Below, piece by piece: positions 1 to 64,000 of a DNA stretch of 64,000 nucleotides (position 1 is its first letter; every line of letters begins with the position of its first letter). This DNA comes from an uncultured Bacteroidales bacterium (GTDB lineage Bacteria > Bacteroidota > Bacteroidia > Bacteroidales > UBA932): contig CALUPB010000009.1 in assembly GCA_944322585.1 (NCBI GenBank), positions 1 to 64,000 on the forward strand, in the 5' to 3' direction. The notes under the pieces were generated by a model. It worked only from the letters and a program-made list of their open reading frames with translations. It had not been told where the DNA came from and made no database searches. Position numbers and translations under genes: made by a program.

Positions 1-342
1 AACCTTGGCTCTGTCTATGAAAGCGCTGTTGCCCAGGAACTGAAAGCACATTACGAAAAACTGTTCTACTACGACAACAAGCAGAAAGGGGAGGTTGATT
101 TTCTTGTTGATGACAGCGACACCATGAGTGTCCTGCCTATCGAGGTCAAGTCCGGAAAGGATTATACAGTTCATAGTGCATTGGACAACCTGATGTCAAT
201 TCAGGACTACCATATTGTTTCATCTATTGTTCTCTCAAACGAAAGGGAAATAAAGACGAAAGGAAATATCCTTTATCTCCCGATTTACTATGTTATGTTT
301 CTGGAGAACAAGGTGCCGGAAAAAGAGAATCTGTACTTCTAA
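1..342 (+). CDS. C-terminal part of a DUF4143 AAA ATPase (partial)
   Basis: The reading frame is open from the first base and ends at a TAA at 340-342, so only the last 113 residues are present. Motifs such as GSVYESAVAQEL, YYDNKQKGEVDFLV and LPIEVKSGKDY match the C-terminal DUF4143 region of bacterial AAA ATPases; the EVDF...PIEVKSGK arrangement is the PD-(D/E)XK-like core usual there. The N-terminal ATPase domain would lie left of the window. These proteins are common in Bacteroidetes accessory DNA and their cellular role is poorly defined. The family call is firm; the function is not. Confidence 0.85.
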   Translation, partial: NLGSVYESAVAQELKAHYEKLFYYDNKQKGEVDFLVDDSDTMSVLPIEVKSGKDYTVHSALDNLMSIQDYHIVSSIVLSNEREIKTKGNILYLPIYYVMFLENKVPEKENLYF

Positions 343-371
343 GTTTAATACATAAATGGGTAGTAGATATT

Positions 372-1012
372 TTAGAAAAGATATAATTCCTTATACCATT
401 GGAGCCATTTCTGTAATTCTGAATCATGCGTATTTACTGCGTTCAACACATCATAGTTGGTAAAAGAATTGAACATTGCATCTTCGTTAGTTAAAGCTCT
501 GTATTGATTGATAGACTTATCCAACATCGTATTCTTTGCATGATGACAGACCGAGAATGTTACTTTGTTGTATATTCCAGTCTCCTGTAAGGCAAAGGCA
601 AGCATCTGATTGCGCCAAAGTTGGTTGAGTCCATATCTGAACGGACAACCTTTAATCTCAATTGCACCTTGGAATCTGTCCAGATTCTTCTTCAAAGTAT
701 CCCAATATTTATATCCTATCGTGTGATAATGACATTTCTGCGGCTCTTTGGTTATATCCATAAGATTGCACTTAGTGCAATTATCTTTGTTCCTATCTGC
801 AGGACATCCGGGAATCAGAGGTATTATGCTGTCGGCTTCTTCGGAAAGAAGCAATGGCATGAAAAGGTTGATGCAGGCTGTTTGAGAACCAAAAAGGACA
901 ACCCTAATGAGTTGTCCTGCTTGGTAGGACAGATAATCGAATTATCGAACCCGGTCATAGATGGATTCGTAAGGGTTGTCGAGTTTTCAAAACGCTTCTT
1001 GTGATGCGGCAT
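372..1012 (-). pseudogene. PGN_0703-like putative restriction-endonuclease-type gene, frameshifted
   Basis: Two minus-strand frames join to make one protein. The first begins MPHHKKRFENSTTLTNP at 1012; the second continues from about 945 to a stop at 372 and contains DYLSYQAGQLIRVVL, GSQTACINLFMPLLL, AIEIKG and QLWRNQMLAFAL. This order fits a PD-(D/E)XK-like nuclease family often annotated PGN_0703 in Bacteroidetes. The switch lies near 941-946, where one missing base would restore a continuous reading of about 213 residues. No other defect was seen, so a recent mutation, a sequencing error or a programmed shift are all possible. The family assignment is from memory of the motifs. Confidence 0.6.
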
Positions 1013-1135
1013 GATATCCGGATTCCAAGTCGCAGTGTCATTGAACCGAGTCCCTTTTACGAAAAAGGTATCTATGCTCCGAGGTTAGATTATCCGGCTG
1101 AATTCATTTATGATTTCCGGAGGAACTTCGGTTGA
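1004..1135 (+). other. Short coding-like fragment of unknown origin
   Basis: From an ATG at 1004 to TGA at 1133 the plus strand reads 43 residues of varied composition, including SVIEPSPFYEKGIYAPRLDY. All three minus frames are broken by stops between 1020 and 1135, so the plus reading is not simply the shadow of the neighbouring pseudogene. It may be the tail of a lost gene or chance. No family recognised. Confidence 0.25.
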
Positions 1136-1357
1136 GGCTATACATAGGCTATCTCGTTGGTATGGTACAGTATACTCCCTCTCTCCACCCCGGTTTGACT
1201 CAAAAGGATAACATCTGTTATCCGTCTATTTTTGCGTGTATTGACAGAAGACGTGATACACAGACAACAGTTTGCCATGATGATTTTCTGTGTGAATTCA
1301 GATTTGCGAAAGTGCGGTACCGTCCCGATAAAATGGCTGAATTATAAGCATAAAAGC

Positions 1358-1386
1358 TTGATGTAAACAAAAAATAGTTACCTTTG
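1358..1386 (+). promoter_or_regulatory. Bacteroidetes-type promoter
   Basis: TTG at 1358-1360 and TACCTTTG at 1379-1386 are 18 bases apart and match the -33/-7 pattern of the Bacteroidetes primary sigma factor. The next convincing start codon is at 1675, so the transcript would have a leader of about 280 bases. Confidence 0.65.
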
Positions 1387-1387
1387 C

Positions 1388-1674
1388 AGTGCCTGTTTTT
1401 CAGGCAGACATATCAGCGAAAGTGTTTTCGTTTATCCTTCTATGGAAATGTGGAAGTTTTCAATGACTCAGGGATTGCGAATACACCTTGCTCGTGCATT
1501 GGTTATGTTGTATGCCCTGTTCTGGGGCTGATACTCCATATCGTGCTACGGGTGTGGAGTATTTCAGTTTATCGAGTCGGGCTCTTCCACAGCCTCCATA
1601 GAATAAACGGGATTGGCTCCACACTTTTGTCGTTTATAACCGCATCAGGGGCCAATGCACATTCTCAGTTGCTT
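1388..1674 (+). ncRNA. Long structured 5' leader or small RNA (candidate)
   Basis: The stretch between the promoter and the lipoprotein ATG lacks a convincing gene, although the lipoprotein frame stays open through it. It contains several perfect short inverted repeats: TGCCTG/CAGGCA (1390-1406), GCCC/GGGC (about 1514-1528) and ATACTCCA/TGGAGTAT (1531-1538 with 1555-1562). Such stacking suggests a folded RNA leader or a separate small RNA. No known riboswitch class is recognised. Confidence 0.4.
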
Positions 1675-2094
1675 ATGAGAAAACAAATCTTTGCAGCATT
1701 TATGCTGCTTGCCGCATCGGTGGCATTCATTTCATGTTCCAAAGATGAAAACCAAGGAACGGAATCCGGGGAAGAAGTAACATTGATTGGCACATGGACT
1801 TCTTATTGTGTCGATGAGTTCGGTGAACTTGGTGAGTTCGTTGACAGAGAGCCTAACACAAGCTATTCAGTAGTATTCACTGAAACGGAGGCTGCAATCG
1901 CTATTGGTGATATGCCTAATGTTACGGTTGAGTATGAAATCAGTGAGGATGACAATACCGTCATCACTTTCCCTTCTGTATATGTCGATTATGGAATGCA
2001 GCTGGTTGCACAGTTCAAAGATGGGGAACTTGCAATACAACAGCGTAATCAGTATTGGGATTTCAGTTATGTATATCGGTTCAAAAAACAATAG
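1675..2094 (+). CDS. Small lipoprotein of unknown function
   Basis: This 139-residue protein starts MRKQIFAAFMLLAASVAFISC, a type II signal peptide with a lipobox ending in Cys, followed by an acidic linker (SKDENQGTESGEE). The mature part begins TLIGTWTSYCVDEFGE and is β-rich, reminiscent of the lipocalin-like or 'GTW' domains common in Bacteroidetes lipoproteins. The frame is open further upstream, but the ATG at 1675 is chosen because it directly precedes the signal peptide. It is followed 32 bases later by an outer-membrane protein gene, so the two are probably cotranscribed from the promoter near 1380. Function unknown. Confidence 0.75.
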   Translation: MRKQIFAAFMLLAASVAFISCSKDENQGTESGEEVTLIGTWTSYCVDEFGELGEFVDREPNTSYSVVFTETEAAIAIGDMPNVTVEYEISEDDNTVITFPSVYVDYGMQLVAQFKDGELAIQQRNQYWDFSYVYRFKKQ

Positions 2095-2126
2095 CTCAAT
2101 TATTAACAATTAAAAATCATTTTATT

Positions 2127-2843
2127 ATGAAAAGACTTGCTTTATTGGTATTCTTCTTTATGCTTTGTGGAAGCATTATGGTCAATGCACAGGAAACAAA
2201 CGAGGTAAAGACGCAAAAAGCACAGGAGAAAGTGCAGGCAGTTCTAGAAAAAAATCAGCAGAAAGAAATGTACAAGGCGGAACTTGAAGTAGCAATGCTC
2301 GGTCTAAGGATGGGTGCCGAGTTCTCTTTAAGAAATATGGCATCCATTGGAGTCGAAGGAGCCCAAAAGTTTGGAGTGCGTTATCTTGCCGGGTACAGGT
2401 TCACCAAGAGGTGGTATGTTGGAGGAATCGTAGGAGTGGATGTAACAACTCCGTTTACAATTACAAGAAGCAACGTATATACAACTACAGGTAGCAGTGA
2501 GGTTGTTGATGGCTATAACTATTCCATGACAAGAAAGGATAAGGTTTACGTTCCTGTGATGGCTGATGTGAGATTTTATTGCAATGTAAACAGAGTCAGC
2601 ACATACCTTTACACTAATCTCGGGGCCGAGTTTTCGCACTCAACGGCAGGAATATATTTGTTCGGAGTGGGATTTGATGTGAATACAGTCAAGGCTCAGT
2701 GCCTGAATATAAGTTTAGGTATCGGTGCTGGCAGTTGGGAAACGACAGATAGCGAGTGGCTAGGCGACTTGGCAGCTAATGAAGAAGGCCTCAGATTATT
2801 TAACGGATTGGCATTTAACCTGAAACTTGGTTATTCTTTCTAG
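2127..2843 (+). CDS. Outer-membrane β-barrel protein
   Basis: The 238-residue product has a clear signal peptide (MKRLALLVFFFMLCGSIMVNAQ), a charged helical stretch at about 25-55 (VKTQKAQEKVQAVLEKNQQK), then alternating amphipathic strands to a C-terminal aromatic ending LKLGYSF, typical of outer-membrane barrels. The start at 2127 is fixed by the signal peptide. It follows the small lipoprotein and is closed by an intrinsic terminator at 2886-2917. No specific family is recognised; a small porin-like or assembly-related barrel is possible. Confidence 0.75.
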   Translation: MKRLALLVFFFMLCGSIMVNAQETNEVKTQKAQEKVQAVLEKNQQKEMYKAELEVAMLGLRMGAEFSLRNMASIGVEGAQKFGVRYLAGYRFTKRWYVGGIVGVDVTTPFTITRSNVYTTTGSSEVVDGYNYSMTRKDKVYVPVMADVRFYCNVNRVSTYLYTNLGAEFSHSTAGIYLFGVGFDVNTVKAQCLNISLGIGAGSWETTDSEWLGDLAANEEGLRLFNGLAFNLKLGYSF

Positions 2844-2885
2844 ATTGCGTTTACCAAATCATTTTGCTGAAAAATCAACTATAAG

Positions 2886-2917
2886 GAGCTGGTTCTATTA
2901 GAACCGGCTCGATTTTT
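2886..2917 (+). terminator. Intrinsic terminator
   Basis: The arms GAGCTGGTTC and GAACCGGCTC flank a five-base loop and are followed by GATTTTT. It ends the lipoprotein/barrel transcript and touches the end of the converging gene at 2916. Confidence 0.8.
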
Positions 2918-3149
2918 ATCTGTCAGGTCTTGGTTTGCCCCGGTCGCCTTTGGCAGTTATGAGGATTCCTTCCTTGATGACAACCTTCTCATTTATATAT
3001 GGATGCTCCGGTGAAAGTCCGTAATTTCTTAATGAACCGTAGCTGACCCCTATTTCTTCCCTTGTAAACTCAGAGTATATAGCTGCAAGTGAGCCGAAGT
3101 AGTAGTCCTGCCCGTTGAGGTGAAGATGTATGATTTTTCTGTCTGCCAT
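2916..3149 (-). CDS. Conserved small protein of unknown function in the integrative element
   Basis: A 77-residue basic protein (MADRKIIHLHLNGQDYYFGS at the start, RGKPRPDR at the end). The middle, EFTREEIGVSYGSLRNYGLS, could form a small helical DNA-binding unit, but no domain is recognised. It is transcribed divergently from the DUF2693 gene, and its promoter lies within a pair of palindromic repeats (3184-3239). That arrangement is typical of a small autoregulator of a mobile element. This role is inferred from position only. Confidence 0.55.
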   Translation of the reverse strand: MADRKIIHLHLNGQDYYFGSLAAIYSEFTREEIGVSYGSLRNYGLSPEHPYINEKVVIKEGILITAKGDRGKPRPDR

Positions 3150-3166
3150 ATATTCCTGTTTTTCAG

Positions 3167-3196
3167 CAAAGATATGGATTTATGGCATATATTCAA
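3167..3196 (-). promoter_or_regulatory. Promoter of the 77-residue protein gene
   Basis: On the minus strand TATCTTTG (3167-3174) and a TTG (3194-3196) are separated by 19 bases, matching the Bacteroidetes -7/-33 pattern. The -33 box lies inside the left palindromic repeat. Confidence 0.6.
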
Positions 3197-3239
3197 AATA
3201 TGTCATAAAAATACTTGCATATATTGAATATATGTCATA
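3184..3239. repeat. Paired AT-rich palindromic repeats, likely operators
   Basis: Two imperfect 24-base copies of GCATATATTnAAnATATGTC occur at about 3184-3207 and 3216-3239, 32 bases apart centre to centre (about three helical turns). Each is itself nearly palindromic. They overlap both divergent promoters, so a dimeric repressor bound here would control both genes. Confidence 0.6.
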
Positions 3240-3245
3240 TATTTG
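3215..3245 (+). promoter_or_regulatory. Promoter of the DUF2693 gene and element operon
   Basis: TTG at 3215-3217 and TATATTTG at 3238-3245 are 20 bases apart. The ATG at 3281 follows 35 bases later. The promoter overlaps the right palindromic repeat. Confidence 0.65.
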
Positions 3246-3280
3246 TACTCAGAAAACAAGGAAGTTGAACTTAAAATCAA

Positions 3281-3616
3281 ATGGTTATGGAAAAAATAGC
3301 AATCATTACAATGAAAGGAAAGGATTTGGTCAGGGCAGGCATCATAGCTGAAAGGGTGGGCAGCTCAATGGCCGCAGGTTATCTGCTTGCTCAAGGCAAT
3401 GAGCTCCGCAAGAGGATGCAGACTTCAGTTGTTGAGTTTTGGTTTTCAAAGAAGGACGGCAGCATCCGCCACGCATTCGGCACAACAATGCCGTCACTTG
3501 CCAAGGCCCACACGGTCGGAGGCGCAAAGGCAAGTATCAAGGTCATACCGTTTTTCGATGTCGAGATAGGTCAGTGGCGCAGTTGTCAGCTTCAGAGTCT
3601 TGTCAAGGTCTGCTAA
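3281..3616 (+). CDS. DUF2693 SH3-barrel-fold protein
   Basis: The 111-residue protein (109 if the second ATG at 3287 is used) carries SVVEFWFSKKDGSIRHAFGTT followed by KVIPFFDVEIGQWRSC, the signature of the DUF2693 family described as having an SH3 β-barrel fold. Such proteins are frequent in Bacteroides mobile elements and phages, usually near recombinases, and are thought to be accessory or regulatory. It is the first gene after the divergent operator region and ends just before a hairpin at 3618-3651. Confidence 0.7.
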   Translation: MVMEKIAIITMKGKDLVRAGIIAERVGSSMAAGYLLAQGNELRKRMQTSVVEFWFSKKDGSIRHAFGTTMPSLAKAHTVGGAKASIKVIPFFDVEIGQWRSCQLQSLVKVC

Positions 3617-3617
3617 T

Positions 3618-3651
3618 GTATTCAGGTGGCAGACCTGATTTTTCTGAATAC
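3618..3651 (+). terminator. Nested hairpin, terminator or recombination site
   Basis: CAGGT (3623-3627) pairs with ACCTG (3633-3637) and is followed by ATTTTT, giving a short terminator. A larger perfect repeat, GTATTCAG/CTGAATAC (3618-3625 and 3644-3651), overlaps it and would exclude it. It lies directly upstream of a resolvase gene, so a recombination-site role is also possible. Confidence 0.5.
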
Positions 3652-3705
3652 GGATTGCTGGATCTAGCGTGAGGATTTAATACAAAGATTTAATTGACTA
3701 CGACA

Positions 3706-4344
3706 ATGGGTACGGCTATAATTTATGCGAGGGTATCATCATCCGGAGCACAGGAAGGACGGCAGAGCACCGAAAGGCAGGTGAAAGCCCTGAAAGAGTA
3801 TGCAGACATCAACGGGTATGAGGTCGAGAAAGTCATCGAAGAACATATCAGTGGAGGCAAGCGTAATTCGGAGAGAGCCGGACTTATGGAGTGCCTGTCT
3901 TTCGCGAAGGAGCGGCAGACTGACATCATCCTGTTTTCTGAGCTGTCAAGGTGCGGACGGCAGATATGGGAGGTGCTAGAAACTATAAAATTTTGTGTGG
4001 ATAACCGCATCAACGTATTCTTTCAAAAGGAGGGTCTGACGCTCTTTGACGGTGACAAGGTAAACGGCATTATGGCCATCTATATTTCTTGTCTGTCGTT
4101 CTGTGCTGAGAAGGAAAGAGAAAATATCGCCTTCAGACTATCCCAAGGGCGTGAGTTGGCGAAACAGAAAGGAGTGAGGATGGGGAGAAAACCGGGCAGT
4201 ATAAAGACCATGGCCACATTAGAAGCTGAATACGCCAATGTCATCAAGTCACTCCGGCGTGGGCAATCTGTCAGGAATACGGCTAAACTCTGCGATGTGT
4301 CACCCTCAACGGTGCAAAGAATCAAAAAGACATTCGGGTTGTAG
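3706..4344 (+). CDS. Small serine recombinase (resolvase/invertase)
   Basis: The 212-residue protein starts MGTAIIYARVSSSGAQEGRQ, containing the Y-A-R-V-S-S motif with the catalytic serine, then the conserved ADINGYEV, ILFSELSRCGR and helix E regions. The end (RRGQSVRNTAKLCDVSPSTV) is a Hin-like helix-turn-helix. Length and layout are those of resolvases/invertases rather than large integrases. The ATG at 3706 is preferred over an upstream TTG at 3694 because it starts just before the conserved β-strand. It may resolve or invert element DNA or control copy state; no inversion site is proven. Confidence 0.9.
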   Translation: MGTAIIYARVSSSGAQEGRQSTERQVKALKEYADINGYEVEKVIEEHISGGKRNSERAGLMECLSFAKERQTDIILFSELSRCGRQIWEVLETIKFCVDNRINVFFQKEGLTLFDGDKVNGIMAIYISCLSFCAEKERENIAFRLSQGRELAKQKGVRMGRKPGSIKTMATLEAEYANVIKSLRRGQSVRNTAKLCDVSPSTVQRIKKTFGL

Positions 4345-4418
4345 AAATCACTTTACTTTCTGTACTACACTTACCTATTATATTAAAGGAGCAGGCACAG
4401 TAAAGCCTGAATTATTAT

Positions 4419-4658
4419 ATGGGATATAAAAGAAAGTACAGGGAATTAAGTGATGAAGCCAGGCGAAAAATTTCGAAGGCAAACAAGGGCAAGCCAAAGT
4501 CAGAGGCACACAGGAGGCGCATAAGTCAGGCAATGAAGGACTATTGGGCACGGATACCTAGCAGAAAAGACAATTCTACTTCTTGTCAAGGGAAAGGCGG
4601 TTGTCAAGGGAAAGGCGGTTACATAAATGATGCAGACAACGGACAGGGACAATGCTGA
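4419..4658 (+). CDS. NUMOD3-like small basic DNA-binding protein
   Basis: The 79-residue product is very basic and contains ELSDEARRKISKANKGKPKS and RRRISQAMKDYW, resembling the NUMOD3 nuclease-associated DNA-binding motif. The remainder is a glycine/lysine tail made by an 18-base tandem duplication (SCQGKGG-CQGKGG). Its stop overlaps the next start by seven bases, so translation is likely coupled to the Rep-like gene. It may be a DNA-binding accessory factor or a remnant of a homing-type protein. Confidence 0.55.
   Translation: MGYKRKYRELSDEARRKISKANKGKPKSEAHRRRISQAMKDYWARIPSRKDNSTSCQGKGGCQGKGGYINDADNGQGQC
4583..4618 (+). repeat. 18-bp perfect tandem duplication in the NUMOD3-like gene
   Basis: TTGTCAAGGGAAAGGCGG occurs twice head to tail (4583-4600 and 4601-4618). 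It keeps the frame and adds six residues (CQGKGG) to the protein tail. Confidence 0.95.
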
Positions 4659-5593
4659 CATTTGACCGTTTGAAGATAATATCCCCGATACCATCCATTA
4701 AGGAGACAGACGAAGCGGCTTTCGAAAAGATAGTCAAGGATGGTGAACCCGTGGCTCTGCTATATAAGCAAGACATACCGTACAAGCTGAGGTTGAAGAT
4801 AGATTACGGGAGAGGGGAAGTGTCGACCGAATTCTCCGGGAAGGTGTTGGGGCATAACTATCCTCAGCTTATATCTCAGGACAATATAAGAGAGTGCTTC
4901 AGGAGTATAGAGCATCTAGGATTCTGTGTTTTCGATGTAGATGTGGTTATGGATTCGGCTGTCGTGTCGTGTGACATAGCAAGGGATATCCAGTGCGATG
5001 ATATCAAAGGGTTGACCTCGTACATGCAAAGCCATATAGCCAATTACAGCAAGTATAACTCCCGGTTGCTGAAAAACGGCAATTTCATCCTGACCAACAA
5101 TGTAACCACAAAGGATATAATAAAACGTCTGACAGTGTATGACAAGGCAAAGGAAATGCGACTGGGGAAGAACCACAGATTCGTACATGACAACGGCATC
5201 GAGGGGGCTTTTGACGGGAAGTGCAGATTTGAGCTGAACCTGCGAAGTCTGAAAATGATAAGGACAGCCCTGAACATACCTTGCACCGACCTCAATATGG
5301 TGCTTTCCTCTACGGCGACCCCTATAGCTGACTTCTTGCAGGAGGCAGTCTTGACAGGCCATGGCGAAAGGCATTTCAGTAGTATGAAAGCCTATATGTA
5401 CTCACTTGTCCTCAATGACTGTAACGGGGATATGGAGCAGGTTGAGGCTAAGGTCAGGAGCATCTTGCCGAAAAGGGGCACAAGCATAAAACGGGCGATG
5501 CGACCTATAAGGGAACTTTATGACACTTTAACATATAGTGGTGATAACAATGGTGGAATATATGCCAAGGCTTTGAAAATCTTAAAAACATAA
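4652..5593 (+). CDS. Filamentous-phage/plasmid type replication initiator (gpII/X-like)
   Basis: A 313-residue protein resembling the phage replication protein family of filamentous phages and small plasmids (CRI/gene II-X). Supporting features are the repeated β-strands near YKLRLKIDYGRGEVSTEFSG, LGFCVFDVDVVMDSAVVSCD with IARDIQ, and the characteristic late motif RLTVYDKAKEMR followed by FELNLRS. Such proteins nick DNA for rolling-circle replication. Its place between recombinases suggests that the element replicates as a circle after excision. No coat or Zot-like assembly gene is visible, so this is not a complete inovirus. The assignment is by motif style. Confidence 0.6.
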   Translation: MLTFDRLKIISPIPSIKETDEAAFEKIVKDGEPVALLYKQDIPYKLRLKIDYGRGEVSTEFSGKVLGHNYPQLISQDNIRECFRSIEHLGFCVFDVDVVMDSAVVSCDIARDIQCDDIKGLTSYMQSHIANYSKYNSRLLKNGNFILTNNVTTKDIIKRLTVYDKAKEMRLGKNHRFVHDNGIEGAFDGKCRFELNLRSLKMIRTALNIPCTDLNMVLSSTATPIADFLQEAVLTGHGERHFSSMKAYMYSLVLNDCNGDMEQVEAKVRSILPKRGTSIKRAMRPIRELYDTLTYSGDNNGGIYAKALKILKT

Positions 5594-5598
5594 CGGTG

Positions 5599-5630
5599 TT
5601 TGGGAATTCAAAATCAAATCCATATATTTG
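5599..5630 (+). promoter_or_regulatory. Promoter upstream of the large recombinase
   Basis: TTTG at 5599-5602 and TATATTTG at 5623-5630 are separated by 20 bases, a close match to the Bacteroidetes pattern. The transcript would cover the 5640-5982 stretch, which otherwise holds only the small ORF described next. Confidence 0.65.
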
Positions 5631-5822
5631 CATTGAGGGCAATGCCTTCCTCCGGAGTTGAGTCGGCTTCGGATTTTAATAAGCCTGTTCAGGCAATTGC
5701 AAAACTTTCTATTATCATGTTAATCATACATGGCAGAGGATGCACAATGCAAGCCTCCACCGGATTGTCCGGTATCAATAAGCGGTCACAGCGGCAGAGT
5801 GGCGAAAACCCCGTAGTCAGCA

Positions 5823-5990
5823 GTGTACACCGCAACAGACATTACAGATGAGCACAGGACTGAATTCGCCAAACTGAACATAACAGATGTCGGGGATATG
5901 CTCACAATCCTCAACGGACTTGACTACATGGCTGAAATAGGCTACGTAGCATACATTAATAATAGGATAAACCAATCAACCAATGATTAA
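5823..5990 (+). CDS. Small ORF overlapping the recombinase start
   Basis: The frame reads VYTATDITDEHRTEFAKLNI and ends GYVAYINNRINQSTND at a TAA (5988-5990). It overlaps the recombinase ATG by eight bases in ATGATTAA, an arrangement usual for translational coupling. A GTG at 5823 is the most upstream plausible start after an in-frame TAG at 5814-5816. The same frame is open back to an ATG at 5730, so either that longer gene is interrupted by an amber codon or only the 55-residue part is made. No family recognised; acidic and helical in character. Confidence 0.45.
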   Translation: MYTATDITDEHRTEFAKLNITDVGDMLTILNGLDYMAEIGYVAYINNRINQSTND

Positions 5991-7596
5991 GAATAAAAAG
6001 ACAGATAACCTCAGCAGAGAGGAGAGGATAATCAGGAAAAGGAAAGAACTCGCCAAAAAAGAAAAAGTGGCAGCCATTTGGACGAGAGTATCATCGGCAG
6101 ACCAATATAAAAACAACAACTCTATCCCCACACAGATTGCCGCCTGTGAGGATTACTGCGCGAGGAACGGCATCCGGGTCAAGAAATACTTCGGAGGGGA
6201 GAATGAGTCCGGGTCAAAGGCTGGAGAACTATTCCTTGATATGATTGGAGAGGTTCTTGCCGACCCGGAGTACAACCATATAATAGTCTATGACTTCGAC
6301 AGATTTTCCCGGTCATCGACAGACGGTATCATATACAAGGCTAAAGCAAAGAACAGCGGAGTGACGGTAAAATCAGTGAATCAGCCTATCGATGAAAACA
6401 ATATACTTGCAGAGCAGATAGAAAACATCTTCATAGTGCTTGCAAACATTGACAACGCAATGCGCAGGCACAAATGCCACGAAGGGATGGTCGCCTGTAT
6501 CAACAGAGGCGAATGGTACTCCCGGCCACCATACGGTTATACCTCAAAGAAAGTCGGCAAGAAACATATAATAACGGTCAATGAGCAGGGGCGAATCCTT
6601 AAACACGCATTTGAGTGGATTGTGGATGAGCCTGAAATCAGGCAGACAGAAATAATAAGGAGGTTGAGGTCAGAAGGACTGGAGATAAGCAAGCAGAAAC
6701 TATCGCAATGCCTGCGGAATTGTTTTTACTGCGGACTGATTGAACACGAATACCTCAACGGCAACAGGATAGAAGGATGCCAAGAACCCCTGATAACAAA
6801 GGCCATGTATTGGAAAGTGCAGGACATCCTCGATGGCAACAACAGCAATTATCTGCACGCCAAGGAAACTCCAAGATTCCCGCTTAAAGGCCACATCAGA
6901 AGCAGCATGGACGGGCGTGCATTGACAGGATATACCGTAAAGAAAAAGAATCTCGACTATTATAAAAGCAACAGCAAGGGCTGCAACATATCTGCAAAAG
7001 TGGTTCATGCGCAATTTGTTGAAATACTGAACTCTCTGTCAGTACCGGATGAGTTCAATCCCTTGTTTGAAATGGTCATAAGGCGAAAATTCGAGGAGAA
7101 GGAAAGTGAATTCACAGAACGGGCGCAGTTGGTCAGTAAGAACCACAACGCTTTGAAGACTAAACTGAAGACTGCAAAAACACGGTATGTGACGGAGAAC
7201 TGCATATCAGAGGAGGACTACAATGAAGTGAAAGCGGATTTGGAGAGGAAAATCAGCGAATGCGAGCAAGAATTGAAAATGTGCACAACAGCCCGCTCGA
7301 ACCTTGCCGAATACACTTCGACGACTTTGAAAATCGCCTCTACACTAGGCTCAGAGTGGAGAAAGTTCGATTTCGAGGTATGTCAGAAGATACAGGCTTT
7401 GGTCTTTCCCGAGGGTATTCTGTGGGACAATGAAAACCGGGTCGCTCGAACCGAAAACATGAACCCGTTTTTCGCTAAAATCGCCCTTGCAGTGCGTTCT
7501 GTTGGGGGTTGTGACATAAAAAATAAGGACACTTCGAATGAAGTGTCCCGTTTAGTAGCGGGGGGAGGACTCGAACCTCCGGCCTCCGGGTTATGA
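5983..7596 (+). CDS. Large serine recombinase (integrase) reading into tRNA-fMet
   Basis: The 537-residue protein has an N-terminal resolvase domain (AAIWTRVSSADQ with the catalytic serine; IIVYDFDRFSRSSTDG), a recombinase domain (GEWYSRPPYGYTS to about residue 290) and a coiled-coil region at about 370-440. The usual zinc ribbon is degenerate: LKGHIRSSMDGRALTGYTV lacks the expected CxxC pair. The last residues, SRLVAGGGLEPPASGL, are antisense to the tRNA-fMet gene, and the stop codon lies in its anticodon loop. The native C-terminus is therefore set by the attachment site. It most likely integrates and excises the 3-7.6 kb element. Confidence 0.9.
   Translation: MIKNKKTDNLSREERIIRKRKELAKKEKVAAIWTRVSSADQYKNNNSIPTQIAACEDYCARNGIRVKKYFGGENESGSKAGELFLDMIGEVLADPEYNHIIVYDFDRFSRSSTDGIIYKAKAKNSGVTVKSVNQPIDENNILAEQIENIFIVLANIDNAMRRHKCHEGMVACINRGEWYSRPPYGYTSKKVGKKHIITVNEQGRILKHAFEWIVDEPEIRQTEIIRRLRSEGLEISKQKLSQCLRNCFYCGLIEHEYLNGNRIEGCQEPLITKAMYWKVQDILDGNNSNYLHAKETPRFPLKGHIRSSMDGRALTGYTVKKKNLDYYKSNSKGCNISAKVVHAQFVEILNSLSVPDEFNPLFEMVIRRKFEEKESEFTERAQLVSKNHNALKTKLKTAKTRYVTENCISEEDYNEVKADLERKISECEQELKMCTTARSNLAEYTSTTLKIASTLGSEWRKFDFEVCQKIQALVFPEGILWDNENRVARTENMNPFFAKIALAVRSVGGCDIKNKDTSNEVSRLVAGGGLEPPASGL
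7527..7548 (-). terminator. Terminator of the tRNA-fMet gene
   Basis: GGACACTTC and GAAGTGTCC flank a four-base loop. On the minus strand the hairpin is followed by a T-rich run (complement of 7517-7526). It sits just past the tRNA 3' end and lies inside the recombinase coding sequence on the other strand. Confidence 0.75.
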
Positions 7597-7628
7597 GCCC
7601 GACGAGCTACCAACTGCTCTACCCCGCG
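7556..7628 (-). tRNA. Initiator tRNA-fMet (anticodon CAT)
   Basis: Read on the minus strand, the 73 bases fold as a full cloverleaf: acceptor CGCGGGG/CCCCGCT, D arm GAGC-AGTTGGTA-GCTC, anticodon loop CTCATAA, T arm GGAGG-TTCGAGT-CCTCC. The mismatched 1-72 pair (C/U) and the three consecutive G-C pairs below the anticodon loop are the marks of an initiator tRNA. CCA is not encoded (CTA follows the discriminator A). A promoter and a terminator flank it. Confidence 0.9.
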
Positions 7629-7639
7629 GTATTGGATTG

Positions 7640-7670
7640 CAAAGGTAAGAACATTTTTTGAAATGCCAAA
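7640..7670 (-). promoter_or_regulatory. Promoter of tRNA-fMet
   Basis: On the minus strand TTTG (7667-7670) and TACCTTTG (7640-7647) are 19 bases apart, and the tRNA begins 11 bases downstream. A near-consensus Bacteroidetes promoter. Confidence 0.75.
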
Positions 7671-7756
7671 TTTATTTCAGACATATTTTCCCGGAAGGCA
7701 TCTGCATCTATATGGCTTTGTCCGGATTCATTGTCTGCAGTTTATATGGGTACATG

Positions 7757-8650
7757 CTATCTTTCAGCTTTGTGAGCGGAAGATATGACCATGAAAGTGA
7801 TGGCGGCCATGGTGAGGATGATGCCCGTTATGACGTTAGTGGTGATTTCCTCTCCGAAAGCAAGGGCTCCGACGAGAATGGCCGTGACGGGTTCGAATAC
7901 CCCGAGTACGGAGGCCTTGGTGGCTCCTATAAGCCGCGTCGCGACGGCAAGTGTCGCAGTCGAGACAATGGTCGGAAGAACGGCAAGTCCGGTCAGATTC
8001 ATCCAGGCGGCCGGGCCATGGATGCCGGCAGTCAGGGAATGTCCTTCAGAAAGGCTCATGATGAGGAATACTGCAGAACCGACCAGAAGGGAATAGAAGG
8101 TGAGCATGGTGCTCGGGACAGTCCTGATTCTTGTGCTGCGGTTGATTACCACTATGAACATGGCATAGGACAGGGCCGAGGCTCCTGCAATCAGCAGACC
8201 GGTCCATTGCATCTGCCCGGAACTGTCGTTCCTGCAAAGGATGATGACTCCTATGAATGTGACTATTATGGACAGCCATACCTGCCACGTGGGATAAACC
8301 CTGAGAAATACCATGATGATTGCAACGAGTACGGGATACAGGAATACTATCGTCGTTGCAAGTCCGGACGGTATGAACCGGTATGCTTCGAACAGGCACA
8401 GGCTGCTTGCCGTAAACAGCAGTCCGAGTATAAGCAGCCGGATTGCCTGTTTGCCGCTCACCCTGAAATTCTGCCTGCGGACAAGCAGCCATATACCGAG
8501 CAGGGCAGCCGCTATGAAATATCTGAAAAACAGTATGCTGTCGACATTGGCCCCTTCCCGCATCAGCGGCATGGCGAAAAGAGGGTTGAGCCCGTAGGTG
8601 ATGCCGGTGATGATGCCGGCTGCATATCCTGCAATCTGGTCGGTTTTCAT
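7757..8650 (-). CDS. EamA/DMT family transporter
   Basis: A 297-residue protein of about ten hydrophobic helices in two halves, the layout of EamA-domain drug/metabolite transporters. Signs include GIITGITYGLNPLFAMPLMR at the start, RYFIAAALLGIWLL, GLATTIVFLYPVLVAIIMVF and, in the second half, TKASVLGVFEPVTAILVGAL with FGEEIT. It acts in the inner membrane; the substrate cannot be told. It lies downstream of hisS on the same strand, separated by 184 bases that contain a hairpin, so it is probably transcribed separately. Confidence 0.9.
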   Translation of the reverse strand: MKTDQIAGYAAGIITGITYGLNPLFAMPLMREGANVDSILFFRYFIAAALLGIWLLVRRQNFRVSGKQAIRLLILGLLFTASSLCLFEAYRFIPSGLATTIVFLYPVLVAIIMVFLRVYPTWQVWLSIIVTFIGVIILCRNDSSGQMQWTGLLIAGASALSYAMFIVVINRSTRIRTVPSTMLTFYSLLVGSAVFLIMSLSEGHSLTAGIHGPAAWMNLTGLAVLPTIVSTATLAVATRLIGATKASVLGVFEPVTAILVGALAFGEEITTNVITGIILTMAAITFMVISSAHKAER

Positions 8651-8730
8651 TATGCGTTTCTTGATATTGCCTTCGGGAAAGATTGTCCGTCAGCAGTAGT
8701 GCAACGGTCAGTCCCGTTCGGATAAAGTTT

Positions 8731-8766
8731 GTGGACAGTTCCGGCAAATGTCGGGGTACTGTCCAC
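8731..8766. terminator. Hairpin between hisS and the EamA gene
   Basis: GTGGACAGT (8731-8739) pairs with ACTGTCCAC (8758-8766) around an 18-base loop. It lies downstream of hisS on the minus strand. The T-run is weak, so termination is probable rather than certain. Confidence 0.5.
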
Positions 8767-8834
8767 TATGCGGTTTTGTAATTGGTCGATTGTAAATATA
8801 TGATGTTCGGACTGCCTCGGGCAGGCCTGTGCGT

Positions 8835-10247
8835 CTACCGGACAAAGTCCATTATGGCCCGGATATCCTGTGCCTGGAAACTTCGTTGCTCTCCGGAAGC
8901 GAGATCCTTGATGTTGATTACGTTTCCGGCCATTTCATCGCCTCCCACAATGGATATGAATGGTATGGCTTTCCTGTCGGCATAGTCGAACTGTTTCTTT
9001 AGTTTCGTCTGGTCAGGGTATATCTCGCAGGCAACCCCGTTCTCCCGGAGCATGCCCACCGCAGGTATCAGATATTTCACTTCTTCCGCTCCCATATTGG
9101 CGAAAAGTATCCTTGCCGATGATTTCATCCCTGAAGGAAATTTGTCCAGACCCGTGAGTACGTCATAGATGCGGTCCGCACCGAAGGAAATGCCCACGCC
9201 GGACATGTCGGGAAGTCCGAAGATGCCGGTAAGGTTGTCGTATCTCCCTCCTCCGCAAATGCTTCCGATAGGAAAGTCCTTTGCCTTTACCTCGAAGATG
9301 GCCCCCGTATAGTAGTTGAGTCCCCTGGCGAGAGAAAGGTCGAGTTCCACTTCCTGGCCTATCTTTGCGGCCTCTGTCAGTCCGAACAGTTCTTCGAGTT
9401 CATCCAGTCCGGTAAGTCCGGTCTGTGATACTGTTCCGGACGATGAGCCTCCGGACATCAGGTCCCGCATCCTGGATATTTTTTCATGTGCGTTTCCCTG
9501 CAGAGTAAGTATCGGCCTGATGACTTCGACAGCCCCGTCTGTAAGACCCTTTTCTTTCATCTCAGCTTCCACGGCCTCCAGACCTATCTTGTCTATCTTG
9601 TCGATGGCGACGGTTATGTCTGTTACCTTGTCGGGGAAGCCGCAGATTTCCGCCAGGCCGGTGAGAACCTTGCGGTTGTTGATCTTTATTCGCACACGGA
9701 TGCCGAAGAGGGAGAAAACCCTGTCGACTATCTGTACGAGTTCCAGTTCGTTAAGCAGGGACTTCGACCCTATGACATCCGCATCGCACTGGTAGAATTC
9801 CCTGTAACGGCCTTTCTGCGGACGGTCGGCCCTCCATACGGGCTGTATCTGGTAGCGTCTGAACGGGAACGTTATGTCGCCCTGATGCTGTACCACATAT
9901 CTCGCGAAAGGTACTGTCAGGTCATAGCGAAGCCCTTTCTCGCAGACTTTCAGTGATAGCGCCTTGCTGTTGTATTCCAAAGGTTCCCCACCTTCGGTAT
10001 GGAATTGCATAAAGTCAATTCCGGAGAAGGCGTCTCCGGAATTGAGTATCCTGAACAGCAGCTTGTCACCCTCGTCTCCGTATTTGCCGAGAAGTGTGCT
10101 GAGATTCTCCATGGCAGGGGTCTCTATCGGTGCATAGCCGTGGCTCCTGAACACGGATCTTATGGTGTCGAATATATAGTTCCGTCCGGCCATCTCGGCA
10201 GGCCCGAAATCTCTTGTCCCCTTGGGAATGGATGGTTTCTGTGCCAT
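8835..10247 (-). CDS. hisS: Histidine-tRNA ligase
   Basis: The 470-residue cytoplasmic enzyme charges tRNA-His. It shows the class II synthetase motifs: the [17 protein letters not shown] opening, motif 2 in [20 protein letters not shown], the histidine-specific [14 protein letters not shown], motif 3 around [13 protein letters not shown], and a C-terminal anticodon-binding domain (RILFANMG to IKDLASGEQ). It is slightly longer than the usual 420-460 residues, with a serine/glycine-rich stretch near [13 protein letters not shown]. It begins 10 bases after the pgi stop, so the two genes form one transcription unit. Confidence 0.97.
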
Positions 10248-10257
10248 GTGGCTGCGT

Positions 10258-11595
10258 TTATTTCAGTCTTTCCTGAAGAGCCTTGGCCTGCTCCTCGTAT
10301 CCCGGTTTGCCGAGAAGTGCGAACATGTTCTTCTTGTATGCTTCCACGCCCGGCTGGTTGAACGGATTGACACCGAGGATGTAACCGCTGATGCCGCATG
10401 ATTTCTCGAAGAAATAGAAGAGGCCTCCGAGATTGTATTCGTCAATCTTTTCGATGCTTACCTGAAGCTGAGGCACTCCGCCGTCGATATGTGCGAGCCT
10501 TGTGCCGAGTTCGGCCATGGCGTTGCATTCCTCCACGTGCTTTCCTGTAAGGAAATTGAGCCCGTCGAGATTCTGAGGATCATTGTTGATGACGGTGCTG
10601 CGGTTGCTCTTCTCCACTGAAACGACCGTCTCCATGAGTATCCTTTTCCCGTCCTGGATGAACTGTCCCATTGAATGCAGGTCGGTAGTGAAACTTACTG
10701 AAGCAGGGAAAATGCCTTTGCCGTCCTTGCCTTCGGATTCTCCGTAAAGCTGTTTCCACCACTCTCCGAGATACTGGAGCTTAGGATTGTATGTCACGAG
10801 TATTTCGATGGCTTTGCCGTTGTCGTACAGCAGGTTCCTCATTGCGGCATATTCTACGGCAGGGTTGGTCTCGCTGCGTTCAGCGCATGCCTTTTCCATT
10901 TCTGCTGCACCGCGCAGCATGGCCCTCATGTCGAAGCCTGCAAGCACGATAGGAAGTATACCCACCGGAGTCAGTACGGAGAAACGGCCTCCGACATTGT
11001 CCTCGATGACGAAAGTCCTGTAGCCTTCCTGCGTGGAAAGGGAACGGAGGGCTCCCTTGCGGGCGTCTGTGACCGCTACGATACGGCTTGCAGCTTCCTC
11101 ACGCCCGTATTTCTCCTCGATATACTGTTTGATGAGCCTGAATGCGACGGCAGGTTCAGTGGTGGTGCCTGATTTGGAGATGACTACAGCCGCGACATTC
11201 CTTTCCTGCATGAGGTCTGTCAGTTCGCTGATATATTCTTCGGAGAGGGTGTGTCCCGCGAACACCACTTCCATTCCTTTCCTGTCCCTGAGCTGTTTTG
11301 CGAAAGAGTGCGAAAGGGCTTCGATTGCGCATTTCGCCCCGAGGTACGAGCCTCCGATTCCTATGACTACGACCAGATCCACTCCCTTGCCTTTCCATTC
11401 GTCGCGGATAGCCTCGCATTCCGAAATCAGAGAGTCAGGAGTGCCTGAAGGAAGGTGTTTCCATCCTAAAAAGTCATTTCCCGCACCCGTTTCGCGCTCA
11501 AGAGTGTCGAAGGCAGCCAGTGCTTTGCCGAGATATTCCCTGTATTCTGCATCTTTTACGAAGGAGCTGCAGCCTCCCAGATTTACCTTTACCAT
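10258..11595 (-). CDS. pgi: Glucose-6-phosphate isomerase
   Basis: The 445-residue enzyme interconverts glucose 6-phosphate and fructose 6-phosphate in glycolysis. It is the short bacterial type seen in Firmicutes and Bacteroidetes. Visible motifs are [20 protein letters not shown], the sugar-phosphate loop [30 protein letters not shown] and [16 protein letters not shown] with the catalytic glutamate. It is the promoter-proximal gene of the pgi-hisS pair, with a TATTTTTG box on the minus strand at 11618-11625. Confidence 0.97.
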
Positions 11596-11617
11596 TGCAA
11601 TAGATTTTTAGTGACTG

Positions 11618-11625
11618 CAAAAATA
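11618..11625 (-). promoter_or_regulatory. -7 box of the pgi-hisS transcript
   Basis: TATTTTTG on the minus strand, 22 bases before the pgi start, fits TAnnTTTG. No convincing -33 box is seen at the right spacing. Confidence 0.45.
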
Positions 11626-11677
11626 GGAATTTTCTATGGAACTGTCCTATTTTTTCAAAAAATCGCTCGGGGGATAG

Positions 11678-11708
11678 TTTCTGCAAGCATGTTTTTTTTG
11701 TACTTTTG
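11678..11708 (+). promoter_or_regulatory. Promoter of the PurF-like gene
   Basis: TACTTTTG at 11701-11708 with TTTC at 11678-11681, spaced 19 bases. The ATG at 11734 is 25 bases downstream. Confidence 0.55.
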
Positions 11709-11733
11709 TCGTTCTGACGTTAAATAATATACA

Positions 11734-13143
11734 ATGGGCGGTTTTTTCGGGACAATCTCAAAAGAAAAATGCGTGAACGATCTGTTCTACGGCACTGACT
11801 ATAATTCACATATGGGGACCAAGAGGGGAGGGCTTGCGACATACAGCCGGGAAGACGGGTTCCAGAGGTCGATACACAATCTCCAGAGCGCGTATTTCAG
11901 GAGCAAGTTCGAGGATGAACTCGGCAAGTTCAGCAAGGGGACTTCCGGAATAGGGGTAATCAGCGACACTGACCCGCAGCCGATAGTCATCAGTTCCCAT
12001 TTAGGGCGCTTTGCCATTGTCACTGTGGCGAAGGTGATGAACATCAAGGAGATTGAAGCCGAACTCCTGTCGAAGAACATGCATTTTGCCGAGTTGAGTT
12101 CCGGGGACATCAACCAGACGGAGCTGATAGCCCTGCTTATAATCCAGGGGAAGGATTTCGTGGACGGAATCGAAAATGTTTTCCGCACCGTAAAAGGCTC
12201 CTGCTCGATGCTGTTGCTCACAGAAGACGGAATTATTGCAGCCCGGGACAAATGGGGCAGGACTCCGATAGTGCTCGGCCGCAAGGAGGGCGCTTATGCC
12301 GCCACAAGCGAATCATGCAGTTTCCCTAACCTCGATTATGAGACAGACCGGTATCTCGGTCCGGGAGAAATAGTGAAGCTGTATCCCGACCATGTGGAAC
12401 AGCTCCGTAAGCCCGAACCGCGGATGCAGATATGTTCCTTCCTCTGGGTATATTACGGTTTCCCGACTTCGAGCTATGAAGGCAGGAATGTCGAAGAGGT
12501 CAGATTTATCAGCGGATATAAGATGGGGCGCAAGGACACATCCGAAGCGGACTGTATCTGCGGTATTCCGGATTCAGGAGTCGGTCAGGCGCTCGGATAT
12601 GCTGAAGGCAAGGGGATACCGTATCACAGGGCTGTGACGAAATATACTCCGACATGGCCGCGCAGTTTCACTCCGAGCAATCAGGCGATGCGTTCGCTCG
12701 TGGCCAAAATGAAACTTATTCCCAACAGGGCGATGCTTGAGGGCAAACGGGTGATATTCTGCGATGATTCCATAGTCAGAGGCACGCAGCTGAAGGACAA
12801 TGTGAGGATACTGTTCGACTACGGGGCGAAGGAAGTCCATATGAGGATAGGATGCCCGCCTCTCATCTACGGCTGTCCGTTTATCGGATTTTCGGCATCG
12901 AAGACGGATCTGGAACTGATATCGAGACGGATAATCGGCGAATTGGAAGGTGATCCGGACAAGAATCTGGACAGATACGCCACGACGGATTCTCCTCAAT
13001 ATTGCAGACTGGTGGATGAGATAGCCAAGAGGTTCGGACTGACGTCCTTGAAATTCAATACTATAGAGACTCTTGTCGAAGCGATAGGCCTTCCGAAATG
13101 CAAGGTGTGCACACATTGTTTCGACGGTTCGGGATGTTTCTGA
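11734..13143 (+). CDS. Amidophosphoribosyltransferase paralogue lacking the catalytic N-terminal Cys
   Basis: The 469-residue protein has the two-domain layout of PurF: an N-terminal Ntn glutaminase-like domain and a C-terminal phosphoribosyltransferase domain with an intact PRPP loop (VIFCDDSIVRGTQ, about 340-352) and TKYTPTWPRSFTPSNQAMR. It starts MGGFFGTISKEKC instead of MCG, so the cysteine nucleophile that hydrolyses glutamine is absent, and the RGQ-type motif reads KRGGLAT. It may use free ammonia, take nitrogen from a partner, or act in another pathway. The cysteine-rich end (CKVCTHCFDGSGCF) could bind metal or an Fe-S cluster. Transcribed alone from its own promoter. Confidence 0.85.
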   Translation: MGGFFGTISKEKCVNDLFYGTDYNSHMGTKRGGLATYSREDGFQRSIHNLQSAYFRSKFEDELGKFSKGTSGIGVISDTDPQPIVISSHLGRFAIVTVAKVMNIKEIEAELLSKNMHFAELSSGDINQTELIALLIIQGKDFVDGIENVFRTVKGSCSMLLLTEDGIIAARDKWGRTPIVLGRKEGAYAATSESCSFPNLDYETDRYLGPGEIVKLYPDHVEQLRKPEPRMQICSFLWVYYGFPTSSYEGRNVEEVRFISGYKMGRKDTSEADCICGIPDSGVGQALGYAEGKGIPYHRAVTKYTPTWPRSFTPSNQAMRSLVAKMKLIPNRAMLEGKRVIFCDDSIVRGTQLKDNVRILFDYGAKEVHMRIGCPPLIYGCPFIGFSASKTDLELISRRIIGELEGDPDKNLDRYATTDSPQYCRLVDEIAKRFGLTSLKFNTIETLVEAIGLPKCKVCTHCFDGSGCF

Positions 13144-13251
13144 TGCCGGGGCAATGAACCGGATGTATAGGGGCGGTCTCCGAAACTGTCCGCCGGATGA
13201 CAGGAAAGGACAGGCATAATTCATTGAATTTTCATCAAGAATAACATAATT

Positions 13252-14070
13252 ATGACAGGTAAATTCATTTCGGCAGCAGTGGCTGCAGTGACGGCGGCTA
13301 TGTCTTTTGCAGGCTGCCAGTCAGGTCCGTCGATGGACTGGGGAAACGGTGAAGTCAGGGCAGTAGCCCACAGAGGATACTGGAACTGTGAAGAGGCCGG
13401 TTATGCCCACAATTCCATTGCAGCCCTCAGATGTGCACAGGAAGCAGGTTTCTGGGGGAGCGAATTCGATGTCAACATGACTTCGGACGGGGTGCTTCTT
13501 GTCTATCATGACAGCTATATCGACGGAAAGAGGATCGATGCCACTCCGTATGAAGAATTCAGGGACTGCAGGCTGAAGAACGGGGAAGCGATCCCTACGA
13601 TAGACGATTATCTGGCCCAGGCAGTGAAATATCCTGAAACAGTGCTCGTGTATGAACTCAAGTCTCATGCCACTCCGGAAATCGAGGACCGTCTCGTAGA
13701 GACCACTGCCGCGAAACTGAAGGAATACGGATTGTATGATCCTTCCAAGGTAATATTCATCTCTTTCAGCAAGCATATCTGCGACAGGATAGCAGAGATG
13801 ATGCCGCAGTTCGTCAACCAGTATTTGGGAGACAATATCAGCCCGGATCAGCTGTATGCAGACGGTATCAACGGGATAGACTATCATTTCAGTGTCTTTT
13901 CGAAAAATCCGGACTGGTTCGGACAGGCCCGCAGTCATGGGATGTCTGTCAATTGCTGGACAGTCAATGCGGAGGAGGACATGAAGAAAATGATGGAGCT
14001 CGGAGTGGACTGTATCACGACCGACAATCCTGATGTTCTCGGAAATATAATCAAGGATGCAGGAAGATAA
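13252..14070 (+). CDS. Glycerophosphodiester phosphodiesterase lipoprotein
   Basis: A 272-residue exported protein; the signal peptide ends in AAMSFAGC, a lipobox. The GDPD fold is shown by VAHRGYWNCEEAGYAHNSIA, EFDVNMTSDGVLLVYHDSYI (the metal-binding Glu, Asp and His), KSHATPEIEDRLVE and the late NCWTVNAEEDMKKMMELGVD with TTDNP. It would cleave glycerophosphodiesters from phospholipid turnover at the cell surface or in the periplasm. It ends before a strong bidirectional terminator at 14128-14168. Confidence 0.9.
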   Translation: MTGKFISAAVAAVTAAMSFAGCQSGPSMDWGNGEVRAVAHRGYWNCEEAGYAHNSIAALRCAQEAGFWGSEFDVNMTSDGVLLVYHDSYIDGKRIDATPYEEFRDCRLKNGEAIPTIDDYLAQAVKYPETVLVYELKSHATPEIEDRLVETTAAKLKEYGLYDPSKVIFISFSKHICDRIAEMMPQFVNQYLGDNISPDQLYADGINGIDYHFSVFSKNPDWFGQARSHGMSVNCWTVNAEEDMKKMMELGVDCITTDNPDVLGNIIKDAGR

Positions 14071-14127
14071 CTGAACGTTTTTCCGGTAATTGAATATAAC
14101 CCGTCGGTGCCGGTTGCAAGGAGAAAC

Positions 14128-14168
14128 AGACATGGGCTTGATCGAACATATCGGTCAAGCCCATGTCT
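14128..14168. terminator. Bidirectional terminator
   Basis: A perfect 14-bp stem, AGACATGGGCTTGA with TCAAGCCCATGTCT, and a 13-base loop. It separates the converging phosphodiesterase and S4-domain genes and can serve both. Confidence 0.8.
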
Positions 14169-14170
14169 TC

Positions 14171-14611
14171 TTAATCATCGAGTCCGAATTTTTCGGCAAA
14201 GTCATCCGCGACATCATCCGGCACGTCGAAATCCAGAGAGTCCCACAGCAGTTCCATCTGTCTCCGGTCTTTCTTGGTAGGTCTACCGCTGCCAGGGTCG
14301 CGTTTGAGGAAAAATGTCTCCACAGGATGCCGGAGCTTGTCGAGTTCCTCCTGTGGAGTTATGTTTTCGGCATATTCGGGAACAAGCCTGGCTCCTACAC
14401 GTTTTTCTATTGCTGCAATGACTCTGTATGAATACAGTATGGCACCCTTGCGGACAGTGATTATGTCGCCCGGCTTTATTGTCCTGGACGGCTTGACGTC
14501 ATTACCGTTGAGACGGACTTTCCCTCCCTTGCATGCGTCCGTAGCATCGCTCCGTGTCTTGAATACGCGGATTGACCACAGATATTTGTCTATCCTTGTC
14601 TCTTCTGCCAT
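14171..14611 (-). CDS. S4-domain RNA-binding protein (Hsp15/HslR-like)
   Basis: The 146-residue protein opens with an S4 domain: RIDKYLWSIRVFKTRSDAT, GGKVRLNGNDVKPSRTIKPG and DIITVRKG, ending near residue 60. The rest is a charged tail with RDPGSGRPTKKDRRQ. In length and order it resembles Hsp15 (HslR), which binds stalled 50S subunits with peptidyl-tRNA. It is a stand-alone gene read toward the terminator at 14128. Confidence 0.85.
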   Translation of the reverse strand: MAEETRIDKYLWSIRVFKTRSDATDACKGGKVRLNGNDVKPSRTIKPGDIITVRKGAILYSYRVIAAIEKRVGARLVPEYAENITPQEELDKLRHPVETFFLKRDPGSGRPTKKDRRQMELLWDSLDFDVPDDVADDFAEKFGLDD

Positions 14612-14695
14612 AATCGGATATTTGAGGACGCTCCCAAAGGGTGCTTTATCTGCACAAGCCTTGGAATTCCACCTTTCGGGTCGCCTCCCGTCTGG

Positions 14696-15868
14696 TTATT
14701 CTTCGGGTTCCTCTTCGTTTATGCCTTCATAGTCTTCGCCTTCGAGGTACGGCTCCGTATTCGGGTTGATGTAATTGTCCACCTCTTCCTGCCGTTCCAC
14801 CATGGCTTCCACGAGCAGGGTATCCTTTTCAGTCGGCACTATCACAAAGTCAGGCATGTCCGCAGGTACAAGCACGGTCTCTCCCTTTTTCAGTTCCGTA
14901 GATTCCGTCATCTTGCCTCCTTTGCCGTCCGGTACAGGCACCTGGATTGCAGCTCCGCCATTGATGCACATGTAGATTATGAATCCTCCGAATTTTTCTT
15001 TCTCTATCTTGAGAGGGCTGTTCACTTTCATCTCGTTTACGGTGAACTGCGGGCATTTTACCAGCTGGCGGATGACTCCGTCACCTTTATCCCCGTCTTC
15101 CCAGAGCGGTCCCTTGTGATAGAGCCTGTCATCGAATTTACCGTAATTGATGAGATCGATGGCCTCGTCCAGATGCATCTTCCTTGCCGTCTTGGGATTG
15201 AATTCCCGGCCCCAGTCGTACAGGCGGAAAGTCATGTCGGATGATTCCTGGATTTCTGCAATCAGGATCCCGCCGTCAGCTGCATGTACAGTTCCCGGAA
15301 CCACATGTATGGCATCTCCTTTCTTGGGATATATGACATTAAGGATTTCTTCCACGGTCCCGTTGTGGCATCTGTCATAGAGCTCCTGGGCGCTGATTTC
15401 ACGGTTGAACCCGGCATATACCTTCGCCCCTTCCGCGGCATCGAGCACATACCATATTTCACTCTTGCCGAGGGAGTCGTATCTCTGTTCGGCCACCTCG
15501 TCGTCAGGATGCACCTGTACGGAGAGCTTGTTCTGGATATCGAGAAATTTTATCAGCAGAGGGAACTGCCTGCCGTAATGGTCATAGACGTCTTCTCCTA
15601 CTATTCTGTCGAGGTAAGTTTCCATCAGTTCGCTGATGGTGTTGCCGGCCAGCCATCCGTTCGACACTACGGAATCCTGAACGCCCATGTCGGCCAGTTC
15701 CCAACTTTCTCCTATGCTGTCGGCTGTGGTGAGCTTTTGCTCGTTTCCGTCTTCGTCGGCTTCATAGAATTCCTTGCCTAATTTCTTGATGAGGTTCGAA
15801 CCTCCCCATACCCTCTTTGAAGGTATTGGGATGAATTTCAATGGATATAACTGTTTCTTCGTTTCCAT
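14696..15868 (-). CDS. manA: Class I mannose-6-phosphate isomerase
   Basis: A zinc cupin enzyme converting mannose 6-phosphate and fructose 6-phosphate. Hallmarks are FIPIPSKRVWGGSNLIKKLG, PLLIKFLDIQNKLSVQVHPDD with the zinc ligands, GKSEIWYVLDA, and GDAIHVVPGTVHA. At 390 residues it is longer than the usual 315-325; the excess is a C-terminal acidic tail (NTEPYLEGEDYEGINEEEPE) and a longer second cupin. It has a TATCTTTG box on the minus strand at 15896-15903 and is transcribed alone. Confidence 0.93.
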   Translation of the reverse strand: METKKQLYPLKFIPIPSKRVWGGSNLIKKLGKEFYEADEDGNEQKLTTADSIGESWELADMGVQDSVVSNGWLAGNTISELMETYLDRIVGEDVYDHYGRQFPLLIKFLDIQNKLSVQVHPDDEVAEQRYDSLGKSEIWYVLDAAEGAKVYAGFNREISAQELYDRCHNGTVEEILNVIYPKKGDAIHVVPGTVHAADGGILIAEIQESSDMTFRLYDWGREFNPKTARKMHLDEAIDLINYGKFDDRLYHKGPLWEDGDKGDGVIRQLVKCPQFTVNEMKVNSPLKIEKEKFGGFIIYMCINGGAAIQVPVPDGKGGKMTESTELKKGETVLVPADMPDFVIVPTEKDTLLVEAMVERQEEVDNYINPNTEPYLEGEDYEGINEEEPEE

Positions 15869-15895
15869 AGCGTTGGATATTGATCAATGCGGATA

Positions 15896-15903
15896 CAAAG
15901 ATA
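15896..15903 (-). promoter_or_regulatory. -7 box of manA
   Basis: TATCTTTG on the minus strand, 27 bases before the manA start, matching TAnnTTTG. Confidence 0.5.
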
Positions 15904-15912
15904 CAAAAAAGA

Positions 15913-15964
15913 ATGACTCCCGTTCCGGTCATGAACTGTAATCATTCGCAGAGTCAGGAGTCAT
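15913..15964 (-). terminator. Terminator of the aldolase gene
   Basis: On the minus strand GGAGTCAT-type arms (ATGACTCC at 15913-15920, GGAGTCAT at 15957-15964) close a long loop and are followed by TTCTTTTTT. Confidence 0.65.
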
Positions 15965-15986
15965 CCTTACGGTATGTCGTCAGTGA

Positions 15987-16988
15987 TTATTCGGCCTTGC
16001 CGTCTGAACCGAGGACATTGATGATCTTGTGCATGTAGAGCTTCTTCATCTCGTCGCGTGCAGGACCGAGGTATTTACGAGGGTCGAACTCTGCCGGCTT
16101 CTCTGCGAATACCTTGCGGATGGCAGCGGTCATGGCGAGACGTGAGTCTGAGTCGATGTTGATCTTGCAGACAGCTGACTTGGCAGCCTTGCGGAGCTCT
16201 TCCTCAGGAATTCCGATAGCGGCCTCGAGCTTTCCGCCATACCGGTTGATCATATCCACATATTCCTGTGGAACTGATGAAGATCCGTGAAGAACGATAG
16301 GGAAACCGGGAAGCTCCTTCATAACGCCGTCAAGTACGTCGAATGCGAGTGGCGGAGGTACGAGACGTCCGGTTGCCGGGTCTACGTGGCACTGCTCAGG
16401 CTTGAACTTGTAGGCTCCATGAGATGTTCCGATGGAAATGGCGAGCGAGTCGCATCCTGTCTTGCCTGTGAAGTCTACCACTTCCTCAGGACGTGTGTAT
16501 GTGTGATGCTCTGCCTGTACTTCATCCTCTACACCGGCGAGTACTCCGAGCTCTCCCTCTACGGTTACATCGAACTGGTGTGCATAGTCGACAACCTTTT
16601 TGGTAAGGGCTACGTTCTCATCGTAAGGAAGGTGGGAACCGTCGATCATCACTGATGAAAATCCCATGTCGACGCAGCTCTTGCAGAGCTCGAAAGAGTC
16701 GCCGTGGTCAAGATGGAGGACAATCTGAGGATTCTCCCATCCGAGTTCCTTCGCATATTCTACGGCACCTTCTGCCATATAGCGGAGAAGTGTCTGGTTG
16801 GCATAGTTACGGGCGCCCTTGGAAACCTGGAGTATTACCGGAGACTTTGTCTCAGCTGCAGCCTGGATGATGGCCTGGAGCTGCTCCATGTTGTTGAAGT
16901 TGAATGCCGGGATTGCATAACCGCCGTTGATGGCCTTGGCAAACATGTCCCTTGTGTTTACAAGACCGAGAGTTTTGTAAGATACCAT
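15987..16988 (-). CDS. fba: Class II fructose-bisphosphate aldolase
   Basis: The 333-residue zinc enzyme cleaves fructose 1,6-bisphosphate in glycolysis and forms it in gluconeogenesis. Motifs are AIPAFNFNNMEQLQAI, QIVLHLDHGDSFELCKSCVD with the zinc histidine and catalytic aspartate, SVMIDGSHLPYDENVA, VEGELGVLAGVEDEV and IVLHGSSSVPQEYV. The length matches the Bacteroides type. Its promoter shares a palindrome with that of gmk (17089-17107). Confidence 0.96.
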   Translation of the reverse strand: MVSYKTLGLVNTRDMFAKAINGGYAIPAFNFNNMEQLQAIIQAAAETKSPVILQVSKGARNYANQTLLRYMAEGAVEYAKELGWENPQIVLHLDHGDSFELCKSCVDMGFSSVMIDGSHLPYDENVALTKKVVDYAHQFDVTVEGELGVLAGVEDEVQAEHHTYTRPEEVVDFTGKTGCDSLAISIGTSHGAYKFKPEQCHVDPATGRLVPPPLAFDVLDGVMKELPGFPIVLHGSSSVPQEYVDMINRYGGKLEAAIGIPEEELRKAAKSAVCKINIDSDSRLAMTAAIRKVFAEKPAEFDPRKYLGPARDEMKKLYMHKIINVLGSDGKAE

Positions 16989-17088
16989 AATCTATAATAA
17001 TTATTAGAAAATTATTCAAAAAGCCGCCATTTTGCTGCAATAAGTCTGCCAGCAATTTGAAAAATACAATAGTTTTTCAAAAAACTAT

Positions 17089-17107
17089 GCAAAAATAGTA
17101 TTTTTGC
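17089..17107. promoter_or_regulatory. Shared palindromic -7 boxes of fba and gmk
   Basis: GCAAAAATA-g-TATTTTTGC is a perfect palindrome. It provides TATTTTTG on the plus strand (17099-17106, for gmk) and on the minus strand (17090-17097, for fba). A second palindrome, TAGTTTTT-c-AAAAAACTA, lies just left at about 17070-17088. Confidence 0.6.
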
Positions 17108-17171
17108 ACGAAATAACGACAATATAAATGAACTTAACTTCCAACAGGAGTTTGTTTGTGTGTAATGTATT

Positions 17172-17738
17172 ATGAATAAGGTAATTATATTCTCGGCTCC
17201 ATCAGGGGCAGGCAAAAGCACAATTGTCAACCATATCCTCAAACTGCATCCCGAGATGGAATTTTCCGTTTCCGCGACTTCAAGGGCGCCGCGCGGCAGC
17301 GAGAAGGACGGGGTGGAATATTATTTCTTCTCGGAGCAGAGGTTCAGGGAACTCATCGCTAAAGACAGTTTCGTGGAATATGAGGAGGTCTATCCGGGCT
17401 CTTTCTACGGGACTTTGAAGTCTGAAGTCGAGAGGATATGGGCAAAGGGACATGTCATAGTCTTCGATATAGACGTCAAAGGCGGAGTGAACGTAAAGCG
17501 TATTTTCGGGGACCGGGCCTTTTCGATATTCATACAGGCTCCTTCGGTGGATGAACTGCGCAGAAGATTGGAGAGCAGGGGGACGGATTCTCCGGAAGCA
17601 ATCGACAGAAGGGTGGCAAAGGCACAGTCAGAGATGGAGTTCGCAAAGGGCAAGTTCGACTATGTGCTTGTAAATGATGACCTTCAGACAGCTCTTGCGG
17701 AGGCGGAAAGGGTTATCGGACAGTTTATCGCCGGATAG
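17172..17738 (+). CDS. gmk: Guanylate kinase
   Basis: The 188-residue cytoplasmic enzyme phosphorylates GMP to GDP. It carries the P-loop IFSAPSGAGKSTIVNHIL (about residues 5-22), the GMP-binding SATSRAPRGSEKDGVEYYF, FVEYEEVYPGSFYGTLKSEV, VIVFDIDVKGGVNVKR and the lid-region RLESRGTDSPEAIDRRVAKA. Length and order are standard. It is followed 51 bases later by nadD on the same strand, a pairing common in Bacteroidetes. Confidence 0.97.
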   Translation: MNKVIIFSAPSGAGKSTIVNHILKLHPEMEFSVSATSRAPRGSEKDGVEYYFFSEQRFRELIAKDSFVEYEEVYPGSFYGTLKSEVERIWAKGHVIVFDIDVKGGVNVKRIFGDRAFSIFIQAPSVDELRRRLESRGTDSPEAIDRRVAKAQSEMEFAKGKFDYVLVNDDLQTALAEAERVIGQFIAG

Positions 17739-17789
17739 AGGGCCGGTTTATCCTTAGAAAGTGTTGAGGCAACGGAGGAAAACATCAGT

Positions 17790-18479
17790 ATGACAATGGA
17801 AGTGGCAGTGTATTCGGGGTCATTCAATCCTCTTCATATAGGACATCTGGCCATCATGCGGTATCTTACGGACAGCATGGGGTTCGATATGGTATACCTT
17901 GTAGTTTCCCCGAAGAATCCGATAAAGTCTACGGTGAGCGCAGATACAGGTGCGGAACGATATGAGGCGGCCCTTGAAGCGGTGGCAAGGCATCCCGGAC
18001 TGAAGGTCATGGTGGATGACATAGAACTGCATATGCCGGCGCCACAGTATACTGTCAGGACGCTCGATGCCCTTGCCGCACGGGAGCCGGACAACAGGTT
18101 TACCTTTGTCCTCGGGGCTGACAACCTGGCAGACATCCGCAGGTGGAGGGACTACGGAAGGATTCTTTCCGATTACGGTGTAGTCGTCTATCCCCGTAAA
18201 GGGTATGACATGGAAAAAGCAAAGGCGGAACTGATGGCGGAATGCAGGGCGGGTTCCGGAACAATGCCCGTGGATGAGGGGAGTGCTGAGGCAATGCCTG
18301 GGGCAGAGACCGGGGCCGGAAGGGATATGCCGGGGCAATGCGGGACAGCTGAAGGACACGCGGGAAGTGGGCTGTACCGGATAAGGCTGATGTCCGGGGC
18401 CCAGGTGGTGGATGTATCGTCCACTGAACTCAGGGCTGCAATTGCGGCCGGAGTGGATGTGTCCGCCTACCTGATGTAA
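17790..18479 (+). CDS. nadD: Nicotinate-nucleotide adenylyltransferase with a low-complexity insert
   Basis: The enzyme adenylates nicotinate mononucleotide in NAD synthesis. It has VAVYSGSFNPLHIGHLAIMR with the HIGH motif (residues 16-19), FVLGADNLADIRRWRDYGR and the late DVSSTELRAAIAAG. At 229 residues it exceeds the usual 190 because of a Gly/Ala/Glu/Met-rich stretch at about 150-200 (GSGTMPVDEGSAEAMPGAE and on). It also ends abruptly at VDVSAYLM, without the usual P-x-x-V-x-x-YI tail. The insert lies between the catalytic core and the C-terminal motif, so activity is probably kept. The start may be 17790 or 17796. Confidence 0.9.
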   Translation: MTMEVAVYSGSFNPLHIGHLAIMRYLTDSMGFDMVYLVVSPKNPIKSTVSADTGAERYEAALEAVARHPGLKVMVDDIELHMPAPQYTVRTLDALAAREPDNRFTFVLGADNLADIRRWRDYGRILSDYGVVVYPRKGYDMEKAKAELMAECRAGSGTMPVDEGSAEAMPGAETGAGRDMPGQCGTAEGHAGSGLYRIRLMSGAQVVDVSSTELRAAIAAGVDVSAYLM

Positions 18480-18591
18480 TCCCCTCTGGAACGGCAGAAG
18501 TTCCATATCCGTGAAATACCCCTGCTTTCATCAACAGGAGGAATTTGCGGACAAGCATTTAAATTACTGCCGGACGGCTTTACGGAAAATA

Positions 18592-19116
18592 ATGAAATAC
18601 ATGATAGGAATAGAGACAGAAAGGAAATTCCTTGTGAAGGATGACCGCTTCAAGGCAATGGCCGTGGAGTCGCATCATCTTGTCCAGGGGTATATCTGCC
18701 GTGGGAAGGACCTTACGGTACGGGTACGGATTGCGGACAGCAAAGCTTTCCTGACTGTCAAGGGCCGGAGTTCGGCAGACGGGACGAGCCGTCCGGAATG
18801 GGAAATGGAGATACCGGCAGATGAAGCCGGGCGGCTGATGGCTTTCTGCAGGGGAGGGATCATAGACAAGACCAGATATATTGTCCCGGCCCTGCCGGCG
18901 GAACGCGGAAGCGGCGGGGAAGCAGGGAAAGGCCGGGTATGGGAGGTGGACGAATTCCACGGGGACAACGAAGGCCTCGTGGTGGCCGAGATAGAACTCG
19001 GCAGTGCCGGCGAGGCTTTTGCCAGGCCGGGATGGTTGGGGGATGAGGTTACGGGTGACAGCAGATACTACAATTCCATGCTTGCCGGACATCCGTACAG
19101 GACCTGGCCATTATAG
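18592..19116 (+). CDS. CYTH-domain triphosphatase
   Basis: The 174-residue protein begins MKYMIGIETERKFLVKDDRF, which contains the ExExK signature, followed by LVQGYICRGKDLTVRVRIAD, AFLTVKGRSS, WEMEIP and VWEVDEFHGDNEGLVVAEIEL, the successive strands of the CYTH tunnel. Bacterial relatives hydrolyse inorganic tripolyphosphate. A short Gly-rich insert (AERGSGGEAGKG) sits between strands. The ATG at 18592 is chosen because the conserved strand follows at once; the frame is open 27 codons further upstream. It converges with the next gene and overlaps it by six bases. Confidence 0.9.
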   Translation: MKYMIGIETERKFLVKDDRFKAMAVESHHLVQGYICRGKDLTVRVRIADSKAFLTVKGRSSADGTSRPEWEMEIPADEAGRLMAFCRGGIIDKTRYIVPALPAERGSGGEAGKGRVWEVDEFHGDNEGLVVAEIELGSAGEAFARPGWLGDEVTGDSRYYNSMLAGHPYRTWPL

Positions 19117-19833
19117 CCTGTCTATGGTCTCCTGCAGGAGGGTTGCGAAGAGACCTATGTGGTAGCCGTCCACAAGTCTGTGGTTCACATCCGCTGTCAT
19201 GTTGATCCATAGCCGTTTCCCCTGTCTTATGGGGGTCTCCTGCCCGGTGAGCCCGAGCCAGTCTTTCAGCTTCGGTATGTAGTCGTCACCCCTGTCCATC
19301 CTTGTGTATCTGCCCCATGACACCCTCGGGACAGAGTCATCCGGATTGAGCGACCTTTCACTGCACATGCCTGTGGCATCTATCCATGGCAGGCACGAGA
19401 GAAAGTAGCATTCTTCTTCAGGAATGTCCGTGTCTCCGCAAAAGAATTCCCTTGCCCCGGTCCCCTTTTGCAGGACTTCCGCCCACAATGAGGCTGCGCG
19501 GGCACAGAAATCCTCGAGCTGCCCTTCCATCCTGCAGTTCATTATCTGGAATTCGGTGCATCCGGGCTGGAGTACAGTGAAACTCGGGTGGCATCTGTCC
19601 ATCAGGTACACACCGTCGGGATGTATCCTGTACCTGAAATTCTCTATGTCGTTCATGGCGGACGAGACGAGGTAGCACATTGTATGGTAGAAGGACACTC
19701 CGTGCAGCTTTGCATAGCCGTATGCCGGCGTCACATCTATATAAAAGCTCACATGGTAGAACGGGAAATCCATTTTGCTGAAATGTTCCCACTGCTGTCT
19801 TCTGCTCCAGGTGCCTGTGTCGATTTTTTTCAT
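19111..19833 (-). CDS. Chloramphenicol acetyltransferase-like acyltransferase
   Basis: The 240-residue product has the CAT fold: TWSRRQQWEHFSKMDFPFYH at the start, VSFYHTMCYLVSSAMN, FRYRI, and near the end NHRLVDGYHIG (217-227), the catalytic HxxxDG with His218 and Asp222. The first histidine of the usual HHxxxDG is Asn here; the catalytic one is kept. Such proteins in Bacteroidetes are often called CatA-like and many do not act on chloramphenicol, so the substrate is unknown. It starts three bases after the metallophosphoesterase stop, so it belongs to that transcript. Confidence 0.85.
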   Translation of the reverse strand: MKKIDTGTWSRRQQWEHFSKMDFPFYHVSFYIDVTPAYGYAKLHGVSFYHTMCYLVSSAMNDIENFRYRIHPDGVYLMDRCHPSFTVLQPGCTEFQIMNCRMEGQLEDFCARAASLWAEVLQKGTGAREFFCGDTDIPEEECYFLSCLPWIDATGMCSERSLNPDDSVPRVSWGRYTRMDRGDDYIPKLKDWLGLTGQETPIRQGKRLWINMTADVNHRLVDGYHIGLFATLLQETIDRL

Positions 19834-19836
19834 TGC

Positions 19837-21006
19837 CTATCGCTTTACAGGGATGGTGTATGTATGTGTGCAGGAATCCGACGTGTCGTAAGTGCTGACA
19901 TGTATCTGTCCGGATGTGGCCGTAAAGTCGAGCCTGGCTTCGTTGTCATTGGCTATTATCGGAAAACTGTTGCCGCATTCCCCGGCCTCCACATAGATAT
20001 GCCTGTGGTGATGGCCGCTGAGCATCAGGTCAATCCCGGCAGCGTTCAGGACGGGATTGAAATACTCGTTTGCCCATATCTGAGAGTGCCAGCTGTCAGG
20101 AAACCTGAGTGACGGTATGTGGCAGATGGCCACTTTGACAGGAGCTTCGGCAAACAGGGGATCCTTTACCGCTTCTTTCAGCCATTCCAGTTCTTCCTGC
20201 CGGTAAGAGTCGTAGTCTGCGAGGCCGGAATATTCCACGCTTGTATCCGGTTTGTCCTCCCCTGCATCAAGAACAATGAATGCGACCGGGCCTTGCCGGA
20301 AGATATAATAGAATTCTCCGGTGGAAGTCCGGAACAGTCCCGGTATCAGGCAGGCGTCAGCCCCGCGTCCTTCGTGGTTGCCTCTCGCGAAAAACAGTGG
20401 CAGGTTGCGTATCATGTCAGCCGCCGGCCCGAAAGTGTGGCATGCGGCAGTGTCAATGTTTGCGGCATAGGATATTATGTCTCCGTTCAGAAGCAGGAAA
20501 TCTATGTCCTTGTCGGCTAAGGGGTCTGTAAGCTTCCTGTACAGGTCGGCCCTGTCATGTATGTCGTTAATCATCGAGAACGTGCACTGGCCGGCTCCAT
20601 AGTCGAGAGTCCTGACGGTTCCTGAAGCTCCGGTGTTGAGTTCTTTCCCGTAGATGGAGCAATAGGCGTTGCTGTCATCAAGCACCTCGCGGGCATATAT
20701 CCTGTATCTGTAGCTGTGTCCCGGCTCAAGTCCTTTCACGCGGACGGCATGCAGTGTGCCGGTATATCTTTTGCCCGCAATGGTCCGGTATGTCCGTGGC
20801 CTTTCGCATGCCTCGAAAGCGCTTCCGTCATCCGGTGCAGTCTCGAGCCAGGACAGGCATTTGCCTCCGGTCATCCACATTACGGTGAATTCATTCTGGG
20901 TTACATTCTGCAGCCAGGGGCCGCATACGACATCTGTCCCGTCCGCATAGGCATTGAATGCCAGCGGCATCAGAATGACGGTAAGCAGGAACTTGAAATT
21001 TTTCAT
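19837..21006 (-). CDS. Exported metallophosphoesterase with fibronectin-like N-terminal domain
   Basis: The 389-residue protein has a signal peptide (MKNFKFLLTVILMPLAFNAYA), an N-terminal FN3-like domain as in purple acid phosphatases (FTVMWMTGGKCLSWLE to YRYRIYAREV), then a calcineurin-like phosphoesterase domain: SMINDIHDRADLYRKL, FLLLNGDIISYA, LFFARGNHEGRG, VAICHIPSLR and LMLSGHHHRHIY, giving the metal-binding Asp, Asn and His residues. It is periplasmic or surface located. The substrate is not evident. It lies between the propeller lipoprotein and the CAT-like gene on the same strand. Confidence 0.9.
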   Translation of the reverse strand: MKNFKFLLTVILMPLAFNAYADGTDVVCGPWLQNVTQNEFTVMWMTGGKCLSWLETAPDDGSAFEACERPRTYRTIAGKRYTGTLHAVRVKGLEPGHSYRYRIYAREVLDDSNAYCSIYGKELNTGASGTVRTLDYGAGQCTFSMINDIHDRADLYRKLTDPLADKDIDFLLLNGDIISYAANIDTAACHTFGPAADMIRNLPLFFARGNHEGRGADACLIPGLFRTSTGEFYYIFRQGPVAFIVLDAGEDKPDTSVEYSGLADYDSYRQEELEWLKEAVKDPLFAEAPVKVAICHIPSLRFPDSWHSQIWANEYFNPVLNAAGIDLMLSGHHHRHIYVEAGECGNSFPIIANDNEARLDFTATSGQIHVSTYDTSDSCTHTYTIPVKR

Positions 21007-21076
21007 TGCATAGTATTTTTAAGATATGGATGTAAAGTTAGAAACAGTTTTCCATATAAAAAATTCATGTCACGGA

Positions 21077-22297
21077 TCATTCTCCGGCGCTGCCGGGGGA
21101 GAACAGTGCGAAATGTCCCGGTATCACTCCTGCGGAGAATGACTGCATCAGGCCGAGACCGGAGTCCAGCATGTATACCGTTCCCGGGTTGATGTAGTCT
21201 CCCGCATCGGCAATGAATATCCGGGTGCCGGAAGACACCCACACGCCGTACGGCACCTTTGCTGCCGCCGCCCCGGTTTCCTGCAGCCTGTGTTCCGAGA
21301 CCTGCATCGTCGCGCAGTCGACAGTATACAGGATGTACTGCCCGCTGCCTGGCGTGAAATCCCATTCGTTTTCATTGCCGAGCACCCAAAGTTTTCCGTC
21401 GGAATATGTCATCGAAGACACTCTTATCCCGCCTGCATTTCCCGTGCCGCCGGAGTCTTCCGCATCTTCCGAAGCTCCCGGTACGGTGACAAGCCCCGTT
21501 TCCGGGTCGTAGACATAGATCCCGGAATGGACTGTGCTGTAGTCTCCCGGTGAACTTATCCACAGTTTACCGTTGCCGTCGGCAACAATGTCCTGGATGT
21601 TGTCTGCCACCTGCACTTCCTTTTCTGCCGTGAATGAGGCTTCATCCATGACAATGAGTCTGTTGTCATAGCTTCCTCCGGACGAGCCGGCAATCCCTCC
21701 CGAGTTGGCGACATAGATTTTGCCGTCCGCCACGGCTATGCCTTCAGGCTGGTAGCCTGCATCTGTCCTGTCCTTCACTTTCAATGTACCCGTGTCCAGC
21801 CTGTAGACTGCCCCGAGCCTGTCTTCTCCTCCGTAATAGGCTCCGGCCCACGAGGTTACATAGGCATAATCCCCGCCGAAAGCTATGTCCCGGCATCCGG
21901 GTACAGCTATGGATGCAATATGGTCCATGGTGTATGCGTCCATCACCTCCACTATCCCCGAACCATTGAGCACGGCCCACAGCTTCCCGTCATGGACTGC
22001 AATGTCGTTCCCGGTATCCCCGAGTTCATGCACTACGTCCGGATTCGCGGCCGGAAAGGCATCGGTGTAATATGTCCCGTCATCGAAGTCGTAGAAGTCG
22101 ATGGAGGCATTGTTCATCCCCATCTGGCCTTCGTTGAGGATATACAGTCTGTCGGAATCTGCCGGCTCGGGGTGTGATACGACAGGCTGGACGTGGTCCG
22201 TGCAGCTGCTGAAGGAGACAGTGATACCGGCTGACAGTAATATTATGGCAAGGGGATTTCTGTGTGTGTTTGTCATTCTGTCGGACATGTGTTTCAT
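21077..22297 (-). CDS. YncE/DUF5074-type β-propeller lipoprotein, BtuG-like
   Basis: A 406-residue lipoprotein (signal peptide ending VSFSSC) made of repeated propeller blades: RLYILNEGQMGMNNASIDFY, NDIAVHDGKLWAVLNGSG, CRDIAFGGDYAYVTSW, GIAVADGKIYVANSGG and DIVADGNGKLWISSPG. Bacteroides BtuG proteins, which bind cobalamin on the surface and pair with a BtuB receptor, have this architecture and context. The TonB receptor gene lies directly upstream. A corrinoid ligand is therefore likely but inferred. It has its own TATTTTTG box at 22330-22337. Confidence 0.7.
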   Translation of the reverse strand: MKHMSDRMTNTHRNPLAIILLSAGITVSFSSCTDHVQPVVSHPEPADSDRLYILNEGQMGMNNASIDFYDFDDGTYYTDAFPAANPDVVHELGDTGNDIAVHDGKLWAVLNGSGIVEVMDAYTMDHIASIAVPGCRDIAFGGDYAYVTSWAGAYYGGEDRLGAVYRLDTGTLKVKDRTDAGYQPEGIAVADGKIYVANSGGIAGSSGGSYDNRLIVMDEASFTAEKEVQVADNIQDIVADGNGKLWISSPGDYSTVHSGIYVYDPETGLVTVPGASEDAEDSGGTGNAGGIRVSSMTYSDGKLWVLGNENEWDFTPGSGQYILYTVDCATMQVSEHRLQETGAAAAKVPYGVWVSSGTRIFIADAGDYINPGTVYMLDSGLGLMQSFSAGVIPGHFALFSPGSAGE

Positions 22298-22329
22298 TCA
22301 GTGTAGAGTTATGTTTGTAATTCCGGGTC

Positions 22330-22337
22330 CAAAAATA
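22330..22337 (-). promoter_or_regulatory. -7 box of the propeller lipoprotein gene
   Basis: TATTTTTG on the minus strand in the 93-base gap between the receptor and the lipoprotein genes, 32 bases before the lipoprotein start. Confidence 0.45.
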
Positions 22338-22390
22338 CAAAAAGTCCTGTTAAAATGCATCCGTATCCGCAGATTGTGCATGAAACAGTG

Positions 22391-24697
22391 TCAGAAGCAG
22401 TAGGAGACGGAGGCGAGCAGGTTGCAGCGCGGCATGGGGTAGTTCGGAACGATTTCGTACTGGCGGTTGAGGATATTGCCAGCCGAGAGCCGGAAGGTAA
22501 TGCCGTTTGCAAGGCTTTTCGAGAGGGAGATGTCATGCGTAGACCAGGGCTGCATCATGGTGGATGGGAGGTTGGAGGAGGAAGAATAGCGGACTCCTGT
22601 GTATATGAATGTATAGTCCATTCTCCAGCCACCGTATGCCGCGAAAGCGGTGATGGAGATGCTGTGACGCGGGATGTAGGGTATCTGTCCCATATAGGTG
22701 GATTTTCCCGGAGATGAGACGTCCATTGCCCTCTGGAAGGTATACCGGGCTGTCATGCCTGTGCAGAACTCCAGGCCGGGTGCCGTGCGGCCATTGTTCC
22801 CGCGGATCGGCTTTGCCTTAATCGCCGAACGATATTCCCATCCGAAAGTCCCTTCGGCTCCTATGGTGCGCGTAAGACCTATGTTGTACATGGTCCAGCG
22901 GAACTGGCTCGATGTAGGAACTGCTATTATCTTGTCGTGTACGTTGTTGTAATAGCCTTCCGCCTTTGCCGACAGTGTCCAGTTCCGGACAGGCGAGACA
23001 CCGTAGTCTATTCTGAGGTCATATTGCATGGCATCTTCAGGTTTCAGGGATACGTTACCGAAATTGACGTAGTACAGGTCGTTGAAGGTGGGCATCCTGT
23101 ATGAACGCTTGACGAATCCGCTCAATGACAGTCCGGCGGGCCTGGAGGGGGTGTATCTTATTATCAAAGAGGGGGATACGGCATCCCGAAGTCCTCTTGC
23201 CGCGCTTCCTGAATAGCCGGTATGGCCGTCCCGTTCTCCTCGGGCGGCAGTGCCGGAACTGTTGCGGTAGAAATCAGCCGCAAGGGTATAGACCGCACCG
23301 GCCTCGATGTACAGCCTGCCGAAATCGAAGACCGTGAACAGCGAACCCCAGAATCCGGCTCTCCTCGGGAATACAAAACCGTTTTTGCCGGAGTCGAGGA
23401 TGTTGGCCTGTACATCGGTAGCCGCGGACAGGGCCCACCATGGCATCAGCCGGACAAGATGTGAGAGGGACAGCCATGCCTCCTGCTGCCTGTAGGAATC
23501 GTCCACAGGCATCGCCGACGGGTCCTTCAGGGGATCCGTATGGTATCTCATCCGGTCGTTCGCGTATTTGCCGGCAATCCGGAAAGAGTATTTCCCGCTG
23601 ATTTCCTTTTTCAGGTTTCCCTGGACGAAGAAGTTGCCGTCCTCCTGCCTGTCGCTGGCCTGCGACAGCGTTTCAGGATGGCGTACCACGGCTCCGGGCA
23701 GTCCGCGCTCCGATCCGTAATAATAGATTTTGAATGACCATTCTCCCCTGTCCAATGTCCCGAAGATGTTCCCTTCCGCCCTCAGGGCCTGTATGTCGCT
23801 GTTGCTGCGGATCATGGTCGTGTCATATCCCGTAAGCTGTCCTCCGTCTGTAAGGACCTCTTTCCTGCACCGGAACCTGTATTTCCCGGTAGCCCGCAGA
23901 TATTCGATGCTGGCAGAGGCACTGATCCGTTTCCCGAGGCGCTGCTCCCAGCGGAAATAAGGCGAGACCGTCCCGAACGAGCCTGCCTTCAGTCTGGCTG
24001 TCCCGTGGAATTTTTCCCCGTCGGCAAAAGACGGACGCAAGGTATAAAGATATATGGAAGCTGCCGTGGAGCGGTCTTTTGCTCCGGCCAGCATGCTTGC
24101 ACCCTGCCCGTTGTACAGTTCTATCCTTCCGATGTCCTCCGTGGAGAACCGTCCGAGGTCGACCTGGGCATTCTGGGCATTGCCTATCTGTATGCCGTCC
24201 ATGAACACTCCGGTGTGTTCGCTTCCAAGACTTCTGACATTCACGGTCTTGAGCCCTCCGACTCCTCCATAGTCCTTTATCTGCAATCCTCCGAAAACCT
24301 TTATCGCCTCGGCTGTATTCTGGACAGTGTTCAGCCTTTCACGTGGAATGCTGTCGGGCGGCGTGCCGGTCCGTCTCCAGGCCGTGACGGTGGCACTGCC
24401 GAGACTGTCCCGGACGGCATGGTTTCCGGTGCTGTCGGTGCCATGGCCGCTTCCCGTATTGACCGCGACATATTCGCTCTCCTCCGTGTCCATGGTATCG
24501 TGGAAGCCGGCTATGGTCTGCAAGGTCCCTGCCTCTGCTCCGGCAGCATTGAGCAGAAACGCTCCGGTCAGGAAACCATGTGCGCACATTGTCCGCCACG
24601 CCCGGATAATACGCCGACCGGGCCGTACAGGCAGGCATTTTTCCCGGCAACGTGCGCAACGGCGACCGCCGGAGTGTCGTTCGGAATATCTTCCCAT
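22391..24697 (-). CDS. TonB-dependent outer-membrane receptor, BtuB-like
   Basis: The frame encodes 768 residues. The plug domain is seen at about 115-215 (NTAEAIKVFGGLQIKDYGGV, LKTVNVRSLGSEHTGVFMDG, VDLGRFSTEDIGRIELYNGQ), followed by a 22-strand-type barrel ending in NLLASVSYCF with the terminal Phe. A signal-like segment (MCAHGFLTGAFLLNAAGAEA) begins at about residue 37, so the true start may be internal. The -7 box at 24705-24712 is too close for a leader before 24697. The partner propeller lipoprotein suggests corrinoid uptake. No cobalamin riboswitch is visible upstream. Confidence 0.85.
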   Translation of the reverse strand: MGRYSERHSGGRRCARCREKCLPVRPGRRIIRAWRTMCAHGFLTGAFLLNAAGAEAGTLQTIAGFHDTMDTEESEYVAVNTGSGHGTDSTGNHAVRDSLGSATVTAWRRTGTPPDSIPRERLNTVQNTAEAIKVFGGLQIKDYGGVGGLKTVNVRSLGSEHTGVFMDGIQIGNAQNAQVDLGRFSTEDIGRIELYNGQGASMLAGAKDRSTAASIYLYTLRPSFADGEKFHGTARLKAGSFGTVSPYFRWEQRLGKRISASASIEYLRATGKYRFRCRKEVLTDGGQLTGYDTTMIRSNSDIQALRAEGNIFGTLDRGEWSFKIYYYGSERGLPGAVVRHPETLSQASDRQEDGNFFVQGNLKKEISGKYSFRIAGKYANDRMRYHTDPLKDPSAMPVDDSYRQQEAWLSLSHLVRLMPWWALSAATDVQANILDSGKNGFVFPRRAGFWGSLFTVFDFGRLYIEAGAVYTLAADFYRNSSGTAARGERDGHTGYSGSAARGLRDAVSPSLIIRYTPSRPAGLSLSGFVKRSYRMPTFNDLYYVNFGNVSLKPEDAMQYDLRIDYGVSPVRNWTLSAKAEGYYNNVHDKIIAVPTSSQFRWTMYNIGLTRTIGAEGTFGWEYRSAIKAKPIRGNNGRTAPGLEFCTGMTARYTFQRAMDVSSPGKSTYMGQIPYIPRHSISITAFAAYGGWRMDYTFIYTGVRYSSSSNLPSTMMQPWSTHDISLSKSLANGITFRLSAGNILNRQYEIVPNYPMPRCNLLASVSYCF

Positions 24698-24704
24698 AGA
24701 CCGA

Positions 24705-24712
24705 CAAAGGTA
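24705..24712 (-). promoter_or_regulatory. -7 box of the TonB receptor gene
   Basis: TACCTTTG on the minus strand only seven bases before the most upstream ATG. It suggests an almost leaderless transcript or a start further inside. Confidence 0.4.
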
Positions 24713-24797
24713 TGATAAAATTTCAAGGTTTTACGTCAAAAAGTGCCAATCCCCGGGATATAATATGTTTAATTTTGCGACATGAACGGAATAACCA

Positions 24798-24851
24798 TAT
24801 ATTTAGAAGCTGTACAGCTTCTTAAATGACAAAAATCAAAACAGCTTCTTA
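24798..24851 (+). promoter_or_regulatory. Palindromic operator and direct half-site before the pectin genes
   Basis: AGAAGCTGTACAGCTTCT (24805-24822) is a perfect 18-bp palindrome starting at the end of a -7-like TATATTTA (24798-24805). Its right half, ACAGCTTCTTA, is repeated at 24841-24851 immediately before and into the GH28 ATG. This looks like a binding site with a second half-site, or a 5' leader stem. Confidence 0.6.
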
Positions 24852-26497
24852 TGCATGAACTTGAACTGATAACGGTAAGGGAAAAATTCGCAGGTGCGGC
24901 GGCAAGGGCAGGACGTATTCTGGCAGCCGCGGTATGCATTGTCCACGTTTCCGGATGCAGGGAATATGAATTCGCCTCTCTGTATGAGGACCTTCCGTTT
25001 CCCATGCCGGAGGTGGAAAGACCGGTCATCCCTTCCTATGAAGTGAATATAACCGATTTCGGCGGTATCGGGGACGGGGTGACACTCAATTCCAAGGCAT
25101 TTGCCGATGCTATAGAACATCTGAGTTCCAAGGGGGGTGGCCATCTTGTCGTTCCGCAGGGGATATGGCTGACCGGTCCGGTGACTCTCAAAGATAACAT
25201 GGACCTTCATGTCGAGGAGGATGCGGTCCTGCTGTTTTCGGATGACAGGTCTCTGTATCCGATTGTAGAAACTGTGTTCGAGGGGCTTGACACCAAAAGG
25301 TGCATCGCTCCGCTCAATGCTGTCGGGGCAAGGAACATCTCCGTTACGGGCGGCGGCACCATTGACGGCAACGGTGATTCATGGCGTCAGGTCAAACGTT
25401 CGAAAATGACTTCAGGTCAGTGGAAAAAGCTTCTTGCGAGCGGCGGGTTTACCGATGAGAAGGGGGATATCTGGTATCCGGATTCCTCTTCGTACCGGGG
25501 TTCTCTTGTGAGCGATGCCTTCAATGTGCCTCAGGGCATGGAGACAGACAGCGACTGGGAGTCTGTGAAGACTTATCTCAGACCGGTGCTGCTGGAGTTC
25601 AGGGATTGCGAGAATGTCCTTCTCGAAGACTGTCTCTTCCAGAATTCACCATGCTGGAACCTGCATCCCCTTATGTGCAGGAATGTGATAATCAAAAATA
25701 TAACGGTCCGGAACCCATGGTATTCCCAGAACGGGGACGGACTGGATGTGGATTCGTGCGAGAATGTCCTTGTGCTGGATTCGGACTTCGATGTGGGGGA
25801 TGACGCCATCTGCATCAAGTCCGGCAAGGACGAGGACGGCAGACTTCGGGCACGGCCGTGCAAGAATCTGATTGTCCGCAACTGTACCGTATTCCACGGG
25901 CATGGAGGGTTCGTGGTAGGCAGCGAGATGTCGGGCGATGTGCAGAATATTTCCGTGAGGGACTGCCGTTTCTTCGGTACTGATGTAGGTCTGCGTTTCA
26001 AGAGCTGCCGGGGACGTGGCGGCGTAGTGGAGAATATCCATATAAAGGATATAGTGATGACGGATATTCCTACGGAGCCTCTTCTGTTTGACCTGCATTA
26101 TGGCGGGAAATCAGCCGTCGAGGCTGCTGAAGACGGTGTGTCGCCGTTCGATATAGAGCCTGTCCCGGCCGGGGAGACCACTCCTGAGTTCAGGGATATC
26201 CATATAAGCGACATATTCTGCAAAGGGGCGGCAAGGGCGATGTATTTCAACGGTATACCCGAGATGCCGATAAACGGGATAACAGTAGAGGACTGTCTGA
26301 TAGTGTCGGACCTCGGCGCGGATATCAGGTATTCGGAGGATGTTGTCCTTGAAAATGTGCGTATAAGGCATGGAGACGGGCCGGCATATGTCTTTGCCAA
26401 TTGCGGGGAAGTGCGGATGTCCGGATGTCCGGACAGCGACGTCGATGGTGGACGGGGGATTTTCAGGCACAATTCGGATAAAGTCACGGTGGAATGA
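24851..26497 (+). CDS. GH28 polygalacturonase lipoprotein
   Basis: The 548-residue enzyme has a signal segment ending [12 protein letters not shown] (lipoprotein) and a parallel β-helix of family GH28: [20 protein letters not shown] at the start of the helix, [15 protein letters not shown] and [14 protein letters not shown] with the catalytic aspartates (about 295-325), [15 protein letters not shown] near 350 with the conserved histidine, and [13 protein letters not shown] in place of the RIK motif. It would cut homogalacturonan or rhamnogalacturonan. The next gene, a pectinesterase, overlaps its stop by four bases. Confidence 0.95.
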
Positions 26498-27633
26498 AAA
26501 GGTTTCGTGCTAATGCGGCGGCGCTCTGCGCTTTCTTTACAGTTGCCTTCGCCGGATTCTGTCAGATAGCGGCTTCATCCGTACCGGAGAAAAGGACGGA
26601 TGTTTTTTCAACGGGCCGTGTGTCGGGAAGGCTTTGCGGAGAGGTCCTGGAGGCCGGACCGGCGGAGGACACCTGCAGCATCGGGAAATACGACATAGTG
26701 GTGGCCCGGGACGGTTCGGGAGACTTCCTTACAATACAGGAAGCCATAGATGCCGCGCCGTATTATTGCAGGGAAGCTACGGTCATCCATATCAGGCCCG
26801 GAGTCTACAGGGAGAAAGTCACTGTGCCGGCCAACAGACAGAAAATCCATCTTGTCGGGGATGATGCCATGACGACTGTCATCTGCTGGGACGATTATGC
26901 CCTGAAACCGGACTGTTACGGCAATCCGATGGGGACGTCGGCCACTTCCACCGTCTTTATATACGGGGATGATTTCCTGGCGGAAAACATTACTTTCGAA
27001 AATTCGGCGGGTGAGGGCAAGGACATTGCCCAGGCCTGTGCCGTTACTGTGGATGCGGACAGGGTCGCATTCATAGGATGCCGTTTCGTTGCCAACCAGG
27101 ATACGGTCTATACCTACGGGAAAGGACAGCACCAGTATTTCAGGGGATGCTGGATAGAAGGTACGACGGATTTCATATTCGGGGCTTCCACGGCGTATTT
27201 CGAGGACTGCACGATATTCAGCAAAAAGGACAGTTACATTACGGCCGCTTCCACTCCCGAGGGAGAGCCGTTCGGTTATGTGTTCAGGAATTGCCGTCTC
27301 GAAGCGGCGGACGGGGTGACAAAGGTATATCTCGGCCGTCCGTGGAGACCGTATGCCCGGACCGTATTCATCGATTGTGTTATGGGAGGCCATATCAGGC
27401 CGGAGGGATGGCACAACTGGGACAAGGAGTATGCCGAGAAGACTGTTTTCTATGCTGAATACGGTTCTGTCGGGGAGGGTGCCGGGACGTCCGGCAGGGT
27501 GGAATGGAGCTGTCGGCTCGAAAGGGGCGAAGTCTCTGACTATCTGCCGGACAATGTCCTTGATGCCGGGGCGGAAATAGACAAGAACGGAAACATTGTC
27601 CCGACAGAATGGTTTTTCAAGGAAATTTTCTAA
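26494..27633 (+). CDS. CE8 pectinesterase
   Basis: The 379-residue protein removes methyl esters from pectin so that hydrolases and lyases can act. An N-terminal signal ([20 protein letters not shown]) precedes the β-helix. Family residues are [16 protein letters not shown], the active-site [18 protein letters not shown] (about 197-214, Gln and Asp), [11 protein letters not shown] (about 222-232, second Asp) and [14 protein letters not shown] with the conserved Arg. The overlap ATGA with the GH28 stop shows cotranslation. Confidence 0.95.
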
Positions 27634-27706
27634 CTTTAAACCGGACGGGTAGTGGACTGCCATGCGGGAAACGGACGGTTCCGTATCCCCGAAGATGCGA
27701 TAGAAT

Positions 27707-30700
27707 ATGGATTTGCTGAAGTACGTCATAGCCGTTGCCGCTCTTGCCGGTTCCCTGACTGTCTCCATGGCGGAGACGGCCAGGTTCGACTATGTATTCG
27801 AGCATTATTCCACGGATGACGGACTTCCCCACAATTCGATAGCGGCCATCCATCAGGATTCGAGAGGGTATATCTGGGTGTGTACGTGGTACGGGCTGAG
27901 CCGTTTCGACGGCAATACATTCGTGAACTACATCATGCTGCCAGGTGACTTTACCAATCTTACCCACAACAGGATGCTGTCAATAGACGAGGATGTCAAC
28001 GGATATCTCTGGCTCAGGACATACGACTACCGGATGTACAGGTTCGATCCTGTAGCGGAGAAATTCGTGGCTGTTCCGGACGAACTGGAAGGTTTCTCCG
28101 GGGCGAATCTCAAGGTTACGGTCTTCCATTGCGACAGCAGGGGCAATGCCTGGATAGCTGTGCCGGGTGTCGGATTTTACCGTATAGCTCCTGATCTGTC
28201 GGTCAAGCGTATCGTTTCGGAGTCTCCCAATGCAGTCGGGACTGATATAAGGAGAATATACGAGTCTTCCGACGGTATGATTTATGTCGTTTCGGATGCC
28301 GGAATAGCTGTCATGGGACCGTCCGGACCGGTGCTCGTTTCGCGCTTGTCCGATGTCTCCGGATTCTGCGAGTTCGGTGGCAGGCTTTATTTTGCGGGCA
28401 GACGGGAGATGACGGTTATAGACATGGAGAAGGGACTGCTTCCGCGGGTGGAGCTTGACACCCGCAGTACAGGTGAACTGACCTCTCTGACGGTCACCGG
28501 CTCAGGCGATTCCCGGCAGCTGTATGCCGGTTTCAGGAACGGCGCCATTGCATCGGTGGATACCTCTGCTATGCGGTTCGATGTCAGGAAATACGATATG
28601 GGAAGGGTACGGAATCTTTTTCCCGACAGCGGAGGGCTGCTCTGGATAGTCACGGACCGTACCGGCATTTATTCATATGACCGTGTGAAGGACAGGTTCC
28701 GGAGGTATGAGCATCCCCGCAATGTCACATCTTATTATTCGGATTCCCTGGCCCGTGTGGTGGAATACAAAGGGACGACATGGATAAAGATGAACAGTTA
28801 CGGATTCGGCTGGTATGACAGGGAGAATGACAGGATAGTCCCTCTGAACAATGTCAAGACTCAGCCTGACTGCCGGTTCATGAACGGTGTGCCTTGCTTT
28901 GAGGTGGACCGTTCCGGAGTGCTGTGGATGTCCACGGCACAGAGGGGACTGGAGAGGGTGACGGTCATCACTCCGAGGGTCGAAGTCATAGCTCCACCGA
29001 CCCTTTCCGGAGACTATATGGCGGCATCGGAGATAAGGGCGATATTGAGAGACAGCGATGACTATGTGTGGGTGGCCAACAAGAGCAGGGAACTTTTCCG
29101 TTATTCTCCCGACATGAAGACCTGCCGGAGGATACCTGGCGATTTCGGGGTGATTTATACGATCCATGAAGACCGGGACGGCAATATCTGGCTCGGTACC
29201 AAGGGCGACGGTCTGGTCAGGATGACCCCGCAGGGAGAACGGTATTCATTGACAAGGTACAGACACAATCCCGCAAGGCCTGCTTCCCTGAGTTCCAATG
29301 ACGTATATTCCATAGAACAGGACAGAGACGGCAAACTGTGGATAGGGACGTTCGGCGGAGGCATTTCCATGCTGCCGGATCCGGACAGGGACGAATTCAT
29401 CAATGTGTACAATGATTTCCCCGACTATCCTGTCGAATACGGAGACCGTGTCCGGTATCTTCACTGCATGTCCGACGGAAGGATGCTGGTGGCGACGGTC
29501 GGCGGGCTGCTCTGGTTCGACCCTTCCGGAAGTCCGGAATCCACGGTGTTCCATGCCACGAGGAAAATCCCCGGGGACATCCATTCGATAGGTAACAATG
29601 ATATCATATATATTTTCTCCGACAGAGAAGACAATACCTATCTCTGTACTTTCGGGGGAGGCATCAACAGGATATATTTCGACGACGGCGACAATGCAAG
29701 GTTCGATATCATCAGCACGGCCCAGGGCCTTTCGAGCAATATAGTCCTGTCCGGGATAACGGACTCCGATTCCGACATCTGGGTGGCCACGGAAAGGGGA
29801 ATTTCCAGGATAGACCATAAGACGGGAGCCATCATCAATTACACCAGATATGACGGGATGACTCCTACGACGTTCAGCGAGGCCACCTGTACGTCCCTCG
29901 GTGACGGCACCCTGCTTTTCGGTACGCTCAACAATGTCTACAGGATAGATCCGGAGACATTCCGGTTTGCCCCGGAGGACAGCAGGTTAGTGGTGTCCGG
30001 TGTCAGCGTGGACGGGCGGAGGATCCCGATGGACAGCGAAAGAATCGATATCCCCCATGACTATTCTTCCTTCAGGATAGATTTCGCTTCCCTCAATTTC
30101 CGTCTCCGGGGCCAGATGAATTTCTCCTACATGCTGAAAGGCTATGACAAGACATGGATATCCGGAACCGACAGCCGCAGTGTCACCTATTCCAGGATTC
30201 CTCCCGGCAGGTATACTTTCGTGGTTTCCGCCGTTCCGGCAGAGGGGACTTCTTCGATGGAGACGGCCGGGATAGATCTGAGGGTAATGCACTCCGTATG
30301 GAATTCCGTCCCGGCGAAGATATTCTATGTCCTTGCGGCCCTATTGCTTGCCGCCGTTCTGCTGAGGATGTTCGCCACATCGGTCAGGCTCCGCAACAGC
30401 ATAAGGATGGAGAAGGATCTCAATGATGTGAAAGTCAGGTTCTTCACCAATATATCCCATGAGCTCCGCACTCCGCTGACTCTCATTCTCGGAGGCATAG
30501 ATGAAGTGAGCAGGAATACGCCGGCAGGAGACAGGAACGAGTACAGTGTCAACATGGTGTACCGGAATGCCAAGAGGATGATGACCCTGGTCAACCAGCT
30601 TTTAGATATCAGACGGATAGTCAGCGGGAAGATACGCTTGAAGGTCAGTCAGATAGATATTGTCGACCTTTTGAAGCGGGTATACGATGATTTCAAGGAC

Positions 30701-32029
30701 ATGTCGGTCGAGAGGCAGATAGAACTGCGTCTGACGCATTCGGTGGACAGCCTCATGATATGGGGAGATGAGATGCGCCTGGAGGCTCTCATCTACAATC
30801 TCTTGTCAAACGCATTCAAGTATACTTCCGACGGAGGCCGTATCGAGGCTGCCATATACTACCGGGACGGCAGCGGGGAATTCACGATAATGGTGAAGGA
30901 CAACGGTATAGGAGTGCCGAAAGAAAAGCAGAAAGCCATCTTCGAACCATTTGTCCAGGCTTCGCATGAAGCATTCAAAGGCATGGGAAGCAGCGGGATC
31001 GGGCTGTCATTCTGCAAGGAAATAGTCGCCATGCACGGCGGACGTATATGGGTGGAGAGCGGGAAGGAGCCCGGCTCCGAATTCTATGTATGCCTGCCGG
31101 TCGACAGGGATCATTTCTCCAACGAGACAGCGGAATTTATAGAAGTCAATTCCGGACGGCAGGAGCCGGAATCATACGGACTCAGCAAATTCAGGGTGGC
31201 GCCGACCTATCCTGCCGGAGCCGTCAAGGTGCTGGTGGTCGAGGACAACGCGGAGCTGCGGGTCTATATGTACAACAATCTTGTCAACCGTTTCGAGGTG
31301 AAGGATGCCGCCAACGGACGTGAGGCCATGCAGCTGATGACGGACTCATGGATGCCTGACATCATCGTGACTGACCTCATGATGCCGGAGATGGACGGAA
31401 TCGAGCTGGTCAACCGTATCAGGAATGATTTTTCCACCAGCCATATCCCTGTCATAATGTTTACGGCCAAGCATGAGTCCGACACCCATCTCAAGGCCAT
31501 GAAATACGGTGCGGACGGTTATATGACGAAGCCGTTCACGATGGAACTGCTTGTGGCGAGGATCGACAATCTGCTTGACCGCCGCCGTCAGATAATATCC
31601 ATGATGGCATCCAGGTCGGCTTCTGTCAGGGACGGCGGTACCGCAAAATTGTCGCTTGCCCCGGAGGAAGTGGTCATAACCGACAGGGATGAGGCCCTTA
31701 TTGCCAAGGTACGTACCTGGCTCGAGGAGAATGTGGCCGATTCCGAGATAACGGTGGACCAGCTTGCTGCATATGTCGGGATGGGGCGTACATCCATGTA
31801 CAACAAGATCAAGGGACTTACAGGAAAATCTCCTGTGGAACTGATCCAGGAATTCAGGCTTGAGAAGGCTACCTACTACCTCAGGAGCGGTCAGTTTTCC
31901 GTGTCCGAGACCTCCTATAAGGTGGGATTTTCCGATCCGGGATATTTCTCGCGTTCGTTCAAGAAACATTTCGGAATGTCGCCGGCCGACTATATCAAGG
32001 AGCACAAACACGACAACCGGTCATCCTGA
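27707..32029 (+). CDS. Hybrid two-component system regulator of the pectin locus
   Basis: A 1440-residue single-polypeptide sensor and regulator. A signal peptide (MDLLKYVIAVAALAGSLTVS) is followed by Reg_prop propeller repeats (STDDGLPHNSIAAIHQDSRG, EDRDGNIWLGTKGDGLVRM, QDRDGKLWIGTFGGG), a Y_Y_Y domain to about 860, a membrane helix (IFYVLAALLLAAVLL), a histidine kinase (phospho-acceptor His918 in NISHELRTPL; ATPase DNGIGVPKEKQ), a receiver with Asp1223 in VTDLMMPEMDG, and an AraC-type DNA-binding end (FSVSETSYKVGFSDPGYFSR). These regulators sense oligosaccharides in the periplasm; pectin fragments are the likely ligand because of the flanking enzymes. Confidence 0.96.
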   Translation: MDLLKYVIAVAALAGSLTVSMAETARFDYVFEHYSTDDGLPHNSIAAIHQDSRGYIWVCTWYGLSRFDGNTFVNYIMLPGDFTNLTHNRMLSIDEDVNGYLWLRTYDYRMYRFDPVAEKFVAVPDELEGFSGANLKVTVFHCDSRGNAWIAVPGVGFYRIAPDLSVKRIVSESPNAVGTDIRRIYESSDGMIYVVSDAGIAVMGPSGPVLVSRLSDVSGFCEFGGRLYFAGRREMTVIDMEKGLLPRVELDTRSTGELTSLTVTGSGDSRQLYAGFRNGAIASVDTSAMRFDVRKYDMGRVRNLFPDSGGLLWIVTDRTGIYSYDRVKDRFRRYEHPRNVTSYYSDSLARVVEYKGTTWIKMNSYGFGWYDRENDRIVPLNNVKTQPDCRFMNGVPCFEVDRSGVLWMSTAQRGLERVTVITPRVEVIAPPTLSGDYMAASEIRAILRDSDDYVWVANKSRELFRYSPDMKTCRRIPGDFGVIYTIHEDRDGNIWLGTKGDGLVRMTPQGERYSLTRYRHNPARPASLSSNDVYSIEQDRDGKLWIGTFGGGISMLPDPDRDEFINVYNDFPDYPVEYGDRVRYLHCMSDGRMLVATVGGLLWFDPSGSPESTVFHATRKIPGDIHSIGNNDIIYIFSDREDNTYLCTFGGGINRIYFDDGDNARFDIISTAQGLSSNIVLSGITDSDSDIWVATERGISRIDHKTGAIINYTRYDGMTPTTFSEATCTSLGDGTLLFGTLNNVYRIDPETFRFAPEDSRLVVSGVSVDGRRIPMDSERIDIPHDYSSFRIDFASLNFRLRGQMNFSYMLKGYDKTWISGTDSRSVTYSRIPPGRYTFVVSAVPAEGTSSMETAGIDLRVMHSVWNSVPAKIFYVLAALLLAAVLLRMFATSVRLRNSIRMEKDLNDVKVRFFTNISHELRTPLTLILGGIDEVSRNTPAGDRNEYSVNMVYRNAKRMMTLVNQLLDIRRIVSGKIRLKVSQIDIVDLLKRVYDDFKDMSVERQIELRLTHSVDSLMIWGDEMRLEALIYNLLSNAFKYTSDGGRIEAAIYYRDGSGEFTIMVKDNGIGVPKEKQKAIFEPFVQASHEAFKGMGSSGIGLSFCKEIVAMHGGRIWVESGKEPGSEFYVCLPVDRDHFSNETAEFIEVNSGRQEPESYGLSKFRVAPTYPAGAVKVLVVEDNAELRVYMYNNLVNRFEVKDAANGREAMQLMTDSWMPDIIVTDLMMPEMDGIELVNRIRNDFSTSHIPVIMFTAKHESDTHLKAMKYGADGYMTKPFTMELLVARIDNLLDRRRQIISMMASRSASVRDGGTAKLSLAPEEVVITDRDEALIAKVRTWLEENVADSEITVDQLAAYVGMGRTSMYNKIKGLTGKSPVELIQEFRLEKATYYLRSGQFSVSETSYKVGFSDPGYFSRSFKKHFGMSPADYIKEHKHDNRSS

Positions 32030-32097
32030 GCAGGACATTCCTGCGGTGCGGTATTGTCATGACGGGAACAATGAAGATTATTAAAGGAAGACATATA

Positions 32098-34527
32098 ATG
32101 AGAACCAGACTATTGCAGACCTTATTCCTTACGGCTGTCCTTCTCGTTCCGGGGGCGGCGTCCGGACAGGAATATTCCTTTATGGAGGATATAAGACCGT
32201 ATTCGGTGAGGATGATGATGAGCGAGATGCTCCGCAATCCCGATGCGACCTGGCTCGACGGCCGTCAGGGACAGAGGAAATGGAATTATACCACCGGTCT
32301 TGAACTGAAATCGTTCCTGGATGTGGCACACCGTTACGACCTCGGATATGCAGTGGATTATGTACGGGACTGGGCCGATACCATGGCTACCGACAAGGGG
32401 GAGATCTACGGGTACAGGAAAGAGAACTACAATCTTGACCACATCTGTCCCGCACGGATCTATTTCGACCTGTATTCCATGACTGGAGACCAGAAGTATC
32501 GCCGTGTGCTCAGGACTGTCAGGGAACAGCTCGACAGCCAGCCGCGTACAAAGAGCGGTGAATTCTGGCACAAGCAGATTTATCCGAACCAGGTGTGGCT
32601 GGACGGCCTGTATATGGCTCTGCCTTTCTATGCCCGGTATGCACGCAGGTTCGGTCCCGGGGAGGACAGGGATTCTCTCTACAGGGACATAGTCCATCAG
32701 TTCACGGAGGCGGCACGCAATACCCGCGACCCGGAGACGGGCCTGTTCCGCCACGCCTGGGACGAGTCAAGGGAGATGTTCTGGGCCGATCCGGCTACAG
32801 GCCAGTCGCAACATGCCTGGGGACGGGCGAACGGATGGTATGCCGCCGCCCTTGTGGATGTGCTCGACTATATTCCGGAGAAGAATCCGGGACATGCCGC
32901 TTTGGTGTCGCAGCTGGAATATCTTCTCACATCGGTCAGGAAGTATGCCGATCCCGAGACCGGCATGTGGTATCAGGTGCTTGACTGTCCGGGCAGGGAA
33001 GGGAACTATCTGGAGTCGACGTGCTCGGCCATGTTCGTGTATGCAGCCCTCAAAGGCGTACGCATGAGGTATCTCTCCCCTGAATGGCGGGACTATGCCA
33101 TGGAGGCATATGGAAAGCTTGTGGACACATTCATAACGGAAAATCCCGACGGTACCCTCTCATTGACTTCGTGCTGCTCTGTGGGCGGTCTCGGAGGGAA
33201 GGACAACAGGGCTGGGGACTATGCCTATTATCTCAGCGAACCTGTCATCGACAATGACTGCAAGGGCGTGGGCCCGTTCATCTGGGCTTCGCTCGAATAC
33301 GAGGCGGCAAACAATATCGACTGGCTGTATGACGGCATGTGCATCAGGGACGGACGTCCGGTGCGGGAAAAGGTGAAGCGGGAGCCTGCATTCAAGGGGG
33401 CTCTCGGCGGGGGAATGTACTCCCGCGGCGGTCGCGGCGGTGATGTCTATACCGTGACGACACTTGAGGATACCGGTGAGGAAGGCTCCCTGCGCTGGGC
33501 AGTGGAGCAGCCCGGACCGAGAATTGTCGAATTTGCCGTAGAGGGGGACATCCACCTGAAGAAGACATTGAAAATAGAGGAGCCGTACATATCCATCCTC
33601 GGTCAGACTGCTCCGGGAGAAGGGATTACCATAAGGGATCACGGGGTATATATCAATACTGACCATGTCATTGTACGGTATCTCCGGTTCCGGATGGGGT
33701 CGGCTGCAAAGGATGAGGACGACGCTCTCGGGGCAAGACATTCCGACAATGTGATCATCGACCATTGCTCCATCAGCTGGGCTACCGACGAGAATGCGTC
33801 TTTCTATGCCAACAGCAATTCCACAATCCAGTGGTGCATCATATCCGAAGCCCTCAACAGTTCCGTCCATCACAAGGGGCAGCACGGGTACGGCGGGATA
33901 TGGGGAGGCCGCAACGTGACTTTCCACCACAACCTCATTGCCCACAACAACAGCCGCAATCCCCGGTTCGACCATCCTGCCGTGTACACCGGTGATGACC
34001 TCCTGTTCAGACGCGGTACCGTGGAGTTCGTCAACAATATAGTCTATAACTGGGGAATGAAGGCCATCTACGGCGGCGAGGAGGGCTGGTTCAATGTCAT
34101 CGGAAACCTTTTCAGAGTCGGCAAGGGGACGAAAAACCTTGATGGAAGGTATATCGAGATATCCACATCCGAAGAGACGTCGATGATACCGGGCTCATAT
34201 TTCATAGCCGGCAATATCTACGATGTCATGCCGGTTGCAGACGATGGGAATTATCTCGGCAGGAAACCCGATCTGAAGAAGATAGAGTTCAACTATACTC
34301 TCTATAATACCGTGACGACGAAAAGTCCGTTCCGTTGCCGTGTGCCGGTGGAACCGGAACCGATGGACCACGAATACAAGAAGATACTGAAGTCTGTGGG
34401 GGCTTCGAAACACAGGGACGGCATTGACAGCAGGATCGTGAAGGAATGCAGGACCGGTACCGTGACTTTCAGCGGTTCCGTGACCGGAATTCCGGGAATT
34501 ATAGATTCGGAAAACGATGTCCTGTAG
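32098..34527 (+). CDS. GH105 unsaturated glucuronyl/galacturonyl hydrolase fused to PL1 pectate lyase
   Basis: An 809-residue two-enzyme fusion. From the ATG at 32098 a signal peptide (MRTRLLQTLFLTAVLLVPGA) leads into a GH105/GH88 (α/α)6 domain to about residue 430: NLDHICPARIYFDLYSMTGD, QVWLDGLYMALPFYARYA, QSQHAWGRANGWYAAALVDV, STCSAMFVYAALKGVR. A PL1-type pectate lyase β-helix follows: GGGMYSRGGRGGDVYTVTTL, ILGQTAPGEGITIRDHG, IIDHCSISWATDENASFY and GGIWGGRNVTFHHNLIAHN. Lyase products (unsaturated uronides) are GH105 substrates, so the fusion couples consecutive steps. An earlier in-frame ATG at 32059 is less likely. Confidence 0.93.
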   Translation: MRTRLLQTLFLTAVLLVPGAASGQEYSFMEDIRPYSVRMMMSEMLRNPDATWLDGRQGQRKWNYTTGLELKSFLDVAHRYDLGYAVDYVRDWADTMATDKGEIYGYRKENYNLDHICPARIYFDLYSMTGDQKYRRVLRTVREQLDSQPRTKSGEFWHKQIYPNQVWLDGLYMALPFYARYARRFGPGEDRDSLYRDIVHQFTEAARNTRDPETGLFRHAWDESREMFWADPATGQSQHAWGRANGWYAAALVDVLDYIPEKNPGHAALVSQLEYLLTSVRKYADPETGMWYQVLDCPGREGNYLESTCSAMFVYAALKGVRMRYLSPEWRDYAMEAYGKLVDTFITENPDGTLSLTSCCSVGGLGGKDNRAGDYAYYLSEPVIDNDCKGVGPFIWASLEYEAANNIDWLYDGMCIRDGRPVREKVKREPAFKGALGGGMYSRGGRGGDVYTVTTLEDTGEEGSLRWAVEQPGPRIVEFAVEGDIHLKKTLKIEEPYISILGQTAPGEGITIRDHGVYINTDHVIVRYLRFRMGSAAKDEDDALGARHSDNVIIDHCSISWATDENASFYANSNSTIQWCIISEALNSSVHHKGQHGYGGIWGGRNVTFHHNLIAHNNSRNPRFDHPAVYTGDDLLFRRGTVEFVNNIVYNWGMKAIYGGEEGWFNVIGNLFRVGKGTKNLDGRYIEISTSEETSMIPGSYFIAGNIYDVMPVADDGNYLGRKPDLKKIEFNYTLYNTVTTKSPFRCRVPVEPEPMDHEYKKILKSVGASKHRDGIDSRIVKECRTGTVTFSGSVTGIPGIIDSENDVL

Positions 34528-34633
34528 AGGGCGGCCCCAAAGGATAATTCCTGTGTTACTTTCGGTTCGAAAATCCTCATGTACGACAGTACACTTCTCA
34601 ATTCAGTCGGACTGACATTAAAATATTTGCTCA

Positions 34634-36520
34634 ATGAATATAAAGGAAACATTTTTTATCTTGTCATCAATAGCGGTGCTGGCAACGGCCTGCCAGGAGC
34701 ATGAGCCGGAGAACGGAATGGTGATGCCTGCACCTCAGAATATCGTATGTACCAATTCATCGGGGACTCTGACCTTTTCGTGGGATGAGGTCGAAGGCGC
34801 GGAACAGTATGCGGCAAGGCTTGTCACGGCTGATGATGACGGGCTTGTGGAACTGCAGTATGTGACCTCCGCCACGGTGACATTTTCGGAAGATCTGGAG
34901 TCCGGGGTGTCGTATGTCTGCAAGGTGAGGGCGATGGCCGGGATGGAATATTCCGAGTTCGTGTCTTCGGAGCCTGTGGTTTTCCAGGGAGGGGAGACTC
35001 CTGACCCGGGGACCGATCCTGAGCCTGTGGAAGGGGCATACGAGGCGATGATGATACCCGCACATGAGGACGAATATCTTGCGGATACGCCTCTTGCATT
35101 CCCGGGGGCCGAGGGCGGCGGAATGTATGTCACCGGAGGCCGCGGCGGAGAGGTGCTTCATGTCACGTCGCTCGCCGATGACGGCTCATCCGGAACTTTC
35201 CGCTGGGCAGTGGAGCAGTCCGGGCCGAGGATTATCGTTTTCGATGTTGCAGGACGGATTGACCTGCGGGAGGAACTCGTAATCCGCAACGGCGACCTTA
35301 CCATAGCCGGACAGACCGCTCCCGGCGACGGCATCTGTATAGCGAAAAATACAGTACGGGTCAATGCGGACAATATTATAATAAGGTTTATGCGCTTCCG
35401 TCTCGGGTATGACGGCTCGGAGTCCGACAGCGACGGTGAAGATACGATATGGGGACGATATCATGAAGACATTATCCTCGACCACTGTTCGATGTCATGG
35501 TCCGTTGACGAGGTGGCTTCTTTCTATGCCAACAGGAATTTCACCATGCAGTGGTGTCTGCTTGCTGAGGCCCTGCGCAATTCCGGGCATTCCAAGGGAG
35601 GGCACGGTTACGGAGGCATCTGGGGCGGACGTAATGCGTCGTTCCACCACAACTTTCTGGCCCACAATGACAGCCGCAATGCCCGTATCGACCATCCGGG
35701 CATCTATATCCAGGAGGACAGGGATTACCGTACCGACTATCGCGGAAATGTCGACTACCGCAACAATGTCATCTACAACTACGGCAGCAATTCCACCTAT
35801 GGAGGAGAGGACGGACATTTCAATATGGTAGGAAACTATTACAAGTCCGGACCCGCGACAACGACCAACGGCAACAAGATAAGGAAGTATTTCGTGGATG
35901 CGTACTGGTATAATGCGGACAGCGAGGTGGGTTCGGCATATCCGGAACTGTATATGGAGGACAACTACAATACCGACGGTATAGATGACAAGTATCCGAA
36001 AGGTATCTATTACCATGACCAGAGTAAGTACGGGACCAATCCGGAAGGGGTTGTGCTTGAAGCGCCGCTCCCGATACGTGCCGATGATGCCACGCTGTGC
36101 CATGTCACTACCCATCCGTCTTCGGTTGTCTTCGATCCTGTGGTCGGATATGCCGGTGCTTCCCTCGTGCGCGATGATGTGGATGTCAGGGTGGCAGACA
36201 ATGCGGTCAAGGGCAACTATTCCCATGAAGGCAGCAATGGCAGCACCGGAGGGCTTATCGACTCCCAGAATGATGTCGGAGGCTGGCCGGAATATTCTCA
36301 GGATACCGTCAACGAGGCCAATGACAAGACCGATGAAGACGGTGACAATATCCCGGACTGGTTCGAGGCTCTGTACGGACAGGACGGCAACCTGGAGCCT
36401 GACGCCAAGACCATCGACATCCACGGGCGCTATACCGACTTCGAGATGTATCTCCACTACCTCGTGCGCAACGTGGTCGCCGCCCAGTCCGCATCCGGGA
36501 CCTATACCCCTCTCGACTGA
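34634..36520 (+). CDS. PL1 pectate lyase lipoprotein with FN3 domain
   Basis: The 628-residue protein has a lipobox ending at Cys20 (SSIAVLATAC), a fibronectin type III domain at about 30-120 (NSSGTLTFSWDEVEGAEQYA to YVCKVRAMAG), a Pro/Gly/Asp linker (PDPGTDPEPVEG) and a PL1 β-helix from about 155: GGGMYVTGGRGGEVLHVTSL, IAGQTAPGDGICIAKNT, LDHCSMSWSVDEVASFYANR and GGIWGGRNASFHHNFLAHND. Its lyase part is close in motif order to that of the preceding fusion, suggesting duplication. The acidic DEDGDNIPDWFEALYG near the end is a calcium-binding type repeat. It would act on pectate at the cell surface. Confidence 0.92.
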   Translation: MNIKETFFILSSIAVLATACQEHEPENGMVMPAPQNIVCTNSSGTLTFSWDEVEGAEQYAARLVTADDDGLVELQYVTSATVTFSEDLESGVSYVCKVRAMAGMEYSEFVSSEPVVFQGGETPDPGTDPEPVEGAYEAMMIPAHEDEYLADTPLAFPGAEGGGMYVTGGRGGEVLHVTSLADDGSSGTFRWAVEQSGPRIIVFDVAGRIDLREELVIRNGDLTIAGQTAPGDGICIAKNTVRVNADNIIIRFMRFRLGYDGSESDSDGEDTIWGRYHEDIILDHCSMSWSVDEVASFYANRNFTMQWCLLAEALRNSGHSKGGHGYGGIWGGRNASFHHNFLAHNDSRNARIDHPGIYIQEDRDYRTDYRGNVDYRNNVIYNYGSNSTYGGEDGHFNMVGNYYKSGPATTTNGNKIRKYFVDAYWYNADSEVGSAYPELYMEDNYNTDGIDDKYPKGIYYHDQSKYGTNPEGVVLEAPLPIRADDATLCHVTTHPSSVVFDPVVGYAGASLVRDDVDVRVADNAVKGNYSHEGSNGSTGGLIDSQNDVGGWPEYSQDTVNEANDKTDEDGDNIPDWFEALYGQDGNLEPDAKTIDIHGRYTDFEMYLHYLVRNVVAAQSASGTYTPLD

Positions 36521-36561
36521 TACGGCAGCACGTCAGAACATGCCTCGTTTTCTGTAAAAGT

Positions 36562-36617
36562 GGTACAAGTACCGGTGATGTGTATATGGCGCCATATTTC
36601 GTTCCGATGTATATTTG
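36562..36617 (+). promoter_or_regulatory. Promoter region with two palindromes
   Basis: GGTACaaGTACC (36562-36573) and the perfect 14-bp ATATGGCGCCATAT (36584-36597) lie upstream of a TATATTTG -7 box (36610-36617). The ATG follows 17 bases later. The palindromes cover the -33 region and could be operators. Confidence 0.5.
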
Positions 36618-36634
36618 CAGAAAAATCATAGCGT

Positions 36635-37456
36635 ATGAAAAAGATTCTGTTTTTATTATCGATTGCAACAATGATTAATATCCAAGGAATTATGGCACAG
36701 GAAAAGATTACGCAGACTGCCGGGCACGTGCAGTTGGGAGAATTTGCCCCGAAATTTGCCGAACTTAACGACGACGTGCTTTTCGGGGAGGTATGGAACA
36801 GTCCGGGACTCAGTCCTCATGACCGGAGCATGATAACCATAGCGACACTTGTCGGCAAGGGAATCATCGATTCGTCGCTGACACATCATCTCCAGTTCGC
36901 CAGACAGAACGGAGTAACCCGTACCGAAATATCGGAAATGTTGACGCACATCGCCTTTTACGCAGGTTGGCCGAATGCATGGGGCGCATTCCGGCTGGCG
37001 AAGGACGTGTGGGCCGACGACACGGCTGAAGCAGACGACAGGGCCGCTTTCCAGCGGGAGATGATATTCCCTGTCGGAGAGCCGAATACCGCATATGCCA
37101 GGTATTTTATCGGCAACAGTTACCTGGCTCCGATATCCACGGAACAGATACCTTTCAATAATGTCACTTTCGAACCGGGGTGCCGCAACAACTGGCATAT
37201 CCACCATGCCACTAAAGGTGGCGGACAGATGCTGGTCTGCGTGGCCGGCAAGGGCTGGTATCAGGAAGAAGGCAAGCCTGCCGTACAGATGCTTCCGGGC
37301 GATGTCATCCACATTCCCGCCAATGTGAAACACTGGCACGGTGCGGCAGCGGACAGCTGGTTTGCACATCTTGCCTTTGAAATACCGGGAGAAAACGCGT
37401 CCAACGAATGGCTGGAGCCTGTGACTGACGAAGAATACGGCAGACTCGGGAAATAG
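36635..37456 (+). CDS. Exported carboxymuconolactone decarboxylase-cupin protein
   Basis: A 273-residue two-domain protein with a signal peptide (MKKILFLLSIATMINIQGIMA). The first half is a CMD/AhpD-like domain (LNDDVLFGEVWNSPGLSPHD, SMITIATLVGKG, LTHHLQFARQNGVTRTEISE, AFYAGWPNAWGAF), without the CxxC of peroxidase-type members. The second half is a cupin with metal ligands in GCRNNWHIHHATKGGGQMLV, LPGDVIHIPANVKHWHGAA. Such fusions are often quinone- or lactone-related; the activity here is unknown. It follows the pectin enzymes but has its own promoter, so membership in the pectin locus is uncertain. A terminator follows at 37511-37545. Confidence 0.85.
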   Translation: MKKILFLLSIATMINIQGIMAQEKITQTAGHVQLGEFAPKFAELNDDVLFGEVWNSPGLSPHDRSMITIATLVGKGIIDSSLTHHLQFARQNGVTRTEISEMLTHIAFYAGWPNAWGAFRLAKDVWADDTAEADDRAAFQREMIFPVGEPNTAYARYFIGNSYLAPISTEQIPFNNVTFEPGCRNNWHIHHATKGGGQMLVCVAGKGWYQEEGKPAVQMLPGDVIHIPANVKHWHGAAADSWFAHLAFEIPGENASNEWLEPVTDEEYGRLGK

Positions 37457-37510
37457 GGCAGAGTAAATCCCGCCTGGCGTGAAACAGACGGGCAAGGAGC
37501 ATGTCAATAT

Positions 37511-37545
37511 GGGGGTGACTCAAAAGTGAAAGTCATCCCCTTTTT
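37511..37545 (+). terminator. Intrinsic terminator
   Basis: GGGGTGACT and AGTCATCCCC form a stem with one bulge, followed by TTTTT. It closes the CMD-cupin transcript. Confidence 0.7.
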
Positions 37546-37703
37546 CCGTGTTTTTCCGTGAGATAAACTTCAGTTCCTCTTTCGAATATTCGATTCCCAG
37601 AGAGTTATCAAACCTTTTGGGGCGGCCTCTTTAGGTGTGCAAGAATGTTCATTCCTGTTTCATCAGCCTGACCACATTCCATAATATCAAGCTCGGGTGA
37701 TTG
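37520..37703 (-). pseudogene. Degraded gene fragment with an RGRPKR motif
   Basis: On the minus strand the last reading, RGRPKRFDNSLGIEYSKEEL, runs to a stop at 37520. An adjacent frame upstream reads PELDIMECGQADETGMNILA. One frameshift joins them, while stops lie further upstream. This looks like the tail of a decayed gene, possibly of a mobile element. It marks the left edge of the ATPase/RyR module. Confidence 0.4.
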
Positions 37704-37794
37704 TTAATGCTGATTAAAATTAATCGTGTATGGTTTCATGGACGCGCTCGGATATCTTTCCCGCCTTCGGGTATTGAATCATTCGGGATTTATC

Positions 37795-37953
37795 CGTAAG
37801 TTTGTCTTTTAGGCAAGACAAAACTGAAAGACTATGGCAGAGGAGACATTTTCGGAGCCGCCCTTGTTACCCAAGAAGGAGTCGAACTTACCATCATCGC
37901 CCAAGGCTGGAAACAACTATACCGCAGATTGAAAACAAACCATACGCTAACTC
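37795..37953 (+). other. Intergenic stretch with a short coding-like fragment
   Basis: The region before the DUF4062 ATPase gene reads LKDYGRGDIFGAALVTQEGV and continues ELTIIAQGWKQLYRRLKTNH in one plus frame without a start codon; a stop precedes it. The composition looks like true coding sequence. It may be a relic of a lost gene. No promoter box of good quality is seen for the ATPase gene. Confidence 0.3.
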
Positions 37954-40900
37954 ATGACCGCCAACAATATAGACAACCGCCACATCAGGGTATTCATATC
38001 CTCCACATTCAATGACATGCAGTCCGAGCGGGACGAACTCGTCTCCAAGATATTCCCGATACTGCGGAAAAAGGCTGCTGAAAGAAATGTCACAGTCACC
38101 GACATCGACCTCAGGTGGGGCATCACGGAGGAAGAATCCCGCAACGGAAAAGTGATAGACATCTGTCTGGACGAAATCGAAAAATCGCACCCGTTCTTCA
38201 TCGGACTGCTTGGCAGCCGGTACGGCTGGACCCCTGCGGAAGACAAGGATGCGGACTATGGAACCGTCATAGAACCTCGGCACGGGTGGGCCACCGATGA
38301 CATCAGGAACGGGCTCAGCATCACCGAGATGGAAATACGGTACGGTGCCCTGCGCAGCGACAGCCCGGTTTACGGCAGCTTTTTCCTGAAAGACTGCGAT
38401 GAAAGCGGCATCGACCCGAGACAGGCCAGGCTGAGACAGGAAATCCGGGAACAGGACCGGTATGAAGTGCACGTCTACGGCTCTATGGCTGAGTTCACGG
38501 AACAGGTCATCGGGAGCTTCGACAGACTGCTCGACACACTGTACCCTGAAGGAAGCGGCGACAGTCTCGAAAGCCGGCGCGCCCAACAGAGATACTATCT
38601 GCAGCAGAAGACCATGTATTACATACCGGACAAGGCTGCGGACAAAAGGATAGAGGACTTCCTGCATGGCTCGCGGAGCAATCTTCTCGTCACCGGGACA
38701 AGCGGTATGGGCAAATCCACCCTGCTGGCCTGGCACGCACTCAGACTCATGGAAGACGTGAATCAGGACGTAATAGCATTCTTTGCAGGGAACAGCGCTC
38801 ACAATGCCACTTTCGCGGATGCCGCCCGGTGGGTCTGCCTGAATCTTTCAGACTTCCGCGGGATAGAATACGACGCTTCGGAAAATCCCTTGATACAGCT
38901 CGGGAGAATGGCCGGACAGACAGCATCCGGCAAAAGGCTCGTCATAATAATCGACGGGATAAACCAGCTGTCAGACAGCGGAGGCAACGACAGGAATCTG
39001 GTATGGTGGCCGGAATGGCCGGAAAATGTCAAGGTGATATTCTCGTCTCCGCAGAATGCGGAAATCATAAAGGAACTCGACCTTCGCGAATGGGAGCTTG
39101 CCAGCATCGGGAAAATGACGATAGACGGCCGAATAGAGCTGGCCGGGAAATACTTCAGCCAGTACAGGAAAGAACTGTCCCGGGAACAGAAAGACCTGAT
39201 AGGGAACGACTGGCCGCTGCTCGGTAATACTCTGATTTACGTCAGTTTCCTTGACGAACTCCGGCGTTTCGGCTCGTTCGGCGATCTGGACAGGTTCATT
39301 TTCTCTCTTGCCGGATGCAGGGATTCAGATGAATTTTTCTCGAAACTGCTGGACCGGCAGGAAATCCTGTTCAAGGACAGCAAGGCAGACGGGCTTGTCC
39401 GGGATGTGATGACATTGATCCATCTTTCAGAGTCCGGACTGACGGAAACACAGTTGCTTTCCATCACCGGGGCGTCCAGACTTTCGCTTTCACAGCTTCT
39501 CGGCATGAACGACATGCACCTTGCAGTCAGAGGAGGCAGGGTGACGGAAGCGCATTCTATGTTCAGAAATGCCGTCTCGGCAAAATATCTCACCGACAAG
39601 GACTATGAGACGGCCCAAAGGAAAAGGCTCATAAGATACTTCGAAAACAACGGAGATGACCGGCAGGGACTGACAGAGCTCCCGTACCAATACGGCATGA
39701 CGGAAGACTACGATTCACTTTACTGCTGCATCTGCAGGAAAGAGGTCCTTTCACACTTCACGGGAAGCGGCAGGAAGGACATTTTCGCTCGGTACTGGAG
39801 AAAGCTCACGGACATCAATCCCCGACGGTACGACATCCTGGGCTGCGTGTATGACCTCATAAAAGACAGCAAGACGGAACTGACTGCCGGTCTGCGGTAC
39901 ATCTGGCTACCTATGTTCTCAAACGATGTCCTGCAACTGTCGAACATAGCCTCCGCCTACATGAAATCGCCGGAAACATCCCGGAGACTCGCGGAAGCGA
40001 TGCTGAAAGTCCTTGAAAACGAGCAGGACGATGAATACGACATATTCAGACGTTCCGCTGCTGCCACTCTGGCTTCCGCCGAAAGTCTCAGCCACAACTG
40101 GAAGAATGCGCTCCTGCATTTCCGGCAGATACTCGAAGAAGGCGGGGAGGATATGGGCTCTGCGAAGGTCAGCAACATAGGGGAAATGTTTCTTTCGATG
40201 TACGAGGATATGAAGGACGAAAAATATCTGGAGTACGCTGAAAGCATCCTCAAAGCCGTCATGCAGACAAGGGAAAAACTTTATAAGGACAATCCTTGCA
40301 CCGAACTTGCAACGGCTTATGCCAACTACGCTGCCGCACTTCACTACGGGTCTGTAGACAAAAGCACGGAATACAGCTTGAAAAGCATCGAGGTGTACAA
40401 GGCCATCGAAGGGGCGGACAGTCTCGATGCAGCCATAGAATACAGCAACCTGGCGATCGTATATGCCGGCATTCAGCCGCAGAAGGCCCGGGACTACGGA
40501 GAAGAGGCCTTGCGCATATTCAGGGTGGTCGGAGGAGAGGAATCCGTACATACCGTGGAGACTCACCTGCTTTTAGGCAAGATCTGCATGAATCTCGGAG
40601 ACTGGGAAAGTGCCTGCAGTCATTATGAGGCGGCATCCATAAGACCGGAGACGGCAGAGAATGCAGGGTTGGGGACTTACGGCGTATACGACCTCCTGTT
40701 CAAGGCCCAGTACTTCAGCGGAAGATACGAGGAAGCCGTCCGCACCATGGAAAAGACCATCGGCCTCGCCAGCAAAGACAGCCGGGAGAATATCCGCAGA
40801 TGGGCCGATGCCGGGAAAGCGTACCTGAAACTCAAGGACTCCGCTTCCTGCCGCCGCTGCTATGAAAAGGCGATAAGTCTTTCGATGGAGTCGGGAGACC

Positions 40901-42534
40901 ACGGTGCGGAACTGGAGAACCGTTACTATTATTCGATGGCACTCAACGACATGGGTGGTGCCGGAGAGTCGAACGAAATGCTTTCCCTCATCATCTCGAA
41001 AGCCGGAGAGTACGGTCTCGAAGAAAGCAAGGTCGTGGCATACGCGCTCTACAACAGGGCCATGTCCGGCATCCTTACCGGAGAAAAGCCTCAGGACGGT
41101 ATCGCCGACATCGAGAGGGCGATAGCCATCCTTGAAAACCGGTACAGCGACGATGTCCGGCTGATCGAAGAGTACCGGAACGGGCTGGAGATGGCCTGTG
41201 CGAAGCTCAGCGGGGAGAGTCAGGAGAAAGCAGAGATTCCGGAGGCGGAAGAGATGAAGACTTACCTCGGAGAGGGTCTGGAGGAAATTTCTGAGATTTT
41301 CGCCTCGGGAATGCTCGATTTCAGGCAGCATCTGTACCCGTCTGCCGTATACAAGTTCGAAACCGTGCTGGAACGCATCGGGGACAGCGGAAACCTTTCT
41401 GCACAGGGTCTTGCAAAAAGGTATCTTGCCTTTGCCGAAGAACTGATTTTCCGCTCCGGTGAAGGACAGTACACTGCAGACGGCATCAGGGATACATACC
41501 TCGCCGCCGTAAATGACGCTATGGCGGACAACAATATGGTTCTGGCCCGCGGGACAAGCCACGATTATGCCGAATTCTGCTGGCATCTCGGGGATTTCCA
41601 TGCGGCGGAGAACGGCTACTGGGACGAGATTCTGTTCGGGTATTACGGTCAGGACTTCTATTCGTTCGAATCGGCCAGGGCATTCTACAATCTCGGCCCT
41701 GCCATCGAAAAACAGTATGATTCCGATTCTTCGGCCCCGCTGATGCTCGCGCTGTATTCTCTCAGCTATGCCGTCAACCTCAATTCCGGGACCGTATCCG
41801 AAGAGCTGAATGAGGGGCTGGAGCAAAGTATCGGATACTACGCCGAAGAAGCGGGAACAGAAGGGACGTATACCATAAAGCCTGGAGAGTCCGTAAAGGC
41901 AGTCCTCGCATATCTCGGCACATCGGACTACAGCCGCAAATACCTGATGACAATGGTATTGGCCTTCTGGATGGTCCGATATTACTCCGTTTCGGAGGCA
42001 AAAGACAAGGCGACGGAACTTGAATTCAGGTGCGAGTACGTGCGGGCTGCGATTTCCGAAGGACAGCTCCTCGCAGCCAAAGATACGATAGACAAAAGCC
42101 TCCCTCTGTTCGAAGAATACGGAGACCCCGGTCTGCTCGAAAGGATACGGTTACTTGCGTGCTGTTTCCACGTCCATGTACACGACACCGATGCTGCATA
42201 CGAAGTCTGCCGGAAATACGGTATCAGTGATGGTATAGTCATGCTTCTGGAGGAGTCGTGCTGTCCTTGCACCGGCGCATACAGGAAAGGCAGTACTGAA
42301 GATGCCGGGAAAGCTGCGGCGGAACTTATGGAAAAAGACGCGCAGGAGCTGACGGAAAGCGAATGCTACGATATGATCCTGTACAACGACCTCGTCGGCA
42401 ACAGGTACGAAGCCCGGAAATATGCTGAAATCTGGAAAGGGAAATCACTCGAAAGCAGGCCGGACTACGCTGATCTTTTCCGTCCGGCATATGAAAGGAT
42501 AGCCGGTATCATAAATCTTCCGGAACAGGACTAA
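37954..42534 (+). CDS. DUF4062/STAND-type ATPase with a long TPR-like tail
   Basis: A 1526-residue cytoplasmic protein. Residues 8-100 form a DUF4062 domain (HIRVFISSTFNDMQSERDEL, VTDIDLRWGITEEESRNGKV, PFFIGLLGSRYGWTP). A NACHT/AAA-like NTPase follows, with Walker A GTSGMGKST (248-256), Walker B RLVIIIDGINQL (about 327-338) and an aromatic WWPEWPENVKVIFSS sensor strand. From about 680 to the end there are helical repeats with TPR character (ATAYANYAAALHYG, AIEYSNLAIVYAGIQPQKAR, AVRTMEKTIGLASKDS). This order, DUF4062-NACHT-TPR, resembles eukaryotic NPHP3 and TEP1 and prokaryotic STAND sensors. The next gene starts 13 bases after its stop. A role in sensing infection or stress is inferred. Confidence 0.85.
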   Translation: MTANNIDNRHIRVFISSTFNDMQSERDELVSKIFPILRKKAAERNVTVTDIDLRWGITEEESRNGKVIDICLDEIEKSHPFFIGLLGSRYGWTPAEDKDADYGTVIEPRHGWATDDIRNGLSITEMEIRYGALRSDSPVYGSFFLKDCDESGIDPRQARLRQEIREQDRYEVHVYGSMAEFTEQVIGSFDRLLDTLYPEGSGDSLESRRAQQRYYLQQKTMYYIPDKAADKRIEDFLHGSRSNLLVTGTSGMGKSTLLAWHALRLMEDVNQDVIAFFAGNSAHNATFADAARWVCLNLSDFRGIEYDASENPLIQLGRMAGQTASGKRLVIIIDGINQLSDSGGNDRNLVWWPEWPENVKVIFSSPQNAEIIKELDLREWELASIGKMTIDGRIELAGKYFSQYRKELSREQKDLIGNDWPLLGNTLIYVSFLDELRRFGSFGDLDRFIFSLAGCRDSDEFFSKLLDRQEILFKDSKADGLVRDVMTLIHLSESGLTETQLLSITGASRLSLSQLLGMNDMHLAVRGGRVTEAHSMFRNAVSAKYLTDKDYETAQRKRLIRYFENNGDDRQGLTELPYQYGMTEDYDSLYCCICRKEVLSHFTGSGRKDIFARYWRKLTDINPRRYDILGCVYDLIKDSKTELTAGLRYIWLPMFSNDVLQLSNIASAYMKSPETSRRLAEAMLKVLENEQDDEYDIFRRSAAATLASAESLSHNWKNALLHFRQILEEGGEDMGSAKVSNIGEMFLSMYEDMKDEKYLEYAESILKAVMQTREKLYKDNPCTELATAYANYAAALHYGSVDKSTEYSLKSIEVYKAIEGADSLDAAIEYSNLAIVYAGIQPQKARDYGEEALRIFRVVGGEESVHTVETHLLLGKICMNLGDWESACSHYEAASIRPETAENAGLGTYGVYDLLFKAQYFSGRYEEAVRTMEKTIGLASKDSRENIRRWADAGKAYLKLKDSASCRRCYEKAISLSMESGDHGAELENRYYYSMALNDMGGAGESNEMLSLIISKAGEYGLEESKVVAYALYNRAMSGILTGEKPQDGIADIERAIAILENRYSDDVRLIEEYRNGLEMACAKLSGESQEKAEIPEAEEMKTYLGEGLEEISEIFASGMLDFRQHLYPSAVYKFETVLERIGDSGNLSAQGLAKRYLAFAEELIFRSGEGQYTADGIRDTYLAAVNDAMADNNMVLARGTSHDYAEFCWHLGDFHAAENGYWDEILFGYYGQDFYSFESARAFYNLGPAIEKQYDSDSSAPLMLALYSLSYAVNLNSGTVSEELNEGLEQSIGYYAEEAGTEGTYTIKPGESVKAVLAYLGTSDYSRKYLMTMVLAFWMVRYYSVSEAKDKATELEFRCEYVRAAISEGQLLAAKDTIDKSLPLFEEYGDPGLLERIRLLACCFHVHVHDTDAAYEVCRKYGISDGIVMLLEESCCPCTGAYRKGSTEDAGKAAAELMEKDAQELTESECYDMILYNDLVGNRYEARKYAEIWKGKSLESRPDYADLFRPAYERIAGIINLPEQD

Positions 42535-42547
42535 AATTGCAGGAACC

Positions 42548-43213
42548 ATGAAAACAGCAGATGTAAAAGATATGATCAACGAAACGCTCGCCTCGGCGGC
42601 ACTGCCGGAAGATGCGGAGATAAAGGAACTTCTTGCCCGGATGGACGCGGCAAACGGAGACGAGCGGGAAAGCGCGAAGGTTGCAGAGGAAATCGCCGGG
42701 CTGCTCAAACGTATCGGCACGGTTCCATTGAACCTCGACAGCAACCAGGATCTGCTTCTTGCCCACACGATTCTGGTGAAGTCGCTGAACGACAACGATA
42801 CGGCACTCCTGAAATACGCCCTGATAGCCATGCACAACCGTTTCATGCTCGGGGACATGCTGGAACAGGGTTTTGCCGCCGAGGCGCTGATGAAGATCTT
42901 CATTCACGGCAAGGAACATGTCATGAAACTTCTGGCGGAGTTTGCGGGGACAGCTGCGGAAGATTCTTTCTACGGTCGTTTTTTAGACAGGGAAGACATG
43001 GAGTCTGCCGACGGAAGCCGGCTATATGCGGAGCTCATGAGGGCTGTGCTTCCCTCCCTGCACTGGCTCGTGCAGACATACCCGGACTATCCCTGCTTCA
43101 TGACGCCGGAAGAGATTGATAATTTTCAGGATACGGTCTGCAGCGGTAAAGGCGGCAAGGATGCTCTGCCGAAATTTTCAGCCTTCTGCAGGATGCTGTA
43201 CGCAGTCATATAG
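42548..43213 (+). CDS. Helical partner of the STAND-type ATPase, unknown family
   Basis: The 221-residue protein is predicted all-helical and acidic, with no signal peptide or membrane segment (MKTADVKDMINETLASAALP at the start; ALLKYALIAMHNRFMLGDML, FAAEALMKIFIHGKEHVMKL in the middle). It begins 13 bases after the ATPase gene and is clearly cotranscribed. The C-terminal half contains VLPSLHWLVQTYPDYPCFMT. No known domain is recognised. It could be an adaptor, an inhibitor or an effector of the ATPase. Confidence 0.7.
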   Translation: MKTADVKDMINETLASAALPEDAEIKELLARMDAANGDERESAKVAEEIAGLLKRIGTVPLNLDSNQDLLLAHTILVKSLNDNDTALLKYALIAMHNRFMLGDMLEQGFAAEALMKIFIHGKEHVMKLLAEFAGTAAEDSFYGRFLDREDMESADGSRLYAELMRAVLPSLHWLVQTYPDYPCFMTPEEIDNFQDTVCSGKGGKDALPKFSAFCRMLYAVI

Positions 43214-43227
43214 GCTTTTTCGCCCCC

Positions 43228-43302
43228 TGTCATTTCGCGCTTAGTCGAGAGATCTGCCCATATTATCATCCACGGACTTCCCCGACTACGCTCGGGATGA
43301 CA
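43228..43302. repeat. REP-like inverted repeat between convergent transcription units
   Basis: TGTCAT (43228-43233) is matched by ATGACA (43297-43302), and CCCGActacgcTCGGG (43281-43296) forms an inner hairpin. The flanks TTCGCGCTTAGTCGAGAGATCT and the ending GGGATGACA resemble the dispersed intergenic repeats of many Bacteroidetes. It may serve as a bidirectional terminator. Confidence 0.6.
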
Positions 43303-43311
43303 AAGTGAGAA

Positions 43312-45312
43312 TCAGTCCTCGACCACACTCTGGATGACATTGGTCGGGATGACAATAGTGAAGCCGGCAATGGCCATCAGGTAGGGCAGGTTGACTATCA
43401 CCTGCCTGTCCTTGAATTTCTCGCTCTCCGCCAACTCATGGTAAGGGACTATCAGAGGATGGATACGGTGCACATCGTCTCTTGTCTTCCCGTATTTCCA
43501 GCCTTCGATGGAACGCTCGGCATTCCACCGGTATTTCTCCATCCGCATCAGGACCGACAGCCGGGCATTGTCCAGAGCCTTGCGGAAGTCCTCCGGTGAG
43601 ACAGCCTTCCCCGCCGCGTGCGATGAGCGCATTACCCTGTATCCCAGCGTGTTCAGATATGTCATGTAAGCGTCTACCTGATATCTGTTGGCCCAACGCA
43701 TGTTCTCCTCCATCTCCATCCAGCTGCCTGCGGCTTCCGCCTTCCCTTTTGCGAACGCGGAGACATCGCCCGCCTTCATGTAGCCGTACATTTCACGGAT
43801 AAATCCTTCCCGGACATACTCCTGATTCACATATGACGGGAGTTCGTCCAGGAGCATGGACTTCGAAATGCCCTGCTCCAGCATGCCGAACACCTTGACA
43901 TTCCTGTAACGCCCCTTGTCATTGTGTATTATCCTTCCCATATCTGTCTGCATCTCCTGCCTGATGAGTACCCTCGCTTCGCTCCGGTATATCTCGCCCG
44001 GAAGATTCAGACCGAGGATGATGCTCTCGTCCGGGTCACTTATGCAGACTGCCACCGTAAGCATCTGCCGGGAATCGGCGGCCCATTGCACCAGACTTTC
44101 CCGGACCGGTGAACTGCACAGATCTTCGTTACGGTAATCCACCCGTATGTCATCTATTGCATCAATATACGGGAACTGTGCCATGAAATGCTGTTTCAGC
44201 GGCTCCACATCCCTGTCTATCACGGTTATCTCCGTCCTTATGCGTGACCCGCTTTCCGCAGCATCGTCATAATTGGCATAATGGCACACTCTCATGGCTT
44301 CCAAAAGCAGGGCCTGTCCCATGGCACCGAAGCCGGCGATGACCAGATGCACATGCCTGTCATTGCCTTGCAATCCACCGTCAGGAGAAAGCCGTATCGG
44401 GTCATAGTCCACAGAATCATACAGCCTGTCTTCATCTTCTTCCACGGTGTAGTGAGTCCACAGACGGCGTGCCCAGTTCTCATACAGGTTGAAAGGCCTG
44501 AAATAGATTCCCTTCAACTCCGCCCGTTCCTTGTCGGACAGCGCCAGTTTCTGGATCACGCTGTAGGACCCTATCCGCTCCGACAGGGTGTAGACGGGGA
44601 GTTTGTGACCTGCAGCCGCCGGGCCTTTCAGTCTGCCGACACTGCGTACGCACTGTATGTTTTTCGAATCCCTTCCATAATCCCCCTCCTCACCGAGGAT
44701 ATACACTTCCTTCGCCTTGTCTATGTTCAGGCGCCGGAGTTCCTCCATGGACTCTATGTTGCCGAAATAAATGTACACCTGCCGCTCCTCTTCCCTGTCC
44801 AGACTTGCCTGCAGACCGTGGCGCACCTTCTCGCTCTCACGGCTGCTCATGACGACTACAGGCGCTTCCGGGTCGATCCTGTGCAACTCCCTTATGAGAC
44901 TGACGATGATATCCCCGCAGCCGATTATCACATAATGGCCGCTTATCGACTTATAGTACGCCTTGCCCGTACGCACGGTCTCGACGCGGCGTTCGATGAT
45001 GTTCGATATGGTGGATATGAGGACTCCTCCAAGCAGGACGGAACCCAGCAGACTGACAATGCTTACAACCAGCCTGTTGCCCCAGCTTTCCTGGGCAAGC
45101 TGGTTCCCGGGGTCCACGAAATTGTTGTACAGCACCCACATCTGTTCGGCCCATCCGCCGTTCTCGCTCAAGGCGATACCCGAGAATGTCACGACTATAA
45201 AGGCAAAGAGAAGTACCCCGGAAATCACCGCCACGAGCAGTGTAAGTTGCCCCTTGAGTCCGCCGGAAATGGTCCGGTCTATGAATTCCTGAGAAAGGAT
45301 CTTCCGTTTCAT
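43312..45312 (-). CDS. CASTOR/POLLUX-like RCK ion channel with C-terminal RyR domain
   Basis: A 666-residue membrane protein. Two helices (about 23-46 and 81-105) flank a re-entrant loop with DPGN (67-70), the filter signature seen in CASTOR/POLLUX channels. Two RCK/TrkA-N Rossmann domains follow, with IIGCGD (129-134) and VIAGFGAMG (324-332). The end (591-655) is a RyR domain: WNAERSIEGWKYGKTRDD, IHPLIVPYHELAESEKFKDR. RCK domains gate channels in response to nucleotides or ions; RyR domains are proposed ligand binders. Its start overlaps the stop of the small RyR gene in ATGA. It points toward the STAND-type ATPase pair, ending 98 bases from it. A regulated cation channel is the most likely function. 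Confidence 0.85.
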   Translation of the reverse strand: MKRKILSQEFIDRTISGGLKGQLTLLVAVISGVLLFAFIVVTFSGIALSENGGWAEQMWVLYNNFVDPGNQLAQESWGNRLVVSIVSLLGSVLLGGVLISTISNIIERRVETVRTGKAYYKSISGHYVIIGCGDIIVSLIRELHRIDPEAPVVVMSSRESEKVRHGLQASLDREEERQVYIYFGNIESMEELRRLNIDKAKEVYILGEEGDYGRDSKNIQCVRSVGRLKGPAAAGHKLPVYTLSERIGSYSVIQKLALSDKERAELKGIYFRPFNLYENWARRLWTHYTVEEDEDRLYDSVDYDPIRLSPDGGLQGNDRHVHLVIAGFGAMGQALLLEAMRVCHYANYDDAAESGSRIRTEITVIDRDVEPLKQHFMAQFPYIDAIDDIRVDYRNEDLCSSPVRESLVQWAADSRQMLTVAVCISDPDESIILGLNLPGEIYRSEARVLIRQEMQTDMGRIIHNDKGRYRNVKVFGMLEQGISKSMLLDELPSYVNQEYVREGFIREMYGYMKAGDVSAFAKGKAEAAGSWMEMEENMRWANRYQVDAYMTYLNTLGYRVMRSSHAAGKAVSPEDFRKALDNARLSVLMRMEKYRWNAERSIEGWKYGKTRDDVHRIHPLIVPYHELAESEKFKDRQVIVNLPYLMAIAGFTIVIPTNVIQSVVED

Positions 45313-45608
45313 CGGTCAGACTTTTTTATTGAGTATCCTGATTTGAGGATGAATCTGAGGGTCTGGATGGCCGTTTTTCTGTCATACTCCTTCTCCGATT
45401 CAGGCAATTGGTCATACGGCACGAGACAAGGATGGTGTTTCAGCTTATCGTCACGTTTTTCTCCCCACACCCAGCCTTCCGCCATGCGGGCAGCTGCCCA
45501 TACTTCATGTACATTTTCCGCCATACGCTCCGAAAGCGCCATGATATCCTCCGGCAACTCCACGTCATCGGCAAAAACCGGGGATGGTTTGTAGGCATTG
45601 TTCTTCAT
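45309..45608 (-). CDS. Small RyR-domain protein
   Basis: From the ATG at 45608 the product is 99 residues and nearly all RyR domain (31-93): VHEVWAAARMAEGWVWGEKR, DDKLKHHPCLVPYDQLPESE, YDRKTAIQTLRFILKSGYSI. It aligns position by position with the RyR domain at the end of the downstream channel (shared GW-x-YG/WG-x-x-RDD, HP-x-LVPY-x-x-L-x-ESEK, DR). The frame stays open upstream to 45803, but that part has no conserved character. Its stop and the channel start overlap, so the two are translationally coupled. Possibly a ligand-binding subunit or competitor of the channel. Confidence 0.85.
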   Translation of the reverse strand: MKNNAYKPSPVFADDVELPEDIMALSERMAENVHEVWAAARMAEGWVWGEKRDDKLKHHPCLVPYDQLPESEKEYDRKTAIQTLRFILKSGYSIKKSDR

Positions 45609-45803
45609 ATCTGGAATTTTCCACAAGATACGCTTTTTCCCGCTTATGATCAACACCCGGAGCCGGAATCCGACTCTCCGATTGCCATACTCACTTTGCC
45701 GGGGGCTTACGATATTTTCCGCATGAAAAGAATAGGATTGAATGTCATAAACAGTAATTGCTGACAGAAACCGATACTGTCGGGGAACGGCACAGGCGGG
45801 CAT

Positions 45804-46072
45804 ACTGGGGATATTGCGGGCGTGCGGCTAAAAGTACAAGCATTGCGATAATTTTTGACATCGATATAGCAGTCAATGTTCTAATTTCGCATATCCGAAA
45901 TAGGGGACAGTCCGGAGGAAACCGGCTCTCCACTTCCGGGTAAGGCGACAATTGATAACACTAAGAAGTTGTTTTGAATTTTTGCGATATAAATTATCGC
46001 CGAAAAGGCAAATAAAAGAATCTTTGGAAAAATTCAAGACAGTTTCTGATATTTTAACCAAAAAGTTCTTAT
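45804..46072 (+). other. AT-rich intergenic region before susC
   Basis: This stretch separates the divergently read small RyR gene and susC. It contains AT-rich motifs such as GATAATTTTTGAC (about 45847) and AATCTTTG (46019-46026), but none matches the promoter pattern well. Nothing else is recognised. Confidence 0.4.
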
Positions 46073-49000
46073 ATGAAGAATCTGATGTACAGGATTTCTC
46101 TCTTGTCCGCTGGATTGTTTGCGTCCATGGCTATCGCCGGCGCCCAGCAGATCAAGGGTGTTGTCTCTGATGCGAACGGTGATCCCCTTGTGGGCGTATC
46201 CGTTTTCGTGGACGGCACCACAATAGGAGTATCGACGGATGTTGACGGGAAGTATTCCATCGACATTCCTGATGCCAAGGGCAAGACCCTTGTATTCTCA
46301 TGTATAGGTATGGCCACCAAGGAAATTCTTATCGGCCAGAACACTACCGTCAATATCACCCTCGAAGAGGACACCAATTTCCTCGACGAGACGGTCGTCA
46401 TCGGTTACGCTACTGTCAAGCGCCGGGATTTGCTGGGCTCCGTGACTTCCGTGGGAGCGGATGCCATTGCGGCCGTGCCGGTGACTACGGTCGGGGAGGC
46501 CCTAACGGGCAAGATGGCCGGTGTCCAGGTGACCACTACCGAGGGAGACCCCGATGCGGAGATAAAGATCCGTGTCAGGGGGACAGGTTCCATCACCCAG
46601 GACAGCTCTCCTCTGTTTATAGTGGACGGTTTCCCTGTGGACAACATTTCCGACATTGCGGCTTCCGATATACAGTCCATAGATGTCCTCAAGGATGCCT
46701 TCTCTACGGCTATCTACGGTTCCCGCGGAGCCAACGGAGTCGTGCTCGTGACCACGAAGTCAGGGGGGGCAGGCAAGATTTCCGTCAGCTACGATGCCTA
46801 CTACGGACTCAAGAAAATGGCCAACAAGGACGCCATCCAGGCGATGTCTCCGTACGAATTCGTCCGTTCACAGTATGAACTGGCCATGTTGAGGGATACC
46901 CCGGACGAGAACTATACGGCAGTATTCGGACCTTTCGAGGATATGGATCTGTACAGGAATGTCCAGGGTAATGACTGGATAAACCAGGTCTTCGGACGTA
47001 CCGGGGAGACATTCAACCATAATCTTACTGTCTCCGGCCGTTCGGACAAGGTGACCTGGACCGCCAGCTACAACCATATCAACGACAAGGCCATCATGCT
47101 CGGATCCGACTACCACAGGGACAACCTCCGGTTCAAGACCCGCTACAAGCCTATAAAGCAGCTGACCTTCGACCTGAATGTCCGCTATTCCTACACCAAG
47201 ATCATGGGGGCAGGAGCCAATTCGATGAACGACAGCGGTTCCACATCCGGTAACGGACGTCTCAAACATGCCGTTCAGTATACTCCGATACCTCTCAATG
47301 TATCGGCTGCCGGAGATGATGTGGACGAGAGCTACGGCGACAACGCCCCTCCTGTACAGTCGGTATGGGACAATGACAACAAGCGTGTGCGCCAGAGCTG
47401 GAACGCCAATGCTGCAGTTACATGGCATATCATCGACAACCTCGACCTCAAGGTGGAAGGCGGACTCGAGACCTACAGCCAGGTCAACAACCGTTTCTAC
47501 GGAATCACTACCTATTATGTAGGCCAGACGGCCGAGTCCGACTACAGGGACATGCCGGCTGCAATGTACACCGACCTCGACCGCAAGCGCATACGCAACA
47601 CCAACACCCTCACATACAATTTCGGGGAAGTCATAAAGGATGACCGCCACAAGGTTGACCTGCTCGTCGGTGAGGAGATGATCATAACCAAGGAAAACCA
47701 GTTCTCCACCACGGTGGAAGGATTTCCGGTGCAGTTCAACTCGGAGCAGGCATGGAGCATGATGACTATAGGACATACCAGGACTTCGAACAACCTCTAC
47801 TACCCGGACGACCGTCTGCTCTCTTTCTTCGGACGTGTCAACTACGACTATGACGGCAGGTATTCGATAGCCGCCACATTCCGCGCCGACGGTTCGTCAA
47901 GGTTCGCGCAGGGACATCAGTGGGGTTTCTTCCCGTCGGCCGCCGCTTCCTGGACCATTTCCAACGAGAAATGGATGCAGGGTGCCTCCCGCTGGCTTGA
48001 CAACCTCAAACTGCGCTACAGTTTCGGTACCGCGGGCAACAACAATATCCCGCAGAATGTCACCGACCTCATGTACGAGGCATACAGTACGGGAGACCGC
48101 CTTTCCAACGGTACGGTCATCTTCCGTCCTGTCACTGACGGTGGCGACACCATCCTTGCCAACAACGACCTTTCATGGGAGACCACCTGGTCACATAATA
48201 TAGGTATAGACTTCTCGTTCTGGAAAAGCCGGTTCAACGGTTCCATCGAACTTTACCACAACACCACCAGGGATCTGCTTATCCAGTATCCGACGGCAGG
48301 TTCCGGATATGAGGGTCAGTACAGGAACCTCGGTTCCGTGATGAACCGGGGAGCGGAGTTCTCGTTCAATGTAGTTCTTGTGGAGAAGAAGAATTTCGGT
48401 CTCATGTTCAGCGGCAATATCAGTATCAACGAGAACCGTGTCCTCAGTCTCGGAGGCATGGACAGCATCGTCCAGTCTTCCGGATGGACTTCCACAGGTG
48501 TCGGTTCCGACTATAAGGTAGAAGTGGGACAGCCTCTCGGAAACATGTACGGCTATCAGGTGGAGGGGATATATACCACCGGTGATTTTACCTATGACAA
48601 CGGCTGGCAGCGCAATGAAGGCGTAGCCAATGCCTACTCGCTTCTCGGTACCGAAGGCTTCCGTCCGGGAGGAATGAAGATAAGGAACAGCAACGGTGAC
48701 GATGTCATCGATGACAAGGACAAGACTGTCATAGGCAATGCCCTGCCGCTCGGGACGGGTGGTTTCAGCCTTTCCGGCAACCTGTACGGCTTCGATTTCG
48801 CCGCCAATTTCAACTATGTATTCGGCAACGATGTCTATAACGCCAACAAGGTCGAGTTCTCTTCCACAGCCGGGTATTACAGACGTAACCTGCTCAATAC
48901 CATGGAGACGGGCAAGAGGTGGACCAATATCGACTGGAGCACCGGCGAACTCATTACCGATGCCGCCACTCTCGATGCCATGAACGAGGGCGTCACCCAG

Positions 49001-49297
49001 TGGGCTCCGTTCACATCCAGCAGGGTATTCACCGACTGGGCTGTAGAGGACGGCTCTTTCCTCAGGCTGCAGTCAGCCACCATCGGCTACACCCTGCCAC
49101 AGAAACTGACCCTGAAGGCCAAGATACAGAGGCTCCGTTTCTATGTGACCGGGACGAATCTCTTCTGTCTTACGGCCTATTCCGGCTATGACCCTGAAGT
49201 GGATACCCGCCGTGCAACACCTCTTACCCCTGGTGTGGACTATTCCGCCTACCCTAAGAGCATCGGCTTCGTGGCCGGAGTCAACATCACATTCTGA
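46073..49297 (+). CDS. susC: SusC-like TonB-dependent glycan transporter
   Basis: The 1074-residue outer-membrane protein starts with a signal (MYRISLLSAGLFASMAIAGA), then a carboxypeptidase-like CNA-B-type domain (QIKGVVSDANGDPLVGVSVF to NITLEEDTNFLDETVVIGYA with the TonB box VVIGYA at about 104-110), a plug (LTGKMAGVQVTTTEGDPDAE, SSPLFIVDGFPVDNISDIAA, GSRGANGVVLVTTKSG) and a large barrel ending GFVAGVNITF. It imports oligosaccharides bound by the SusD partner encoded six bases downstream. The neighbouring enzymes point to pectin, though the locus is interrupted by the module at 37.9-45.6 kb. Confidence 0.97.
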   Translation: MKNLMYRISLLSAGLFASMAIAGAQQIKGVVSDANGDPLVGVSVFVDGTTIGVSTDVDGKYSIDIPDAKGKTLVFSCIGMATKEILIGQNTTVNITLEEDTNFLDETVVIGYATVKRRDLLGSVTSVGADAIAAVPVTTVGEALTGKMAGVQVTTTEGDPDAEIKIRVRGTGSITQDSSPLFIVDGFPVDNISDIAASDIQSIDVLKDAFSTAIYGSRGANGVVLVTTKSGGAGKISVSYDAYYGLKKMANKDAIQAMSPYEFVRSQYELAMLRDTPDENYTAVFGPFEDMDLYRNVQGNDWINQVFGRTGETFNHNLTVSGRSDKVTWTASYNHINDKAIMLGSDYHRDNLRFKTRYKPIKQLTFDLNVRYSYTKIMGAGANSMNDSGSTSGNGRLKHAVQYTPIPLNVSAAGDDVDESYGDNAPPVQSVWDNDNKRVRQSWNANAAVTWHIIDNLDLKVEGGLETYSQVNNRFYGITTYYVGQTAESDYRDMPAAMYTDLDRKRIRNTNTLTYNFGEVIKDDRHKVDLLVGEEMIITKENQFSTTVEGFPVQFNSEQAWSMMTIGHTRTSNNLYYPDDRLLSFFGRVNYDYDGRYSIAATFRADGSSRFAQGHQWGFFPSAAASWTISNEKWMQGASRWLDNLKLRYSFGTAGNNNIPQNVTDLMYEAYSTGDRLSNGTVIFRPVTDGGDTILANNDLSWETTWSHNIGIDFSFWKSRFNGSIELYHNTTRDLLIQYPTAGSGYEGQYRNLGSVMNRGAEFSFNVVLVEKKNFGLMFSGNISINENRVLSLGGMDSIVQSSGWTSTGVGSDYKVEVGQPLGNMYGYQVEGIYTTGDFTYDNGWQRNEGVANAYSLLGTEGFRPGGMKIRNSNGDDVIDDKDKTVIGNALPLGTGGFSLSGNLYGFDFAANFNYVFGNDVYNANKVEFSSTAGYYRRNLLNTMETGKRWTNIDWSTGELITDAATLDAMNEGVTQWAPFTSSRVFTDWAVEDGSFLRLQSATIGYTLPQKLTLKAKIQRLRFYVTGTNLFCLTAYSGYDPEVDTRRATPLTPGVDYSAYPKSIGFVAGVNITF

Positions 49298-49302
49298 CCG
49301 GC

Positions 49303-51240
49303 ATGAACAAGAACAATCAAATGGTTTCAGACAATATGAAATTCATACGCAATATATTTATAGGTGCAGGGATGCTGTCCATGCTGGCAGCTGTTTCCTG
49401 CGAGAACGGCCTGTCATCCACTTCTCCTTCCATCCTTACAGAGGAACAGGTATATTCCGACTACAATCTTGCAGAGATGGGTGTCCTGTCCATCTATGAG
49501 ATGCTGACAGTCCAGTACAGCCACAGGGACCGCTATCTTCCGTGGTATGGCTTCAACACGGACATAGAGTGCTATTCAAGTACGAGCGACAGCGACAAGA
49601 CACGCATAGCTCAGTATTATACCAATGCCGGCTCCAAGGAAATGGACAATGCCAACGGCAATTCATACAATAACCTCGTATCCGGAATAGAAAGGGCCAA
49701 TCTCGCCATCCGGGGGCTTGAAGCCTATGCGGACCTCACGAACCCTGACATGAGATATCTCAGGGCTGAGGCCATCACGGCCAGGGCATTCCTCTATGTG
49801 GAACTTCTCAAGGCATACGGTGAGGTGCCGGCGCGTTTCGAGCCTATCAATAATGACAACATGTATATCAACAAGTCCGACAAGGATGTGATATACAAGA
49901 GACTCATCTCAGACCTCGAAGGGGTTTTCGATGACCTCCCGTGGCCTGGACAGTCCACGGTTACGATGAAGACCGACAGGGTAAGCAAGGCTTTCGCCAA
50001 AGGTCTCTATGCCCGTATCTGTCTGATGGCATCCGGCTATTCCAACCGTCCTGACGCCGGTCAGGTGGGGACTGGAGCCCTCGGGAAGAGCAGGCTTTCG
50101 GACGATCCGGAGCTTCAGAAATCGGTCCTTTACCCCAAGGCTCTTGCCCAGCTGGAGGACATCATAGACAATTCAGGTCTTGATCTCTATCCGAGCTACG
50201 AGCAGCTCTGGAGGGATTTCAACAACTTCGACCTGCAGGCCGGGAAGGAAGTCATCTTCGTGATACCGTTCGGTGACGGCCGCGGACGCTGGAACTATAC
50301 ATTCGCCATCCCGACCACGGCAGGCACGGCCGGCAACCAGTCCACAAAAGACCTTGGCGGCAGTGTGGGAGTCGTTCCTTCATTCTATTACAAATATGCC
50401 GAGGGCGACACACGCAGGGACATCAGCTGTGTCAACTACGAGTGGGAGAAGGATGCCTCCGGCAACGATGTACAGGTCCCTGCGGGATTGATGAACTGGT
50501 ATTTCGGGAAATTCAGGTTCGAATGGATGGAGACCCGTCCTATGGTCAGCGACATGGATGACGGTGCCAAGCCGGTCTATATGAGATATTCCGACATCCT
50601 CCTGATGGCGGCGGAGATTGCCGCAAGTCCGGAGTCCGGTACGTCCCAGAACCTTGCGGATGCCCGCAGCTGGTTCCTCGAAGTGCGCGGCAGGGCATTC
50701 GGTGGGGATAAGGCTGCTGCTGAGGCAGGACTTGACCTCGGAAACGCTGACGGCATCTTCAATGCCATCGTGGACGAGAGGGCTTTCGAGTTCGTGGGAG
50801 AATTCCTCCGCAAGGCCGACCTTATCCGTTGGAACATGCTTGCGGAAAAGCTCACAGAGGCGCAGAATGACATAAAGGCAATGGAAACCTACAATATGGG
50901 GCCGGGCCTGTGGTACAGATATCCTGACGGTGACGGGGTCATCGAGATGTACGGCAACCATCCGGGAGAGACAGTATCGAGCGACCAGATGCCGGCAGGC
51001 TGGACTTCCGGCTATACCCACACGGACAGCGACGGTGATCCGTCCGACTATCTGGACGATGAGAGCATATCCGACCGTGCCAATACCCTGTGGCATAAGG
51101 ATCTTGGATCGACGATATATGTTGCCGGGAACCATGAAAGCCAGGGTGAGGTCAATTTCAACCAGCACCAGTACTGGCCAATTCCGCAGACGACCATCAA
51201 TGACCAGAGGGGTGCCCTCAAGAATGACTACGGCTATTGA
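49303..51240 (+). CDS. susD: SusD-like glycan-binding lipoprotein
   Basis: The frame begins at 49303, but the ATG at 49336 (MKFIRNIFIGAGMLSMLAAVSC) directly opens the lipoprotein signal peptide and is a likely true start. The mature protein shows SusD/RagB features: SILTEEQVYSDYNLAEMGVL, YNNLVSGIERANLAIRGLEA, RYLRAEAITARAFLYVELLK, and later VDERAFEFVGEFLRKADLIR with the closing WPIPQTTIND. It forms the lid of the SusC transporter on the cell surface. The gene overlaps nothing but lies only six bases after susC. Confidence 0.97.
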   Translation: MNKNNQMVSDNMKFIRNIFIGAGMLSMLAAVSCENGLSSTSPSILTEEQVYSDYNLAEMGVLSIYEMLTVQYSHRDRYLPWYGFNTDIECYSSTSDSDKTRIAQYYTNAGSKEMDNANGNSYNNLVSGIERANLAIRGLEAYADLTNPDMRYLRAEAITARAFLYVELLKAYGEVPARFEPINNDNMYINKSDKDVIYKRLISDLEGVFDDLPWPGQSTVTMKTDRVSKAFAKGLYARICLMASGYSNRPDAGQVGTGALGKSRLSDDPELQKSVLYPKALAQLEDIIDNSGLDLYPSYEQLWRDFNNFDLQAGKEVIFVIPFGDGRGRWNYTFAIPTTAGTAGNQSTKDLGGSVGVVPSFYYKYAEGDTRRDISCVNYEWEKDASGNDVQVPAGLMNWYFGKFRFEWMETRPMVSDMDDGAKPVYMRYSDILLMAAEIAASPESGTSQNLADARSWFLEVRGRAFGGDKAAAEAGLDLGNADGIFNAIVDERAFEFVGEFLRKADLIRWNMLAEKLTEAQNDIKAMETYNMGPGLWYRYPDGDGVIEMYGNHPGETVSSDQMPAGWTSGYTHTDSDGDPSDYLDDESISDRANTLWHKDLGSTIYVAGNHESQGEVNFNQHQYWPIPQTTINDQRGALKNDYGY

Positions 51241-51325
51241 TGACCGGTCCCTGCCCGGGGCGCTGTCTGCGTACATCCGTCCCGGACAACAAGACAATCC
51301 GATTATTGAATAAAACAAGACTACG

Positions 51326-54300
51326 ATGAAAAACATATCCGCAAAAATACTTGTTCTCGCCTCCCTCTGCGGCGCTTTCTGGATGTCCTCGGGATGCGCC
51401 CGGATACCGGAGATAGAGACGGCGCTGGTGCTGGACCGCTGTCTGACCCCGACCAACCTGTCGAGGACACCGCACGGGGAATCCGTGACATTCACATGGT
51501 CCACTTCCAAGGGCTCCACTTCCTATGTCATCGAGATATATTCCGATGAGAACGACCCTGACGGTTCCATAGAGTACGATGCCACCAATGTCACTGAAGG
51601 AACCTACACTTTTGAAGGCCTTGAAATAGACAGGACTTTCCATGCACGTGTGAAGGGTGTGAGCGAGGAAATAGGAGATTCCCGCTGGGCGGTTTTCGCC
51701 TCTTTCGATACCTATTCCGCAAGGGAGCCGGTGGCAGATCTTGCAGTGGGGGAGAGACAGCAGACATCCATACAGCTGACCTGGACTCCGGATACTTCGG
51801 AAGACCCTGAAGCATCGGCTGATGCAGGTGTCAATGCCATATGGTACGTCCCGGCATCCGACCCTGAGGCAGAGCCGGAAGTCTTTGACGTGGATGAAGC
51901 CGCAGCCGAGGCCGGGGATGTCACCGTCACCGGACTTGCGGCAGGAGTGAAATATATCCTGACTGTCCATTACGGCAACGCACCGCGCGGTTCCGTGTCG
52001 GCCTATACCCTTCCTGATACGAAGAATGCACAGGAAGTGTCATCTTCAGAGGCACTTGTACAGGCTCTCAATGACGGCGCCGAAGAGATTCTCCTGAAAT
52101 ATTCAGGTTCGCCTTACGACCTTGGCTATTCCACTGAAGAAGGCGTCGAACCGGCGGTCTCCCTCGAAGATCTCGACCATCCTGTCACCATCTACGGTGA
52201 AGAAGGAAACGGCGAGTCAGGCAATTTCCCTGTAGTCTACGGCAATTTCACCATAGCTGACGGATGTACATCCATCATATTGGAGAACATGGCTTTCGAC
52301 GGAGAGAATTATGACACCGCCCACCTTTTGAGTTTCAATGAACTGACGACCGATATACAGACAATTTCCATAAGGAATTGTACATTGACAGGTTTTAAGA
52401 GAGGAATAGCATACCCTGGAGATAAAAAGGTACCTGCCATACAGAATTTTATAATCGATGATATCGTGATGTCCGATACTTCCGGAGACGGTGGGGAATC
52501 TATCGGTTTCAGGAAATCCGGATGTGCTTTCGGGACGATTTCCATTACGAATTCCACGTTCGATGGCGGGATGAGAGACTTTCTGAGAATCGATGGTGAC
52601 GAAGAAGCTCCAAATACGATTGGTACATTGGTAATTTCCAACAATACCTTCAACAACCTTACGACAGCATCAGGCTCCAATGGCCTTTTCTATGTGCGTG
52701 CCGCCATATCTTCTGCAACCTTGACCGGAAATATTTTCATGAACATGGAAAACAGTACCGCATCCTATGTGTGGTGCAAGGATAATGCAGGGACATTCAA
52801 GCCATCAGTTGTCGAGAATAATTTCTTCTACAATATCGGAGGCAATTTTTGGAATGAGAAGGTATTTACCGAGGCAGCTGCTGTTGCCGGAGGAGGAGCT
52901 GTCCTGACTGAAGATCCGTGCGCGGAAAGTGTGGCAGGCGATTTCCATGTGATGAACGCCGATGTGATGGCAGCAGGAGCCGGTGACCCGCGCTGGCTTG
53001 TGGAAGGCTATGTCAAGCCAGAGGAAGACCTGACTCTGAATGTCATCGCCCCGACCTATGTATGGGACTTCACCGACGGCAGCGCGTTCTACAGTACTGC
53101 CGACAAGGACATGGTGCGCGGAGGCCTGCGCTTCTATGTGACTTCCAATCCGGTAGAGTTCGACACCGACAACGGACGTCTCTATTTTACGGCAGCCGGG
53201 CAGATGGGGGCTACCGAGCCGACAGACTGTGCGATAGGCTTCAAGGTCAACAGGCCGGGCTCAGTGGTCATATCCACTTCTCCGTCCATAATCTATCCTG
53301 AGGCCCATGCCACAGTTTCCCTTGACGGAAAGCATGTGGGGGCAGTCCCTGCGGATGCGGAGGAGTTCCAGGTGTCCATTGACATTACAGAGGGAGAGGA
53401 GCACATGGTCTACATCTATGGCTGCGATCCGTTCTATATCACTTCCCTTACATGGTCGGACTATATCGGCGGAGGCGACACCCAGCTTGCAACGCCGGAG
53501 AATGTACAGCTGACGGCAGCCTCGGCCACTGTTGATTCATCCGACCCTGTCATCCTTTCCTGGGACGAAGTGCCTGATGCGGGTTCATACGACATCATGA
53601 ACGGTGAGGAAGTCTTCGCTACAGTTACGGAACCTTCATATGAAATCATCCCTTCCGCTGTCGGTGCAGGTATATATAATTTTACAATTGTTGCCAAACC
53701 GGCTGTTGACGATGCAATCAGGGAGGCATCCGAGCCGTCTGAAGTGAAACGTTTCGAAGTAGTCGAGATCCTGTCGCCTGTTTCGGCCTATAGTCCGACG
53801 ACCTGGGGAGAAGACTATTTCGCCGGATTGGCTGCCATGTTCCCTGACGGAATAACAAGTGATGGAGTGTACGGCAATCTGGGATTCGTCTGTGGAGGGA
53901 GCACCTTTAAGTTTGGTACTACGGGAGAAGCGAGCAGAGTGCAGTCCGGAAGCGGCGATCCCGGAACCAAGGCTTGCTACCAGATAATGGTTCCGGGGCC
54001 TGGAACGCTCAATATACAGGCTATTTCTTCTGGAGACGCCCGTAATATCGATGTGTATGCAGGGACGGCATTGAAGGGAACTTACAATGCTCCCGGTAAA
54101 GAAGAGACGGCTGCTTCTCATGATATCGTATTCAGCGATACGGAAGTTTCATCAGGCAGTATAATCAATATATGCAGTAATGGCGGGTCTGTCAATTATC
54201 TGTCATTTACCTGGACTCCGGAAGACGGCGGACAGAGCGGCTCCATCGGCTATGACGAGACTGCCATCAATGAACCGTTCGTGGCGAATTTCTCTGATCA

Positions 54301-54772
54301 GACGGTGTATGTTCCAGGGGAAGTTACGACGATACGTACCACAACCGATAACCTTACATGGGGCGGCACTGAAGGCAAAAAAATGACATTTGATTCGGCC
54401 CGGGAAGCTGGCGGAAGAATCAAATTCGAAGGCTCTGCAGATTCGGACGGGTCGGAAATACCGACGTTCAGGTACATGTCTTTCCGTGTGACGACTCCGG
54501 GAACAGTGTCATATAAGTTCATATCCTCGAATTCGACCGCTAATCGTCCGTTTGTACTGATCCTCGCAAAACAGGTTGAAGGACAGACGCAAATCGTGAA
54601 ACTCCATTCCGGGCAGACACCTTTGGATAACCAGAAGGATACTGTTGAAGCTACGGAAACCGAAATTACTGCGGAGCACCTTGCCGGTACCACAGAAACG
54701 GCTGTCGTATATCTGTTCAGTACTGACGGTGGAGCCAATCTGTATGAATTCGGCTGGACTCCTGCACAGTAG
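51326..54772 (+). CDS. Large surface glycan-binding lipoprotein with FN3 and DUF4957/DUF5123-type β-helix
   Basis: A 1148-residue lipoprotein (lipobox FWMSSGC, Cys24). Two FN3-like domains (about 35-130 and 133-225) are followed by a right-handed β-helix resembling DUF4957/DUF5123 (SLEDLDHPVTIYGEEGNGES, IADGCTSIILENMAFDGENY, IISNNTFNNLTT-like repeats, VVENNFFYNIGGNFWNEKVF). Further β-sandwich modules end the protein (LATPENVQLTAASATVDSSD, then VNYLSFTWTPEDGG and LYEFGWTPAQ). Proteins of this kind occupy the SusE/F position in Bacteroidetes pectin loci and bind the polymer at the surface. It could also have weak lyase activity, but no catalytic set is recognised. A terminator follows at 54807-54845. 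Confidence 0.8.
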   Translation: MKNISAKILVLASLCGAFWMSSGCARIPEIETALVLDRCLTPTNLSRTPHGESVTFTWSTSKGSTSYVIEIYSDENDPDGSIEYDATNVTEGTYTFEGLEIDRTFHARVKGVSEEIGDSRWAVFASFDTYSAREPVADLAVGERQQTSIQLTWTPDTSEDPEASADAGVNAIWYVPASDPEAEPEVFDVDEAAAEAGDVTVTGLAAGVKYILTVHYGNAPRGSVSAYTLPDTKNAQEVSSSEALVQALNDGAEEILLKYSGSPYDLGYSTEEGVEPAVSLEDLDHPVTIYGEEGNGESGNFPVVYGNFTIADGCTSIILENMAFDGENYDTAHLLSFNELTTDIQTISIRNCTLTGFKRGIAYPGDKKVPAIQNFIIDDIVMSDTSGDGGESIGFRKSGCAFGTISITNSTFDGGMRDFLRIDGDEEAPNTIGTLVISNNTFNNLTTASGSNGLFYVRAAISSATLTGNIFMNMENSTASYVWCKDNAGTFKPSVVENNFFYNIGGNFWNEKVFTEAAAVAGGGAVLTEDPCAESVAGDFHVMNADVMAAGAGDPRWLVEGYVKPEEDLTLNVIAPTYVWDFTDGSAFYSTADKDMVRGGLRFYVTSNPVEFDTDNGRLYFTAAGQMGATEPTDCAIGFKVNRPGSVVISTSPSIIYPEAHATVSLDGKHVGAVPADAEEFQVSIDITEGEEHMVYIYGCDPFYITSLTWSDYIGGGDTQLATPENVQLTAASATVDSSDPVILSWDEVPDAGSYDIMNGEEVFATVTEPSYEIIPSAVGAGIYNFTIVAKPAVDDAIREASEPSEVKRFEVVEILSPVSAYSPTTWGEDYFAGLAAMFPDGITSDGVYGNLGFVCGGSTFKFGTTGEASRVQSGSGDPGTKACYQIMVPGPGTLNIQAISSGDARNIDVYAGTALKGTYNAPGKEETAASHDIVFSDTEVSSGSIINICSNGGSVNYLSFTWTPEDGGQSGSIGYDETAINEPFVANFSDQTVYVPGEVTTIRTTTDNLTWGGTEGKKMTFDSAREAGGRIKFEGSADSDGSEIPTFRYMSFRVTTPGTVSYKFISSNSTANRPFVLILAKQVEGQTQIVKLHSGQTPLDNQKDTVEATETEITAEHLAGTTETAVVYLFSTDGGANLYEFGWTPAQ

Positions 54773-54806
54773 CTGCTATAACCTAAAATACATATAAAAC
54801 TTCATC

Positions 54807-54845
54807 AGAGGCCGGCCTTGAAATTTCGGGGCGGCCTCTCTTTAG
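54807..54845 (+). terminator. Terminator of the SusCD transcript
   Basis: AGAGGCCG (54807-54814) pairs with CGGCCTCT (54832-54839), followed by a short T-rich tract (CTTTAGTT). Confidence 0.7.
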
Positions 54846-54938
54846 TTCGCTTATCCCGCAAAAATGCCCGATGTGCCATAATCAGGGGTATTGTCGCGGA
54901 CAGCCATCATTAAAAATTCATATAAAAATTGCAGAAGA

Positions 54939-54971
54939 TTGAAGAACGTATTGAAATTTATCTTATCTTTA
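54939..54971 (+). promoter_or_regulatory. Promoter of the ilv operon
   Basis: TATCTTTA (54964-54971), one base off TAnnTTTG, with TTG at 54939-54941 (22-base spacing). The leader peptide ATG is 22 bases downstream. Confidence 0.5.
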
Positions 54972-54993
54972 CATCCGATTTGTGAAAATAAGC

Positions 54994-55080
54994 ATGAACC
55001 TCAATTCACTTTCGATAATTAACGGTATAGCTGCGATAATTATTGTCGTGGTCATTATTTCCGTCATTATTATCCGATAG
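54994..55080 (+). CDS. ilv operon leader peptide (attenuation)
   Basis: A 28-codon ORF reads MNLNSLSIINGIAAIIIVVV followed by IISVIIIR and stops at TAG 55078-55080. It contains 11 isoleucine, 4 valine and 2 leucine codons, 13 of them in the last 17 positions, which is expected for a ribosome-stalling leader peptide that senses charged tRNA-Ile and tRNA-Val. It lies between a promoter-like site and a strong hairpin-T-run (55108-55158) just before ilvD. No signal-peptide or membrane-protein role is likely given its position. The call rests on composition and context. Confidence 0.85.
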   Translation: MNLNSLSIINGIAAIIIVVVIISVIIIR

Positions 55081-55107
55081 TGACAAGGGGTTTCATTGGT
55101 GCATAAT

Positions 55108-55158
55108 AAAAGTCGCTTGCGGTGCTGATGAACCTTGACGCCCGCAAGCGACTTTTTT
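55108..55158 (+). terminator. Attenuator terminator upstream of ilvD
   Basis: AAAAGTCGCTTGCGG (55108-55122) and CCGCAAGCGACTTTT (55142-55156) form a near-perfect stem ending in a T-run, seven bases before the ilvD ATG. GGTTTCAT (about 55089-55096) can pair with ATGAACC in the loop, a possible antiterminator that would form when the ribosome stalls. Confidence 0.85.
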
Positions 55159-55165
55159 ATGTAAT

Positions 55166-56992
55166 ATGACTGAATTGAGAAGCAGCAGGAGTCTTTCGGG
55201 ACGCAAGATGGCCGGGGCGAGAGCCCTGTGGAGAGCGAACGGGATGAAGGAAGAACATTTCGGGAAACCCGTGATAGCGATAGTGAATTCGTTTACCCAG
55301 TTCGTTCCGGGGCATATGCACCTGCATGGAATAGGTCAGCGGATAAAGGCAAGGATAGAGGCTGCCGGATGTTTTGCAGCAGAATTCAATACCGTGGCAA
55401 TCGATGACGGTATTGCCATGGGGCACGGCGGAATGCTCTATTCTCTCCCGTCAAGGGATCTCATAGCTGACAGTATCGAATACATGTGCAATGCGCATTG
55501 CGCTGATGCCATGATCTGCATCTCCAACTGCGACAAGGTGACGCCCGGTATGCTGATGGCCGCCATGCGTCTCAATATTCCGGCTGTATTCGTCTCGGGC
55601 GGGCCTATGGAAGCAGGCCGGACAGGAGGGAAGGACTACGACTTAGTGGACGTAATGGTCAAAGGGGCGGATCCGTCCGTCCCGGAGGCTGAGCTTGCGG
55701 AACTGGAAAGAAAAGGTTGTCCTACCTGCGGCTGCTGTTCCGGCATGTTTACCGCCAATTCCATGAACTGCCTTTCCGAGGCTCTCGGCCTGGCCCCGGC
55801 CGGCAACGGCACTGTCCTTTCGACACACAGACAGCGTTATGACTTGTTCATGAAGGGTGCGGATTTGATTGTCAGGAATGCCATGGCATATTATAGGGAT
55901 GGCGATGAATCCGTATTGCCGCGTTCCGTTGCCACAAAGGCGGCTTTCCTCAATGCGATGTCGCTTGATATAGCCATGGGCGGTTCCACCAATACGGTGC
56001 TTCATCTGCTTGCCATAGCGCGGGAAGCGGGTGTGGATTTCACCATGGATGATATTGATTCCCTTTCACGACGTGTTCCGGTGCTGTGCAAGGTGGCCCC
56101 GAGCAGCCGTTATCATGTGCAGGATGTCAACCGTGCCGGCGGAGTGATGGGAATACTTGCGGAGCTCGACAGGGGCGGTTTCCTCGATACTTCCGTGCGC
56201 AGGGTGGATTATCCGTCGCTTGCCGCAGCTCTTGCAGCCAACGATGTGATGAGTCCGGACACCCTTTCCGAAGATGCCCGCAAAAGATATCTGGCCGCTC
56301 CGGGAGGCAGGCCGTGTTCCGAATTGGGACTTATTGACACTTGTTATGACAGCCTTGACACCGACAGGGAGCACGGATGTGTCAGGGATACGGCCCATCC
56401 TTATTTCAGGGACGGGGGACTGGCCGTACTGAAGGGAAATCTGGCGGAGGACGGCTGTATAGTCAAGACTGCCGGGGTGGACAGCAGGATATGGAAGTTC
56501 AGGGGACCGGCAGTGGTGTTCGAGTCTCAGGAGGAGGCTTCGGAAGGCATCCTTGCAGGAAGGGTCAAGGCCGGAGATGTAGTGGTCATACGGTATGAAG
56601 GCCCTAAGGGCGGACCCGGTATGCAGGAGATGCTGTATCCTACCTCGTATCTCAAGAGCATGAAGATAGACAGGGAATGCGCCCTTGTGACGGACGGGCG
56701 TTTTTCAGGCGGGACTTCCGGTTTGTCAATAGGCCATGTCTCACCCGAAGCAGCTTCGGGAGGGGTGATAGCCCTTGTCAGGGACGGGGACATGGTGTCG
56801 ATAGACATTCCGTTCAGGACCATTGTCCTGGAAGTGCCCCGGGAGGAACTGGAAAGACGCAGGACGGAACAGGAGGCCAGGGGCAAGGATGCCTGGACCC
56901 CGCTTCACCGCGACAGACAGGTGAGCCGTGCCCTGAGGTTCTATGCTTCCGCCGTTTCCTCTGCCGACAAAGGTGCGGTGCGGCTGATATGA
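55166..56992 (+). CDS. ilvD: Dihydroxy-acid dehydratase
   Basis: The 608-residue Fe-S enzyme makes the 2-keto acids of valine and isoleucine. Cluster and active-site regions are [20 protein letters not shown], the cysteine motif [20 protein letters not shown], and [20 protein letters not shown] near the end with ALVTDGRF. Length is normal. It is the first structural gene after the attenuator, and its stop overlaps the ilvB start in ATGA. Confidence 0.97.
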
Positions 56993-58899
56993 ATCCGATA
57001 CATGAATTTCAGGAACTGGAAATGACAGAGAAGAAAAACATACGAGGTACCGAGGCTCTGCTGCTTGCTCTCATCGAGGAAGGAGTGGACACCGTTTTCG
57101 GGTATCCGGGAGGGGCGATAATGCCTCTCTATGATGAACTGTATGATTACGGAGACAGGATAAGACACATTCTTGTGCGCCATGAACAGGGAGCGGTACA
57201 TGCCGCCCAGGGCTATGCCCGTAGTTCGGGACGGACAGGAGTCTGCATGGCTACGGCCGGGCCGGGTGCTACCAATTTCGTGACGGGGATTGCTGATGCG
57301 ATGCTTGATTCGACACCTCTCGTATGCATTACCGCACAGGTGGGCAAGGAAAATCTCGGGACAGGCTTTTTCCAGGAGGCGGACATGATAAACATCACCC
57401 TTCCCATCACCAAATGGAGCTATCAGATTACGACTGCGGAAGAGATACCTGAAACAGTAGCCAAGGCTTTCCATATCGCTTCTTCGGGACGTCCCGGACC
57501 TGTCGTGATAAGTTTCACGAAGAATGCGCAGGTGGAACGGCTCGATTTCCGGTATGACAGGAATTCTTTCCTGTCGGGATTCAGAGAGGCCGGAAGGTCT
57601 TGCAGACAGGACATGTATGGGATGCAGAAAGCTCCGGAGACCGGCAGTCCGGTAGCCGGGCAGTGCAGTGATGGAATGCCGGATATTCCGGTATCATGCA
57701 GCCCTGGAATTCTGCGGCAGGGAAATGCGACGGGATACGGGCTGTCGGGCGAGGCCGCTTCCATAGCCCGGGTGCTCAATGCTGCAGAAAGGCCTGTGAT
57801 AATAGCGGGGCATGGCGTGATACTGTCGGGGGCTGAAAACGTCTTGCTGGAACTGGCCGAAGCCGGGAATATTCCTGTCGCGACTACATTGCTCGGGCTT
57901 TCGTCATTCCCTACAGGACATCCCCTCTGGCTCGGAAATGTCGGGATGCACGGACATCTTGCCGCCAACCGCATGGTCCAGAAGTCGGATCTTGTCATGG
58001 CTGTCGGAATGCGTTTCAGCGACAGGACTACCGGAGCCCCTTCCGGATTCGCTCCTGAGGCAAGGATTGTCCATATAGACATAGATTCATCGGAAATAGG
58101 AAAGAACGTCAGGACCGATGTCGCTCTCATCGCTGATGCAAAGGCGGCTCTTGAAGCGGTAATGGCTTCGGGAGTACGGTACTCCGGCCGTCAGGAATGG
58201 CTTTCCCTTGCAGTTGAGTACAGACACGAGGAGGATATGACAATACGGAAGAGGGATATGGAAGGAGAGGAGTCCGGGTCCGGTTCCGGCAGACAGGGCG
58301 GGTATATCAGAATGGGCCAGACTGTTGAGGCAGTGTCGCGACTTGCCGGTGAGGATGCCGTCATAGTGTCGGATGTAGGGCAGAACCAGATGTTCGCGGC
58401 GAGATATTCCCGGTTCGGTAAGTCGGGGAAATGGGTGACTTCGGGAGGCCTCGGGACAATGGGGTTCGGACTTCCGGCTGCAATAGGGGCGAAGATTGCC
58501 AATCCTGACAGGCAGGTCGTGGCATTTCTCGGCGACGGAGGTTTCCAGATGACCATCCAGGAGCTCGGGACCCTGATGCAGACGGGCGCAGCCGTGAAGA
58601 TAGTCCTTCTCGACAATACCTGGCTCGGCATGGTACGTCAGTGGCAGGAACTTTTCTATGACAGGAGATATGCCTGTACGCATCTTGAAAATCCTGATTT
58701 CGTACAGCTTGTCTCTTCTTATGGGATACATGCCTCCAGGGTTACGGAAAGGGCCGGGCTCGACAGTGCGGTAAGGGAACTTCTGGAATATGAAGGTCCG
58801 GCTTTTCTGGATGTGGCAGTAGACCCCGGAGAGAATGTATTCCCGATGGTGCCGGCCGGGGCTGGCCTTGACGGGATAATGACCGGGACCGGATTGTAA
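56989..58899 (+). CDS. ilvB: Acetolactate synthase large subunit
   Basis: The 636-residue thiamine-diphosphate enzyme condenses pyruvate with pyruvate or 2-ketobutyrate. It has [20 protein letters not shown], the catalytic Glu in [15 protein letters not shown] (about residue 66), [16 protein letters not shown], and the ThDP motif [20 protein letters not shown] through [14 protein letters not shown]. An extra low-complexity stretch of about 60 residues (about 197-256) separates the first two domains. The start at 56989 overlaps the ilvD stop by four bases; a second ATG at 57022 is also possible. Confidence 0.96.
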
Positions 58900-58918
58900 C
58901 AAACATATACGAAATATT

Positions 58919-59167
58919 ATGGCAAACGAAAAGAAATTCAATGTTATGGCGGAAGGCCGGGGAAGACTGGACATCCTGAACAGGATATCGGTGCTTTACA
59001 GCCAGAGGCACATATTGGTGGAAAGCCTTTCGTTTTCACCGATAGGGAACGGGGAGAGCCTTTACAGCCTGTGCGCGGTGACTGACGAGAATACGATCAG
59101 GCAAGTGGTCAGCCAGATGGGCAGGATAATAGATTTGCACAGGGTAGATTACCGTGAGGTGCGCTGA
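58919..59167 (+). CDS. ilvN: Acetolactate synthase small (regulatory) subunit
   Basis: An 82-residue ACT-domain protein (FNVMAEGRGRLDILNRISVL, HILVESLSFSPIGNGESLYS, VSQMGRIIDLHRVDYREV). It binds valine as feedback inhibitor and stabilises the catalytic subunit. The protein is short, consisting of one ACT domain, like enterobacterial IlvN rather than the longer IlvH. It begins 19 bases after ilvB, and the pairing confirms both calls. Confidence 0.92.
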   Translation: MANEKKFNVMAEGRGRLDILNRISVLYSQRHILVESLSFSPIGNGESLYSLCAVTDENTIRQVVSQMGRIIDLHRVDYREVR

Positions 59168-59436
59168 TATCCCGGGCCGCTTCTCCGGCATATGTAGCGA
59201 GGATGGTATTGCTATCCGGCTGAAAGAATTCAGACAATGATACCGAAGGACCTTATATTAGAGACCGACAGGTCGACAGCAGGTCCCTTCTCCGATGGGG
59301 GTGGGGAGAGGTAATGCGGACAGAGACTGTGCGGCGGGAAAAAGTTTCGCAAGCCGCACAAATCCACGGATATCAGTACAATTACGGACATGCGAAACTT
59401 GAGTTATAGTATAGACATAACGAAAAAACAGGAATT
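59168..59436 (+). other. ilvN-ilvC intergenic region with a stem-loop
   Basis: These 269 bases contain no convincing gene. AAGTTTCGCA (59342-59351) and TGCGAAACTT (59391-59400) form a perfect 10-bp inverted repeat 36 bases before the ilvC start, around a 39-base loop. A second purine-rich fold, CTTCTCC with GGGGAGAG, lies at about 59286-59311. No -7 box of good quality is seen. Confidence 0.55.
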
Positions 59437-60483
59437 ATGGCAAAAATGAAAATCGGAGGAGTCGAGGAGACAGTTGTCACCCGCTCCGAGTTCCCTCTTG
59501 AAAAGGCGAGGGAAGTGTTGGAAAATGAAACTATAGCCGTTCTCGGCTACGGAGTCCAGGGACCGGGCCAGTCCTTGAATCTCAGGGACAACGGCTTCAA
59601 TGTCATTGTAGGGCAGAGACAGGGTTCCTCCAGCTGGGACAGGGCCGTATCCGACGGGTGGGTGCCCGGCAAGACCCTTTTCGACATCGAAGAGGCCTGT
59701 GAAAGGGGGACAGTCCTCGAATATCTGCTGTCGGATGCCGGGCAGATTGCCGTATGGCCGACGGTAAAGAAGCATCTTACGTCCGGCAAGGCTCTGTATT
59801 TTTCACACGGCTTCGGCATCACCTATAATGACCGTACGGGTATAGTCCCTCCGGAAGATGTGGATGTCATCATGGTGGCTCCAAAAGGCTCCGGTACTTC
59901 GCTGCGCAGACTGTTCCTTGAGGGAAAAGGCGTAAATTCATCGTATGCCGTGTATCAGGATGCTACAGGCCGTGCCCTCGAAAGATGTCTTGCCCTCGGT
60001 ATCGGGGTGGGGTCAGGATATCTGTTCGAGACTGATTTCAGACGTGAAGTGTATTCCGACCTGACAGGGGAGAGAGGCACACTTATGGGGGCGATCCAGG
60101 GTATATTCGCAGCCCAGTATCAGGTGCTCAGGGACAACGGCCATACTCCTTCCGAGGCTTTCAATGAGACTGTGGAGGAACTGAGCCAGAGCCTTATGCC
60201 TCTGATATCCGAGAAGGGGATGGACTGGATGTATGCCAACTGTTCCACCACTGCGCAGCGAGGCGCCCTCGACTGGTGGACCCGTTTCCGCGACGTGACC
60301 CTTCCTGTGTTCAGGGAACTGTATGAAAGCGTGAAATCGGGCAATGAAGCCGCCATAGCCATCGGTTCAAACAGCAGACCCGACTACCGGCAGAAACTCA
60401 ATGCCGAGCTGAAGGCAATGCATGACAGCGAACTGTGGCGTGCCGGCGAGGATGTGCGCAAGCTCCGTCCTGAGGGTAACTGA
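59437..60483 (+). CDS. ilvC: Ketol-acid reductoisomerase
   Basis: The 348-residue NADPH-dependent enzyme rearranges and reduces acetolactate. Motifs are IAVLGYGVQGPGQSLNLRDN (Rossmann GxGxxG), VIVGQRQGSSSWDRAV, ALYFSHGFGITYNDRTGIVP, VDVIMVAPKGSGTSLRRLFL and GMDWMYANCSTTAQRGALDW. The length and the GVQGPGQ variant match the Bacteroidetes KARI type. It is the last ilv gene here; a convergent MATE gene follows. ilvA and ilvE are not in the window. Confidence 0.97.
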   Translation: MAKMKIGGVEETVVTRSEFPLEKAREVLENETIAVLGYGVQGPGQSLNLRDNGFNVIVGQRQGSSSWDRAVSDGWVPGKTLFDIEEACERGTVLEYLLSDAGQIAVWPTVKKHLTSGKALYFSHGFGITYNDRTGIVPPEDVDVIMVAPKGSGTSLRRLFLEGKGVNSSYAVYQDATGRALERCLALGIGVGSGYLFETDFRREVYSDLTGERGTLMGAIQGIFAAQYQVLRDNGHTPSEAFNETVEELSQSLMPLISEKGMDWMYANCSTTAQRGALDWWTRFRDVTLPVFRELYESVKSGNEAAIAIGSNSRPDYRQKLNAELKAMHDSELWRAGEDVRKLRPEGN

Positions 60484-60496
60484 CGGGCCTGCTCTG

Positions 60497-61840
60497 TCAG
60501 ATCTGTTTGCCTTTCCAGCGGCCCGAGCGGAGATACATTCCGCAGAGGATGAGCATTGCCAGCGCATATATGTGTTCGGCAGTCCAGCAGATTGCAATGT
60601 CGGCTTTCAGGACAGTGCATACCAGGGTGCAGTATCCCAGATAGACAGCCAGTGCAATGGCTTCCAGTACGAATACGGTCCTGGTGTTGCCTGTCCCGAT
60701 GCTGGCATTGAAACATATGTTGGCTGCTACGTTTATCAGGTATGAAGATGCCATCACTATCATGGCAGGGACGGTGGCATCTATTATGTCAGGCATGTCC
60801 GTAAATATCCTGATGACAGTTTTCGGGAAAATCGCGAACAGGATGATGACAGACGTTATTATTGCATAGCCCATTTTCATTACCCTGACTATGAGTCCGG
60901 GGACCCTGTCCTGGTCGCCTGAGCCTATCATGTTGCTTACCAATGTGCTGCATGTGGATGAGAAAGCCATCAGGATTACCCAGATCAGTCCGGAGACGTT
61001 TCTGACTATGTTGGATACGGCAAGGGAACGCTCGCCGAGATGTTCCACGAAAAGGAAGAAGATGAACCAGGTGGACACGGAGAGGAAATTCTCGATCATT
61101 GTCCAGACCGATACTGTCAGCATTCCCTTCAGTTCCTTCCATTCGAATCCGGCAGGTCTGTTCAGCCCGAATTTCCCCGTGTCGGTCTTTGTCGCTGTGT
61201 AGACAAGGAAAAATACCAGAGAAACCAGTTCTGCGAGTGTCGAACCTATGGCTGCTCCCGCTATTCCGAGAGCAGGGATGCCGAAGTGGCCGAAGATCAG
61301 TATCCAGTTGAATACCACGTTGGACAGTACCATCACGATGGAATTGAGTGTCAGTGTCCTTGTCTGCATCGTACCGATGTAGAACGCTCTGAACATCGCA
61401 GTGGTGTAGGCGAAGAACAGTCCCAGTATCCTCCATCTGACATAAGTCAGGGCGGCATCCAGTATGTTTCCAGACGAGACCATCCGTGACATGAGCCACG
61501 GGGATAGCGCTTCAGACAGTGCAATCATCACTGCCGCAAAGCCGAGCAGGAAATAGAGCCCGTGCCAGAATATCTTGCCCGCATCACGGTATTTCCCTTC
61601 TCCGTTGCGCCGTCCTATGATTATCTGCGAGCCGAGACTGAAGCCGAAACCGACCACGAAAATGACCATATAATATACCCCGGCTATGGCAGATGCCCCG
61701 AGTTCCACTTCTCCTACCCTTCCGAGGAATGCAGTGTCGGTCATCCCGATCATCTGTTCCATGAAAAGGCTGATGAGAATAGGATAGGCCACCTGCCATA
61801 TCCCCCGGTAAGTGTATTTCCCCTCTATCTGTTGTATCAT
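60497..61840 (-). CDS. MATE family efflux transporter
   Basis: A 447-residue inner-membrane protein with about twelve hydrophobic helices. The MATE signature is visible in YPILISLFMEQMIGMTDTAF, LGRVGEVELGASAIAGVYYM, GFGFSLGSQIIIGRRNGEGK and, in the second half, IWVILMAFSSTCSTLVSNMI. It exports drugs or metabolites using Na+ or H+. It converges on ilvC, whose stop lies 13 bases away, without a clear terminator in between. Confidence 0.95.
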   Translation of the reverse strand: MIQQIEGKYTYRGIWQVAYPILISLFMEQMIGMTDTAFLGRVGEVELGASAIAGVYYMVIFVVGFGFSLGSQIIIGRRNGEGKYRDAGKIFWHGLYFLLGFAAVMIALSEALSPWLMSRMVSSGNILDAALTYVRWRILGLFFAYTTAMFRAFYIGTMQTRTLTLNSIVMVLSNVVFNWILIFGHFGIPALGIAGAAIGSTLAELVSLVFFLVYTATKTDTGKFGLNRPAGFEWKELKGMLTVSVWTMIENFLSVSTWFIFFLFVEHLGERSLAVSNIVRNVSGLIWVILMAFSSTCSTLVSNMIGSGDQDRVPGLIVRVMKMGYAIITSVIILFAIFPKTVIRIFTDMPDIIDATVPAMIVMASSYLINVAANICFNASIGTGNTRTVFVLEAIALAVYLGYCTLVCTVLKADIAICWTAEHIYALAMLILCGMYLRSGRWKGKQI

Positions 61841-61896
61841 CGGAATTTCAAGATGTGCCCTCTGTACCTTCTGAAATGTATGTCCCGTCTATGGCT

Positions 61897-64000
61897 TTAT
61901 TTGCACCAGCGGTCGAGCCAGCCGAAATATTCGCGGTGCCAGAACAGGGCGTTCTGAGGTTTGAGTATCCAATGGTTCTCGTCAGGGAAGATGATGAGTC
62001 CGGAAGGGACTCCCATCATCTGTGCCGCATTGTAGGCTGCCATTCCCTGGTCTGCCGGGACGCGGAAATCCATGCCTCCATGTGTCACGAGCAGGGGAGT
62101 GTGCCATGCGGTGACCTTTTTGTGAGGAGAATTGGCATAATGCCGTACGGCAGCCGCTCTGCTGCTCCACGGTGAGCCTCCCTGACGGATACCTCCGAAT
62201 GTCTCCCCGTCCCCCGCAGGTCCGAGCGGCCACCGGTTGTTCCCGGATGGTTTCATGCTGCATTCTTCCGGAGTCCCTCCGTTGTCCCAGTTCGGGAACC
62301 ACATCTCTTCAGTGGTCATATACATGTGCTCCTGGTTGAAGATGCCAGCATGGGCCACGAACGCATCGAAGGTATTGCCGTGGATTCCGCAGAGATTGTA
62401 TACTGAATATCCTCCGTAGCTCGCTCCGCAGGCCGCTATTTTCCCGATATACGGTTCCGACTTCATGACTCGGGCCGCACTCAGGTAGTCCTGCATGTTC
62501 AGACCGCAGTAGTCGCCGGATATCTGTTCCGTCCACTCCTGTCCGAAGGCTGTCGTGCCGCGACGGTTAGGCAGGATGACTACATATCCCTGTTCTGCCA
62601 TCAGCCGGTAGTTCCACCGGTATGACCATCCCTGGCTCAGTGTTCCCTGAGGACCGCCGAGACATATCTCTATGGCAGGATATATTTTACCGGTGTCATT
62701 CCCGCTGTCCGGCATCTTACCCTTGTCACCGTCGGCGGCATCCGGAAAATCATTCCTGTCAAAATCCGGAGGAAAGACTATCCATGTGAGCATGTCTTTC
62801 CCGTCCACTGTCTTTATGTATCTCGCTTCCATTGACGGCGCTGTCAGTCTTGACAGGATGTCCGTGTTTTCCTGTGTGAGCTGCCGGTACGTCATGTGTC
62901 CCGATGCTACGGGGCATTCTGCCGGGAGAGGACGGCTATGCACGGCATCGTCTTCATTGTCCGTGTTTCCGGCCATGAACCCGTTGCCGTCCTGTGTGCC
63001 GACGGACTCCTGCCTGATGGTCACGGCTACCAGTTCGGTCGGGAAGTTCATGCTGCACCACGAAGTGAGCAGAGTGACGGATTGACTCCCTGACGCATCC
63101 CCGTTGTTTTCAGCTCGGTCATTTCCCGTATTACCGGATACATTGTGAATAATTCCGAAAGGGGAGCCGAAGTCGTACCACAGGTCTTCCCCCGTAATCC
63201 TTTCTATCTTCCATCCGCATGTCCGGTGTCCGGCTGTTTCCGGATCCGTGCGGATGGCGCGGAAGATCCCCTGGATGCCTTCGGCAAGGGCATTGAAATA
63301 GATCGTGCCGTTCCCGTCCCATACAGGACCGGATACATTGTACTTGAATCCGGCTGAAATTTCCGTAATATCCTTGATCCAGACAGGTAGCCCGGCCGTG
63401 GCTTTTGCGTTCCCGGCAGGGGATGGTACGGGCAGGTCTGTTTCTCCTGGCCCGGATGACGCGGACACGCCTGGCTTCCTGCCGGCATTATCTGATGCTG
63501 TCGCTTCCGCCAATGCCGCTGTGTCTATCCTTGCAAGCATCAGCCTCTGTCTGTCGGCTTCGTATCCGTCCCTTTCCATGCTGATCCAGCATATCGAAGT
63601 CCCGTCCGGAGACCATACAGGCGACATGTCGTATCCCCCTCCCGTCGGAATGACGGCGGACTGTCCTGTTCCCGTATCGAAAATGTATATTTCGGAATCC
63701 GTGGAAAATGCGTATGCCTTGCCGGAGAGTTTCTTGCAGGAATATGCGATGAAGCGTCCGTCAGGGCTCCAGGACAGTTGCTCTATCCCGCTGAAAGGTT
63801 CTGCCGGGAGTTCGTAGAGCGCTTCATCCTTTCCGAGAATATCCGTCGAAGACGCTTCGGTAATGCATTTTCCTTCATATGATCCGACAGCCGAGACGAA
63901 TGTGTGGGGAATTTCCCTTGCCCAGTGATCCCAATGCCTGTACATAAGGTCATCTGCGCATATGGCATCGGCCTTGTCGAGGTCCCGGTAAATGTCGGCC
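61897..64000 (-). CDS. S9 family peptidase (prolyl oligopeptidase/DPP5-like), partial
   Basis: The frame is open to the right edge of the window (reading ADIYRDLDKADAICADDLMY before MYRHWDHW), so the N-terminus lies outside. Present are propeller repeats (LSWSPDGRFIAYSCKKLSGK, DMSPVWSPDGTSICWISMER) and the C-terminal hydrolase domain with the nucleophile serine in ACGASYGGYSVYNL, the aspartate in THGGMDFRVPADQG and the histidine in DENHWILKPQ. A Ser/Gly/Pro/Ala-rich insert occurs at about 150-195 (ASDNAGRKPGVSASSGPGET). The product is likely an exported dipeptidyl or oligopeptidase. Confidence 0.9.
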   Translation of the reverse strand, partial: ADIYRDLDKADAICADDLMYRHWDHWAREIPHTFVSAVGSYEGKCITEASSTDILGKDEALYELPAEPFSGIEQLSWSPDGRFIAYSCKKLSGKAYAFSTDSEIYIFDTGTGQSAVIPTGGGYDMSPVWSPDGTSICWISMERDGYEADRQRLMLARIDTAALAEATASDNAGRKPGVSASSGPGETDLPVPSPAGNAKATAGLPVWIKDITEISAGFKYNVSGPVWDGNGTIYFNALAEGIQGIFRAIRTDPETAGHRTCGWKIERITGEDLWYDFGSPFGIIHNVSGNTGNDRAENNGDASGSQSVTLLTSWCSMNFPTELVAVTIRQESVGTQDGNGFMAGNTDNEDDAVHSRPLPAECPVASGHMTYRQLTQENTDILSRLTAPSMEARYIKTVDGKDMLTWIVFPPDFDRNDFPDAADGDKGKMPDSGNDTGKIYPAIEICLGGPQGTLSQGWSYRWNYRLMAEQGYVVILPNRRGTTAFGQEWTEQISGDYCGLNMQDYLSAARVMKSEPYIGKIAACGASYGGYSVYNLCGIHGNTFDAFVAHAGIFNQEHMYMTTEEMWFPNWDNGGTPEECSMKPSGNNRWPLGPAGDGETFGGIRQGGSPWSSRAAAVRHYANSPHKKVTAWHTPLLVTHGGMDFRVPADQGMAAYNAAQMMGVPSGLIIFPDENHWILKPQNALFWHREYFGWLDRWCK

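What the first reader, a model, noticed from the sequence alone, without database searches (positions are those of the whole stretch)
37954..45608. Candidate undescribed system: DUF4062-STAND-type ATPase facing a RyR-domain RCK ion channel
Seen: a 1526-residue protein with DUF4062, Walker A GTSGMGKST and a long helical repeat tail is coupled (13-base gap) to a 221-residue unknown protein. Facing it, a 99-residue RyR protein is coupled by an ATGA overlap to a two-helix, two-RCK channel ending in a second RyR domain. Known: STAND NTPases are common sensors in prokaryotic immunity, RCK domains gate channels, and RyR domains outside animals are proposed ligand binders. Inference: the ATPase senses a trigger and a nucleotide-type signal, read by RyR and RCK domains, opens the channel and stops growth.
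Basis: partly seen in the sequence, partly recalled or inferred. Interest (0 to 1): 0.85.

Follow-up and report, generated by a model that had tools for sequence, protein, structure and literature searches.

The report
NADase switch paired with RyR-domain channel
A bacterium, probably of a group common in animal guts, carries a four-gene unit that may sense an invader, turn the cell's NAD into an ADP-ribose-type messenger and use a piece related to the animal ryanodine receptor to open an ion channel; it has not been tested in the laboratory.

Summary
The genes are there as described: a DUF4062-STAND-TPR protein and a 221-aa partner, converging on a 99-aa RyR protein and a two-helix, dual-RCK channel with a C-terminal RyR domain. 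They look like one unit: in a goat-reticulum Bacteroidales contig (L132) relatives of all four stand in one co-directional run. Of 25 genomes holding the RyR-tailed channel, 12 have TIR or DUF4062 within 10 kb of it (0.38 expected); one control family, N6_Mtase, gives 0 of 25. TIR and DUF4062 replace each other beside the channel, though 54 of 100 channels have neither in reach.

Two 2026 preprints give the chemistry: DUF4062 is a TIR-like NADase; phage RyR-domain proteins bind or cleave 2'/3'-cADPR. The catalytic Glu is present, and four RyR ligand residues recur at matching spacing in 98 of 109 channel RyR domains. The window's own channel has Lys at the first.

Best reading: a Thoeris-like system in which a STAND-controlled NADase makes an ADP-ribose-type messenger that opens a CASTOR/GsuK-like channel, the small RyR protein being buffer or eraser. 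Shown: genes, linkage, motifs, fold, cassette-like site. Inferred: messenger, gating, anti-phage role.

The parts
37954..42534 (+). DUF4062-STAND NTPase-TPR protein, 1526 aa: predicted sensor and NAD-cleaving signal generator
37978..38343 (+). DUF4062 (TIR-like NADase) domain, residues 9-130
   Evidence: matches the TEP1 chain 11gz, E 7.4e-27
38332..38334 (+). Glu127, aligned with catalytic Glu1008 of TEP1 (second Glu of SITEMEIRY)
   Evidence: alignment; I set the chain-to-TEP1 numbering offset (893) by hand from R908, R954 and R976, which PMC13174449 names
38695..38721 (+). Walker A GTSGMGKST of the STAND ATPase
   Evidence: sequence
42548..43213 (+). 221-aa partner of the STAND protein, predicted all-helical at low confidence; function unknown
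   Evidence: no family hit; one convincing homologue found, directly behind the STAND gene in L132; model
43312..45312 (-). Two-helix, dual-RCK ion channel with C-terminal RyR domain, 666 aa: predicted effector
45103..45114 (-). Pore-loop motif D67-P-G-N, comparable to the predicted CASTOR filter AD(S/A)GNHA; no TVGYG
   Evidence: Asp in 76 of 100 channels at this column, the other three positions vary more
43339..43602 (-). RyR domain of the channel, residues about 571-658; ligand positions K593, W596, H618, D635
45309..45608 (-). Stand-alone RyR protein, 99 aa; ligand positions H34, W37, H59, D76
36521..46072 (.). Stretch absent from the same place in 4 of 5 congeners examined, in which the fn3 gene (34634-36520) is followed directly by SusC (46073); it also holds a carboxymuconolactone decarboxylase/cupin gene (36635-37456) that need not belong to the system

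Best explanation
A two-step, NAD-based signalling and cell-arrest system, most likely against phages. (1) The TPR tail of the STAND protein, perhaps with the 221-aa partner, recognises a trigger [inferred]. (2) ATP-driven assembly of the STAND module brings DUF4062 (TIR-like) domains together and switches on NAD+ cleavage [enzyme class and catalytic Glu shown by homology; activation inferred]. (3) The product, ADP-ribose or a cyclic ADPR isomer, is the messenger [inferred]. (4) It binds the RyR domain at the end of the dual-RCK gating ring and opens the two-helix pore, so that cations flow, the membrane depolarises and growth stops [domains and ligand residues shown; gating and ion inferred]. 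(5) The 99-aa RyR protein, which has the full His-Trp-His-Asp set of the phage enzyme RyDEP, lowers the messenger by cleaving or holding it, setting a threshold or resetting the switch; alternatively it is a second sensor subunit [inferred]. In other genomes TIR proteins stand in the place of the DUF4062-STAND generator while the RyR-channel stays.
For: Relatives of all four genes in one co-directional run in L132 (STAND 524/1547 = 34% identity; partner 31%). Within 10 kb of the channel in 25 genomes: TIR_2 10 (expected 0.29, P 3e-14; in one of the ten, G313, the only near match is below the curated cut-off), DUF4062 4 (0.11, P 2e-6), either 12 (0.38); N6_Mtase control 0 (0.43; 82 hits). In the pooled set of 100 channels, 28 of the 46 with at least 8 kb on both sides have TIR or DUF4062. 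DUF4062 in the same run as the channel in 9 of the 12 loci that have it; TIR in the same run in 30 of 101. Catalytic Glu in 9 of 11 DUF4062 domains (not L055, L121, perhaps by misalignment) and 53 of 53 TIR segments, duplicates included. RyR ligand set HWHD in 98 of 109 channel RyRs and 45 of 54 small RyRs, at the spacing 0/3/25/42 of RyDEP H75/W78/H100/D117. RyR sites more than 10 kb from the channel lie by TIRs in 4 of 7 cases. Fold: GsuK (opened by ADP and NAD+), Slo1, CASTOR. Cassette-like site.
Against: I found no experiment on any of these proteins. The two DUF4062 enzymes tested in PMC13174449 make linear ADPR and nicotinamide, NWD1, NWD2 and NPHP3, which share the DUF4062-ATPase layout, showed no hydrolysis there, and TEP1's domain made no further derivative: a cyclic messenger is not established, and DUF4062 could merely deplete NAD+ or be inactive. 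The window's channel has Lys at the H75 position (as does L033), so its ligand could differ. 54 of 100 channels have neither TIR nor DUF4062 within 10 kb, partly because contigs end, but also 18 of 46 with long flanks. At 5 kb DUF4062 alone is not significant (1 of 25, P 0.06). Only one control family was run. No relative of the channel was found in viral contigs or plasmids, and PADLOC gives no convincing match. In the window the two pairs are convergent, so not one transcript.
Confidence: 0.58

Rival explanations
1. NAD+ depletion plus nucleotide-sensing channel: the DUF4062 domain simply destroys NAD+ (as Swarozyc does), and the channel reacts to the changed NAD+/ADP/ADPR balance through its RCK and RyR domains; there is no dedicated messenger.
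For: KpSwz and TEP1 hydrolyse NAD+ to ADPR. GsuK, the best structural match, is opened by ADP and NAD+.
Against: A suicidal NADase would not need a conserved channel and a RyR protein beside it; TIR and DUF4062 interchange next to the same channel family, as in messenger systems; the RyR ligand residues are those that hold cADPR/ADPR in RyDEP.
Confidence: 0.2
2. Channel and RyR pair are a free-standing regulator of ion balance; nearness to TIR and DUF4062 comes only from shared life in defence islands.
For: 54 of 100 channels have no TIR or DUF4062 within 10 kb; some sit by genes that look like housekeeping (MutS-like in L037, DUF4301 in L107).
Against: N6_Mtase, a family with many restriction methylases, is never near (0 of 25; one family only). 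Same-run arrangements with small gaps in 30 TIR loci and 9 DUF4062 loci of 101. Whole unit recurs in L132.
Confidence: 0.12
3. The small RyR protein is an antitoxin-like inhibitor and the pair a toxin-antitoxin module that the STAND protein releases by protein contact, without a small molecule.
For: The small RyR gene overlaps the channel start; 59 of 100 channels have a second RyR ORF within 1.5 kb.
Against: Of 80 channels with at least 1.5 kb on both sides, 32 have no such ORF (48 of 80 have one); RyR ligand residues are conserved in both proteins.
Confidence: 0.08

Closest known systems
Thoeris (TIR ThsB makes 2'/3'-cADPR or a related signal; ThsA effector)
   Same: NAD-derived messenger logic; TIR proteins stand beside the channel in many loci; effector has a ligand domain
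   Different: Generator here is DUF4062-STAND; effector is an RCK channel with a RyR domain, not SIR2-SLOG or macro type (abstract of PMC11204291 seen in a search listing) or other types recalled
Swarozyc (DUF4062 NADase, PMC13174449)
   Same: DUF4062 domain with the catalytic Glu
   Different: STAND-TPR instead of the portal-binding AUX domain; partner channel and RyR genes, which the main text does not mention (0 occurrences of RyR or ion channel; its supplement was not seen)
RyDEP and phage RyR proteins (PMC13232231)
   Same: Same Pfam domain and the same four ligand residues by spacing
   Different: There a phage counter-defence; here host-encoded and, in one copy, fused to a channel
GsuK and CASTOR/DMI1 dual-RCK channels
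   Same: Two pore helices and two RCK regions; D-x-G-N-type pore motif as in CASTOR
   Different: Extra C-terminal RyR domain; sequence similarity weak (E 0.002-0.01)
TEP1/NPHP3-type animal proteins
   Same: DUF4062 next to a NACHT-like ATPase (PMC13174449)
   Different: Bacterial, beside a channel gene

Membership tests
Swarozyc | DUF4062 domain with catalytic Glu | tested here: met
Swarozyc | C-terminal AUX (winged helix, portal-binding) domain | tested here: inconclusive
   1526 aa with STAND ATPase and TPR; no AUX model was at hand, so judged only by architecture, which differs
Thoeris | TIR ThsB gene | tested here: not met
   0 TIR_2 matches in the window's genome assembly, 93.5% complete; DUF4062 instead. 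TIR present in many relatives
Thoeris | ThsA effector of a known type (SIR2-SLOG, macro; others recalled) | tested here: not met
   Pfam of the four proteins
Thoeris | ADPR-type messenger activates the effector | not testable with these tools
   needs biochemistry
RyR (PF02026) domain family | Match above the curated cut-off and H-W-H-D ligand set | tested here: met
   116.4 and 40.4 bits vs 27.4; HWHD in the small protein, KWHD in the channel
Dual-RCK channels | Two pore helices plus two RCK folds | tested here: met
   model and fold search
Canonical K+ channels | TVGYG filter | tested here: not met
   VDPGN at the pore
Avs/AVAST STAND systems | Match to a defence-library STAND/Avs model | tested here: not met
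   PADLOC gives only weak TPR (7.5e-5), mad8 (0.0028) and STAND_TPR (0.014) hits
Anti-phage system | Protection in plaque assay | not testable with these tools
   needs experiment

The most novel reading that the evidence does not exclude
This is a bacterial forerunner of cADPR-to-ryanodine-receptor signalling: an NLR-like DUF4062 NADase makes an ADP-ribose messenger that directly gates a CASTOR-like, possibly Ca2+-permeable channel through a RyR domain, with a free RyR protein as the built-in eraser, and TIR or DUF4062 generators plugged in interchangeably.
Probability: 0.4. Interest if true: 0.95.

Novelty: new variant of a known kind. Interest (0 to 1): 0.85.

Why it matters
Whether the RyR domain of ryanodine receptors is a receptor for ADP-ribose-type messengers is an open question; PMC13232231 says its structure supports future studies of it. 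Here evolution has fused that domain to an ion channel and, in many genomes, placed it beside NAD-cleaving immune-type enzymes, in Bacteroidales and in two contigs titled Spirochaetes, giving small bacterial proteins on which the question can be tested directly. It would also add a channel-type effector and a STAND-type generator to NAD-based bacterial immunity, and suggests a role for phage RyR proteins as decoys of the same signal.

Tried and rejected
Viral and plasmid origin: no channel relative in two scans of viral contigs or in plasmids. A lost catalytic His in all channels: first thought from the window alone, rejected when 107 of 109 channel RyRs kept His; only the window and L033 have Lys. 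General defence-island effect: tested with one family, N6_Mtase, not supported. More DUF4062-like enzymes beside channels without TIR: nine candidate neighbours compared with DUF4062 and TIR profiles gave at best 38% probability (L088; DUF4062), against 0 of 120 random neighbours above 50%, so not claimed. The 221-aa partner: model of low confidence (pLDDT 70.9, two sequences) and no fold match at E <= 0.001; a search of 393 genomes of the order found the window and two weak partial hits. Distance test at 5 kb for DUF4062 alone is not significant (1 of 25, P 0.06); the test uses the start of the match, and the gene is 4-5 kb long. Reverse direction: 14 further regions, nearly all drawn from the DUF4062 places away from the known channel loci, were fetched; L160 has a channel-like gene with two RyR domains on the same strand, about 460 bases from DUF4062; L158 has a channel-like gene without RyR; in the other 12 my profiles saw no channel and no RyR, and in 4 of them no DUF4062 either. 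NCBIfam named none of the eight proteins tried. Two surveys of NAD- and NTP-dependent conflict systems do not mention RyR or DUF4062 in their main text (passages only, PMC9503650, PMC7159879). Not in print: searches listed no paper on this combination in the held library; a 2015 survey of nucleotide-centred conflict systems (Burroughs et al.), which as I recall discussed prokaryotic RyR domains, is not held, so priority for the general idea may lie there.

Full report
What is there. The first is DUF4062 + STAND-type ATPase + TPR (the ATPase models score below their curated cut-offs, but Walker A at residues 248-256 is plain). The second (221 aa) has no family. On the other strand a 99-aa RyR protein overlaps the start of a 666-aa protein by ATGA. 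That protein has two pore helices, two RCK regions and a C-terminal RyR domain. A 50-sequence alignment gave a confident model (pLDDT 85.3, pTM 0.84) whose best solved matches are GsuK, Slo1 and LjCASTOR. GsuK is opened by ADP and NAD+ (abstract and outline of PMC3510474). The pore has VDPGN rather than TVGYG; CASTOR's predicted filter is AD(S/A)GNHA and CASTOR is Ca2+-selective (passages of PMC6697748). The Asp is kept in 76 of 100 channels and the rest of the motif varies more, so ion selectivity is not predicted here.

Is it one system? Channel relatives occur in 32 of 393 genomes of the order at E <= 1e-10; in 25 of these, the window's own included, the channel carries a RyR domain; in the other 7 it does not, and none of their 8 loci showed TIR or DUF4062. 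I read neighbourhoods of up to 20 kb and, separately, the best 80 of 210 relatives in titled genomes. All 80 of those carry a RyR domain. Together that makes 105 loci; without four duplicate sequences and one channel under 560 aa, 100 channels remain: 34 with TIR, 8 with DUF4062, 4 with both and 54 with neither within 10 kb, contig ends hiding some. Of the 46 with at least 8 kb on both sides, 28 have TIR or DUF4062 and 18 do not. In nine loci DUF4062 lies in the same co-directional run as the channel with gaps up to 200 bases (L038, L055, L089, L099, L101, L121, L132, L133, L137), and in 30 of 101 non-duplicate loci a TIR gene does. L132 (goat reticulum, Bacteroidales RGIG3228 by title) holds DUF4062-STAND 1528 aa, a homologue of the 221-aa partner, a 99-aa RyR protein and the channel in a row. 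Pfam confirms the first and third; its channel had no Pfam hit and was recognised by my own profiles and by tblastn.

Chance and island effects. With the positions of TIR_2 (54), DUF4062 (17) and N6_Mtase (82) matches in the 25 genomes I computed the expected number of channels within 10 kb (genome sizes as printed, rounded). TIR: 10 against 0.29 (one of the ten, G313, by a match below the curated cut-off); DUF4062: 4 against 0.11, or 3 of 24 without the window (P 1e-4); either: 12 against 0.38; N6_Mtase: 0 against 0.43. At 5 kb TIR stays significant (8 of 25) and DUF4062 does not (1 of 25). RyR sites more than 10 kb from the channel or on another contig are near a TIR in 4 of 7 cases. On a quick tree of 100 channels the labels change many times (31 changes for four states, 8 between TIR-only and DUF4062-only channels), which fits exchange of generators; the tree has long branches and I use it only for that.

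Chemistry. PMC13174449 (preprint; parts 1-2 of 6 and passages read) shows DUF4062 to be a TIR-like NADase in bacterial Swarozyc and in human TEP1, turning NAD+ into ADPR and nicotinamide; human NWD1, NWD2 and NPHP3 showed no hydrolysis there. The window's domain matches the TEP1 chain 11gz at E 7e-27. The chain's numbering, which I fixed by three arginines named in the paper, puts catalytic Glu1008 on the window's Glu127; of the other two arginine positions checked by eye, R976 is kept and R908 and R954 are Asn and Lys here. PMC13232231 (preprint; parts 1-2 of 6 and passages read) shows phage RyR-domain proteins that cleave or hold 2'/3'-cADPR through H75, W78, H100 and D117. The small RyR protein here has H34, W37, H59 and D76, the same spacing. 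I had no RyDEP sequence, so the correspondence rests on spacing and on the family alignment. Across 109 distinct channel RyR domains 98 have the full set. The window's channel and L033 have Lys in place of the first His. In the paper six of eight other phage homologues bound the signals and none of the others cleaved them despite conserved sequence, so these residues do not tell cleavage from binding.

Origin. In four of five congeners examined (G413, G404, G418, G412) the counterpart of the fn3 gene (34634-36520) is followed within about 30-145 bases, counted between aligned ends, by the counterpart of SusC (46073 onward), while the window has 9.5 kb between them; in G414 the region is rearranged. 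So the unit sits in a stretch inserted into, or lost from, an otherwise continuous operon; the carboxymuconolactone decarboxylase/cupin gene lies in the same stretch and had no match in the five loci. Two channel loci are titled Spirochaetia and Treponema (L089, L114), so the family appears to cross phyla.

Mechanism and verdict. Shown: the genes, their linkage, the enzyme class and catalytic Glu, the ligand residues, the channel fold, the cassette-like site. Inferred: trigger, messenger identity, gating, ion, effect on the cell, anti-phage role. It works like Thoeris (TIR, messenger, effector) but fails Thoeris's gene-defined features, and its layout differs from Swarozyc. I call it a new variant of NAD-messenger signalling, with a channel effector and a STAND-type generator. 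That STAND proteins such as Avs sense phage parts through their repeat tails is from memory, not from calls.

Noticed in passing
L055:7145-9739 (+): A RelA/SpoT-like domain, a weak TPR match, a TRPM-type SLOG domain and a RyR domain in one 864-aa protein directly before a RyR-channel; L062 has a RyR protein of 896 aa near its channel.
   Followed up: partly
L041:3120-7150 (-), L106:13587-16097 (+), L110:10780-12747 (+), L144:12173-14449 (+): Proteins with a signal-peptide-like start and the motif GYVKTKGR, in L041 and L106 with long NPHP3-like TPR arrays by Pfam, recur beside the TIR genes of RyR-channel loci; an exported partner of a TIR system would be odd.
   Followed up: no
L124:13366-16602 (+), L112:4660-9465 (+), L088:9485-12082 (+): nSTAND1 ATPases near TIR genes or RyR-channels, suggesting that a STAND sensor and the NADase can be separate genes.
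   Followed up: no
L101:12033-15347 (+), L038:5568-8066 (+): AAA ATPases with AAA_lid_6 next to two of the DUF4062-channel pairs.
   Followed up: no
phage records MT836850.1 and MT837259.1 (H1, H2): Two short unannotated phage records from human faeces encode RyR proteins 51-54% identical to the small RyR protein over nearly its whole length; the other 38 listed of 254 records reach 44% at most. Possible decoys against this signal, or host DNA in the record.
   Followed up: no
window 37457-37953: About 500 bases without a clear gene between the cupin gene and the STAND gene, with only short ORFs; may be debris of an insertion.
   Followed up: partly
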